Assembly (NCBI GenBank): GCA_963965975.1
Contig: OZ014415.1
Coordinates: forward strand, 8,843,057 to 8,907,056
Reading direction: 5' to 3'
From: Xestospongia bergquistia
Taxonomy: Eukaryota > Porifera > Demospongiae > Haplosclerida > Petrosiidae
DNA: 64,000 nucleotides
Made by a program: the position numbers and the translations under genes. The notes under the pieces are model-generated. The model had not been told where the DNA came from, ran no database searches, and saw only the letters and a list, made by a program, of their open reading frames with translations. This document shows, one piece after another, positions 1 through 64,000 of this stretch (position 1 is the first letter of the stretch; each line of letters starts with the position of its first letter).

Positions 1-68
1 AATGACAGCATCAGGACAAGTTAGTTAATTAACTAGTAATTATTAATAGAGGCACACCCTTTAATTAG

Positions 69-863
69 ATCCCTCAATTTGGCTATTGTGATGAAGTTGA
101 AATGACGGAAGCTATGCAATTACGTTCTTACCTCAAAGATGTTCTTGCTGATAGAGGAGTTAAATTTTCATACATGCCCCTAATAATTAAGGCAATTTCC
201 TTGGCATTACAAGAGTATCCAATACTTAATGCTCATGTTGATGAAACCTGCTCTAATTTAACATATAAATCTGATCATAATATTGGGGTTGCCGTGGATA
301 CGCCACAGGGTCTGGTTGTACCCAATGTAAAACAAGTACAAGTAAGTATTACATAATGTCATGTGACTATTTTAGTTGCCATATGATGTCATTATGATGT
401 CATACTTCATAGAACAAGTCTATATTTGAAATAGCTACTGAACTTAATCGTATTCATGAGCTTAGTATTAAAGGATCGTTATCTCCCAAAGATATAGTGG
501 GAGGGACCTTTTCTCTATCAAATATTGGAGCTGTAAGCTAATAACTTGTTGCACTATTAAATTCTATTAATTAATTAAGGTGGGTGGGACTTATACACGC
601 CCATTGATACTTCCTCCTGAAGTTTGTATTGGAGCAATCGGTAAAATTCAGGTAATTATTTGATTTACATGTTTAATTAGTTATGATTATTATAGGAAGT
701 ACCCCAGTTTAGTAAGAATGGTAATATTGTTCAGAGTAATGTAATGTATGTGAGCTGGTCAGCTGATCATCGTGTGATTGATGGAGCAACTGTTGCCAAG
801 TTTTCAAACTTATGGAAACTGTACTTGGAAAACCCGACAAGAATGCTTATAGATTTAAAATAA
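69..863 (+). CDS. DBT: DBT, branched-chain alpha-keto acid dehydrogenase E2 (3' part)
   Basis: This is the C-terminal half of the mitochondrial dihydrolipoyl transacylase that forms the core of the branched-chain keto-acid dehydrogenase complex. Four exons are in the window: 69-341, 419-532, 580-651 and 696-863, joined in phase 0, giving about 208 residues. They cover the acyltransferase domain. Recognisable stretches include [16 protein letters not shown], the [10 protein letters not shown] region, [11 protein letters not shown] and the catalytic motif [10 protein letters not shown] (the H-x-x-x-D-G signature of E2 acyltransferases). The protein ends in [11 protein letters not shown], very like the animal family C-terminus. 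The lipoyl and subunit-binding domains lie upstream, outside the window. Alternative E2 families (PDH, KGDH) fit less well. Confidence 0.95.
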
Positions 864-1015
864 TTAGTAGGTGTGGTCTTTTACAATCATTAAATTGAAA
901 TTGTATTAAAAATATGCATGTACTACTAAGACAAAGAGGATATTATAATTTTAAAATCATTAATATAACTTTTAACAGTAGTGATATTAATGTCACTTAA
1001 CAAGAACCTATAACT

Positions 1016-1163
1016 CTAACTTCATAAAAAATTTCAAGTGATTTGATGACTTCACTTAATTCTTCATTTTTTAAAGAAAACCATGTACTTTAACTCATTG
1101 TTTTTATAAAATGGTGAAATATGATAGGTTAATGAAATCACTTGAAATTTTTTATGAAGTTAG
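1016..1163. mobile_element. MITE-like inverted-repeat element, about 148 bp
   Basis: Two arms of about 29 bp at 1016-1044 and 1135-1163 are reverse complements of each other, containing CTTCATAAAAAATTTCAAG and its complement. They flank about 90 bp of AT-rich sequence without an ORF. This is the form of a non-autonomous DNA transposon, or of a long hairpin. I do not see a convincing target-site duplication, so the transposon reading is tentative. Confidence 0.5.
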
Positions 1164-1485
1164 TTATATTAATTAGTTGTGTTAAGAAATGTTGTTAAAG
1201 TGTGAAAATAAACAAAATAGATTTATTTATTTACAATGTACTATAGCAACAATTTTTTGATAGTTACAATTACAATGTGTTTAATTACATATATTCCATT
1301 GCTATGGTAATGGTTACCATGGCAACTTTCCTTGCTGTAACTTTCAATTAAAAATGTGCAAGTTGTAATAAGTATATTAGTCCTATGTTGTATTGTATAA
1401 CATTGTTCTACTTTTGTAGTCATTTTTGAGACTTGTGGGTGTGGCTTATGACTGTACAATAATGGAAAATGGATTACAAAAAGAT

Positions 1486-1670
1486 GGGTGGTTCTTGGTG
1501 TAACTTCACTCTGATGACATCATCATTAAATGACAGGTAATGATGTCATCATATATGATGACATCATCTAAATCCATCACCTACACCCTAAACCAAACGT
1601 TATGACACATAGTGATGTCATCATCATAGTACAAGTTACATCATCATAGAAGTTACACCAAGAAGGACCC
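1486..1670. mobile_element. MITE with 8-bp target-site duplication
   Basis: A 185-bp element has terminal inverted repeats of about 22 bp. The left end starts GGGTGGTTCTTGGTGTAAC; the right end is its complement with two mismatches. It is flanked on both sides by the direct repeat AAAAAGAT (1478-1485 and 1671-1678). An 8-bp duplication is typical of hAT-type (and P-type) transposases. The interior has no ORF but several copies of the palindromic word TGATGTCATCA, arranged as nested inverted repeats. It is probably a non-autonomous element mobilised in trans. Confidence 0.7.
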
Positions 1671-1816
1671 AAAAAGATGGTGTGTTTGCTTTAATAATCA
1701 TCTACTTAATTAAAAAACATATACAGGAAAATAAATACCACATTGTATAATAATGGAAAATGTAACTAAGTACATTGTCAGATAATAGCAGAATAAAGTG
1801 TAGAACTAATAGAATG

Positions 1817-4800
1817 TTATATGAAAGATTGGAAGTTTGCATAGGTACTAAATGACTGGACATATTCTAGTAGAGCTCGATAAACAAATATGTATTGGTC
1901 CTGTGGGTGGAGTTACAATAAAGTGATGTAACAATGACATCATTAACTGACCAGTGTTTGGACCATATTACATCTTTGTGTACGTAAATGTTTTACAATA
2001 TTAAAAACATTAACAAGATGTTCTATCTTCACTCTCTCAATGCCAATACTAAGAGCACAAAATGCTCCAGTACGCCCAACACCAGCACTAAATAGTTACA
2101 GCCTCAGAAATTATATCTATAAGCTATATTGTACTAACCTGCAGTGGACTACGATAGGCTTGTTACCAGTCTGTTGCTGTCGTTTTATGACTTGATCTAT
2201 TAGATCAATCATTCCTTCCCCACTTTTAGGAGCCCCACTTCTAGGCCATGTAGTAAAATTGAACTGATGAACTATACGAGATTCACTGGAATCACGCTAT
2301 AAATAGTAACATAACTGCATCAAACTGGGTATTGTAATTAAATGTAATATTTTTAGCAACATGCTATAAAAATAGTAATATAGCATTACAAATAGCATAG
2401 TATGTTAAATCATAAATAAAATAGTACTATAAATAGTAACAGTAATATAAATAGTAGCATAGCACTTGAAAAAGTACTATAAATAGTAACATTATACTTA
2501 CTGTAGTATAAGTGATTTTCATTTGTCGATGTATATAATCATTTAGAGTATTCTCACTTTCCAATAAAATACTGATTTTTCCAAAATTAACTTCCATACC
2601 AACTCTCTTTGGCCAGTATTGAACACTCATTACCTAATGATAACTATAATTATTATAGTAATTGTAGGGGGTATCCTCACCTGGCCTTTCTCCTCTAATT
2701 TAGACAACATTACAACTGTATTTACTTGCTGTTCCCATATCATACGCCAAAAATCATTGACTGTATTCTGAAGAGGTCCTTGTGTAGCAATAAAAACATT
2801 CTTTGCCTTATATCCCTATAATAATAATATTAATTATTGTTATAACACCTCCAATAATACTACACAATGATCTAATAATATACTCACATCAATAAAACTA
2901 GCATTGATGTAATCAGATCCAATTTCTCCTGGTCGTTTTGTAAGTTTGACACGATTATGATCATCTAAAATTAATGAATTAACTTCTTAAAAATTGAATA
3001 AGTTGACAACTAGAGACATTGACAAATGGATAGGTCCATAAACTTACAAGGGATTACATTAAGTAATCTATTTTTGAATTTATTGGCATCGTTTCTTGCA
3101 CTACTAAAATCATTAAAAAGATTCTTGTCATTTTGGAGGTTCTAAAAGATTGTATTACATCATTTAAATAACTGACGTGAGCACGACTTACTGCAAACTC
3201 TATGGAGAATCCAGTCTCTCCTTCTTCAGACTCTTCTTCTAATTCTCCCATTCTATCTTCAAGCTGTTCAACAGCTATATCAGTCCATCCTGTCGCTAAC
3301 ACTTCAAGTAATGCATCATGAATGAAGATGTATTGCGCCTATACAACAGAGAGGTTGAAGGATGAAATAAAGATAGAATGACTGACCTCAGTTTGTACCA
3401 TATGGTTCCTATCTTCTCTCATATTGCGAACAAAACTGTATGGATTAACTTCTTGTTCATGCTCTGCTCGCTGCATTTCAACATCAATGGTTACTAAAGT
3501 CCCAGTTCGACCAACACCAGCACTGTATAATGCATTATATACTAGTACCTGTATAATATCGTACATTACCTGCAGTGTATTACCATAGGTCTGAAGTCAT
3601 TGTATTTATGATGACGACGTAATGTACGTATGAACTGAAGAACAGGTGTTGGATGACGAGGAACTCCAAAGTCAGGCCAGGAAGTATAATGAAATTGTTT
3701 GACTTCACGCGTCTCTTTATGATCATGCTATATTAAGAAAATGTAAATAATTTGAAGGAAATATAACGTTATCGCTTACAGCTGAGATCTCAAATACTCG
3801 TATGCAATAGTCAGCATGTGATATAGATCTAATGAGAGTAACAGCGATGTTACCAAACTGTTCAGTAGATCCTACATTATCAGGCCAATACTGACTACAT
3901 TTTACCTATAAAATCACAGGATTAAGGCTAATTATAGTATCAATATTAATATACCCTCATTTTCTCTACTAAGTTAGTTAACATGACAACTGTTGGAACA
4001 TTGTAATCCCAAACCATACGCCAAAAATCTCCTACAGTATCTGGTAATGGACCTTGAGTAGCAATGAACTCTTTCTCTCTATTGTAGCCCTGTATTATTA
4101 GAGATAATTAATAATATTATTACTAGGGATTAACTCACTTTAATGAAGTTAGCATTAATGTAATCATGAGGAAAGTCTTCCACTGGAATTAATTTGACAC
4201 GAGAATGATCATCTGGTAATTGTAAAATTATTATTTAATATAAAATTAATTTCGTCTTACAGCATTGTATATTAGCATATCTATTTCTCAACTTGTTCAT
4301 TGGATTAAGACAAACATCAACTGATGGATGAGGGGATGCACGACATATCTCCTATAAAATGACATATTTAATTATTAATTAAATAACACTATCTCATACA
4401 TCATATTCCTGACTGAACATGTAATTATCATTAGCATGGAGTCGATCTACTATCTTCTCAAATTCTCCAACAGATATCGGATTATGTCCTTCATAAATTG
4501 GGCCTGTACCAACGGGTTCTCCATCAATATCCAGGAAAGCAGGGTTTGGGATGGAGGGCAGAGAGAGTTCAGATGTCATATTGATAACTTCATTACGATC
4601 CTTCTGTGTCCATTAAAAATAACAATATAATATAATTATTATTGTTTTACTTTGCTAAATGTTTTTCCAATATTAAAACCACCACTTCGTCTCCTAAATG
4701 ATAGACAAATGGATGGATAGATGGACAAATGGATGGATAGATGGACAAATGGACAGATAGATAGACAAATGGATGGATAGATGGACAAATGAATAAATGC

Positions 4801-7800
4801 ACAGACAAACACAAACACTAACTTGTAGACCACAACAACTATTATTATTACAACTATAATAATAATAATAATAAGTAATAAGACAGTCACTACTGATCCA
4901 GCTATAGCTGGTCTTGGATCACCCACTACAATAACAAGACAACATCAACAATATAATAAATAATAACATAATAAGATAATACTATAGTAATATAAAGAGT
5001 ATTATAATACCTGTAGTAATAGCGACAGTATAATTACTGGATGTAAATAAATTATATTGACGAGTGCTTGTCTGTTTAGTGGCTCCATTCAAATCCTATC
5101 AATTAATGTATTTATTATAAATTATATTCATATAATGTCACTTACATTGTTAGCTATAGGATATGCTCGTAAAAAGAATGTAAATGATGAACCATAACGA
5201 AGGGGTCCATTATAATATTGTGATTTATCTTTAGGTTGATTATTAGGGTCTCCAATAACATATAGACTATTAGATGGGAATAGATCACTACCAAATTCAG
5301 CTGCAATATATGCAACATTAAAGGAATCAGTATTGGAGATTTCATCATAACTTTTAAAACTATCTAGTGATGGAAACAGGTTGTCAGGGGAATCTGATGG
5401 TAGGGATGATCCACTAATTAATACTGCTATTACTTGATAATGACTAGAAATAAGTTATGGAATAAATTTAAAATTATTTTAATTATTAATTACCTTATTG
5501 GTCCATTAATATTAGAGGGTTCAGTAATCTGTATTGTCACTTTACGACCATCAACAGCATCTGCTGGTAGAACAGGCTTAGCAAGAGGGGGTGGAGCTAG
5601 TTATTAAAAGAGAATAATGAGTTAGACCCTCTTATTAATTGTACTTACGTTCCACTATTGTATCTACTGATATACTATCACTTCGAGGACTTTCTCCAGC
5701 ACCATTAATAGCAGTCACTGCTATTGTGTATGTACTACGTGGATAAAGGTCTAGTAAGGTTGTCATGGTAACAGTATAGGAGACAGTAGTCACTCTTTCT
5801 AAGTTGTTGTAACTTGAATCGTCAACAGTGTAACTCTTTGAAGGTTGATAGTATATCTATTAATATAGTTTGAATAATAGAATGCGCAATGGACGCATAA
5901 TTTTGCATAACAGATGCGTACTGTTGCATAACTGACACTTAATGTTGCATTATTAATACATAACAAATGGATGCATAATGGATACACAATGATGTAGAGA
6001 TGATTCTTAAATGACTTCACTAACTTTAAAAGATGATATGATACCATTAGGACATGTTGGAGTGTACCAAGTAATTGATATATTTCTACTCCCACTTGAT
6101 ATTTTCCGAAGATAACCAGGAGCACATGACGCTAATAATAAGAAACAATTTAACATAATAACTGAAAACATAAGAGTGATGTCACATACTGTCATTGAGT
6201 GTTCTTTTTATTACAGTAGCATCTGGTCCAAACCCAATAGCAGTACCAGCTGATACAGTAAATGTATAGATTGTATATATATTTAGTCCATTAATTTGTG
6301 CAGTAGTTTCTCTGCCAATGTAGATAGTTTTTCTAACAGAAATTGGTTGATTAGGATTAGTTGTTGTAGTAATCCGATGACGTGTAATGTTGCCATTCTG
6401 GTAAAACAGGTCTGGCAAGTTCCAGGAGAGGATGACTGATCTTGATGTATGAGAATAAGCTATTAGATTTTGTGGTTCTTGATCAGGTTCTACAGAGAGA
6501 GAACATTGATATCACTATAACAAAGTACTACCTTACCATCTTCTAATGTGAATGTTGTACAATGATCAGTTGATACTGGACTACCTCCAATAATAGTGTA
6601 AGCAATAATAGAAAATGAGTATGAAGTGGCTTTCCAAAGTTGAGGTATCATGAATTCAGTACTGTTAGTTGGTGTAGTCATTGTAGAACTGTTATTATCA
6701 ATGGTATAGTTTAGACCAGATATAGACATTAATGGTTTGTATGTAATAGTATAATAGTGAATGAGACCATTAGCTTGTAATGGTACACGCCAAGAGAGAT
6801 CTATGGCTGTAGAACTGTTGGCTGTTGCTTGACAGTCATACGGAGGAGAATCGGGAGCTAGGGGAGAGAGAAAGTTATATACAAGTATCATTACACTTAC
6901 AATCAGGTTCTGTTCGTATTGGTGTTGAGGGTATTCCTTTATCAAAATCACTGCATCCAATATCGTTACAGGCCACTACAGTTAACTGATATTTAGTATA
7001 AGGGATAATACCACTAGTAATGTTATAAGATGTAACGCTAGTTGTAGTATACTCTGAATTGGATGGATAGACTAAAACATAAGATTGATTAGCTCTGTCC
7101 AAATCTTTCTGATATACATAATATCCCTTAATAGGGTTGTTCCCATTAAAATCTGGACTCCAGGTAACAAATATAGTACGAGCTGTAAAACTATCAACTT
7201 TAACATTAATAGGTGGATCAGGACGTTCTGTAAGAGATGAACATTAAACAGATAATGCTAGTATAATCTTGACTTACCTAGTACTGTCACTGATATTAGA
7301 CCTGACTCAGCAGTTAGTTTACCAGTAACTGGTAACATGTTTGTACCTACACAAGAATAGTTTGCAGTATCTGCTCGTGTTACATTTTTAAATCTCAATA
7401 ATCCAACAGATCCTATGTCCATTATATTAGGAACATTAGCAATGTCAGCATTTAGTAATTCTTGAGGAACAGATAACTCTGATATTTCTGTGACACGTAC
7501 AGTTTCCATGGTAATACTGGGATTGGATTGTATGGGGACACTGTTATTATTCCAACTAATATTCACAAGAGGGTATCCAGTGACAATACAAAATAAAGTA
7601 AGAGGTTGAGAGATCAGTAATGATGTAGAATTAGATTGTATATGTATCACAGGAGATACTAGAAGAAAGAGATCATTATAACGTATTCAATATTGTAATA
7701 TAACTTACCATGTACTGTTAATAATGCACTACTTGATTTACTACCAACATAGTTAGTAATAATACATTGATAGATACCACGATCTTCATATTGTAGATTA

Positions 7801-10800
7801 TAAACTGTCAAACTTCCAAAGCTAATGCTAGTATTATCTCTAATAATAGAATACTTATTGCTAGCTATAACTTGAGCTGTATTCAGTAAGTTCTTAGTAT
7901 TATTGAATATCCAATAAACTTGATGAGGTGGATCAGCAATAGCTTCACAATTAAATGTCACATCTTGTCCATCAATAACTGTCTCAGCAGAAGGTCTCTT
8001 AATAAAATACGGTGGACCTATATATAGAATATCATTTTCAAAAGTTAGTATGTATTACTGACCATGTACAATGATATCAATATGGTTGTAATCTATTCCA
8101 GCTGGGTTTGTAACCAAGAGAAAATAACGACCTTCATCAGTTTGATTGATGTTACTTATTTTTAGACTCAGTTTATCTGAAGTAAAAGTGTATATTGAGT
8201 TTCCAATTCTAGTGGATAGTCCAGTAATTTCCAGGTTCTTAGTATCGTAAGGAGAAGAGGAGAAATCTCCAGAGAATATCCACCTAATATTGTCAGAAGT
8301 TACATTTGGAACAGCATTGTCAATTCTAAAACTAAGAGTGGTAAAATTATCTTCAATTCCAATAATATGTCTATCTCCTTCCAATGGAACAACAACAGGT
8401 AATACTGAAAACAGAGTAATAAAAATAAATATCATTACAATATTCTACTTACCTTGTACAAAGACATTAAAGTTGACAATGACTTCAGTTACTACATTAG
8501 AAGCATTGCAAGAGAATGGACCCGTATCAGTACCATCACTAACTAATGTTAATGTTTGAGTTGTTATATAAATTAATCCATCTGGTGTGTTATAGTTCTG
8601 AATATTTTGTCCACTCAATGTAATGCGACTGTTAATGTCATTACCACTACCATCAAGTAGGAGAGAGTTTCTATACCAAGTCAGAGTGGGTGAAGGTATA
8701 CCAGTTGCTTTACAAGTTAATACAATAGAATTTGATTCATTGACAATAAAAGTCCAATTTGAAATTGGATAGTGAATGATTGGAGTAACTACAAGAGAAA
8801 TGATTTTAAGTAAGAGTATATTTTACTTACCATGTACAATCAGATACGCTGTACTATTGTACTCAATGACACTGTTTTCCGCAGAACATATATAACTTCC
8901 CACATCAGAAGGTATTGATATAGGCAAAGTAAGGATACTAGTGATTATTCTATCACCAGATAATGTCTCATGTATCAAAGAAGTATTAGTAACTAGTTTT
9001 GTAACAACTTGAGCTTCGGTCTGTCTGTACCATTTGATAGTAGGTCTAGGATGACCACTAACAGTACATGTAAAGGATACAGAATGTGGTTGTATTATTG
9101 TAACATTTATTGGAGGACCAGTTATTACAGGAGCAACTATAACAACAATAGTAGTGACTTATAAATAAAAATATTATCTCACCTAATACATCTAAAGAGA
9201 ACTTGTCAGTATTATTACCAGCAACATTAGTAGCTGTACAATAATAGTTTGTATTGCTGTCATTATCTTGAGCATCAGTTAGCGTAAGTACTTCAGTTAT
9301 ACGATAGATCAGAGATGATAACAATGTGCTCATAGATGATATTGAGATCCTGGCATCAGTCTTATTATAGATCATAGTCCCATTCCTATACCAGGTAATA
9401 CTGGGTTTGGGGACACCTCTAGCTATACATTGGAATGAGACTGAAGAGTTCTCATTAACAGTGTAGGCTGATTGATTCACAGTAATGTTTGGAGTAACTA
9501 TAATAAAGATAGTAATATATCAGTGATATAAGTGTTACTAACCATATACAGTGAGATATGCTGATGTAGTTACATTATTAACACTATTAGATATCACACA
9601 GTCATAGAGTCCAGTATCAAGAGGAGTTGATGTCATTATAACTAATGTACTAGTAACTCCAGTAGCTGATGTATTAGTAGTTGTAATAGTATAATCTGTA
9701 GATGATTGAAGTAGTTGGTTAGTTCCATTAGTAAATGTTCTAGTCCATGTAATATCAGGTCGTGGTAAACCATTAGCGGAACAATTAAAGATAGCATTAG
9801 CTGGTTGTATAATAGTAATATTAACTGGTTCTTCTATTATATCAGGAATAACTAAAGAGAGAGAAACAATAGACTAAATTAAATGATAATGTTAGTAACT
9901 TACAATTGACAGTAAGGGTGGCTGTTCCAGTCACATTTCCTAGAGGATTTCTACCAATACATTGATATTTTCCATCAAATGTTCGAGATACATTTTGTAA
10001 TTTTAAATTACTAGTTAGTTTAGTAGTGCCTTCTATAGTCTCTGTTATCAGAACATTACTATCATTAGCTAATAGTTTATTCCCATCAACTGAAGAATTA
10101 TACCAGGATAGAGTAGGTCGTTGTAATCCAGATACCACACATGTAAAGATAACATTATTAAATTCAGTAATAGTTTGATTGAGTGGATCTTGTATGAGTC
10201 GAGTACCAACTGTAAGAATTATATTTAATAATTTATAATGTAATAAATAATACTTACAATAGACAGTGAGTCCAAACTTGTCAGTATCATTACCAGCAAT
10301 ATTAGTAGCATTACAAGTATATCCTGTACTAGTATCAGTATTATAAGCATTAGTAAGTGTTAATATTCCTGTGACTTCATAGATGAGAGATGATAACTTA
10401 ATACTTGTGGATGTTAATGTGAATCTTGTGTTATTATAGATCATAATCCCATTCCTATACCAGGTAATACTGGGTTCAGGGACACCTCTAGCTATACATT
10501 GGAATGAGAGTGAAGAGTTCTCATTAACAGTGTAGGCAGATTGATTCACAGTTATGTTTGGAGTAACTATAATAAAGATAGTAATATATCAGTGATATAA
10601 GTGTTACTAACCATATACAGTGAGATATGCTGATGTAGTTACATTATTAACACTATTAGATATCACACAGTCATATAGTCCAGTATCAAGAGGAGTTGAT
10701 GTCATTACAACTAATGTACTAGTAACTCCAGTAGCTGATGTATTAGTAGTTGTAATAGTATAATCTGTAGATGATTGAAGTAGTTGGTTAGTTCCATTAG

Positions 10801-13800
10801 TAAATGTTCTAGTCCATGTAATATCAGGTCGTGGTAAACCATTAGCGGAACAATTAAAGATAGCATTAGCTGGTTGTATAATAGTAATATTAACTGGTTC
10901 TTCTATTATATCAGGAATAACTAAAGAGAGAGAAACAATAGACTAAATTAAATGATAATGTTAGTAACTTACAATTGACAGTAAGGGTGGCTGTTCCAGT
11001 CACATTTCCTAGAGGATTTCTACCAATACATTGATATTTTCCATCAGATGTTCGAGATACATTTTGTAATTTTAAATTACTAGTTAGTTTAGTAGTGCCT
11101 TCTATAGTCTCTGTTATCAGAACATTACTATCATTAGTTAATAGTTTATATCCATCAACTGAAGTATACCAGGATAGAGTAGGTCGTTGTAATCCAGATA
11201 CCACACATGTAAAGATAACATTATTAAATTCAGTAATAGTTTGATTGAGTGGATCTTGTATGAGTCGAGTACCAACTGTAAAAATTATATTTAATAATTT
11301 ATAATGTAATAAATAATACTTACAATAGACAGTGAGTCCAAACTTGTCAGTATCATTACCAGCAATATTAGTAGCATTACAAGTATATCCTGTACTAGTA
11401 TCAGTATTATAAGCATTAGTAAGTGTTAATATTCCTGTGACTTCATAGATGAGAGATGATAATAACTTAATACTTGTGGATGTCAATGTGAATCTTGTGT
11501 TATTATAGATCATAGTCCCATTCCTATACCAGGTAATACTGGGTTCAGGGACACCTCTAGCTATACATTGGAATGAGAGTGAAGAGTTCTCATTAACAGT
11601 GTAGGCTGATTGATTCACAGTAATGTTTGGAGTAACTATAATAAAGATAGTAATATATCAGTGATATAAGTGTTACTAACCATATACAGTGAGATATGCT
11701 GATGTAGTTACATTATTAACACTATTAGATATCACACAGTCATAGAGTCCAGTATCAAGAGGAGTTGATGTCATTATAACCAATGTACTAGTAACTCCAG
11801 TAGCTGATGTATTAGTAGTTGTAATAGTATAATCTGTAGATGATTGAAGTAGTTGGTTAGTTCCATTAGTAAATGTTCTAGTCCATGTAATATCAGGTCG
11901 TGGTAAACCATTAGCTAAACAATTAAAGATAGCATTAGCTGGTTGTATAATAGTAATATTAACTGGTTCTTCTATTATATCAGGAATAACTAAAGAGAGA
12001 GACAATAGACTAAATTAAATGATAATGTTAGTAACTTACAATTGACAATAAGTTTAAACTGTTCTGTATCATTACCAGCTACATTAGTAGCAGTGCAGAA
12101 GTAATAGTCACTATCATTTCTTTTAACATTAGATAGTGTTAAATTAGCTGTAACTTTGTAAATGTCTGATGATAACTGTCCACTTGTAGATGATATCAAG
12201 ATCCTGGTATCAGTCTCATTCGAGAGTACAGCTCCATTCCTATACCAGGTAATACTGAGAATGGGGACACCTGTAGCTGAACATTGGAATAAAACTAATG
12301 AATTTTCATTAACTGTGTAGGTGTTAGCAAATGACACAGCATCAGGTAAGACTATAAAAGAGACACTATAACATAAAAACTTATATTACAACACTTACCA
12401 TATACAGTTAGTGTAGCCAGAGCAGTGATGTATCCTCTAATATTAGATACATTACAAGTATATATCCCTCTATCAGTAAGAGTGATATCAGTTATACTCA
12501 ATTGACTTGATATATAAGTATTGTTAATGACATTTGTCACAACATTAATACTGTATTTATCAGAGTTAGTTAGTAACATGGAACTACTATTACTGACTCG
12601 ATACCAATTTATTACTGGTAATGGCCAGCCATAACCAGAACATAAGAAAGAAGTGTTGTCAATAGAAGTTATAGTAACATTGCTAGCTCCATTTGCTAAT
12701 ATTGGAGAAACTAAAAAGAAAAAAAAACACAATATTTTATAGAATAATAATTTGTAATGACTTACACTCCACAAACAGTTGAAAATCAGCATAGCTCTTA
12801 CCGACACTGTTATGAGCTCCACAGCTATAGTTACCAGTAGAGTCTGCAGTAGGTGAGTTCTCTGTAATATTTTGAGTGACTTTATATAATCCAGAGTCCA
12901 ATAAAGTAACAACAGACTCATTATAAGAACGAAGAGGTACTCTTGTTCCATTATTAAACAATCTATACAAGATAATATAAGGTGGTGGTACACCAGTAGC
13001 TGTACATAGTCCAGTAACTGATTTATACACTGTAGTAATATATATATCTTGATCCGTCAAAACAGAGGGTTTAACTGTAGAAAAAAATGAATAAAATATT
13101 GGTATATTATTTTAGTACCTGATACATTAACAATTGAGTAGTCGTATACTGAATTCACAATATTTTCTGCTGAACAGACATATACACCTGAGTCATTGGC
13201 CTGACTGTTAGTAATGTTAACAATACTGTAGACAGTGTTGTTAGATGTTTCTTCAATTGAAAATATGTTAATAGATTTGTTATTATGTAAAGACTTTTTG
13301 ATCCATTTGACAGATGGTAGAGGAAAACCAGTAACTGTACAATTAAGTGCAAAGTTTTGTGGTGAGGTCACAGTAATGTTGGAGAGAGATGTGATAAAAG
13401 ATGTCTCAGCTATAAGATAAAAAAATATTAAATCATTGCTACTAATGACATCCTTGTTTACATAGTGTCAATGAATCTTCAATTTACATATTTGTATCAG
13501 AAAGGAATTTACTGAGATGTTGGCATGAAAATTCCAAGTGTGTTCTAAGTCATTAATAACATTTATTTTTCAATCATTCATTTCTTTAATATACTGTCAT
13601 TCTCAAAGAAAGCTAACTATATTATAAGAATATTGATCAACTATTAATATTTCTTGATTATACTTGCTATGGTATGTGTCAGTCATTAATTGTTCAAGTT
13701 CTTACTTACCTTTTCCATGTAAAAATAATCCCACAGATACTTTATGTTCATTACCATCTTCATCATCAGCAATGCATGTATAATAGCCTTCATCAGAAGG

Positions 13801-14598
13801 ATTAGTAAAAGGATTTGTTGTGACACCTGGGTCAAACAATCCAGAATCTAACACTCGTCTATGAGCTAGGACACTAGTCCCTAGGCCTTGAGCAGATGCT
13901 ATTGCAAAAATGTCATTAGTCCCTTGACCAGAACCACTACCACCTGCAAAAAAGTTAGAAGTCATAAGAAGTGATCCGCTAGGGTTTATCCACATCCCTT
14001 CACCCATTGCTCCAATACAATGTAACTCAATATTCAAATAGTTGTCATAACCAGCAATGAAGTAAGAGCCATTAGCAACTGACTTCAAATTGACTTGTTC
14101 AAAAACACCTGCCCCTATTTGAGTATAGAACTTTAGTTACTATTAATTATAATATTATACCTGATACATTGACATATATAGAAGCATACAATGTAGTGCC
14201 ATTCGTTAACGTGACATTGCAAGTATAGTTTCCAACATCAATAGAAGTTAATGCTTTAACTGTCGGTCGGTTTAAAGTGGAGATATTTTGTACTTCTTCT
14301 TCATAGAGAGGAAAGCATTCACGAGAGACACAGTCAAACACCCAGTTATAGTCAATGGCAGTTAGGTTAGTATTGCATTCTAATGTCAGTATTTCAGCTA
14401 CTGGAAAAGATGCTTTGTTAGGTGTAATAGACACGAGTTGAGAGTTAGCAGGAACTGTAAAGGAAAGAGAGTATACATAAATTATATTAACCCAGAAACC
14501 ATACCAGTGCATACTGCTATCAAAACTAGCAAACAAAGGACACTCTTCTCTATTCTTATTGTAAAGCAAAGCTTCATTTTCTTCAGCTTTACCTCCAT
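1817..14598 (-). CDS. Receptor-type protein tyrosine phosphatase with about 19 Ig and 5 FN3 domains
   Basis: This is a giant multi-exon gene of roughly 3,000 or more residues. The start at 14598 gives a signal peptide (CLLVLIAV core). Ig-like domains follow, about one per exon, from 14457 down to 7279, each with paired Cys and a YxC motif. About five FN3 domains span 7230-5011. A long Ile/Val transmembrane helix lies near 4860-4900. The cytoplasmic part holds two tandem PTP domains. D1 (about 4400-3190) has NRYANI, the WPDFGVP loop and [11 protein letters not shown], so it should be active. D2 (about 3140-1817) keeps [11 protein letters not shown] but has WPRSGAP in place of WPD, so it is probably impaired. 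The architecture resembles LAR/type IIa receptors but with far more Ig domains. Ligand and substrate are unknown. Exon joints are phase 1, so whole Ig exons can be skipped or duplicated in frame. Confidence 0.93.
4703..4802. repeat. Minisatellite, five 20-bp units, in a phosphatase-gene intron
   Basis: Five contiguous copies of a 20-bp unit (GACAAATGGATGGATAGATG and variants) fill the intron just after the transmembrane exon. On the minus strand the array is open in frame with that exon and adds an apparent hydrophobic tail. The flanking donor and acceptor (TAG before the codons for RRSGG) show that it is intronic. Confidence 0.85.
9370..12050 (-). repeat. Tandem duplication of a 1,069-bp three-Ig exon block
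   Basis: Within the phosphatase gene a block with three Ig exons and their introns recurs with a period of 1,069 bp. The exons begin with [16 protein letters not shown] and VIPDIIEEP. Equivalent points are 9480, 10549 and 11618. Two copies are complete and a third is partial, with the third-exon type at 9543-9852, 10612-10921 and 11681-11990. The introns are also nearly identical. Differences are a few substitutions and in-frame 3-bp indels (for example near 10100/11165 and 10392/11461). Confidence 0.92.
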
Positions 14599-14813
14599 CC
14601 TTTAAAACTACAGTAGAGCAAGCTACAACGCCCTATTTTGTTCATATACGGTAGTGTCACAAGGCTGAATACTTTTGAATATTATTTCAGCAAACATATT
14701 CATTTTCTGTGTCCATAGCTTTATATCCCCAAGAGAGGCAGTGTCATGAAACAGTGATTATAAAACATCAAATTATATCTAACAAAACGTTTTACAAGTT
14801 CAGTAAATAGACA

Positions 14814-16425
14814 TTAATCTTCATCCTTGGGTGGAGGTTCTGGTACATCATCATGCTGTGCTTGGAATTGTGCAGCTGCTTGTTCACGCAAACTTTCATA
14901 AGCAACAGGATTACTCTCTTGCATATGACGACTCATCTCTGCTAATTGGGGCCTACAATGTGATAACAATAGTTACCATGTTAACAAGCTATAACTTAAC
15001 AACTTAGCAACTTGCATACATCATTTCAGCCATATTCATTCCATTGAAAAGGCCCATTCCTGGTCCACCAGCCCCACCTCCAGGCTGCTGTTGGAACATA
15101 TGTGACGCCCTATAATTATTAAAATAATAGAAAATGTCTTTTATTTTAACTTAAACACTTACATGTTTACAAAAGTTGGATTGGACATAACTGATGTAGC
15201 CTATACAATGATGTTATTATGATGTCATAGATAAATGAACATACCAGATTCATAAAGGCAGGATTGGACAACAAGCTATTGATACCTGGACTATTTAAGT
15301 CAGGCATCCCCGGTGGCATCATTCCTGGTGGCATACCAGGCATCCTGGGCATGCCAGGAGGAGGCTGAGGTCTTTCAGGTTGTGGCTATGTTTAGTAACA
15401 GTATGGTGATGTCATTGCAACACTTACTGCATTAAGTTGAGCATCTAATTTTTCTAAAGTAGTTTTATATTCAATATTGTTAGGATCTAACTCAATAGCC
15501 TTAAAAAAATCAAAATATTCAACTTAATAATAACTAATAATTAATAACTTAATTTTTACTTTTTGAAATGCTTCTTTTGCTTGTTGTAGTTGAGATAGCA
15601 TATTATAAATTAATCTAATAGTGATAATTTTTATTATGATGTAGTAATATGGGTGTGGTCTTACCCCATACGACCATATGCTCTAGCATATTGAGGATTT
15701 AATTGAACAGCTTGCTGACAATCAGTAAGAGCCTTTTGTAATTCATTCATTTTAATATAAGCTGCTGCCCTGTATATTATAATATAATTATTAATAATAC
15801 ATTATAATATCATGTACCTATTGGCATAATATGGAGCATTAGATGGTGCTAGTTCAATGGCTCTTGTATAAAGAGCGACAGCTGTGACATAATCTGCTTG
15901 TTTTAATTTATCATTACCTAATAATGACATCATCAGTAAATGGGTCTAGAGTCCAGAGAGTGAATGTTGTACTTAATGGACAATTACTTTAATGAGTAAT
16001 CCTTAAGAATTGAAGCGTGGCACTGACAAACTCTACGCTATAACTGACCTTCATTTTTTAACTTCTCAGCTTCATCTTGTTTTTCTTTACTAACTTCATT
16101 TATTACTGTAGGAGTTGGCTCCTCAATTAAATCCTATATAATAATTTAATAACACTATCAACAAGAATAATAAATGTAATTCGTACTTCAAGTAAAGGTA
16201 ATGATTCATATTTACGATCATCTAATGACAGTCCGTACACTTCTTGTAGACACATTATAGCAACTAATAAAATATCTAATAATAGTGTTTGTGTAGGCAG
16301 GAATAGTTACCTTCTAGACTCTCTTTGGTATCCTCACCAATAGATCCTCCGTGTAATGTGCCATGGAGATATTTAATTATGGAGAAGGCAATTCGGAGAT
16401 CTTTCTCTGAAAAGCAATTCGCCAT
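14814..16425 (-). CDS. SGT: SGT, small glutamine-rich TPR co-chaperone (SGTA/SGTB-like)
   Basis: This cytosolic co-chaperone passes tail-anchored and mislocalised membrane proteins to the GET/BAG6 system and binds Hsp70/Hsp90. The first exon encodes the N-terminal dimerisation segment (IIKYLHGTLHGG, then EDTKESLE). A charged linker follows, then three TPR repeats. The recognisable TPR parts are GNDKLKQADYVTAV, YANRAAAY and ALTDCQQAVQLNP. After these come a short helical segment and a Met/Pro-rich region (PRMPGMPPGMMPP) with NP-x-F motifs typical of the family. The protein ends in PPPKDED, an acidic tail. Exons are small and introns about 50-130 bp. The start codon is 149 bp from the divergent GATC start. 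Confidence 0.92.
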
Positions 16426-16495
16426 TGTTAGAACGTTATTTCTTTCTTCTATAATAAGGATTACCTATACGGTTTTGTTACACGTGTTTAAGAAA

Positions 16496-16570
16496 ACGGA
16501 AATATACGGAAACATTCTGAAATTTATACACAAATGAAATGGGATAAGCAGTGCTAAGTCCGTATACTAT
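16496..16570. promoter_or_regulatory. Shared divergent promoter module, SGT/GATC
   Basis: The module contains ACGGAAATATACGGAAAC followed by ATTCTGAAATT (16496-16524), then CCGTATACTAT at 16560-16570. The same two blocks, with similar spacing, occur at 40461-40538 between two unrelated divergent genes. A CACGTG lies just upstream (about 16481). The inverted TATACGG/CCGTATA pair suits a bidirectional promoter. The transcription factor is unknown; the CGGAAA core resembles ETS sites. Confidence 0.6.
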
Positions 16571-16574
16571 AAAA

Positions 16575-17031
16575 ATGGCAGGTTTAAGAAATTTGTCTTT
16601 AGTCTTTTTTAGACTGTTCTGTACTCAAAGCAAGACGGGATCACGTGACAAATGGCTATATTCTGATGAGGACATTGTAGACATTGTACGACATGCACAA
16701 ACTTTAGCATTATTACGACCTTCAAATCACAAATTAAAAACGGAAGATCATAAACAGGTCTAGTATTAATGACTTTTATGATTATTGTTTTTTTCTTGGA
16801 CAGGTAGAGTATTTAAAGTCAAAAATGAAGATTGCTGAAATTCTGTCTGAAGTGGACACTGAGGGTGTTCAACCATTACATAATATAACTGAAGAAATAT
16901 GTTCTATCACTAGACTACGTCACGATACTCTACCATCAAATGAACACACTAAAGCTACAGTACAGAGTAATGTAGTATGTGATAAGTTTGTAGTATTGCC
17001 TTCCATACCAGCTAGTAAAAGTTCTCGATAA
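16575..17031 (+). CDS. GATC: GATC, mitochondrial glutamyl-tRNA(Gln) amidotransferase subunit C
   Basis: Subunit C of the GatCAB complex, which converts Glu-tRNA(Gln) to Gln-tRNA(Gln) in mitochondria. There are two exons, 16575-16757 and 16804-17031, joined in phase 0, giving about 137 residues. The N-terminus (MAGLRNLSLVFFRLFCTQS) is a likely mitochondrial presequence. Family features are the helix with HAQTLALLRP, then ILSEVDTEGVQPLHNI (compare VDTDGVEPM in animal proteins), a run with LRHDTLP, and an FVVLP end. The protein is short and divergent, but length and motif order fit GatC. Confidence 0.87.
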
Positions 17032-17332
17032 TATTAATTGTACGTAATATTTAATTTTAAAAATAAAAAAAGTACTAGTAAATCACACTGTAGTCCATCA
17101 TTATATAGTAATAGTACATCTAATAAAGATTGTATCAAACAAAAAATAGGAAGAAAAACTGTCGTGAAAAATAAAGGTCTATAGAAATGACTTAGAATGA
17201 TGATAAAATGAATAATTACTAATTACAGGATTGGCAGTCGGTGAAAAAATAATCAATGATTGAAATTATGCATACAAAATAACATACAAAATGCGGCTGG
17301 ATCACAGCATGATTGATGAAAGGGGGTGTGGT

Positions 17333-20303
17333 TTACTTAGGACCTTGCCCTGCTCCACCCACAACTGGTTGGCCTAGCCTTGTTTTAATAGCACGAACAT
17401 TATTGTGACTAAAAAGATACATTGTATATAACACATTATATTGAATGTAGTAGTCATGCAGTATTATATTCTACTTACGCCTTGATAACAAGTGGAGGAG
17501 ATAAAGGCACAGTTTTAGCTCCACCCAGTATTGCAGGGGGAGGAGGAGGAGATGATGTCATTTTATACTTTGAGGTAAGTCCAGTAGTTGGTGGGGATGG
17601 AATACTGTGTGAAGCCAATATAGGAGGATGACTAGGCCTACAAGATGATAGAATCAATTAAATGAGTTATGGACTGATACCTGTACCTAATTTGTGTAGC
17701 AACAGTATAGGAACGAGTCCTTGGTGCACGTGAAGATACCTCTGTCCTATATAAGCATTTATTTAATCTTGATAATAAATATGAAATATTACCGAGTCAT
17801 TGGAGGAAGGAGTGGAGTTGGTTTTTGATAGAAACTACGTTTGAGTTGATTCAATCTGTCTCCTTGAGTGGGTGTGTCCATGTAAGGTGGGAGCGTCTCC
17901 ATGTCAGTCTATAAATAGAAGTATTCTATATGTAATGTGATGACATCATCATACCTCTTCAGCAAATGTAACTACTTTACTATCTAACATCATTGTACCC
18001 AAACCAGCACGTATCTTGGTAAAGTCTTCCATATCAAGCTTGTCCATCTTGTCCAGTTTATATTCCTTTTCTAATTTAGTTTGTTGCTGTTTAGCTCTCT
18101 CCTTCATTCTCTCCATGTCTCCCATAGCCCAGAGAAAAGGTTGTTTTCTATAAGAGGGAAGTACTTGTAATTAGTCAACTAATGAGGAGCCACTCTGTCT
18201 GCATTTTTATAATTACATAGTTTGGCACACGTACAAAACCACTTACTCGTCTAGGAAGTTCTGTTGTGGGCCGATAATGGATCCGGGCCGACAGATACGT
18301 ATCCAAGCAATGGCTTCTGGTGCAGTAAACTTGTAATGTTTCATGATATAACAGGCAATCAATGTTCCAGTACGACCCAGACCAGCTGCAAAACAATAAC
18401 AATGACTGTACAAGTATTAAATATAGTGAACTATACCTTTACAATGAACAGCTATAGCACCTTCAGCATTTTCAGATACAGTCAAAAATCGCCTAAAATA
18501 TCAGAAAAACAAATTATATTGTGTTACAAGCCACTTGTCATAAGGTAACAGGCCCACTTAGAATATCATATGACAATCACATGATCACTTGTCATAACAC
18601 ACTAAGTTTATTTATTTGTATATCACATTACAATCACATGATTATCACCTGACAATGCTATCACTGGGTGTACTTCCATCCACAAAGAACAGATCTTTAT
18701 GTTCAAAACCTCCATCACTAAATCGCTGAGCATCATACATTCGTTTGTTTAGTCGGACAACAGTGGTCACATGATGAGCTCGAAAGTATGGAAAATAGAA
18801 TTCAGGAGCATGCAGAGGATATCCTACATGATGTGGTCAATTTGTTGCATAAATTAAAGACTAATACCTTGTTCTATTCGACTCTTGTTATGTGGACCAG
18901 CGAAAGCCAAGAATTTACCTAAAATGGTAATAGTGAGAATTCAATGGTTCATTAAACTGACATGTGCAATCATGACAATTAATTACTAGGGGTATACTTG
19001 TTGTCCATTTAAGGTAATACTAAACGCAATTGTACGTTTTCTGAATTGGTAAACAGTTTAAGCAAGCATGCTCTCAATGAGTTAGACCAGCCAACATTAT
19101 ATATGATCAAATTACAGAATGACCAGCTGTTATATCTATACACGTCACTCACCAGGTACAATCCAGTTAAAATCACCATTCTCAACTCTCTATAATTATA
19201 TAATATAACATATACTTTAACACTAAAACAGTCTTACCTCATAATGTTCATATTCATCAACATTGAATACACTGAAATCTAAAAATCCATACTGAACAGC
19301 CTGTGTAGTAACTTATAATAAAGATGTTATACAATGTTATATAAGGACCTTGTGAACAGCACTGAAGCAGTGATGTAAAGTCAAGTTATAGGTACATGGT
19401 CCCATTGCAGCATCTCTGTAAGGAGACATATGTATTAACCTCAATATGTTATGGAACATTATACCTGAAAGGTTGGAAAGGAGGGTTATGGGCAGTAGCT
19501 AACGGTCTAAAGGCTTCTTCTGGTGTTTTTTTGTGGTAGATAATCTGAATGAAATTAAAAATACTTTATTAAAATATAAGGCTGTCAACATCATACCACA
19601 TAACATCCAATAAGATAAGCTGCGTTAGCCCTCTTACGGCTATCATAAGATGTATAATGAACAATCCTCTTACGAGCATAAGATTGACTCTGTAATAAAA
19701 AGAACTGGCTGACAATATGTCTAGACATTTACGTCAGCTGAACTGACTTATGACATCACGATATTTAATTGTCATTCCTAAAATATTCACAGATCATAGC
19801 TATCCTGTATTATATTACCGGCATATATTACTATGTAACTGATACAATAGTATATTAAATGACAAAGATGTATCGTACATACTATCTTATCGCAAATACT
19901 AACTTTTAATTTCTTGTGCAGACGTTGACAGTATCGATATAATGTTGCTAGATTATGAGGTCCAAAGTCGAGGTAAAAGCTGTTAATTGAAACCAAATAA
20001 TAGAATATTAACACATTTATTGTCACCACTTATCATGTCAGGCTCTCAACATTATTTTAAACTTAGTATATATGTGTGATGACATTGAAGAACAATATAT
20101 TATAATGAGAGGGTGTGGTCTTACTTTTCGTAGATGTATTCGTCATCGGTAGAAAAATAATGACATGAGGATGAATTACGAGGGCGTGATCTCAATGTCG
20201 CCAAATAAAGGCGATCTATTTAAAAATATTTTAATAATTAAAATAAATTACTAGTTAATTTAATACCTTCAATAAACTCACACCAACTACCATCACTAGC
20301 CAT
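17333..20303 (-). CDS. CDC14: CDC14 dual-specificity phosphatase
   Basis: CDC14 removes proline-directed phosphates, acting in mitotic exit, cytokinesis, centrosomes and cilia. Exons run from [13 protein letters not shown] at 20303 through the N-terminal core: [21 protein letters not shown], then the [17 protein letters not shown] region. They continue to the catalytic domain with [20 protein letters not shown], which holds the HCxxGxxR loop, then [20 protein letters not shown] Lys/Glu-rich coiled segment follows. The low-complexity tail includes [13 protein letters not shown] and ends VGGAGQGPK. All core motifs match animal CDC14A/B. The start faces a doubtful + strand ORF 127 bp away. Confidence 0.95.
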
Positions 20304-20430
20304 GTTCTATATTATAATAGTCGGATAATAACCGAGGCAGTTGTCGTGTTTCTAGTATATAACAGTCAGTTACAGTGTGTTTTAATACAGTTGAATTGTC
20401 TTGTCGTTATAACGGCATCATCTGGTCAAG

Positions 20431-20610
20431 ATGACCCTTGCCGAAATAGATTGGAGTGGTATGTCGATAGATAGGTGGACTGTGTCGGCCGTAGGTGGGC
20501 CAGCTACTGCTTTTGAATTCAAACAACAGTGGCGTGGTATTGATCGGATACTAGAGTCCTTCACTAAAGATTGGATGAACCTTCTTCTTCTAACTCACCG
20601 TCATTCATAA
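20431..20610 (+). CDS. Doubtful short ORF, 59 aa
   Basis: An ATG-initiated frame begins MTLAEIDWSG and contains FKQQWRGIDRILESF. It ends at a TAA at 20608. An overlapping frame (20571-20774) begins MDEPSSSNSPS. I do not recognise either. An optional 36-bp in-frame intron (GTATGT...GTAG) could sit at 20459-20494. Its head-to-head position with CDC14 fits the local pattern of divergent genes, so it may be the coding start of a fast-evolving gene or a pseudogene. Confidence 0.22.
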   Translation: MTLAEIDWSGMSIDRWTVSAVGGPATAFEFKQQWRGIDRILESFTKDWMNLLLLTHRHS

Positions 20611-20828
20611 ATGAACACAAGAATGGTTGGAATGCGGAGGGGTTTCAATTTTACATGTGCACATTCCATGTACCGTATATATCAATATTTAGATTTTTAG
20701 TCATGAATCAACTATCAGTCAATATTACCACTAATGAATTTATAATAATAACAGTATTAATAGATCATGAATAATAGGTTAAATATTGGATACAAACATT
20801 AATAATATTTATTAATAATCAATTAAAA

Positions 20829-21486
20829 TTACTTAACAAGAGGTCGTTTGTGCCCTTCTTTATCAGAACAACATTTCTCTTGAAGTTCTTTTACTTCTTT
20901 CATATATGTCTTCCATGCTTCACTTTGAGAGCCCACATCTTCAGCTTTTTTTAGTTCCTGGTTAACAAAGACACATTTATAATGTACAACTGATATATGG
21001 ACATAATTAGTGCAAATATGAAACAAATGTACTGGCATTTACATGTACATGTAAATATTGTAATTTTTGTAAGTCTGTTAGAATACCTCTAGTTCTTCAC
21101 GATGACGTTTCCTCTTCTCTCTCAGTTTCAGGGTTTTCAAGAGGGTTTTACGTCGGCCAATTCCAGCCTAAAGTGGAAAGTCTGATATATTAATACAGTG
21201 CGTCTGTTTGATAACAAGTTTTATTGACGACCTGATATGCCTTCAGTTGTGTCTCTCCATCTTCTGTCTCTATTTTAGTATGTGCAGGTTTTATCTCTGG
21301 GGGATCTTCTGGTGGAGTATTGATTTGTTGCTCAGCCATTTTTTTCTTAAAGAGCTCAAAAAAGCTCCCATCATTTGCAAATTTATTTTCAGTTCTTATT
21401 GGACTTCCTTCATCATCATCATCTTCATTATCAGATGATGTTCTTCTCGGCCTCTTTTCTAAGCTCTCGTCATAGTTAACAGCCAT
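20829..21486 (-). CDS. TRIR: TRIR (C19orf43)-like telomerase-RNA-interacting RNase family protein
   Basis: A small basic/acidic protein of about 155 residues in three exons. The N-terminus is acidic (DNEDDDDEGSP). Next comes SFFELFKKKMAEQQ, which matches the conserved FFELFK motif of vertebrate TRIR. A Lys/Arg-rich middle follows (GRRKTLLKTLKLREKRKRHR). The C-terminus has AWKTYMKEVKELQ and ends in RPLVK, as in the human protein. Human TRIR has been described as a 3' exoribonuclease that acts on telomerase RNA; whether that holds in sponges is unknown. The start at 21486 is chosen for MAVNYDE; an upstream in-frame ATG at 21513 is possible. It is divergent from SPICE1 with 63 bp between starts. 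Confidence 0.82.
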
Positions 21487-21549
21487 TTTGTTTAACCCAC
21501 ACCCACAAAACAATACCTTGAATTTTGTAGGTGCTAATTTGAATTTATA

Positions 21550-23301
21550 ATGGCGGTAAGTTTGAAAAGAAAGACTGACAAAGTAAGAAGTAAGAACAAG
21601 AGCAAGAGGACAGTTAATCGACCAGGCTGGGATGTAAGCCTCATATCATGTCACTGTCACATCCTCTTTTACAGAACTCGACAACTGATCTATCAGTATA
21701 TCGTTTGTCAGCTAAAGATCTGGTAAGTTTTAATATACAAGATGTCTCTTTATCTGGTAGACTATGTGTATATCATCTGTTTAAGGAGAGACGCCATTTA
21801 CTACACGTATCAAAGAACATGGAAGCAGCTCGCAAAGATTTATATGACCATCCTAAACTTACAAGTAAATATACATATATATCACATGTAACCACAATAA
21901 TGTCTATAGGTCCTTCTCCATTAACACCAAGTACAAATAACAATGAGAGAAAAACTGTAAGTATATATATTTAAATAAAATACATGTGTTGCTATAGTTA
22001 CATAGTTTATTAGCCCAGACAGATCTGACACTAGCAGGAGTTAAAGATTTATTTAGTGATGATCCCAAGGTAGCCCACCTATAATAATGACAGTAGTTAT
22101 CTCTCCCCCTATCTTCCTTCGCTAGTGTTACAGGGGTCATCCTAATGTAACCGTAGCCCCTCATATTTTAGCTAACAAAGAGAACTTAGATCGGTAAATC
22201 ACATATGATCTACTTGTGACAGTCACATGATCACTAGGACCCGACAAGAGGCTAGTGTACTACAACCTACAGTGATGGCATCTCCTGGAGGTATCCGTGA
22301 TAACTCTATAGTAGGAACACTACCGCCAACTTTAGTTTTAAATGATGTTTCATTAACAACCTCAGGTAAACTAGTGGTCTGTGAGTATTTATTTATTGAA
22401 TGATATTTTAGATAAAGAAGATGGAAACCCTCCTTATCAATCATCAATCAACTTTAGTCGTTTTCATAGTTATATAGAACAAGAAACCACACCCACTAAT
22501 GAAGCCACACCTACTGCAACAATCCCATCTGATGAAAGAGATAACTCTATCACCAAGGTAACTAGATTCTCATGTGACAATTAATTATCTTTATTGTATT
22601 AGATGTTAGAACAATTAAAACTGCAAGTTAATGAATGCGAGAAAGAGATGGGTAGAAGTGACCACACCCCTCACTTTCCTGTTCCAGTAGGTCAAGTACA
22701 TTATTATAATGTGTTATCTGATAATATAGAACAATGAAGATATGCCAGCATCATTAATACATATTGCGATACAACTGACTACATATTTGAGACAGGTAAG
22801 AGGATAACCCCCTTGTTATAATGTGATTAATAATCAGGCACAAAGACAGTTAACAGAGGAACGTACATTACAGGAACAATTGTTGTTATCAGTAGAAGAA
22901 CAGCAAGAATTATTAGATACAGTAGCCAGTGTAAGTGATTTTCTAGTACAATAATTATAATACATGTATTTATATGTAGGATGTAATTAAACTTGAGGAA
23001 AAATGTCAAACCTTGGTCTCAGAAAATAAAGAACTGAAGACACAATTAAACAATTTACAACAATTTACAGATGATAATATGAAGAAATTACAGGTTAGTT
23101 TTATTACATCATTATGATAGCATGTCACATGACCATTAGGAACAAGTAAATGAAATTAAAGGAGGGGGTGTGGTCCCAACACACCCTCAGTTCGTTCCAA
23201 TATTCGTGCCTGGACCACACCCACCTCTGGGTGTTCCAACTCCATCCATTAATCCTTATTCCAAACCTACTGTACCAATTGATCCAATAAAAAGAGATTA
23301 A
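21550..23301 (+). CDS. SPICE1: SPICE1-like spindle and centriole-associated protein
   Basis: SPICE1 is needed for centriole duplication and spindle assembly in vertebrates. Here about eleven small exons encode a basic N-terminus (KTDKVRSKNKSKR) and then PGWDNSTTDLSVYRLSAKDL, matching the conserved N-terminal box. GHPNVTVAP corresponds to the family's F/H-PN-I/V-TVAP motif. A low-complexity middle follows, then coiled-coil segments (QLKLQVNECEKEM, ERTLQEQLLLSVEEQQELL, LEEKCQTLVSENKELK) and a proline-rich tail ending DPIKRD. The whole is shorter than vertebrate SPICE1. The stop lies 21 bp from the convergent NEK8 stop. Confidence 0.8.
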
Positions 23302-23322
23302 GAAATGATAGAAATTATAATA

Positions 23323-26173
23323 TTAATTACTAGGGACTGATATTAATACAGTTACACTATGGTCACTTTGAATAGCTTGTACTCTATGGCTATCTTCAAA
23401 TGTTATCAATGTTGGTTCTAGTTTATTTCCATCACATTCATAACCCAGTCGTCCCCTTCGACCACACCCCCAAGAATATACCTCACCATCTATGATTAAT
23501 ATAGTAGGTAGTGCATAGTGTGGTTAACTTACCTTTTGTTGAAGCAATAGTGAAGGTATCCCCACATGAGACATAGTCTACAGACTTTTCTTTTAATGCT
23601 GGTACTATGCTAGGTTGAGTTGAGTTGTGACCCAGTTGTCCATATGTATTAGCACCAATAGTAATACAGGATCCGTCAACTACAAGACATCATTTAAATT
23701 AATATTAATTGAGGGACTTACCACTGATAAAGGCACAATGGTTGGTACCTACAGATATAGCTTTGATAGGTTTACTGATATGTTCTGATGGACAATACTG
23801 GAAGAGAACAGCTTTGTCAACATGTCTGGTTTGTTCAGAGGAATCTGATTGGTCAGTTGGTTGTGATTCTGCTGTATCCGATTGGTCAATTTCATGTGAT
23901 CTTGAGTGATGAAACACAGATGACATAATCATCGATGATTGTGTAAGGTCATGTAATTTTGACATGGTAAGGATAGCAGGTACTCCAGTAGAGAGTGTAG
24001 TTGAGGAGGAGTGGTCAAGACCCAGTTTATTATATCTACAAAGCAATAGTGATGGTGCTATGTAGAAGAGGATTACCTATTACTACCAGTAGCTAATACT
24101 ATTCCAGTATTAGATAGTAATAGAGAACAATCAGGTCCACATATTACCTTTTGAGCTACCACTTTTGCAGGTAATATGACTTGTACAGGACTACATTTTG
24201 TAGCAGTATCTCCTGTCCCTAATTGACCTATTACCCATATAACAAACAATTTAATTACATTTTAATAAACTCACCACTCCCACCTAATCCCCAAGCATGA
24301 ACTGTATTATCAGCTAATATAATTAGTGTTAATTAACAAGGGTGCTCTTATAATAACTTACCTGTTATTGCAACTATGTGGTTAGCTCCACATGCCATAT
24401 CTAATGTTTCATATTGGAGCATCAGTTCAACAAGTTTTGGCTAACAATACAATAACATGTGTGGGCTAGAGAATGTATGTACCTTGGCAACATCGTCATA
24501 GTTTCCGTGTCCTAGGCAACCATTCACTCCACTACCAAATGTCATCAATATCCCTTTATCTAAGAAACAATAAAACTAATTTGACTCGTAATTAATACCT
24601 GTTAAACAAGCAGTAAAGAGATCTCCACATGCCACTTTCTTAATAACTACACTTGAGAAACCTTCAACTAATCGAGGTTGAAATATAATAGGTTCTTTAG
24701 CACGGGCTCTTGAAGTTAATGTAAGCCTTGTGGTATCTAAAGATCCCGATGTTAGCTATAAATTAATTAGTGGGTGTGACTAAATATTAGGAGCAGTACC
24801 TCCCAAAATATTAATTTTCCATCTTCAGTAATTCCTGTTCTGTGTGTTCTCCCAATAGCTACATCAGTAATTCTACTCTCTGGGGGTTGAGGGAGTATGA
24901 TAGGTAGAGAGAGAGATCCTCCCCAGAGATAGACCAAAGGCTTAGGATGAGATTGAGGAAGATGCTAATAAAAGATACAAATAATACTAAATAGAGCTAT
25001 TCATATACTTTAGTGCGATAGTCATCTTCAAAAAATGATCGTTGACGATAGTTTCCTAATGGGCCACGTCTTATACCCAAAGGACGATGTTTAGGACCCA
25101 CAGATTTAGCTGGCCTATAATATCACTTAATGACAGGTCACATGATAGTCAAATGACTTACTGACTAGATGGTAAACGACCTACATCAGTCCCTAAATTA
25201 ACTAAGGAATTAACCATCACTGGATTAGCCATAATATTCTCAATATTTGGTCTATCATCTGGATTACGATGTAACATTGTGTGAATTAAATCAGAGAGAC
25301 CACGACTATAACGACTATCAAGTGGACTAATAGCACTGGCTCCGCCCATAATCTTCATGACTAAAGCTGGTAGATTCTATTAAAGATATAATACTTTGCA
25401 CTGGAGATTGAAATACTTACTGGTCCTTCAAATGCTTTATGTAATGTAGCTAACTCATATAAAATACATCCTAGAGCCCAGATATCTGATTTCTTACCAT
25501 ATACACGACCTTCACATATCTCTGGGGAGATGTAACATGGTGTACCTACAACCTAACAAGGGGTGGAGCTTATGAAATTAGTTTTTTATAACTTACAGTT
25601 TGAGCTGATGTGATTTTACTTGAGAGGACTTTAGAAATACCAAAGTCACCAATTTTAACGACAGTTCTCTTTTTATTCAACATTATATTTTGTGGTTTGA
25701 GATCGCGATGTAATATATTGAGTGAATGGACGTGTTCAATAGCTACTAAAATTTGTACAAATAACTGCAATATGTGCTATAAAAGAATAACTATGTATAT
25801 TAATAAGGTAATAATTAATTACCTCTTCTTCAAATAATTTTCCATTTCTTTCTTGTATTAATTCACAGAGTGTACCACCAGGGGCATACTCCATTGCTAT
25901 CATCAGTGACTTTTCCTCAACAAAGCTGTGATAATAAGCGACAATATTTGGATGTTGTAGCATTGAGAGTACATTAATTTCATTCATAGCAGATTTACGC
26001 TCTTCAGATGGTAACTCATCAACTGGTATTTGTTTAATGACGACATGATTTTTGTCTGAAAGATTCTTACATAAAAAGACTTTCCTATAAAAAATGGTTG
26101 ACACAGAAATAAAAGAGATCACTGACCCAAAGGCTCCTTGACCAATGACTCTAATCTTCTCATATCGCTCCAT
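23323..26173 (-). CDS. NEK8: NEK8 (nephrocystin-9) kinase with RCC1 repeats
   Basis: This NIMA-related kinase acts at the proximal cilium. The kinase domain starts [18 protein letters not shown] (glycine loop), with the lysine in [12 protein letters not shown]. It continues with [22 protein letters not shown] and [11 protein letters not shown], and ends near [11 protein letters not shown] linker with RLPSSQ leads to RCC1-type repeats that form a propeller, including LGHGNYDDV and [10 protein letters not shown]. One loop carries a Ser/Asp-rich insert (near 23800-23950, [17 protein letters not shown]) not typical of vertebrate NEK8. The order kinase-RCC1 and the IKQIPV and LHRDLK signatures favour NEK8 over NEK9. 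It is divergent from SPATA6-like. Confidence 0.94.
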
Positions 26174-26193
26174 AATTGTTGGAGGTGTGGTTT

Positions 26194-26207
26194 GTTGCTA
26201 TGGTAAC
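26194..26207. promoter_or_regulatory. RFX X-box palindrome in the NEK8/SPATA6 promoter
   Basis: GTTGCTATGGTAAC is a perfect 14-bp match to the symmetrical X-box bound by RFX factors, which drive ciliary genes in animals. It sits 21 bp from the NEK8 ATG and 34 bp from the SPATA6-like ATG, inside a 67-bp divergent promoter. Similar palindromes occur elsewhere in the window, so position is the main argument. Confidence 0.68.
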
Positions 26208-26240
26208 TAATTACCCGGTCTCTTCAAAATAACAAACATC

Positions 26241-27905
26241 ATGGAGGAACGTTGTATTCGTTGTTTAGTTCAACTACAATTACATCGAGTAAGATATTAC
26301 AGTATTATATTTATAACATTATATTTTAATAGATAAGTTGGCCTAAAGAGTCTGGACAGATGTACTTGAAAGGACCTCCTGTTTTCATACGAGCTTGTCT
26401 CCTTGGTCAACTACAACAGACAGATTTATATACTCCATTATTTCCCATCAACTTGAATACAATCCTTTCTTTTGATAGAGTTAGTGTTATCTATAAAATA
26501 TAATATGTAATGTTTCTAATTATAGGTTTTTACAAATTGTAAAGTACCTTCGTTATTACCGGAAGTTATAAGAGGTATATATTTATGATACCATATATAG
26601 TCAATAATGTTACATCCCTTTAATTACAGGTGAACACGTCAAGATAGAAGTCATACAAATTAATGAAGATTACACAGGTTTGTCTAATGTTAATTATTGT
26701 TGTATTAGTCAGGATTATCCTGTTTAGGAGGTAAATTAATAGCTCGATATGACAGCTCAGCAGTTAGTTTTCTCTTCTCTGAAAATTCTGGACGTAGTCA
26801 GTATCAGTTAGTTATGGATAAATCTCGACATTATCAGGTTATTCTGGAATATTAATTAGTAATGTAATGAAAGGGTTTACTCCTACAGAGTCCTCCATTA
26901 TTAACAGTATCTACCAATGTTGCAATGAGTGAAGCTATTGTACAATCTCCAGTTAAAATTTTAACCCCTACTTCTTCATCATCTGATCCAGCTGTACTAC
27001 TTGAAACAAGTCTTGACTCCACCCATCAACGATTGCACAATATACTACATAAGAATGACAAGTCATATAGTAGGTTACATGACAGGTCACATGACAAGTC
27101 ACATGATAGATCAGAATGTGACAAGTCTGTGGCATTTTCTACTGCATCAATACTTGACCATTCGTTGGAATGTCATGTGGCCTCACCACAGAGAAAACAA
27201 TTACCTAATTATTCGCCTATGAAGCCATTTGTTGTTCGAAGACCTGATCCTGGACTTTTAGCAAAAAGAGAATTTTATAGCTGTTCTCCTAAAAAAGAAT
27301 TGGAGTCAAAGACCACACCCACCTTAAAACCAACAAGTGTACCCAAAATTCCACCCCCTTTAATTAAACCTCCATTTAGTTCTACACCATTACAAAGTAA
27401 TGATGCAATATATGCCAAGTATCTTGGTCACCATGGCAACAGACGACACCCTTTATCAAAAGTTGTTCAAAACAAATTAGATCAATTGTTACGAGATTGT
27501 TCTGATGGTCAGGTATGATGTCATTATGATGTTCTGTTATTAATTTATAATAATTATATAGGAAGACTCCCATTGTTTAAAAGAATGTCATGGAGATCAA
27601 TTGGCAAATATTAGGTATATAATTAATGAGGAAAACCCTATATAATTAATAATAATTTAGGACGACTTTAGAAGCAGAAAGACAAGAGAGTTTTAACAAA
27701 ACAGCTCAATTTGTTCCAGATGATAGGTAATGACATCATTTAATAAATAAAAAAATATTTATTTATTTATTTTAGTTTATTAACTAAATTAGGTCCTCAA
27801 GACTACTGGTCTAAAAGAGTATCAAAATATTCGGGTAAACCCCATCGTTTAGTATTTGATGAGACATTAGAAAAGATATATAGTCGTTTATATAGCACAT
27901 CTTAA
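26241..27905 (+). CDS. SPATA6: SPATA6-like sperm flagellum/connecting-piece protein
   Basis: SPATA6 family proteins have an N-terminal C2-like domain and help build the sperm neck. Here the N-terminus has CIRCLVQLQLHR, ISWPKESG, then GPPVFIRACLLGQ, PLFPINLNTILSFDRVF and KIEVIQINEDY. This follows the order of the SPATA6 N-terminal domain (VQLE, CPG, FPL, FEKVF, ELIQ). The middle is Ser/Pro-rich. It has a 12-bp coding repeat at 27074-27109 giving HDRSHDKSHDRS. The C-terminus has DYWSKRVSKYSGKPHRLVF and EKIYSRLY, resembling the family's conserved end. Identification rests on these remembered motifs. The stop is only 2 bp from the convergent GCDH stop. Confidence 0.68.
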
Positions 27906-27907
27906 TG

Positions 27908-29870
27908 TTAACCAGTAAAAGCTTGTATTCCAGTAATAGCTCTTCCTAATATGAGGGCATGGATATCATGAGTACCTATAGAGATATTTTAAGTTAGCTT
28001 AACAAAGAATTTGTACCTTCATAAGTGTTGACTGCCTCAAGATTCATCACATGACGGATCACATGATACTCGTCACTGATACCATTACCTGGTCACATGA
28101 TAGTCCTATGACATAATAAACAATACTTACCTCCTAGCATATCACGTGCTTGACGAGCAATGTCCAGAGCTTTTCCACAAGAATTTCTCTTTATTAATGA
28201 GATCATTTCAGGTGGTGCTCTAAATGAGGTTGTTATTGTTTATTATTTAGGGACAAACTTACTTTCCCTCATCCTTTAATCTTCCAACTTGTAAACATGC
28301 TTGCAGTCCCAGTGATATCTATACAAGTAGAGTATATTAATAAGGAGGTGTGGTTTAGTGTTACCTCAGTGACCATATCAGCCAATTTCTTTTGTATAAG
28401 TTGATTTGCTGATAATGGTCGTCCAAACTGTTTCCTACAGTACATGATATAATATACAGTAATGATTACATAATGTTGTGTAATGATTATGTAATGTAGT
28501 GTAATGGTTATGTAATATATTATAATAATTATGTAACGTATTATAATATTACCTGTCTAGTGTATATTGTTGAGCTGTTTCTAAACAAAATTCTGCTGCA
28601 CCTAATGTTCCCCACCCAATGCCATAACGAGCATTATTAAGACATCCAAAGGCACCCTATAATCAAAATTAATTAATAAAAATTAATGCTTTGTATTTAC
28701 TTTTAGTCCAGAAATATTTGGTAATAAATTATCCTCTGGTACTTCTACCCCATCCATTACAATTTGTCCAGTAATAGATGCTCTTAAAGAAAATTTGCCT
28801 TCAATTTTTGGAGCAGAGAGACCAGGCATGTCCTAACAACAGATTTAGAAAGGGGTGTGGTTTAAGATACCTCACCTTTTCTAAAATAAACCCACGTATT
28901 TTCCCCTCCTCCATAGTCCTGGCCCATACAATGAAAACGTCAGCAATGGGTGAATTGGTAATCCTGTTTCCATGGTAATCATGACATCATAATGACATAT
29001 ATTTACCAGGACTTAGTACCATTAAGTGTATATGTTCTATTAGACTCATTATATTTAGCACGTGTTTCCATACCACCTGGATCACTGCCATGATTTGGTT
29101 CAGTTAAACCAAAACATCCAATAAGTTCGCCGGTAGCTAGATGAGATAATTAAGAGGTGCGGCTTACATTATGCAATCTAACATACCTAGTTTGGGTAAA
29201 AATCGTTCTTTTTGTTCCTCATTACCATATTCATTAATAGGATGCATTACAAGTGATGATTGAACACTCATAGCTGAGCGATATCCACTATCAATTCGTT
29301 CAATTTCTCGTGCTATTAATCCATATGCTACTGATGATACTCCTGGACATCCATAACCTGGTTACTTTATAATATACAGTATTTCAACATTGATAGTCAA
29401 TACCTTGTATTGTGGGTCCTAATATACCTAATTGTCCCATTTCAGGAACAATGTCTTTGTCAAATCCTATAGAGTGTAATTAATTGTTTTAATAGTAGGG
29501 GCATACTCTCATATCTGTTAGCCTCTAATATTCTTGTCATTAATTTATCTTGACAGTATTGTCGTACTTGGTCTCTGTTGGGAAGGTCAGATGACATGCG
29601 ATGATGTGCCATGCATTCATTACCTCATAATGACCTCATCTTCAGTAAGACGACTCTCCAAATTAAGTCCATCCCTCCAATTAAATTGTAGTTGACCTAC
29701 ACCAGACAACATACAATATTATATGTAGTACAATACAATACCTGATAGAGGAATAGTTGTGTTGAGTCCTCCTGGATAAAAATAGACAATATTACACTAA
29801 CTATCGGTTGCAATAGCAACTTACTGGTTCCACAGAGAAGTAACGTTCTTCTCAAAGAGAGAAGGGCCAT
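27908..29870 (-). CDS. GCDH: GCDH, glutaryl-CoA dehydrogenase
   Basis: This mitochondrial FAD enzyme oxidises and decarboxylates glutaryl-CoA to crotonyl-CoA in lysine and tryptophan breakdown. Start at 29870: [15 protein letters not shown], a short presequence. The exons then read [39 protein letters not shown], the FAD-binding [31 protein letters not shown], and [15 protein letters not shown]. The C-terminal segment [16 protein letters not shown] leads into [20 protein letters not shown], which holds the catalytic Glu of the family. About twelve short exons. No obvious missing part. Confidence 0.96.
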
Positions 29871-29964
29871 ATTAACAAGTCACACCTGCAAAAATGATGA
29901 AACTCAAATTTTTAAAGCTGCCACACCTATACCACTAAGACACACCCACTCCACATGTAACAAG

Positions 29965-32900
29965 ATGGCAGCTGTTACTAAAGTCAGACCCCCTCCACCT
30001 CCTGATGGTAAGACATCAACTGCTGTGTATGTCACGTGACCTTTCACTATAGATCCTGAAATGAGGACCATAATTGATAAATTAGCTAATTTTGTGGCTA
30101 GAAATGGACCAGAATTTGAACAAATGACAAAAAGTAAACAACAACAAAATGCAAAATTTAGTTTTCTTTTTGGAGGACAATATCATCAATATTACCTCTG
30201 GAAAGTAGGCATTGAACGAGGTTAGTATTAACTTGGGACTAAAATGGGACTACCCACATTATAATAGAAATGATGTCATCAATATTGTATTCTATTTATA
30301 GCTATGGCCAATACTCAGGCCATGCCTCCTACTCAACCCCACACATCTGATATAAAGTCATTACTTACTACATTGCAATCGACTAAATTGAAAGAACAGG
30401 ATGATCTTGGATCTCTTATTGACCCATTAGAAGCAGAATTTATAAATGTTGTCAAACCGGTCATGATTTCTTGCACTAAAGAGTCTATTGCTGTAAGTAT
30501 TAATTAAAAATTAATAAAGGAGTTTACCCTTTTTATTTATAGAGTGGAAAAGGATGGATATTTAGTCATTCAAAAACTGAAGAAGATTATGGAAAAATGG
30601 CTCATTTTATTATGAGAAGGTAAGGACAACCTAACCACACCCTCCTCACTGACCACTCCCACAAATAATAGAACTCTTGATGCTCCTGATGTTGACTTTA
30701 ATAACAAATTACATATTATATATTTAATCAATGACTTAGTGCATCACTGGTATGTTATAATGTTACCTTGATGTCATCCTTCCTGAGTTCATTAGTTGTA
30801 TATCTTAGTATACGAAAAGGTACTCACGATCTACAGCAGGTAATAGTCATGTGACAGTCGTGTGATGATGGTGGTTATCATATGATGATATCATTTGTTT
30901 AGGCATTAGAAACTGTTATTCTTCAAATATTTTATAATGTACTTACAACTGATCCAAGTAAAGGCGATCATCTTGTAAAGGTAGTAATAACAGAAGGGGT
31001 GTGGCTTAATTTAATGCCATAATTACAGGTACTTAATATATGGGAGAGTCAACAATATTTTAGTGATAGTAAAATGAAACAAATAAAACGTCTAGTAGAA
31101 ATATCACCACAAGAACTGGTAAGCTGTGTTAATGTAATGATAATGTAATGATGTTACATTGTAGCCAGAGACCGTACCACCTCCCCCCTCAGGAGAACAG
31201 GGGATTAATAAAGACTTTACAACTTCGCCTCCTCCATGGTCTACAACTTCATTTAGTATGTGCTCCTGTCATATTAATTTGTTAATTATATATATATAGG
31301 TAGTACAGGGCCTACAGGTCCAACTCCACCTCCTGCACCACCATGGCAACAAGCTCCACCAACTTCTGGTCCACCATGGGGAGATATGTCACACCCACGT
31401 CCTGGTAATAGTAATGCTAATAATATATACTTAATTATTTTTGTTGATAATAGGGTTTCCTCCTTCTGGACCTCCACCTCCATGGATTGGATCCAATGTT
31501 CCTCCTTGGACCACAACCCCTTCAATTCCGCCAGTGATCCCAGTACCAACTAGTCAACCAACTCCTCTATTTCCACCAAAGGAGCCTCAACTGACCACAC
31601 CTCCTTCTGACCCACCTCCACCTACTCAAACTAATGAACTGTTCAAAGAGTCAATTGATTATAATCATCAAAAATTAGAACATCGTGTTCCTCCTTCTGG
31701 AGCTCCACCTCCTCCGGGGCCACATCCACCATTTCATGAAGGTTTACAGGTCTTTGATTATAATCATCGCCCTCCCCCAGCTATGTGGGATATGCCACGC
31801 CCCCCTTTTCCTCCACCTCATCCTCATTTAAGAGGACCTCCTCCCTTTCCTTTTCCTCCTGATCCACGTCTGAGGTTTCTTCCTGGACCCTTTCCTCGTG
31901 ATTTACCTCCTCCTATGCCATATTATGATCTACCCGCTGGTCTAATGGTACCCCTTGTACCTGTGAGTTAATTGCTTAATATTAATATTAATTATAAGAA
32001 TTATATCTTAGCTTCATGAGAACAACTATCATCCTATTAACCCCTTTAATGTGTGTCTTCCTCCACCACAACCTCCATCAGAGAGATTGTTACAAGCTGT
32101 TGAAGAGTTTTATCAACCATCATCTGATGATAAACCTAGAAATGAGTAAGATGACCACACCCATCATTGTTTATCAGTCTATTCTATAGAGAAGGTTGGG
32201 AAGCTAAAGCTTTACTTGATTTTTATGATGCTAAGATGAAAGCTAGAGAATCCTTTCAAAGTAGGGGGTGTGGTCCACCTATTAAACGAACTAGAAGAAA
32301 GTTAGTATTTTGACTTTGTTATTGATGTTGGTTTTGCTAGATCACGTTCTTATAGTCCAAGAAAAAGGAATCGATCTTCCTCTAGAAGTTCATCATACTC
32401 TCCTCAATCAAAGAGACGGTCGTCGCGGTAACCAATACTTATTAATGAATTATTATGAACTAAGTTTGTAGATCTCCATCAAGTGAGTCTCGTTCCACTT
32501 CCAGGAGCCGATCTCCATCACCTAACAAGTCTCGATCTCCTTATTGTAGAAGGAGGAGTCGCTCTTTATCTCCTGATACTCCTACTCTTGAGGAATTTTC
32601 AAGGAGAAAAGTGAAGCCAACAGCTGTACAATTTACGTTAGTAATATTTTAGTGACATGATGTAATATTTTATTATATTATTTAGACCTCCTGTTAATAA
32701 GAAAATTGAACAAGACAATGTTGGTCATCAAATGTTAAAAAGAATGGGTAAGTCCCTATCAATTAATAAAATTAAAATGTTGTTAATTATTAGGTTGGGA
32801 GGGGACGGGGTTAGGTGCTCAAGGTCAAGGGATACAGAATCCTATTAAAGGTGGTGAAGTACGTGATAAAGCTAACCAATTTGCTGGTGTGGGCATTAAT

Positions 32901-33030
32901 TTAGATGATCCTTTTGAGAGGTTTCGGCGAAGCAAGAGTTATACTTTTAATAGAAAACCTCCTCCAGGTAATGATGATGTTACTATGACAACATAGATCA
33001 TGTGATCTATTGTCTGCAGGATCAACTTGA
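29965..33030 (+). CDS. CHERP: CHERP, SURP/CID/G-patch splicing-associated protein
   Basis: CHERP is a U2 snRNP-associated splicing regulator, first named for calcium homeostasis. Domain order is clear. The SURP domain has IIDKLANFVARNGPEFE and FSFLFGGQYHQYYLWK. The CID-like domain has LHIIYLINDLVHHW and IYNVLTT/LLNIWESQQYF segments. A long Pro-rich region spans 31440-31970, followed by YYDLPAGLMVPLVP and SERLLQAVEEFYQPS. Then come EGWEAKALLDFYDAKMKARE, an Arg/Ser-rich stretch, and a G-patch (RMGWEGTGLGAQGQGIQ, then GVGINLDDPFERFRR). The protein ends KPPPGST. All of these match the animal CHERP order. Divergent from GCDH with 94 bp between starts. Confidence 0.95.
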
Positions 33031-33043
33031 CTCTTTAATTAAT

Positions 33044-33732
33044 TCATTGATTATCTTCATCTGATGATGAACTATATGTCATTCCTGGTAATGAGGGTGG
33101 GTTTATTTTAGGGGATGTGGGTTCAATTAGAGGTGATTTAATGGGTGGTGGTTTGTAGGATTTAGTCACTTGACTGTCATATGATCTTTTCCTTGAATAT
33201 CCTCTTGGTTGCCATGGTATCTCTGTACAACTTGGATCAAGTGCTTGTATTTTCATCACAAATCTAATGGCAGATATACCATTATGTCATAATGATATCA
33301 TATGTACCGCCTATGTTCTTGCTTCAAGTGATCAAGGCGTTGAGTTAGTTCTGTCACTTTATGCTCTGGATAATTACGTGATGAGGATGTTCCTTCTAAT
33401 TGCTATCAAATGAGAGTAATTAGTATATTATATTTAAACATACATCTACTAAATGTTTAATTTCTTGTAAAAGACTTGGTATCCATTTTCTTATATCTTG
33501 GACAGTATGTAATGTAGACTATAATATAATAATATATTAATGACAATCATGAGTGTAGATACTCACTAAAGGAGGTCGTTGTTTTGTGGGTGTGGCATCT
33601 TCATCTTTCATTTTATCTTTTAGACCTGACAATTTAATTTTATAGTAAAATTAAACAGAACTAACTTTCTTCTTGTTTAATTTCCAGAAATCTGTTTAAT
33701 GTTGTTAATCTCTTTTCTTTATTTCTAGCCAT
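33044..33732 (-). CDS. Small coiled-coil protein with an ISY1-like N-terminus
   Basis: Five exons give about 190 residues. The N-terminus MARNKEKRLTTLNRF is close to the splicing factor ISY1 (MARN-EKA...L-RF). Next come RPPL, IRKWIPSLLQEIKHLVDQL and a helical VTELTQRLDHLKQEHRRF, roughly parallel to ISY1's coiled coil. The rest (LDPSCTEIPWQPRGYSRKR and a Pro/Ser-rich tail ending SSSSDEDNQ) has no match I recognise. The hallmark ISY1 C-terminus is absent. It may be a divergent ISY1 relative or an unrelated nuclear protein. Its stop is 13 bp from the CHERP stop. Confidence 0.42.
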
Positions 33733-33837
33733 TTTTAACATCAATTAATATTAATTAATTAACTATTTTTAATAACTTAAAGGTCACGAAGGCGTCATTC
33801 GCTTACAGTCAGTGACAGATGAGTATGATAGCAGAAT

Positions 33838-34264
33838 ATGGTGAATGAACAGGTTAGTATTATAATATTTTAATAAAAAAGGTTGCAAAATTATGTTAAA
33901 TATTTACATTTTTTGTCTATAAACAAACTATTATGTATAATGTATTGCATTGATGTTGATGGGTGTTGACTAATGGAGGTAGTGATCACTTACGGTCAAA
34001 GACAAAATAAATTTACTGCTATTTTTACAGATAATGAAACTGGTTGATCGTTTCATTAATGTCTGCAATGACTATCCTGTATTGTGGGTAATATATCCAC
34101 TAGCATTGATTATACCAATAGTTTTATTGCTATCAATGTGTGTACGACCAACAAGACAGGTAATTTATATGCACAAATAATAGTTATGATGCTTTTGTGT
34201 AACAACTGTTTCATTTAAGGGAGGGGTTGGTTATATGAATTGTATTATAATGGAATTGATTTAA
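33838..34264 (+). CDS. Predicted 62-aa single-pass membrane protein
   Basis: Three exons with good splice sites (33838-33852, 34031-34159, 34220-34264) join in phase 0. They begin MVNEQIMKLVDRFINVC. One hydrophobic helix follows (VLWVIYPLALIIPIVLLLSM), then a basic CVRPTR and a short tail with GGVGYMN. It sits head-to-head with the ISY1-like gene (105 bp between starts), as other real genes here do. An AATAAA lies at 34348-34353. I do not recognise a family; a small integral membrane protein is the simplest reading. It would be missed by length cut-offs. Confidence 0.4.
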
Positions 34265-34723
34265 CTATATATATTTTGGTATGATGTACTGATATATATC
34301 ATAACACTAACTTCTGGAGGTCAGTTCTTGTTGGGAATGAGTTTGAGAATAAACAGTTGTGATAATGCACTTCTTATTATTATCATTGTGATGACTCTCT
34401 TTGAAAAGATGTCAGCACCTGTTGTGTCTACCAGTGATACCACCTCTGAAATCAATTTGTATCAATTAAGATTTTAGCGTTAAATGAGAGTTTATTAATA
34501 GGGGCATCCTCTTTGAAATTTTACTAGTATGTATAGTCCTCGCCAAAAGTATGATGTTTAGAGAGAGCTATTGATTGGGTGTGGACTGCTAGTAACTAAT
34601 TGTAGTGTTTTGCGAGTTCTTGTTGTGTCCTGTGTCGTTGACTCGTGTTTGAGGGGTCTTCCTCTCAAGTAGTAGCGGTCTTGTCGTCACCTCGTGACAT
34701 TAGACGCTACTATTTAATAGATC
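34265..34723. other. Intergenic stretch, about 460 bp
   Basis: Between the small membrane protein and the PDZ gene. It contains the AATAAA noted above near its left end and presumably the promoter and 5' leader of the PDZ gene on the right, with GT/TC-rich sequence around 34600-34700. No conserved frame or repeat is visible. Confidence 0.6.
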
Positions 34724-35713
34724 ATGGGTAATTGTATTCGAGCTCAGTCCACTAGTGAGGTAACTAGTTTATTGTATTATTGACTTTGTAGTGATGGCTA
34801 CTTGTATTTTGTTAACTCCTTGGGTTAGTTTTTGACTTGCTAGTGTTATAATATTTTTCTCTTCTTCAGCAACAAGATAATACCAGACAAAATAAAAGTA
34901 AGTTATTTTATAGTAAATCTTGTTTGTTTTAAAACCAGTTTGTGCTTGTTATTCCAAACAAGGGAAATAGATTATTATCAAAATGATATTATATATCTTG
35001 TGTTATAATATACAATAATATTGATATCATTGTATGCTAATAATATACAATGATATTGATAGTATACATCTTGTTATTAGTAAAGTATTATTTGTACTAT
35101 AGATACAAGAGTAAATTCATCAAAGAGAACTTCAAATGATGTTATTGAAGAGAATGGACGTCAAGGTGGTATGTAGTTTTATTTTGTTTATTTAGTGTAA
35201 TTTCTTATAGAACGTCAGCAGGTTCGTTATTTAGTAAGACACGGTACTAATGCCACTGAAGAGGATGAGGTCAATATCAATGAAGAACAACAAGATACTC
35301 AGTGGAATTTTCCACCTACGTTGGAAGAATTTAATTTAATGGATTCAGATGTGGACCCTTCCATGTTAGAAGAAATGTTTCAAGATAAAAGGTGAATAGG
35401 GTGTGGTAATTGGAGGATGTGGTCTCATTCTTATATTTTCAGACTCATACAAGTTACCGTTTGTCTCAGTAAATGTCAGGGATTAGGATTGACAATAGTC
35501 GGAGGAAAAGGTTCAGCAACTGGGGATGTCCCTGTCTACATTAAACGGATATTACCTGATTCGGTACTTCATAGTGATGCTAAGATTAAAACAGGAGATG
35601 AGTTAATAGCTGTGAATGATATTATCTTAGTGAATGCTACAAAGGAGTATGCTACTGAAGCCTTGAGTTCAGTCCAAGGTGCAGTCCGACTTTTGTTACT
35701 GCAAGACTTATAA
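34724..35713 (+). CDS. MGNC-anchored single-PDZ protein
   Basis: About 215 residues over five exons. The N-terminus MGNCIRAQ has Gly2 followed by Cys, the pattern for N-myristoylation plus palmitoylation, so membrane anchoring is likely. A polar, Gln/Glu-rich linker follows (VRYLVRHGTNATEEDEV, then PPTLEEFNLMDSDVDPSM). The C-terminal PDZ domain has the carboxylate loop GLGLTIVGG, then VYIKRILPDSVL, KIKTGDELIAVND and AVRLLLLQDL. This is a complete PDZ fold ending at the stop. No other domain is present and I do not recognise an orthologue. It may be an adaptor recruiting C-terminal tails to the membrane. Confidence 0.72.
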
Positions 35714-35933
35714 TCTAAAATGTGTGTCTTTATTCATGTGTGTAGTGTGTCTTCTCAATCTATTTTTTTCTTTCTATTCAAATGAATTTTAACAAAATAC
35801 AGCTACCACTTATTACATCAACATGATTACTATAATAATGTATTATCAATGTCTTTAGTATTGAGTGGTTTATTTAGTAATCAAAAGATTTTTGAAAAGA
35901 TAGTAAAACAAAAATATATTATTTTTAGTGAAA

Positions 35934-37030
35934 TTATAAGCTGTTAAAACTACAAATACATCTTTGTAACCATTCCATGGCTGCTTGAAAACAACTTGAT
36001 GGATCTTTAATTGACAATAGTTCATCACAGCTAGTGGGTGTGGCTAATCTCAGACGATGACACAGTTCTAACAGTGACTGATAACGTTGTAGAACATCAA
36101 ACTTGAGAAATTTGTGTATTTTCCGAAGACATACTGGACAAAGGAATAATGGTTGTTCAATAACTTCTGTAATATTAGCCGTCTCATTCATTGCACAGCT
36201 AAAATACAAACAATGTTTAAGCCCAAAAACATGACCTATCTCATGTGTTAATACCTACATAATGAATAACACTTAATAAGAGGGACTTACTCTTATTATA
36301 GCACCATATATACATATTAATTTTAATAATAGGGACTTACCCTCACTAATATCCATAAGTTACTCAACTGTTGTTGTAAAATGGATTGTGATGATTGTTT
36401 ACGAGAATTAAAATGTCGTCCAAAACTACAAACAGCCACACCCTCTGTTAACAAGGCATGTCCTAAAGTAAAATTCCATTGTGGTCCAGGATACAAATCA
36501 ACAATGGTCACACCCACAACACAAAATGCCTTAGACTGAGAGTGTGATTTTAAATATTTTATGACATCATCAACTAATAATTGTTCTCGTTGTGTTTCCT
36601 GATGAGTACGTTTTGTTATTGTCTTCACATCAGATATTTCCAGAGGTTGAGCTAAAGTGACATTCATTCCCATAAAATAAACACGGCAACATTCTTGCAA
36701 ATATTCCAATATTTGTTGCTCAATATTGACTATATCATAATCAGGTGATGAATAAGTCAATGGTTGGATAACAATAGTATTCCTTCTCATACGTCTGGGA
36801 TGTGAGAGCTTTTGTGACTCATATAATGCCTTCCATTGTTGATAACTTTGTTTATCTAGAGGTGGTAGATCTGGATTACAAGGTAGAGGAAAGTATAATG
36901 AAGAATCTGAAGTAAGAGCTTCAGAAGAGCATTGTTGTAACATCCACTGAACATCTGGAGAGAGAGGTTTCGTTCTTGATATCTCTTTTCTATGTAGGAG
37001 GTGTCTTTCATAAGAATCAACTGAAGACAT
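35934..37030 (-). CDS. AMZ: Archaemetzincin metallopeptidase (AMZ1/2-like)
   Basis: Two exons (36341-37030 and 35934-36254) joined in phase 0, about 336 residues. Archaemetzincins are zinc metallopeptidases with the motif HExxHxxGxxHC followed by further Cys. Here the second exon gives LTHEIGHVFGLKHCLYFSCAMN and then LCPVCLRKI, so all zinc ligands of both sites are present. The first exon has AFCVVGVTIVDLYPGPQWNFTLG, matching the family's VG-T--DLYP--WNFV-G block. The start at 37030 is the first ATG of the frame. Substrate is not known for the animal family. Divergent from TRIC with 116 bp between starts. Confidence 0.93.
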
Positions 37031-37146
37031 CGCTTCCTGTGACTAACACGAGCCACTCCCTCTATTCTGTCCACAAACATTGTGTTTAAGAAGGAATTGT
37101 TGATATTGTGGAAACTGACTCTATCTCTTAATCTTCACGTACTGTT

Positions 37147-38201
37147 ATGGAGGAATCAAAGCAGATATTTCATTCTTTAGCTGATAATTTAATAATTGTA
37201 TTACCAAATTGGCCATTTCTTTCACTTGTACACTTTTTTGTTACTTCAGCTTTATTACGATGTGAACCAGGTCAAGTTTTATATAGTTAGTAATACTATT
37301 GATATTTTATTCTATATAGGTAGTCGAGAATATGCTATAAAACATCCGATAGCATCATGTTCTATTACTATAGTAGTTGCTATATCCGGTGGACTAATTG
37401 CTAATCTTATTTTGGGTAAACCCCTTCTTGATAGTCTTCTAAATGAGACTGCTATTTGGTGTGGTGTTTTAATATGGTAAGGTAACAATGTTTCTATGTT
37501 AAGTAACTACTTGATATATAAATATTTCTACAGGTATTTGGTTTATTTCAGTCCTAATGATGTAGTCTTTAAAATATATAAACTAAGAATAGTTAAAGTA
37601 AATTATAATTTTTATAATTAAGACAATGGAGATTCTTTTGTAGAATGTACTCTCTTTATTAGAAGAAGTTAGACGTTCAAGAAAAGTGATGGAAGGAGTG
37701 ATTTATGCTGCAGTATTATATCCTAATTCATTGTTACTATTGGCATTAACTGGCATGTTTAATGGTATGATCTTATCTCTTTAATTTGTTGATGTTTTTA
37801 AAATAGGTACTGGTAAGAAATGGAGTATTACATTATATCGTTTAATAACAGGGTCTGATTTAGTTGGTCGACATGAGCTTCTCTCATTATCTTAGTAAGT
37901 ACTGTCATGTGATTATTTTATTGACCACATATCTCTATATAGTACTACTAAAGCTGGATTCTTATTAGGAGTGTTTTTTGCCACATGCCACACCCACCAA
38001 ATATCATACTTGACAAATAACGAGTGTATATTACTAGGGGGTGTATTCCTATTATCTTGTCAATTATATAACATGTGGTATCAAAAGACATCAGATCCTT
38101 TACAGAGTCTTCAACTAGTCTTGTGGTCAATATTAACAAAATGGAGTACAATCGATGTTAGTTCTGAGAATATTAAAACTGATCAAAAGAAAAATCAATA
38201 A
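37147..38201 (+). CDS. TMEM38: TRIC channel (TMEM38-like)
   Basis: TRIC is a trimeric intracellular cation channel of the ER, supplying counter-ions during calcium release. The frame starts MEESKQIFHSLAD. It has several membrane helices, with FLSLVHFFVTSALL, HPIASCSITIVV, LGKPLLDSLLNETAIWCGVLIWYLVYFSPND, then the charged loop LLEEVRRSRKVMEGV. That loop corresponds to the KEVxRxxK signature, with Glu in place of the first Lys. Later helices include AGFLLGVFFATCHT and LLGGVFLLSCQLYN. The tail is hydrophilic and lysine-rich (TDQKKNQ). Several short exons. Length and helix order match the family. Confidence 0.93.
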
Positions 38202-38250
38202 TAATCATTTAAATGTGAAAATTGTAAAAGTGCCCTATTCAAACTTTATG

Positions 38251-40437
38251 TTATTTTGTTGAAGTCTTTGACCAAGGATAAGTCCAAGTAGTTTGTGGTT
38301 GAGACTGTATTAATAAAGGCTGAGACTGAATCCAAGGTGTGGATTGGGATTGTGCCCAAGTGATATGAGTCTGAGTCCAGGGATATGTAGTTTGAGGTTG
38401 AGGCTGTGACCGTGTTGCTTGAGTCTGAGTCCAGGGATAATTAGTATTGGTTTGAGATTGTGGTTGAGTCAGAGTCCAGGGATAAGTACTTGGAATTTCG
38501 GACTGCGGTTGCCAAGGATAAGTAGTTTGAGTATGAGGCTGTGACCACACTGCTTGAACTGGAGTCTGAGGACAAATGGACTGTGCTTGAGTCTGAGTCC
38601 AGGAATAGGACTGAGGATATACAACAGACATTGGTTGAACAGTAGTAGTGGTAGTTAACATATTGTTAAGAGGAGCAGTATTGGGTATAGGATTAGCAGC
38701 TGTGAATGCTCCTGCTCTTTTTTTGACATTATTTATATGTTCCTGTAAAGACAAGTGAAGAGTTAATTCTTTGTTGTCACAAAAATTAATGTTGCATACA
38801 TCACAACAAAATCGAGGATCAATAATATTTTCATTTTTTTGTTTCAGAAGTACATTCCAAGCATGTTCACGTCCTTTATAGTGTAAATCAAGCATGTCTT
38901 GATTACTGGTATTAATATCACATATATCACATTGATACACTGGTTGAGAAGTCTCTTTTAAAGCTTTTGCATGTCGACGACCTTGAAGATGCTTTTGAAA
39001 CTGATCATAACTTACTGTGTATACATTACAAATTTTACAGTACAAAAAAGACAAGTCTTGCCCCTCTGGTTGACTTTCAGTTTCTACCTCCTCTTCTTGT
39101 ATCCATTTCTCTGATATATAAAACATATCTTTAAATTTTGGAATGGCTTTCCCTCTATATTTCCATTCTGCTTCTGCTAATAAGTGACTATAACTTGCTA
39201 TATGAGGTCCTAAGCTGTCTGCAGGACAAGATTTGTAGCACACTCTACAGATAAGTTGTTTAGGACCAGATTCCTGACTTAGTGATGCAGTTATAGATTC
39301 AGCAATCTCAGTCATTTCTCCTGCATCATTTTTTAGTCCTCTTCTGTTCAAAGCTTTTTGATGTTTAGCCCCTACTAAATGAATCTGTAATTGATTAATA
39401 TCTCCAAAAGACAGCTTGCATATCTCGCAATATAAATTACTTCCTTTAGCTTCCCCAGCTGGAACATCTGGTATGTCCTCTGCTTCTTCTTCTACATTGT
39501 TATCTTCAAATGGTAATTGGCTAGTAGGCTCATTAATAACAGGGTCCTTCTCAAAAGTGTCTTCATCAAATTTCTTACCAAATGAAATATCATCATTTGT
39601 GAATGTTGAATATAAATTAGATGAAGGGTCAAAGTCAGAATGTTCTTTGAGTGGAATATCAAACTTTTCTTTGATTGGATGATTAGACAATTTTCTAAGT
39701 GGCAGATCTAGGGGTCCTCTAAATCCATCTGGAGGTCTTCCAAGTGGCTGATCAAATTCTATGGGTTTCATAAGTGGTTGATCAAAGTCTTGAGGTCTGC
39801 TGAGTGGCCGATCAAATTCTTGGGGTCTTCTAAGTGGCCAATCAAATTCTCTAAGTGGTCGATCTAATCCTCTAGGTGGGCGATCACATTTTGGAAATCC
39901 TTTAGGTGATCTATCAAAATTTGGAGAACGTGGCTGATCAAACTCTAGAGGTCCCCTAGGTTGCCAATCAAATTCTGGAGGTCCCCTTGGTGGCTGACCA
40001 AATTGTGGATGTCTCCTAGGTGGATGGTCAAATTCCAAGTGTCTCTTAGATAGCCTATCAAATTCACAGAGTCCTCTTGGTGGCCGATTAAATTCTTGAT
40101 GTCCTCTAAGTGGTCGGTAGAACTTAGAATGATATAAATGATCCCTGTCGGGTGGATATTTCCTAAATGGTGGTTTCTCTAAATATCCTTCTGTTCCATG
40201 ATCCCATTCTGACAGGTCTCTATGTGGGCGTTCCCATTCTTTATGGTGCCGAGGAGGTGGGCCTTCATTATAAGGATTATACCTATTGCTGTAACATTTC
40301 TCTCCCAACCACTGTGGGTATCTACTAAATCGTTCAATATTTTTAATATCAGGATGACCACGCCCTCTACTTATACAAGAATGACTCCAAAATCGATCAG
40401 TGTCAGGTGGATAGCCTCTTCCCCCTCCACCAGCCAT
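38251..40437 (-). CDS. Intronless 728-aa protein with U1/matrin-type zinc fingers
   Basis: One uninterrupted frame. The N-terminal third is Pro/Arg/Asp-rich with about a dozen repeats on the theme RPPRG-x-x-EFD, each near 10-13 residues. The middle has four to five C2H2 fingers of the long-linker U1/JAZ type. Examples are LYCEICKLSFGDINQLQIHL with AKHQKAL, LYCKICNVYTVSYDQFQKHL with GRRHAKAL, YQCDICDIN..., and FCCDVCNINF.... These bind dsRNA or structured RNA in ZNF346-like proteins. The C-terminus is a Gln/Thr/Trp-rich tail repeating YPWTQTQ. All neighbours are intron-rich, so this is perhaps a retrogene. No orthologue recognised. Confidence 0.85.
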   Translation of the reverse strand: MAGGGGRGYPPDTDRFWSHSCISRGRGHPDIKNIERFSRYPQWLGEKCYSNRYNPYNEGPPPRHHKEWERPHRDLSEWDHGTEGYLEKPPFRKYPPDRDHLYHSKFYRPLRGHQEFNRPPRGLCEFDRLSKRHLEFDHPPRRHPQFGQPPRGPPEFDWQPRGPLEFDQPRSPNFDRSPKGFPKCDRPPRGLDRPLREFDWPLRRPQEFDRPLSRPQDFDQPLMKPIEFDQPLGRPPDGFRGPLDLPLRKLSNHPIKEKFDIPLKEHSDFDPSSNLYSTFTNDDISFGKKFDEDTFEKDPVINEPTSQLPFEDNNVEEEAEDIPDVPAGEAKGSNLYCEICKLSFGDINQLQIHLVGAKHQKALNRRGLKNDAGEMTEIAESITASLSQESGPKQLICRVCYKSCPADSLGPHIASYSHLLAEAEWKYRGKAIPKFKDMFYISEKWIQEEEVETESQPEGQDLSFLYCKICNVYTVSYDQFQKHLQGRRHAKALKETSQPVYQCDICDINTSNQDMLDLHYKGREHAWNVLLKQKNENIIDPRFCCDVCNINFCDNKELTLHLSLQEHINNVKKRAGAFTAANPIPNTAPLNNMLTTTTTVQPMSVVYPQSYSWTQTQAQSICPQTPVQAVWSQPHTQTTYPWQPQSEIPSTYPWTLTQPQSQTNTNYPWTQTQATRSQPQPQTTYPWTQTHITWAQSQSTPWIQSQPLLIQSQPQTTWTYPWSKTSTK

Positions 40438-40460
40438 ATTTGTAACACGTCTTACAGTTT

Positions 40461-40538
40461 ACGGAAATATACGGAAACATTCTGAAATTAAGATGGAAAT
40501 ATAAATGGCGTTTGAAATAATGCTATTCCGTATACTAT
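40461..40538. promoter_or_regulatory. Shared divergent promoter module, zinc-finger/PP2C-like pair
   Basis: It carries the same blocks as 16496-16570: ACGGAAATATACGGAAAC plus ATTCTGAAATT (40461-40489), then CCGTATACTAT (40528-40538), 38 bp apart instead of 35. An ACACGT lies at about 40444. Outside the blocks the two copies differ, so selection or recent copying of a promoter are both possible. Confidence 0.6.
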
Positions 40539-40593
40539 GCTTGATTATTGCACATTCTAATAAACGCCAGTTTTGTTTATCTGATTTTGCTCA

Positions 40594-41923
40594 ATGGCTA
40601 CAGCAGTCTTAAAAAATATCTTACATCGACCTCAGTTAGTTATAATATATTATATTTTTATATATTAATGTCATTAATAGAACTATAAGAACTGAACCAA
40701 GTACCAGCAGACAACGCCTATATAGTGGTACAACATCAGACTCTATTCCTGTACTACCCATAGTACCATTGAAAGACAAAGTAATTTCAGCATATACAGG
40801 TCCTAATAGTGGTTTAACGCGACTAGAACTTGATGCTGAACAATTAACTGAAGATAACGAAGTAGCTGGTATTAAAAATTGGAACAATCCATCAGACTTT
40901 GCTTATGGTATATCTTTGTCACTTTATGAGGAAGATAGGAGGAAAGAAGTTGTACATATAAGAAATGGAATACGTCAGAGACAACCATTTTTATTAGGTG
41001 AGCCCATAGCTGATGTTTTTGCAATTGTTGTACGAGAGAACAGTGCTATACTGGCACTAGCAGATGGTGCTAGTTGGGGAAAGAAGGCACGTCTGGCAGC
41101 TCGATGTGCTGTCCATTCTGCAGTGACATATGTTACAGAAAATATGGACAGATTAAAAGCTACTCCAGTATCTCGTACCTTGGCTAATATCCTTAGAGAG
41201 TCAATGGATATTGCTCAAGACTGCATCTTAAAACATCATGCTACATTGACAACATTAAGTGTTGCTGTAGTATGTGAAATGACCTCTGTTAATTGGGGTT
41301 TATATGTAGCCAGTGTTGGAGATAGTCCAGTATACGTATATTGTCCTTGTACTAAAGAAATCTGGGAAGCAACCATAGGGTGTCATCCTGAAAGTGGAAT
41401 TCGTGATGTTCAATTATCAGGAGGTGCTTTAGGTCCAGCTATTGGTACATTAGCTGACATGGAGAACTTTACTTTAGCATATATGCCTGTATATCCTGGA
41501 GATATTGTCTTTCTGACTTCAGATGGAATATCAGATAATTTTCTGCCTTCAATTCTCTGGCCATCATCTGATGGTAGTAAGAGAACAGACAAAATGGAGT
41601 CCAGTTATGTTTTTGTAACCCAAGACATGTGTTCTCCTATAAAACCTTGCTGTGAAAATGTCCCTCAAATGAGAGCATTGTTACAAAGACATCAAGAATT
41701 ATTACAACACAACATGTCAGCACAAACTGTGACTGCTTGTCTTGTTAACTTTACTGTTGAAACCACTAATGATAAAAGATGTTTCCGAAGTGACTGTTTG
41801 GATCAAAATATCCATATTAAAAGAAAAATGAATGAAGATGAAGACTTTGCCAAATATGCTAAACAAGTTCCTGGTAAATTAGATCATGCTACAATTGTAG
41901 CTTATACTGTTGGATATCATTAA
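40594..41923 (+). CDS. PP2C-like (PPM) domain protein
   Basis: Two exons (40594-40634 and 40681-41923) give about 427 residues. The N-terminus MATAVLKNILHRPQ joins TIRTEPSTSRQRLYSG. The PP2C fold is visible: AILALADGASWGKKARLAA (metal-binding DG), LYVASVGDSPVYVY, VYPGDIVFLTSDGISDNF (metal-binding Asp) and, near the end, GKLDHATIVAYTV. The usual final DN is DH here, and the N-terminal Arg/MED motif is not obvious. It may therefore be a weak or non-catalytic phosphatase, like the insect CG9801-type PP2C-like proteins. The large second exon is unusual locally. Confidence 0.83.
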
Positions 41924-41974
41924 TTTTATCACTTGAAATTAAAGAATTTTGTATACTCTTTCCCTTTAATAATA

Positions 41975-46135
<4,161 letters not shown>

Positions 46136-46142
46136 TCTCCCT

Positions 46143-46206
46143 CCAAGATTTCAAACATTCCGTTTATCTCCGTATACTTTTGAACACATGGAACCACGTG
46201 GTAACA
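46143..46206. promoter_or_regulatory. Divergent promoter, RAD54L/WDR36
   Basis: Only 71 bp separate the two ATGs. On the minus strand, 46175 to about 46145 reads GTATACGGAGATAAACGG and then TTTGAAAT, closely related to the module at 16496 and 40461 (ACGGARATAWACGGAA, then TGAAAT). CCACGTGG lies at about 46194-46201. The leader of each gene must be very short. Confidence 0.5.
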
Positions 46207-49200
46207 ATGGCTGCTGGAAGTCGTATTTTCACTCCATTTCGAGCCCTAGGTTACTGTAGTAATCACGTCCCTCTGTCATTAAGTGTTAAAAAAAGATCAT
46301 CACATGTAGCTACAGCTATTGGAAAAGCTTTTCATGTCTATGAGGTATTTTTAATTATATAATAATTAATTATGTTTTATTATCTTATTGTTAGTGTGAC
46401 AAACTTCATCTGGTGACCATTAGTAAGTGCATCACGTGATACTATGTTAATGTCACATTATTTTAGGTCCATTACAGTCAGATGATATAACATGTCTTGT
46501 TCATGATGGAACATATACATTTATAGCTGTAGGAAATTTGATTAAAGAATTTAATCTTGGGAAGGAAGTGGCAGTGTATGAGGGTCACAGTGGTTGTGTG
46601 CATACCCTCTTGTTGCTAGGGCAACAGCTGGTTGCTATTGACGACCAAAATTGTCTTAAAGTCTGGAATAGAAAACCTAGAGGTAATTAAAAGTTTAATG
46701 GAATAATTATGATAATTTTATTATTAGAGTTATATACTGAGATACAATTTGACGATACATTTACTGTGTTATCAGTAGTCCATCCTAGTACTTACCTTAA
46801 TAAAATTATCTGTGGTAGTCAACAAGGGTCTTTACAATTATGGAATATTCGTACAAAGTATGTATAATATAGTATTATCTTTATTTATTGTATTGTTAAT
46901 AGTCAATTAATCTATATATACTCTGGTTGGAATTCACCAGTGTTAACTCTTGTACAATCAACTGCACTTGATATTGTGGGTGTCGGTTTACAAGATGGGC
47001 GTGTCATATTGCATAGTGTTCATCTTGATGAGTCAGTTATGACATTTAGCCAAGAATGGGGACCAGTGACATCTCTGTCATTTAGAACAGGTATCACATG
47101 ATACATCACATGATAATCATATGACCAGCTGTTTTATTTAGATGGTATTAATACATTAATATCTGCTAGTCCTAGTGGTCATATAGCTATATGGGATTTA
47201 GATGATAAAAGGCTATGCTCAATATTATATGATGCTCATTTAAGTGGAATATCAGGCACAGAATTCTTTCCTCAACAACCTTTATTAATTACTAATGGCA
47301 GCGACAATGCTATTAAGGTCAGGGACCATACCCTATGTATCCACTAACCACACCTTTTTTAATTAGATATGGATATTTGATCAATCTGACGGTAGTGCTA
47401 GGTTATTAAAGGAGAGGTGTGGTCACAGTGCTCCACCCACGTTAATTAGATTTCATCCAACATCAGGCCGTATTATTTTTAGTACTGGTAAATAATATTA
47501 TTATATTGTAATAGGTTTAGAACAGTTATTGTTATAGGTCTATAACAATAGTTATTATATTGTAATAGGTCTATAACAATAGTTATTATATTGTAATAGG
47601 TCTATAACAATAGTTATTATATTGTAATAGGTCTCTATAACAATAGTTATTATATTGTAATAGGTCTAGATCAATCACTACGTGTTGTTGCTCTTCATAG
47701 ACAAACTATATCACGAGAAATATCTCAAGGTACAGATCATTCCATTGTATAAAGTTTAATTAAATAATAATATAGGAGCAGTAATTAAAAAGGGGCAAGG
47801 CACCAAGAGAAAACTACCTCCAATAATTGATTTTGCATTTGGTATGTTTAATAAAAGTGGGTGTGTCCTTATCTCTTTATAGAGCCATGTCATGATGCAG
47901 ATTGGGATAGTATGATTACAGTACATATGAATTGTACTACATCATATACATGGAATGTCATGAATTATTCAATAGGAAAACATGCTCTAAAATCAGAGAG
48001 AGCAAATTCTAATCCATTGGTATGTACTTTAGTGAATGGAGTTATCTAATAAACATTATTTTAGTGTTGTTGTATAAGTGGGTGTGGTCATTTTATAATA
48101 CTTGGTTCAAGTACAGGACATATAGAAATCTATAATATTCAATCTGGATTACATCGTGGTCAATTACAAGATAGTTATAATAAAGGTACACTATATATAT
48201 ACATTATGTAATTGACTTGTGGTTAGCTCATAGTGGTCCTGTACGTGGTGTTGTTATTAATGCTCTTAGTACAACAATAATATCTGGAGGAGCTGATAAA
48301 ACTGTTAAAGTAAGTAGATGATGTCGTAATGATGTAATTAGTTTGTAGGTGTGGTCATTTCGAGGTCGTTCATTAATTGAAACTATTACATTGAACTCTC
48401 CAGTGACAAAGTTATTCTTACATCGTGAGAGGTGAGCTCTCATTTTTATTTTTATTTTATTTTATTTTTTTTAGTGGTTTGGTAGGTGTGGCCTGTGATA
48501 ACTTTAGGATTGTTGTTATTGACGAGGAAACAAGAAGAATAGTACGTCATTTTAAAGGTCATAATGGACGTATTACAGATATTGTGAGTTAATAATGTGA
48601 CATAAATGTGGTATTCTATAATCTGTAGGTTATTAGTTATGATGGTCGCTGGTTAATAAGTTCTTCAGTTGATTGTACTATAATGACCTGGGACTTACCC
48701 ACTGGCCAATGTATTGATATCTTTAAAAGTGACAGTCCTGTTAGTAGTTTAACATTATCAAATACTGGAGAGTTTCTAGCTACTAGTCATGTTGATGAAG
48801 TAGGGATTTTTTTATGGTAAGTAACAAGAACACAGTATATTATCTATCTTATAATTTTTTGTTTTTAGGTCTAACAAGACATTGTACAGTACTGTATCAT
48901 TATGTCCTTTGTCTCCTGATTATATTCCCTCTGTGGTTCAGTTACCATCTACAGCTGATAATAGTACAGTAGTTAATGTTTGCAATCCTAAGGAGGCCCC
49001 TAAAAAGACTGGTCCATTGTCGCATGGAATAGTGACATTGTCTGAATTACCGAAATCACAGTGGCAGAGTTTGCAATGTTTAAATATTATTAAAGTAAGT
49101 TCTCTGTATTTTATATTTCTATACATTTTGTATGTTAAAGGAACGTAATAAACCAAAAGAACCTGTCAAACCAGTTAAACCTGCTCCATTTTTTTTACCA

Positions 49201-49824
49201 ACACAACCGGGGTTGCAGCTCAAATTTATATCTGTCCCAGACATTATACCATCTTATGAAGTATGTTATATAATTCTAATATTAAATATATTAATTAATA
49301 TTAATATTATTATGTATTAATAGAAATATCAATCAAAACTATTAACTACTAAGTCATCTAATTCATTTCAACAATGTCTCTCAGATTGTCTACAAACACA
49401 AGAATGTTAGTTAGTTATATATTTATTATATTATTATTATAATCTCTCTTAGTTACACCTTTTATGAGTTTATTAAAGACATTAGGTCCAGCCAGTGTAG
49501 ACTTTGAATTTCAAATGTTAGATGACAAGTTAGTTTCTGGTCTAGTCCAGTTTTTGTTAATCCAATTAAAGAGTTTGGAGAATTATGAACTCATTCAGTC
49601 TTATATTCACTTGTTATTAAAAGTAAGAGGATAACCCTGTTATTTTTAGTTAATATTATTGTTTACAATGATAGCATCATGCTCATATCCTGTGTTCAGA
49701 TGGTCAGTGTAAATATTTACTGGAACAGCTGTTAAGAGAACATAAGAACAATTGGAAACAGTTATTCTCAGAATTCAATTATTGTATTACTCTACTTAAC
49801 TATTGTAAATCTGCTACTGTTTGA
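46207..49824 (+). CDS. WDR36: WDR36 (UTP21), U3 snoRNP component
   Basis: A tandem WD40 protein of the small-subunit processome, needed for 18S rRNA maturation in the nucleolus. Start MAAGSRIFTPFRALGYCSN matches the family (FRALG). Many WD units follow, for example YEGHSGCVHTLLLL, ICGSQQGSLQLWNIRT, SPSGHIAIWDLDD, NGSDNAIKIWIFD, GHNGRITDIV and SSVDCTIMTWDLPTG. The C-terminal UTP21 domain has ELPKSQWQSLQCLNIIKERNKPKEPVKP, then APFFLPT, and a helical end with FTPFMSLLKTLGPASVDFE. About 20 exons. One intron contains a minisatellite that duplicates its 3' splice site. Wntless starts 56 bp after the stop on the same strand. Confidence 0.97.
47538..47663 (+). repeat. 31-bp minisatellite duplicating a 3' splice site in WDR36
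   Basis: Four head-to-tail units (47538-47568, 47569-47599, 47600-47630, and 47631-47663 with 2 extra bases) each end in TATTGTAATAG and begin GTCTATAAC. The true exon starts GTCTAGATC right after the last unit, so each unit carries a copy of the acceptor. A partly decayed further copy lies at about 47495-47537. Confidence 0.9.
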
Positions 49825-49880
49825 GTTAACAATATTCATAGTTTGAGTAATGAATATTATTAAGATTAAGACGACAAACA

Positions 49881-51876
49881 ATGGTGTGGTATGTTGCAGT
49901 CACGTTTTGTGTAGTTCTGACAATAGCTGTATCACTTACCATATTAGGAGCATTAGGTAAGACTCTTCTTACAGACAATGATATTCTATATCGTATTATT
50001 AGGACCCCCAGTTACTGTAGTAGAAGAGTTTGGATTTAAAGAATGTGATATTAAAGTGGAAAAGTTAGGTGTGCCATTTGTAGACAGTGATATATGCCTT
50101 CGATATGGTAAACCACCAGGCAAGACAAATCGTAATAATCATATTTATTATGTTACTATTCCAATTAAACGTACACATCGTCAAATGTCACGTTGGTATC
50201 AATATTTACTTAGTGATGTCATGCTTGTCCTGAAACATGACTATTTGAAGAAAATAAAAAGTATAATATATTTATATATGTTAATAATATTATTAGAACA
50301 TATTATATATATAGGAGATACCAGTCAATCCAATTTTGTGGCATATGAGGTTGCTATTGGTTACCGCAATAGTGATTCAACTAAATGGAAGATGTTAGCT
50401 TCTGGTAACAGTACTCGTGCTTTAGATTGTTCTGCTAATAAATGGGTATATATGATCATATCATGTGGTCATCACATGATCTTATTGTTAATAGGATTTG
50501 TTATCATGTGATCACTTTCCATTATTTGAGCTGTGGAGTTGTCATTATAAACATTACTTGATAAATGTTAGATTTTGGTGGTTTCCTAATGTTCGTGAAT
50601 ATAGTGAGAATACAGCACTTACTGAAGTCAATTTATTTGTAAGTAAATAATTTGTGATTGTCTTCAAGATAAAAATACTTTAGGAAATTCATCAACATCC
50701 TATATTTACATACTGGTGGTTTTTATTAAAAACTATATGTACTGCAGTATCTATAATATCATTATTATATGCTACTAGGATGATGAACTCTCTAGTAAAA
50801 AAGTAAATTTTAAGTAATGGAATTTACATATTAATGTTGTGGTTACCAAAGGTCATTAGTGTTATTGAATGGTTGTCTTGTTCTATTCAATTGTAAGTCA
50901 AAATATTAGTAGTATGGATTTATTTCCTGAGTTTAGTTCCTATTGAGTGGATATCCTTGTATATCAATGCACCTTGGTTGACCCCCTTTAATGATATCAG
51001 ACAAGGTTTATTAATTATGACATTGATGACATTCTGGGTGTTCCTGATAGAGAGTCATGATGCAGTAAGAGTTATATCATTCTAAGTATTACAATTATTT
51101 GCTTTCTAGGTAGATGGTCTAGTTACACTTGGCAATCGTTGGAAACAGCTTTTATTAGCTGTTAGTAGTGGAATTCTTTTCTTTGTCTATGAATTTTGTG
51201 AGAGGTAAATATTATATTGTAATTTATTATTTAATTTGATTAATTATTAGGGGAATTCAGGTTTTGTACCCATTCTATAGTTTATGGGGTTCACATAATA
51301 CTCGTAATTTGACAGTATCCTAATAACAATTATTCAATTTATTAACAATTGTGTACTTAACATTTTAATAGTATATGTTTGTTAGTTTAGCAGTTATATT
51401 AGCTGTAGTTTATGTGTTATCTCTTGTGGTGTCAATGATTAATATACAACGCAAAATCAAACATAAGTTAAAAGAGAGTGATCAGTTATCAGAAACTGCT
51501 AGAATTCACCTCAAAGTAATTTGATGTTACATATGATATTCAATGTATTCTAATTTCTACAGTCTAAAATGTCACAATTAACTCAATATCTATGGATGAC
51601 TGTCTTATTGGCTATCTTCAGTGTTTGTGGTTACCTGCTACCATCTGAATTGTTTTTACTGCAGGCACTTCATGGCTACACCCATCTTTCCATATATGGT
51701 AATGTTGACATAATAGGAACAGATGTCGAAATATGTCATTTTGTACAGGAGCTATTTTGTTGGGGAATTATGGATTGTGGAATTCTTATATTGTGGCTGT
51801 CACATTTCTAACTGCCAATCAGTTCAGTACACTATCTTCTGGTCAACAATTACTCATTAAAACATCTTCACAATAA
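49881..51876 (+). CDS. WLS: WLS, Wntless/Evi Wnt cargo receptor
   Basis: Wntless escorts lipidated Wnt ligands from the ER and Golgi to the surface. The frame begins MVWYVAVTFCVVLTIAV (first membrane segment). The luminal domain has HIYYVTIPIKRTHRQMSRWYQYLL and FVAYEVAIGYRNSDSTKWKM. The membrane core follows the family closely: FPIEWISLYINAPW, DIRQGLLIMTLMTFWVFLIE, GNRWKQLLLAVSSGILFFVYE, CERGIQVLYPFYSLWGS, then the last helices with GNYGLWNSYIVAVTFLTAN. The tail is short (LIKTSSQ) compared with vertebrates. The gene follows WDR36 by 56 bp on the same strand. TMEM181 was considered but the cysteine and DIRQG motifs favour WLS. Confidence 0.95.
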
Positions 51877-52021
51877 ACTTGTTGTTAAAATTAAAACAAA
51901 AATAAACAGTTTCAATATTATAAATGACATAATGCTGTGGTAGGTTCCAGCACTCAATTTAAATGATTTAACTAAAAACAGTTTTAATAAAAAGTGATAT
52001 ATTCTATATTTAATATAGCAG

Positions 52022-55000
52022 TTAAGAAGAACAAGATTTACAGCAATGTGTTTGATAAAATGAACAAAGTTTTTTTTGAACTATAACATGACACACTAGA
52101 GGTGCTGCTTTATCAACACAACCTATACAAATTATAATTAAGGAGAGAGACTTATAATAACTTACCACAAGATATGGTACATGATTTTATTTGTTGTGGT
52201 TTTGAGTGTGTAGTACAATATATATCATCAACAATTGTACCATTTGTGTGTTGACAAGTTAGAGTGCTAGTTTGATGACCTTTACCACATGTTACATTAC
52301 ACTATATAACAATAAAATATATCATGTGACTGTCATATGACATACCTTAGACCAAGGTCCTTTGACCCATTGAAAATGATCACATGATTCTCGAGAACAT
52401 ACTTTAGTGGTCGGAGGTTGTGTTTGGTTATCACATATGTCACCTTTACAACTAACATTTCTTGTTTGAGTCCCATTACCGCAATATACTGAACAAGATG
52501 ACCAGCTACCTACTTTCCATTGAAATATTGGGACAACATATTGATATGTGATGGATGTGTTATCTTCAACAACATATACCTATTACAATATATTATTAAA
52601 GCAATGTTATGTACATACTTACTTGTATTTTAATAGATTCATTAATAGGTCCTGATGTATGTAAGTATTCTCTATTATTAGTAGTACCATAATGCCATTT
52701 TGTACCAGCAAATGTCACAATATCACATTGATAAGGTCTAGTAGCTGGTCCATTAAAATAATAATTCTTGCTAATAACAGCTAATAATAGTTATTAAATA
52801 ATAATATAGTGTTAATAGAATATATTACCAATTAAATTTTTAGAATGTAATTTTTCTTCAATTTTTATATTTTTAGATCCACTTGGTATAGTAATTATAT
52901 CTTGATATTCTGTCAATGGAATAGAGTAATATTATTAATAGTATTATCTTACTACCTCCACTTTGAGCTGTGGGAGTAAACATTGATGATACATAATGGC
53001 AAGTACTGTTATCTCCACATTTAACTCCACATATATCGTGATAGTAAGGTGTGTTCAGTTGACCACTACATCCGACCTACAACAGTTATCATAACATTAC
53101 TCTCTTTTGTATTCATAACAATACCTGTACACATTTATTATATATACATACTCCTGGTGTATAAAGATGTGTTAAACATGATACTCCTGTAGGAACAGTC
53201 TTTTCTAACTCTAAAACTGATGAAGAGCCAGTTTCTTGACAATATAATCGACATGGTTCCAAGTGTAAGTCAACTATAATATCTAGAAAAACATTGACAA
53301 GTGGTATTAGTTAATAAATGTGTATCTTACAGCTGTCAACATTGGTCCAATGAGAAGATTTGTGGCTAAGACCACCTACTATTCCACTTTTGCCCAAATC
53401 ATAACATCTCTTTTCACGATAATCTTTTGTATTTAAAGGACATTTTACTAAATGACAGAGTCGATATCGACGTTTTTCTCCCACACAATGTTGACCACCA
53501 TATTGAGGTCTATAGAGAACATATATTACATATTGATTATAATAATATAAACTTACGTTGGTGCATTGCAATAACGATCACTGTGTTGTATACCATTACC
53601 ACAACTATGAGAACAATGATTCCACTCACTCCATGATCCCCATTGACCATGTATGGGTTGTGAGACTATGTTATGATCTTGACATTGTCCATGATAACAT
53701 ATGCCACTAGAATTTGATGTAAGAGGACATGGAGATCCTGAAGCTGGAGGAGAATGTTGAGTTTTATCACAGGAACCATTTCCCAAATCACACCACAAAA
53801 CAGTACAATTCTATAAAGAAATAGTAAGAGAATCACTGACAATTTAAAACATACAGTTTTAGCACAACTTCTTGCAAGATTTCCATAGAGGAGTTTACAT
53901 TGTTCATCTAATGTGTAGTTTTTGCCTAACAATGGTGCTGTTGAAGGAGGTGGGGCCACAGTAGAAGTTGGATCATTGTTTAAACATGCACTTTCTTGTG
54001 AGCTAAACAGATGTTAGCATATTTGTATTATATATTGTAATATTATTACTTGAGAAAAGTGTAGAGTTGATGTTTACTACAATTGGACCATTTATGTGGA
54101 TTAACACTCTCTTGAAAACTAGGTGACATCAGAAAGTATCCAGAATTACAATCTACATTTCTGTCACCATCATGATATACTCCTAGGCTACAATATTGTA
54201 AGCATCATGTTGACATTGTAATACTAACCTATGACCTATTTCATGTGCAATTGTAAATGCAGTAGATAGCCCTGTCTCTTTTATAACAGCACAACTTCGA
54301 CTTAATTCACAAACACTTTTATAGTTAGCAATACCTACATTATTTAATAAATAATAACAATAAATTAAATTTAAATTAATTATTTACCTAATATACCACA
54401 GCTAGTCTTTGATTCACAAATAGATTTTCTTGTAAGTAAAATTGCTATATCATGATGTGTCTGTGATTTTGTACGTTCTGTATCTTGCCATTTACAAAAA
54501 TTATCTTTTAATGTTTCAGAGTCAGTTGTTGAGGATATTCCATTCTATATAATAGAATACATATATCTCTAGTACATATGACAATCTACTACCAACCTGA
54601 TCATTATTCCATATGATAAATCTAACTAATGCAATATTAATTATACTACCAGCAGATGGATCTTTAAATATATGCGATACCTAGAGTTGAAACGTTGTAT
54701 TGAGTGTAACATAGTGGTTAGCATTTCTATAGAAGGAATCTTACAGTGTTCATAATTCCTAGTAAATATGGTGACAACATGGTTTGGTGAACATCCAATA
54801 AAGAGGAATCTGCTACAACTGCAACTTCTATTGTCTTCTCTAACACTTCATGTTCATGTCGTTTTAAACGTATATATTCATTAGATGTTTTAACTAGAAA
54901 GAGTTCTAATGATAGCATATTGTTATTGAAACCATTACCTGTAGAACATTTCCCTGATATTTTATTAATGTTTTGTTGATTAAGTTTATGAGGCCATTGA

Positions 55001-55493
55001 CCATTTAAGGCAATGTAGTTTTGACTGATAGGAGCTATATCATATGTAGTATTATGTAAATAGAGTAATCCAAACTAAATAATTGAAATAATTGAATTTA
55101 TTATCGTAACATGTTCACTCCCATACCATTCCATTGCATATAGAGAGAGCTGTCGAACCAATAACTTCATTATCTATAGACTGTATATAACCAGTATAAT
55201 AACACAGTCTATTAACATTAACTAGAGAAGGACTGATAAATGGATTAATTGAAACATTTAATAGTAATGTCTTCTGCTGAACTGTCAATATAAAATATTT
55301 TGTACTGCTTCCATCTGCAGATAACTCTGTAGTTTTATCCTCTGGAAAAACGACTGCAAACAATAGAGAGCAAGCAGCAAGTGGTGGCTAAATCATAGTA
55401 AAGAACTTACTTGTCTTCTTGTCTGTAGCTAGAGGAGCTGATTGGACTATTAGCCATATTGTTGCTGTTATTAGTACAAAGAGAACACGCATT
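52022..55493 (-). CDS. ADAMTS-family secreted metalloprotease
   Basis: Signal peptide at 55493 (MRVLFVLITATIWLIVQS), then a prodomain with a furin-type site RLKR before HEHEVLEKTIEVAVVAD. The M12B catalytic domain has the zinc motif HEIGHSLGVYHD and a Met-turn (YFLMSPS). A Cys-rich disintegrin-like region follows (EQCKLLYG, CTVLWCDLGNGSC, PCPLTSNSSGICYHGQC). A first TSP1 repeat has GQWGSWSEWNHCSHSCGNG. A second Cys-rich region and a spacer come next, then two TSP1 repeats (KVGSWSSCSVYCGNG and KGPWSKCNVTCGKG) and a C-terminal PLAC module ending CCKSCSS. It likely remodels extracellular matrix. Subfamily not assigned. Confidence 0.95.
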
Positions 55494-55641
55494 ATCGATT
55501 GGCTCAAATTACACGCTATAACGACAGCGACTAAACTAAGTTTTTATAACCAAACACTTTGCATTTGTATAGTTTCATTATTTCCTGTTATTACAACATC
55601 TGTTTATTATATAATATCTATTATTTATTATAACAACAGTA

Positions 55642-56603
55642 TTATTTCCATGCTTCAGGTGCTTGGATTGTAGCTCGTTGTGTAGGTAATGGAGGAAAAT
55701 ACGAGTTGTGTGAATATTTGATGGTTGCCATGGTAACTCCAGTACCAACAGCTAGTCCTATTCCAAGTGGTATGCTCCGTACTACATAAAAAATGATATA
55801 GTTATACTATACAATAACACTATTACAAAAATTTGAGGTATTTCATTTGTGTAGAACTTCTTGCATACAAACTAGTTTGTTTATTAACAATGACAAAAGA
55901 TATCAATAGAGAGTGTTGCCAAAAGGAACATGTTGATCCAATAATGATGTAATGGGAGCCATTACTCATTAAATTGTTACAATAGCAACAAACAAGTATC
56001 TATCTTCTATGATACCAAACACCATCTGTTACTACATATTAAACAAACACATTTTCCAGTAACCAATATGACCAACACCCAGTCATCATAAAGAGTCAAT
56101 TGAACATATAGGATAGAATGTGGTTAGCTTGTCTAACCACAAATGATAATTAATGATAATTAATAACATACATAAATCATCCTCCATACCTACTACTCCA
56201 AATAAAGAGCCAGCTAGACTACCTCCTACAAATCCATTAATATAATCATCTTTATCTCTGATCTTTGCACTTAGACATGACACAGCTGCAAAGGTGGCTA
56301 ATATAGAACCTAATAATCAAATAAACAATTCCATATTTGAAATAACAATGCTATTTACCTCCTAATACACTCCTTCCTAAAATAACTTTAAGAGATTTAA
56401 ACAACATTGGTGTGGTTGAACTGCGAACTTGAGGTAGAAAACACCCTTCAACAGTACCATATATTGCACCTATTATATTATGTCATTATAACATCTTTCA
56501 CATTATCTCTACCTGCTAGCAGACCTTTTCCTCCAATATTAAGTGTCTTACCAAAACAATCACTACCTGCTCCATCATGACCCAATGACAATGAGGACAC
56601 CAT
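55642..56603 (-). CDS. NDUFA11: NDUFA11, complex I subunit B14.7 (Tim17/22/23 fold)
   Basis: An accessory membrane subunit of mitochondrial complex I. Start at 56603 reads MVSSLSLGHDGAGSDCFGK. Several small hydrophobic, Gly-rich segments follow, including GKGLLAGAIYGTVEGC, GRSVLGGSILATFAA and the diagnostic VSCLSAKIRDKDDYINGFVGGSLAG (human: [20 protein letters not shown]). The C-terminus is IKYSHNSYFPPLPTQRATIQAPEAWK. About 135 residues, close to the family length. An intron of about 385 bp (near 55780-56170) holds no gene. The start is 50 bp from the divergent EXOSC10 start, with CACGTG at 56638. Confidence 0.86.
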
Positions 56604-56653
56604 TTTGGTATAGCCACACCCACCACAAACAGTCCCCCACGTGTGTGGACATT

Positions 56654-59033
56654 ATGGAAGAAAGTTTTCTGTCTCATCCTAGTTTGGATTCATTTACTAA
56701 AGTATATATACTTATTATTTTTATATTTAATATAATAATATATATTGTACTACTCTAGGAATTAGTCAGTGATGTTGTCAAAGCCACCAAACAGTGTTCA
56801 TCTCTGCCATCAGCTAATGGAGATGAGTTTGAATACTATTCTAGTTTTTCAGGTTACAAGACGTTTTGTAGTCGAGTTGGAGCTAGATTAAACAAGCTGT
56901 GTGTCTTTACTTGAGTATTCAATTACTAATTATATTTGTATAGGATTGGTCGAGTGTTACAATATGAACAGGTACAAGTCACATGGCCATCATGTGATCA
57001 TAATATTATTGCTACTACTGAAGAAATTGATGAACAATTTGAAGCACTTGTTGAAGCTAATGATCATTTATTAGAACGTGTGGTAAGAATTATATTTATT
57101 TTTAAATGGCTTTAGTTTGTATAGAGTACATATTTGGATCTAGCTAGTGGAGTTAAACACGATGTATTATCTATTGATTCAAGTAAAAGTGAACCTAATA
57201 TAGCATCATGGAACAAACAGGTAATATAATTATCATAATTATAATTGTATTATTATATATAGTTACAAGGATATGGACCTCAATGGAAAACTAATATTCC
57301 ACGACCTCAGTTGAAATTTAAAGATATAATTGATAATAGTGATTCTCCTTTTATTCCTATATTACGTGATAAACCAAATGCTTTGAAACCTTTGGCTCCA
57401 GGTATGGCTAAAATAAACAAATGTTTGTTTTAAAGTTGTTTAGTGTTTCAGGCACTTCAAAACCCCTGTTCGTTACAAGCACTAATTGACAATGCCAAGA
57501 AGTGGGCGGAGTCACCAGACAGGTTTACCTAGACTTATTAATATCATAAATTTCATTTGTATATAATAGATTTCTCCATCCTTATCAATATGAGATTAAA
57601 AACTTTCAACCTCGTAGTGACCAGCTTGTTTTATCAGAGCCACAAGTATAATATAATTAATTATAATGTAATTAATGTTCTAATTGTAAGGAACCTTGTG
57701 AGTTGTCTAATACTCCTCTTGTAATGGTAACTACAGAAGATGGACTGCAGGAAATGTTTCAAGAATTAAAACAAGTTAATGAATTTGCTGTTGATTTAGA
57801 AGTAAGCATATAATAAAAACATATTTTATTTGTATAGGCACATTCCTATAGATCATTTCAAGGATTTGTCTGTTTAATGCAAGTTTCTACTAGAACATGT
57901 GACTACATTGTTGACACTTTACTTTTAAGACATCAAATGTTTTGTTTAAATGAAGTGTTCACTGATCCTAAAATTGTGAAGGTAGAATATTATTTCTTAA
58001 TGTTTAAAGCTCCACCCACTTAATTAGGTGATGCATGGAGCTGATTGGGATGTTCAATGGTTACAACGAGATTTTGGTATCTATATTGTCAATTTATTTG
58101 ATACTGGTCAAGCTAGTCGTCTGTTGAATTTACCACGTTATTCTCTGGCTTTCTTACTGCAATATTGTTGTAATCTAACAGTTAATAAACATTACCAGCT
58201 AGCTGATTGGAGAATAAGGTAGTATTATATTTATTGTGTCTATTTTATATATAATATATAGACCTTTACCATCAGATATGATAAAGTACGCTCGTGAAGA
58301 TACTCATTATTTATTATATGTTTATGATCGTATGCGTAATGAGTTAATTCGACGTAGTAATAAACATAACAATCTTATAATGGCATTAATGGAAGCCAGT
58401 CAAAATATATGTCTTAAACAATATGAGAAACCAACATTTCACAAAGATGACTATTTGAAACTGTATAAAAAGTTTAAGCGACCTTTAAATTCACAGCAGG
58501 TATTAAGTATTAGTTATTATATAGTATATCATTGTGCCATTGTATAGTTGTATTGTTTGAAGTTATTATATGAATGGCGTTGGCAATTAGCGTGTCAAGA
58601 AGATGAGAGTACAGGTTATGTCTTACCAAATCACATGTTATTTCAAGTATGTGAATTATATAAATTAAATTATAATGTTCTTATAGTTAGCAGAAATATT
58701 ACCTCGTGAAAGTCAAGGTATTTTAGCATGTTGTAATCCTGTTCCAACTTTATTAAGACAACAATTAAATGAAGTACATCGCATTATAACAATGTCAAGA
58801 GAATCTACACTTGTATGTGATAAATAATGTGTGTGTATGTTGTAATATATTTGTTATACAGAATGAAGATCAAATATCAACAAATATGGTAGAAGTAGCA
58901 ACTACTAGCAGTAAGATATCATCAATTGTAGAGGATGACCCTGATAATAAAGAGGATTGTATTACTACATTTGGACCACCTGTTAATAACAAAGACAAAC
59001 CAACTATTGTATTAAAAGTATTTATGCCTATAA

Positions 59034-59070
<37 letters not shown>

Positions 59071-59710
59071 TGCCTATAATGATATATATATATAATATAT
59101 GACTTTTTTAGAATGTTACAATGTGCCCTTCATTAATACAAGACAAGCTTGCAATTATTCAAGAAGGATTTAAAAATGTTTTATCACTTGTAAGATAATA
59201 TATATATATATATTTTTAAATTCTTGTTTAGTTTGTAGCACCATTACAATATGATGACAGTCTTATACTACAGAAAAAGTAAGATGTATTGTTAACTGAA
59301 AATTGTGTATAGTTTGGTTAGCTTTATAACACCAGAAACAGAGAAAACCACACCTATAAAGGAGACTACTAGTGAGAAAGTGCATATTGATGTGGCAACG
59401 CCCATTTCTGTTACTAAAGTGAAGAGGCCAATGCCTTTAAGTAGTGAATCAGGTCCACAAATGAAGAAACCTCGTACAGAGGAAATACCAGATATTGAGT
59501 TATTTGATTATAACAAAACTACTTTTACAAACACTGTTACAGGTATATCTCCTTTATATTAAGTTAATATTAATTTTAATTATTTTAGGATCATCTGATG
59601 TTACACCATTTAACATTAAGACTACTCGAGATAAATCTTCTAGGGTACCAAGATCTAAAGTTAAGATGAAATCGTCAAACAAATCTGGAACATTTAGGAA
59701 CCAGAAATAA
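56654..59710 (+). CDS. EXOSC10: EXOSC10 (RRP6), nuclear exosome 3'-5' exoribonuclease
   Basis: The catalytic RNase D-type subunit of the nuclear exosome. The PMC2NT N-terminus has [18 protein letters not shown]. The DEDDy exonuclease domain has [21 protein letters not shown] (DxE), [20 protein letters not shown] and [22 protein letters not shown] (D...Y), so all catalytic residues are present. The HRDC-like part follows, with [19 protein letters not shown] and [20 protein letters not shown]. The tail is long, Lys/Ser-rich and nuclear-type ([11 protein letters not shown] and MKKPRTEE), ending KSGTFRNQK. Many short exons. A (TA)n microsatellite lies in a late intron. Confidence 0.97.
59035..59100. 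repeat. (TA)n microsatellite in an EXOSC10 intron
   Basis: About 15 TA dinucleotides at 59035-59064, then a second run near 59082-59100. A duplicated flank (TGCCTATAATGATATA) accompanies the pair. The intron lies between the exons ending PTIVLK and beginning NVTMCPSL. A shorter TA run lies at about 59195-59213. Confidence 0.9.
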
Positions 59711-59742
59711 TATAATATACTATAACTGTTTAATGAAGAGAG

Positions 59743-60373
59743 TTAACTTTCTAATGCTTTGACAAGAGCTTCATATAACTCAACACCAATTTGTGCTTCA
59801 GCCTTACTTATATCAGTGGTAGCTGAAGCAAGCTGTTGTTGACTTTGTTCTAAACCTTGACGAGCTGACTAATAACAAAAGAAAAACAATACATTATAAA
59901 AAAACAATACATTATATTACATAATATTATACCTGTAAATCAAATTGATCTAATGGATATGCTTCTTCTGCTAATATTTGAACTGAACTGTCAGCATTAA
60001 TTGTCACTGAACCACTACTAACTAGAATGATGTTAAAAGTGGACAAAATATAACAATTAACTCACCAAAATATTTAGAAATGGTTTCGTCATTATACACG
60101 CTTACAAGACCTGGTTTAAGGACTGCAATAGCTGGGACATGATTAGGCAGAATACCAAAACTACCAGTAGTTGATGGTACATCAACTTGACGAACATGAA
60201 CATCATGATAAAAGGCCTAAAAGAATGAGCATTAAATAGAACAAGATGATTATTACCTGTGTTGGTGATGCAAACGTTAAAGGCATCCCTTCTCCATTAG
60301 AATAAAATCTCTTTATGTTTGTAAAAGCATTTCTGATGTACCATTGTCTTCTCAATATTCCAGTAACTGACAT
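59743..60373 (-). CDS. ATP5F1D: ATP5F1D, mitochondrial ATP synthase F1 delta subunit
   Basis: The delta subunit of the F1 central stalk (bacterial epsilon). The start at 60373 is chosen for MSVTGILRRQWYIRNAF, a basic presequence; an in-frame upstream ATG exists but adds a Cys-rich stretch unlike the family. Then come MPLTFASPTQ, VRQVDVPSTTGSFGILPNHVPAI, VLKPGLVSVY, SSGSVTINADSSVQILAEEA and a C-terminal helical hairpin ending ALVKALES. These match animal delta subunits almost throughout. The stop is 32 bp from the EXOSC10 stop. A perfect NRF1-type site lies 16 bp upstream of the ATG. Confidence 0.95.
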
Positions 60374-60388
60374 CTCCAACAGCAGAAT

Positions 60389-60401
60389 TGCGCATGCGCA
60401 G
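60389..60401. promoter_or_regulatory. NRF1-type palindrome upstream of ATP5F1D
   Basis: TGCGCATGCGCAG contains the NRF1 consensus GCGCATGCGC. It is a CpG-rich palindrome in an AT-rich region, 16 bp upstream of the ATP5F1D ATG. NRF1 drives nuclear genes of oxidative phosphorylation in vertebrates, so site and gene agree. Confidence 0.65.
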
Positions 60402-60457
60402 TTATTGCAGCATAATTCCACTATAATTTTCATTATTATAATCAATATTAAAATTAA

Positions 60458-61087
60458 TTATGTTGTTGTTGATTTAAGAGAAGATTGTTTTTGTGCCACT
60501 GTAATAAAATACAATAAATTAATATATTACAATCAATTAATTTACTTTGTTGAAATTGCATTCTTTTTTTTGTGTACAAGTGCCAATGAAGTAATTGTTG
60601 TTCTTCAATAAACTTGGAACATTGGACATTTGCTAATTCACGTCTAAATGATTCTGATTGAAGCAAGTCCAGAAAATGTAAACATTGTGGATATCTATAG
60701 TATATAATGCAAGGATACATGAGATTGATAAAATAAACAGATAATACTGTAAATATCTACTACTTACAAATTATTACATTAAAGATCATACCTTATATTC
60801 ATGTTGTAATGATTATTATCTTACTTTAAAAAATGGCAGTAGTCCTGTTGTTTCCAATAGAGGAGATAGTTAAGATAATTAATGAATTCCTTCTCTTTGA
60901 AATAGCCTCGTTGAGCTAAAACTAGGAGCAATTTACAAAAGTTACAGCATTATATCTTACAATTTAGATAGTGAGGATTAGCAAGACATTGAACAAATTC
61001 AAGCTCTATTTCAAATCTTTTACTCTCATAATCTGTAAAGAATATTTTTATAATTTATAAAGAAACATACATTTACTCACCCACCAT
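60458..61087 (-). CDS. MED31: MED31, Mediator subunit 31
   Basis: A small, highly conserved subunit of the Mediator middle module (Soh1). Exons encode MVDYESKRFEIELEFVQCLANPHYLN, then FLAQRGYFKEKEFINYLNYLLYWKQQDYCHFLK, then YPQCLHFLDLLQSESFRRELANVQCSKFIEEQQLLHW and KKRMQFQQ. This matches animal MED31 nearly residue for residue in the core. The first coding exon is only 7 nt (ATG GTG G). The last intron (60499-60545, 47 bp) is removed to give MAQKQSSLKSTTT; retained, it would stay open for about 27 codons. ATP5F1D starts 84 bp downstream on the same strand. Confidence 0.95.
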
Positions 61088-61143
61088 TATTAGGGAATAG
61101 TGTCACATGACTTAACAGTTAACACGCCCCACTTAGCCTCAAT

Positions 61144-62314
61144 ATGGCTCTAGTTAGAAGTTGTCGTTTAGTATATTCCAACAGATATCTCTCAGTTAGA
61201 ACATTTTTTGGCTCAATCAAAGAAGGACGTAAAGTATCTCAAAGTAAAGTATTAGGAGATGTCTCTTCTCAGATATTTGAGTTGCAAAGTGAGTGTATTT
61301 ACTCTTTTACTGTTATCAGTATTTTTTCTACTAGTTCATGATATTAAACCAGAGTATATGAAGACATATTTGGAAGGAGCGTGAGTATTAAGCTTTTAGT
61401 TAAACAGTTAAATTGATTTATTGCCTAGTGCTCAGCACTTAGTGGGTGTGTCAAAACGAGAGGACGTCCCTATTGAATTAGTTGGTAGTTGGACTACAGA
61501 GATAGGACCAGTGGTAGATCAAGCTGGTAATACTTGTCAACATAATTATATTTTGATTGTTTTTGATTCAGTTCACTTGTGGTGTTATAAAGGAGGTTAT
61601 GCTACAATGGATAGTGTCTGGAAAATCTTGAAAAATGACAAAGTATAAGAAATTATTTTTAAGATTTTGGACTTCAAAATTTTGTTAGACATGGCAAGAC
61701 TATCAGAGTGATGTTATGACACAAGTGGCTTCTCGAAGTAGTCAAGTTATGGTAGCATTTACATTCTGGGACCCATCAGCTTTGAAGTCAGAAGAACATC
61801 GAGGTCTTTATGAATTACGAAGCTATACACTTAAAGTAAATGATATTATACCACTACTAGTATTGTATTGTGCTACTGTTATATTATTGTAGGCTGGAGC
61901 ACTTATAGAGTGGGGTCATACTTGGTATGAAAGTATACATGTACACATTTATACTGTATAGTGACAATTTATGTACTGCTAGGATGCAAGGCATTAAATA
62001 TAGAGGAAAAGAAGAAGCTGTTGGAGGATGGTTCTCACAAATAGGACAAATGCATGTTGCTCATCACTTATGGGGTACAAATTACTTTACTTGACTTAAC
62101 AATAACTATTGTAACAGGTTATAAAAATCTTGTTGATCGTCATGAAACACGTCAGGCAGCCTGGCAAATGCCAGGATGGGACGAATGTGTGTTAAGAACA
62201 GGTAAACATGACCCAATAGGTTGACATTTGAAATTATTATTTGTTATAGTACCACTGATACGTCATATGGAAACTAAGATTCTATCTCCTACTAAATATT
62301 CTCCATTGCAATGA
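61144..62314 (+). CDS. NIPSNAP: NIPSNAP mitochondrial protein (NIPSNAP1/2-like)
   Basis: NIPSNAP proteins are mitochondrial dimeric alpha-beta barrel proteins that can act as mitophagy signals. Start MALVRSCRLVYSNRYLSVRTFF is a basic presequence. Two NIPSNAP repeats follow. The first has HDIKPEYMKTYLEG, then ELVGSWTTEIGPVVDQAVHLW and YKGGYATMDSVWK. The second has [50 protein letters not shown] and VPLIRHMETKILSPTKYSPLQ. The end matches vertebrate NIPSNAP1/2. An intron with a donor inside the apparent frame (after VVDQA) must be removed. Divergent from MED31 with 56 bp between starts. Confidence 0.95.
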
Positions 62315-62929
62315 ACATTGTCACTTTTTTGTTGTTAAAATTTGTTAACTCAAAAACTTTTATGAAGAAAATTGTTAGTATAGTACTATTGAAGATTATG
62401 TCTTTAAACTAATTTTCTCACTTATTATTCAATACCACACTAATGTTTAATAATACAATACTAGGGGTCATAATATTAGACAGAATGTTATTATCATTAA
62501 AGAAGTTAATAGATGAAGTTTAAAAGGTCCTCATTATATAGTAACAATAGCTCTTTCTCTCTCTCTAGCTCCTTGTTTAGCTCCTATTAACATGAATTTT
62601 TAGAAATATTTATTTATCTGTTCATTAATATAGAGATAGATGAGAGTCTTGAGGCTGCAACCCCCACCTTAAAGGTTTGGAGAAAAAAAGTTGAGAAAAG
62701 AAGAAAAAATACAAAAAAAGTTTTTTATACAATATATAAAATCAAGCATACATTATTGTTACCTCTATTATGATTTTACTAACACAATAAACTTTATCTA
62801 CCTTTGGTAATCATTATACTATATTACCCAAATTTAGTATTTAAGACTAGTAGTAACGTGTAGAGCAGTCAGTCAGTCTGTTTGCTCATGATTTTGAAAT
62901 AGAGTTTATTACTACTCAGAAAGTTGGAA

Positions 62930-63110
62930 AAGTTGTTCTTGATGGTTGGTTTTTACCAACTCTTTACCATCAATGCTTTGATTTATGGAAAACCATTCCC
63001 TCTTCTCTATGCACTACTTCCAGCTATTAAAGCAACTATACCTCAAGAAGCACGACTAGAAGAATATTCTGATTATTTTCAACTTAAGTTACATACATGA
63101 GTTAAAAACA
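62930..63110 (+). pseudogene. Decayed MULE-type transposase fragment
   Basis: One frame reads FYQLFTINALIYGKPFPLLYALLP, resembling the F-Y-Q-L-[YF]-T-I---...-PL-Y-LLP block of MULE transposases. The preceding VVLDG, which would hold the first catalytic Asp, is in a different frame. The frame ends at a TGA after KLHT. The frameshift and stops mark it as non-functional. The assignment rests on one motif and is tentative. Confidence 0.42.
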
Positions 63111-63253
63111 GAACTTGAAAATGGCTCCAGAACTTTAGATTCATATATTAATACAATTAAAGACTTGCTGTCTCCTTTGATTAATTTTCATTAATAATTT
63201 CATTCTTTTATTTAGACATTTTAAAGACAATCTGGGATTAGATGTTTTTATTT

Positions 63254-63328
63254 TAGACATTCTAGGATTAGACATTCTGGGTTTAGACATCCTGGGATTA
63301 GTCATTCTGAGATTAGACATTCTAGGAT
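63254..63328. repeat. 15-bp tandem repeat, five units
   Basis: Five units of TAGACATTCTGGGAT and variants run head to tail; a degenerate extension begins at about 63213. On the minus strand one frame reads a five-residue repeat (PRMSN and variants), but with no gene around it this is probably incidental. Confidence 0.85.
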
Positions 63329-64000
63329 ACATTCATTTGGGAATCCAGTACTAATAATGCTGGACTTCTACATTTGATTCAGGAATTGTTCCTATTTGTG
63401 ATTAACTGGGCTAACTGATGAGCAATGGGAGATATTATAGATTAGGCACATAAGAACTTTCAAGGAAGATCATATGAAAGAACCAGTTAGATTTGATTAT
63501 GTTTAATGTTGATTTTGATGACAAATATTTTGCTTTTCTAAGGAGCCATGAAGAGGATTTGAGTTTCATATTTTATAGTGATCTGAACTTGTTGCCCATG
63601 TATATCAAGAACATAATTGTTGAGAACAGTATAATTGTAAAAAGTTATAAAAGATCAATAACACACAGAGAGATAACACAACAACATTACATATAACACA
63701 ATCTTGCATGTTCTTCATTATCAGGAGTTAAAACATAATATGTGACTGGATATGCAAAAAGCGACCGGTTGAGTCATTTCTATCATTTTCATATTTTATA
63801 CCATTTTAATATATAGATAATACTGAATTGTTTGATACCTTGGATAAATGTATGTGTTGCTAAAGAAACAAGATATAAACGGAAATACAGTGGCTACTAT
63901 ATACCAAAAGTTAATTTTGAGAACAGTGGAATTTAATTTTCCACCCCCACATAATATATGAAAACGCGAATGCTTCTACGTGCTAATCTAGAAAGAACTT

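Follow-up and report, generated by a model that had tools for sequence, protein, structure and literature searches.

A block of three consecutive exons, each encoding a single immunoglobulin (Ig) domain, very probably underwent a real and recent tandem amplification within one gene of the sponge Xestospongia bergquistia, and this gene encodes a LAR-like receptor phosphatase. The window analyzed here is a 64-kb stretch of contig C5 (C5:8843057-8907056) in a genome assembly of 146.5 Mb and 21 contigs, and all positions below refer to the window unless a contig is named. The gene lies on the minus strand, which corrects the first-pass annotation of this DNA. It offers a clean, young example of a multi-Ig receptor growing by blocks, with the breakpoints located inside homologous exons.

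Direct-repeat analysis of the window placed matching segments at 9359-9658, 10428-10727, and 11497-11796, spaced 1069 and 1069 bp apart (1066-1067 bp where indels fall), with further repeat families spanning 9359 to about 12052. The middle exons, listed in the direction of transcription, are A0, B1, A1, C1, B2, A2, C2, B3, A3, and D, with one Ig-like domain per exon, giving the layout A0-[B A C]-[B A C]-[B A]-D. On repeat alignment, block copy 1 (10986-12052) contains B1 (11989-11681), A1 (11635-11324), and C1 (11275-10973), the last bases of C1 being counted as the start of the next block, and copy 2 (9917-10985) contains B2 (10920-10612), A2 (10566-10258), and C2 (10209-9904). Copy 3 (9359-9916) is composed of B3 (9851-9543) plus the beginning of A3 (9497-9183). 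Two complete copies and a partial one had been claimed before; the partial copy is present, but it ends inside exon A3, where identity falls at 9359, and not at an intron. The remainder of A3 (9183-9358) lies outside the near-identical repeat, and over the whole exon A1 and A3 share 73% protein identity. At the other end, similarity starts in the last bases of A0; these bases and the intron after A0 align with the end of C and the intron after C.

Copies 1 and 2 differed by 15 substitutions over 1,077 compared columns, corresponding to 98.6% identity. The exons carried 13 substitutions and two in-frame 3-bp indels over about 920 bp (five substitutions for B1-B2, four each for A1-A2 and C1-C2), and the introns carried one substitution and one 2-bp indel over about 143 bp. 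The introns are therefore as alike as the exons, in agreement with the first-pass annotation, whereas its description of the indels as in-frame 3-bp changes applies to the exons and fails for the intron with the 2-bp indel. At the protein level, the duplicate exons B2, A2, C2, and B3 were 96-99% identical to their counterparts. In all 17 listed exons the length is a multiple of 3, the joints are phase 1, and the ends are GT-AG, so that, as had been proposed, the frame is kept for any number of blocks. Introns are 45-52 bp inside the array and 42-55 bp in and around it.

A genome-wide DNA search with window positions 10300-11400 returned six matches, all inside this phosphatase gene. A transposon or satellite origin of the block was rejected, since it consists of coding sequence and matched only within one gene in that search; Rfam and tRNA scans of the 64-kb window gave no matches. 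Self-BLAST of the window (direct repeats of at least 150 bp, at least 85% identity, E 1e-20) found, besides the array, only a minisatellite at 42.2-43.2 kb, indicating that the block repeat is far beyond chance.

The array sits in a row of 19 consecutive single-domain exons. Pfam scanning covered 15 of them, 12 of which passed an Ig cut-off, and at least 16 of the 19 are taken as Ig, because the four exons outside the scan (B2, A2, C2, and B3) are near-copies of scanned ones. The three others were F, which passed Receptor_2B4 only, the weakly Ig-like e2 (14163-14458; Ig_2 21.2 bits against a cut-off of 27), and e3 (14114-13710), which had no Pfam match. Just upstream of e2, a probable signal-peptide exon was read by eye near 14508-14560. 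The exons e4 (13409-13120), e5 (13074-12766), and e6 (12399-12710; Ig_3 40.5 bits, I-set 40.2 bits) are Ig, as is A0 (12040-12351), an older relative of A1-A3 with 54-57% protein identity to them. Beyond the array, D, E, F, G, and H occupy 7278-9136, and D, E, G, and H passed the Ig cut-off.

Between the Ig row and the membrane segment lies a fibronectin type III (FN3) region (5641-7227), in which three pieces exceeded the fn3 cut-off (45.7, 43.5, and 31.6 bits), exon 6857-6537 being outside the scan; Pfam scanning of the pieces 6013-6207 and 5134-5454 gave no match. A run of Leu, Ile, and Val at 4825-4916, judged by eye only, is a probable transmembrane segment. It is followed by two tandem intracellular protein tyrosine phosphatase (PTP) domains. 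Domain D1 (3290-4614), assigned from Pfam, motifs, and structure matches, has intact active-site motifs, namely WPDFG and a ten-letter motif read across an intron. In D2 (1830-3119), assigned from PF00102 and motifs, a ten-letter motif was also read and WPRSG replaces WPD. PF00102 matched in four pieces, three of them above the cut-off; within D2, piece 2636-2815 was above it and piece 2433-2633 below.

When hand-spliced D1 was compared with solved structures, the best five of 259 PDB matches were PTPRS or LAR/PTPRF (473-485 bits), followed by PTPRA (420), these being whole-chain scores in which both PTP domains are summed. A single-domain PTPRD chain scored far lower (197.9), and the best single-domain chain was 2nv5 (304), whose name gives no subtype. 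By this ranking, which is one of scores and not a tree, D1 appears closer to R2A than to other receptor phosphatase subtypes, and the earlier naming of the gene as a receptor phosphatase holds. As in the LAR/R2A phosphatases (PTPRS, PTPRF, and PTPRD), Ig domains are followed by FN3 and then tandem PTP domains, and from its sequence the gene resembles and probably works like a LAR-type receptor phosphatase, with predicted activity. It departs from that family in its N-terminus: PTPRS has three Ig domains (PMC4239663), in contrast to the 19 single-domain exons found here. The first-pass annotation was thus right about the three Ig domains of LAR, but the repeated block is made of three adjacent exons from the middle of the row rather than of a multiplied LAR trio.

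Related Ig exons of older origin (A0, A, and A3) could have provided targets for mispairing, and unequal crossing-over would then have converted A0-[B-A-C]-[B-A3]-D into A0-[B-A-C]-[B-A-C]-[B-A3]-D. Each such event would add or remove three Ig domains with the frame intact, and conversion between copies may have gone on after amplification. Written as A0-X-Y-X-Y-X-Z-D, where X is B plus the first part of A, the order is what unequal crossing-over between two X segments would be expected to produce. The differences between copies 1 and 2 (pS 0.028, pN 0.011) indicate a young duplication under some constraint overall. The pairs A1-A3 (pS about 0.28) and A0-A1 (pS about 0.47) are much older, indicating that the exon row grew in several steps. 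Positive selection on the new copies was considered and rejected, as pN was below pS, and the four non-synonymous and one synonymous changes of C1-C2 alone are too few.

The region shared by all three copies (columns 0-553) contained 11 events after neighboring columns were merged. All four events specific to copy 1 fell in columns 4-273, a stretch over which copies 2 and 3 do not differ, and the seven confined to copy 2 or copy 3 all fell from column 277 onward. A max-chi permutation test devised after inspection of the data gave a borderline p=0.046, so this mosaic pattern is suggestive only; it comes from three copies in one assembly, with B and C lacking an outgroup. On the right side of the shared region, copies 1 and 2 differ at five sites. 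Given the identity of copies 2 and 3 on the left and the differences between copies 1 and 2 on the right, a single simple crossover is not enough, and later conversion or different parental alleles would be needed.

The same left-right pattern would also fit an old array that was duplicated early and homogenized by gene conversion, with a block number that is possibly fixed, and the older relatives A0, D, and E do suggest stepwise growth of the row over a long time. Introns and synonymous sites as alike as the rest, and sharp ends inside exons, are predicted by both models and are not decisive, and no observation spoke directly against an old, homogenized array; we regard it as unlikely. Near-identical tandem copies are also a classic assembly trap, in which a block is falsely repeated or alleles are set in tandem. 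However, every copy has private substitutions, the outer copies have unique flanks, the frame and splice sites are intact throughout, and the 2.7-kb array lies within an 8.9-Mb contig and in a window without N, which makes an artefact highly improbable. The private changes of each copy, together with the weak mosaic signal, favor unequal crossing-over or gene conversion over assembly error. Recent change by one of these two processes, as originally suggested, is well supported as the mechanism by the identity, the private changes, and the borderline mosaic test.

Searches of the whole genome found at least 194 matches to the PTP family, many of them clustered (C2, C3, C5, C9, and C10), and regularly spaced Ig exons at other places. 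Ten 10-kb stretches were examined, eight around regularly spaced Ig exons and two elsewhere. At C5:425001-435000 and 449001-499000 (L057, L058, and L061-L064), Ig-FN3-phosphatase genes that carry long arrays of Ig exons form a cluster. One Ig-FN3-PTP model at C5:449-474 kb, which starts at the edge of the examined stretch, comprises 57 exons encoding 5,923 aa with 47 Ig matches; at C5:449-467 kb it contains repeated Ig blocks, about 0.95 and 1.6 kb long, that share roughly 86-96% identity (best, 95.7% over 6.4 kb). Two models downstream of it had 13 and 7 Ig matches and a 10-kb piece further upstream had 30, counts made with a profile built from the window's gene and including fragments. The gene finder was likewise trained on exons of the window's gene, and models of the phosphatase ends are rough; a piece of the second model in this cluster passed the Ig and fn3 cut-offs. 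The cluster at C5:425-510 kb thus resembles the window's gene in combining Ig, FN3, and PTP domains with tandem Ig exon blocks, and differs in its longer, more diverged arrays.

Further arrays were present at C5:425-435 kb, C5:479-482 kb, C2:11.33 Mb, and C2:11.45 Mb (96.7% over 1.9 kb). The two C2 genes (L059 and L060) have Ig arrays about 82-88% and 95-97% alike, and the proteins predicted from them are similar both to one another and to adhesion GPCRs. A domain scan of three pieces of the first C2 gene gave VWA, a weak secretin-family seven-transmembrane match (7tm_2, 24.7 bits against a cut-off of 20.6), and no match, respectively. Among the arrays examined, the blocks of the window are the most alike. 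A survey of 50 loci (L007-L056) revealed repeats in four phosphatase loci other than the window's gene (L013, L015, L016, and L020; 93.5-95.3% identity, shifts of 1.5-2.9 kb). Among its 16 Ig loci (L041-L056, with L052 being the window's gene), only L054, one of these two C2 genes, had tandem blocks of at least 85% identity within its 3.2 kb. Block amplification is not general among Ig loci. Some further receptor genes carry arrays that are larger and more diverged, built by the same process. Because the C5 and C2 arrays were chosen for their regular spacing, counting them gives no frequency, and from the two stretches examined outside receptor clusters we claim no genome-wide base rate. One of these two, L065, showed no repeat at the thresholds used. 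The other, L066 (C4:4000001-4010000), is tandem satellite over its whole 10 kb, with a unit near 138 bp.

Coding exon-block arrays are an already known kind of structure, of which LPA KIV-2, titin, and nebulin are examples, and the phosphatase array, with near-identical whole-exon blocks that keep the frame, is a further case. In human LPA, the kringle IV type 2 units are near-identical exon pairs, and as in the sponge gene, tandem coding-exon units change the number of extracellular domains in frame. According to PMC11462820, the LPA units are 5.6 kb long, encode a kringle, and number 1-40 per allele, versus two and a half copies of a 1.07-kb Ig block in one assembly here. The nebulin triplicate and titin segmental duplication regions also repeat blocks within one gene, and recurrent copy-number variation has been shown for them (PMC9142044). 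They encode muscle proteins, in contrast to the signaling receptor ectodomain described here, known from one assembly. Growth of domain repeats is assumed to proceed via internal tandem duplication, with Ig among the domains most often duplicated singly (PMC1553488), which makes a step of three Ig domains less usual. Within the available literature on sponge Ig exon arrays and phosphatase expansions, with subscription papers mostly outside this scope, neither the gene nor the arrays were found, and PMC5336234, in the part available, treats a sponge R3 phosphatase without an account of either.

The copies differ in number more than in sequence, which favors a change in ectodomain length or valency. 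Each Ig domain measures about 4 nm, so one block would add roughly 12 nm if extended. Instead of creating new specificities, amplification would probably lengthen the ectodomain and present one surface more often; this might alter reach and valency where the receptor contacts cells or matrix, with the position of the catalytic D1 shifting along.

The first-pass annotation also suggested self/non-self diversity, for which we found no support. Under such a model, alternative splicing or copy-number variation would label self in the manner of Dscam or allorecognition systems, and this would be compatible with recent amplification. Dscam-type genes use alternative Ig exons, and Ig receptors have allorecognition roles in other animals. 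Duplicated Ig exons are shared with Dscam, the symmetric phase-1 exons would permit any inclusion pattern, and Ig number varies widely among the phosphatase gene models. Unlike in Dscam, however, the copies are nearly identical, so that choosing among them would change little, and the sequence carries no sign of mutually exclusive use. Moreover, pN is below pS overall, though not for C1-C2 alone, and the introns of the array measure 45-52 bp. In Amphimedon queenslandica, introns are markedly small, with averages of 253-327 bp that still exceed those of the array, and among forms of alternative splicing, exon skipping is the least common, as reported in PMC4432959. That the copies are nearly identical speaks against a diversity device, which we consider very unlikely; alternative splicing as the purpose of the array was rejected, since the sequence gives it no support and near-identical copies offer little gain.

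Within one genome, receptors of two kinds, phosphatases and apparent GPCRs, show this process in parallel. We consider it improbable that several receptor families, namely LAR-like phosphatases and apparent adhesion GPCRs, have in common an exon-block engine that is still running and renders the length of the ectodomain hypervariable among individuals, with length and not sequence setting signaling contacts and perhaps serving as a graft-recognition cue. Sponges are a lineage without classical adaptive recognition genes, and this gene allows a direct test of ectodomain length variation between individuals.

Two other repeats were observed in the window. The minisatellite occupies 42219-43160, for which Tandem Repeats Finder reported units of 43, 76, and 119 bp. 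A 728-aa open reading frame at 38251-40437 includes, at 39.73-40.11 kb, a coding tandem repeat of about 30 bp in which proline, arginine, aspartate, and phenylalanine are abundant.
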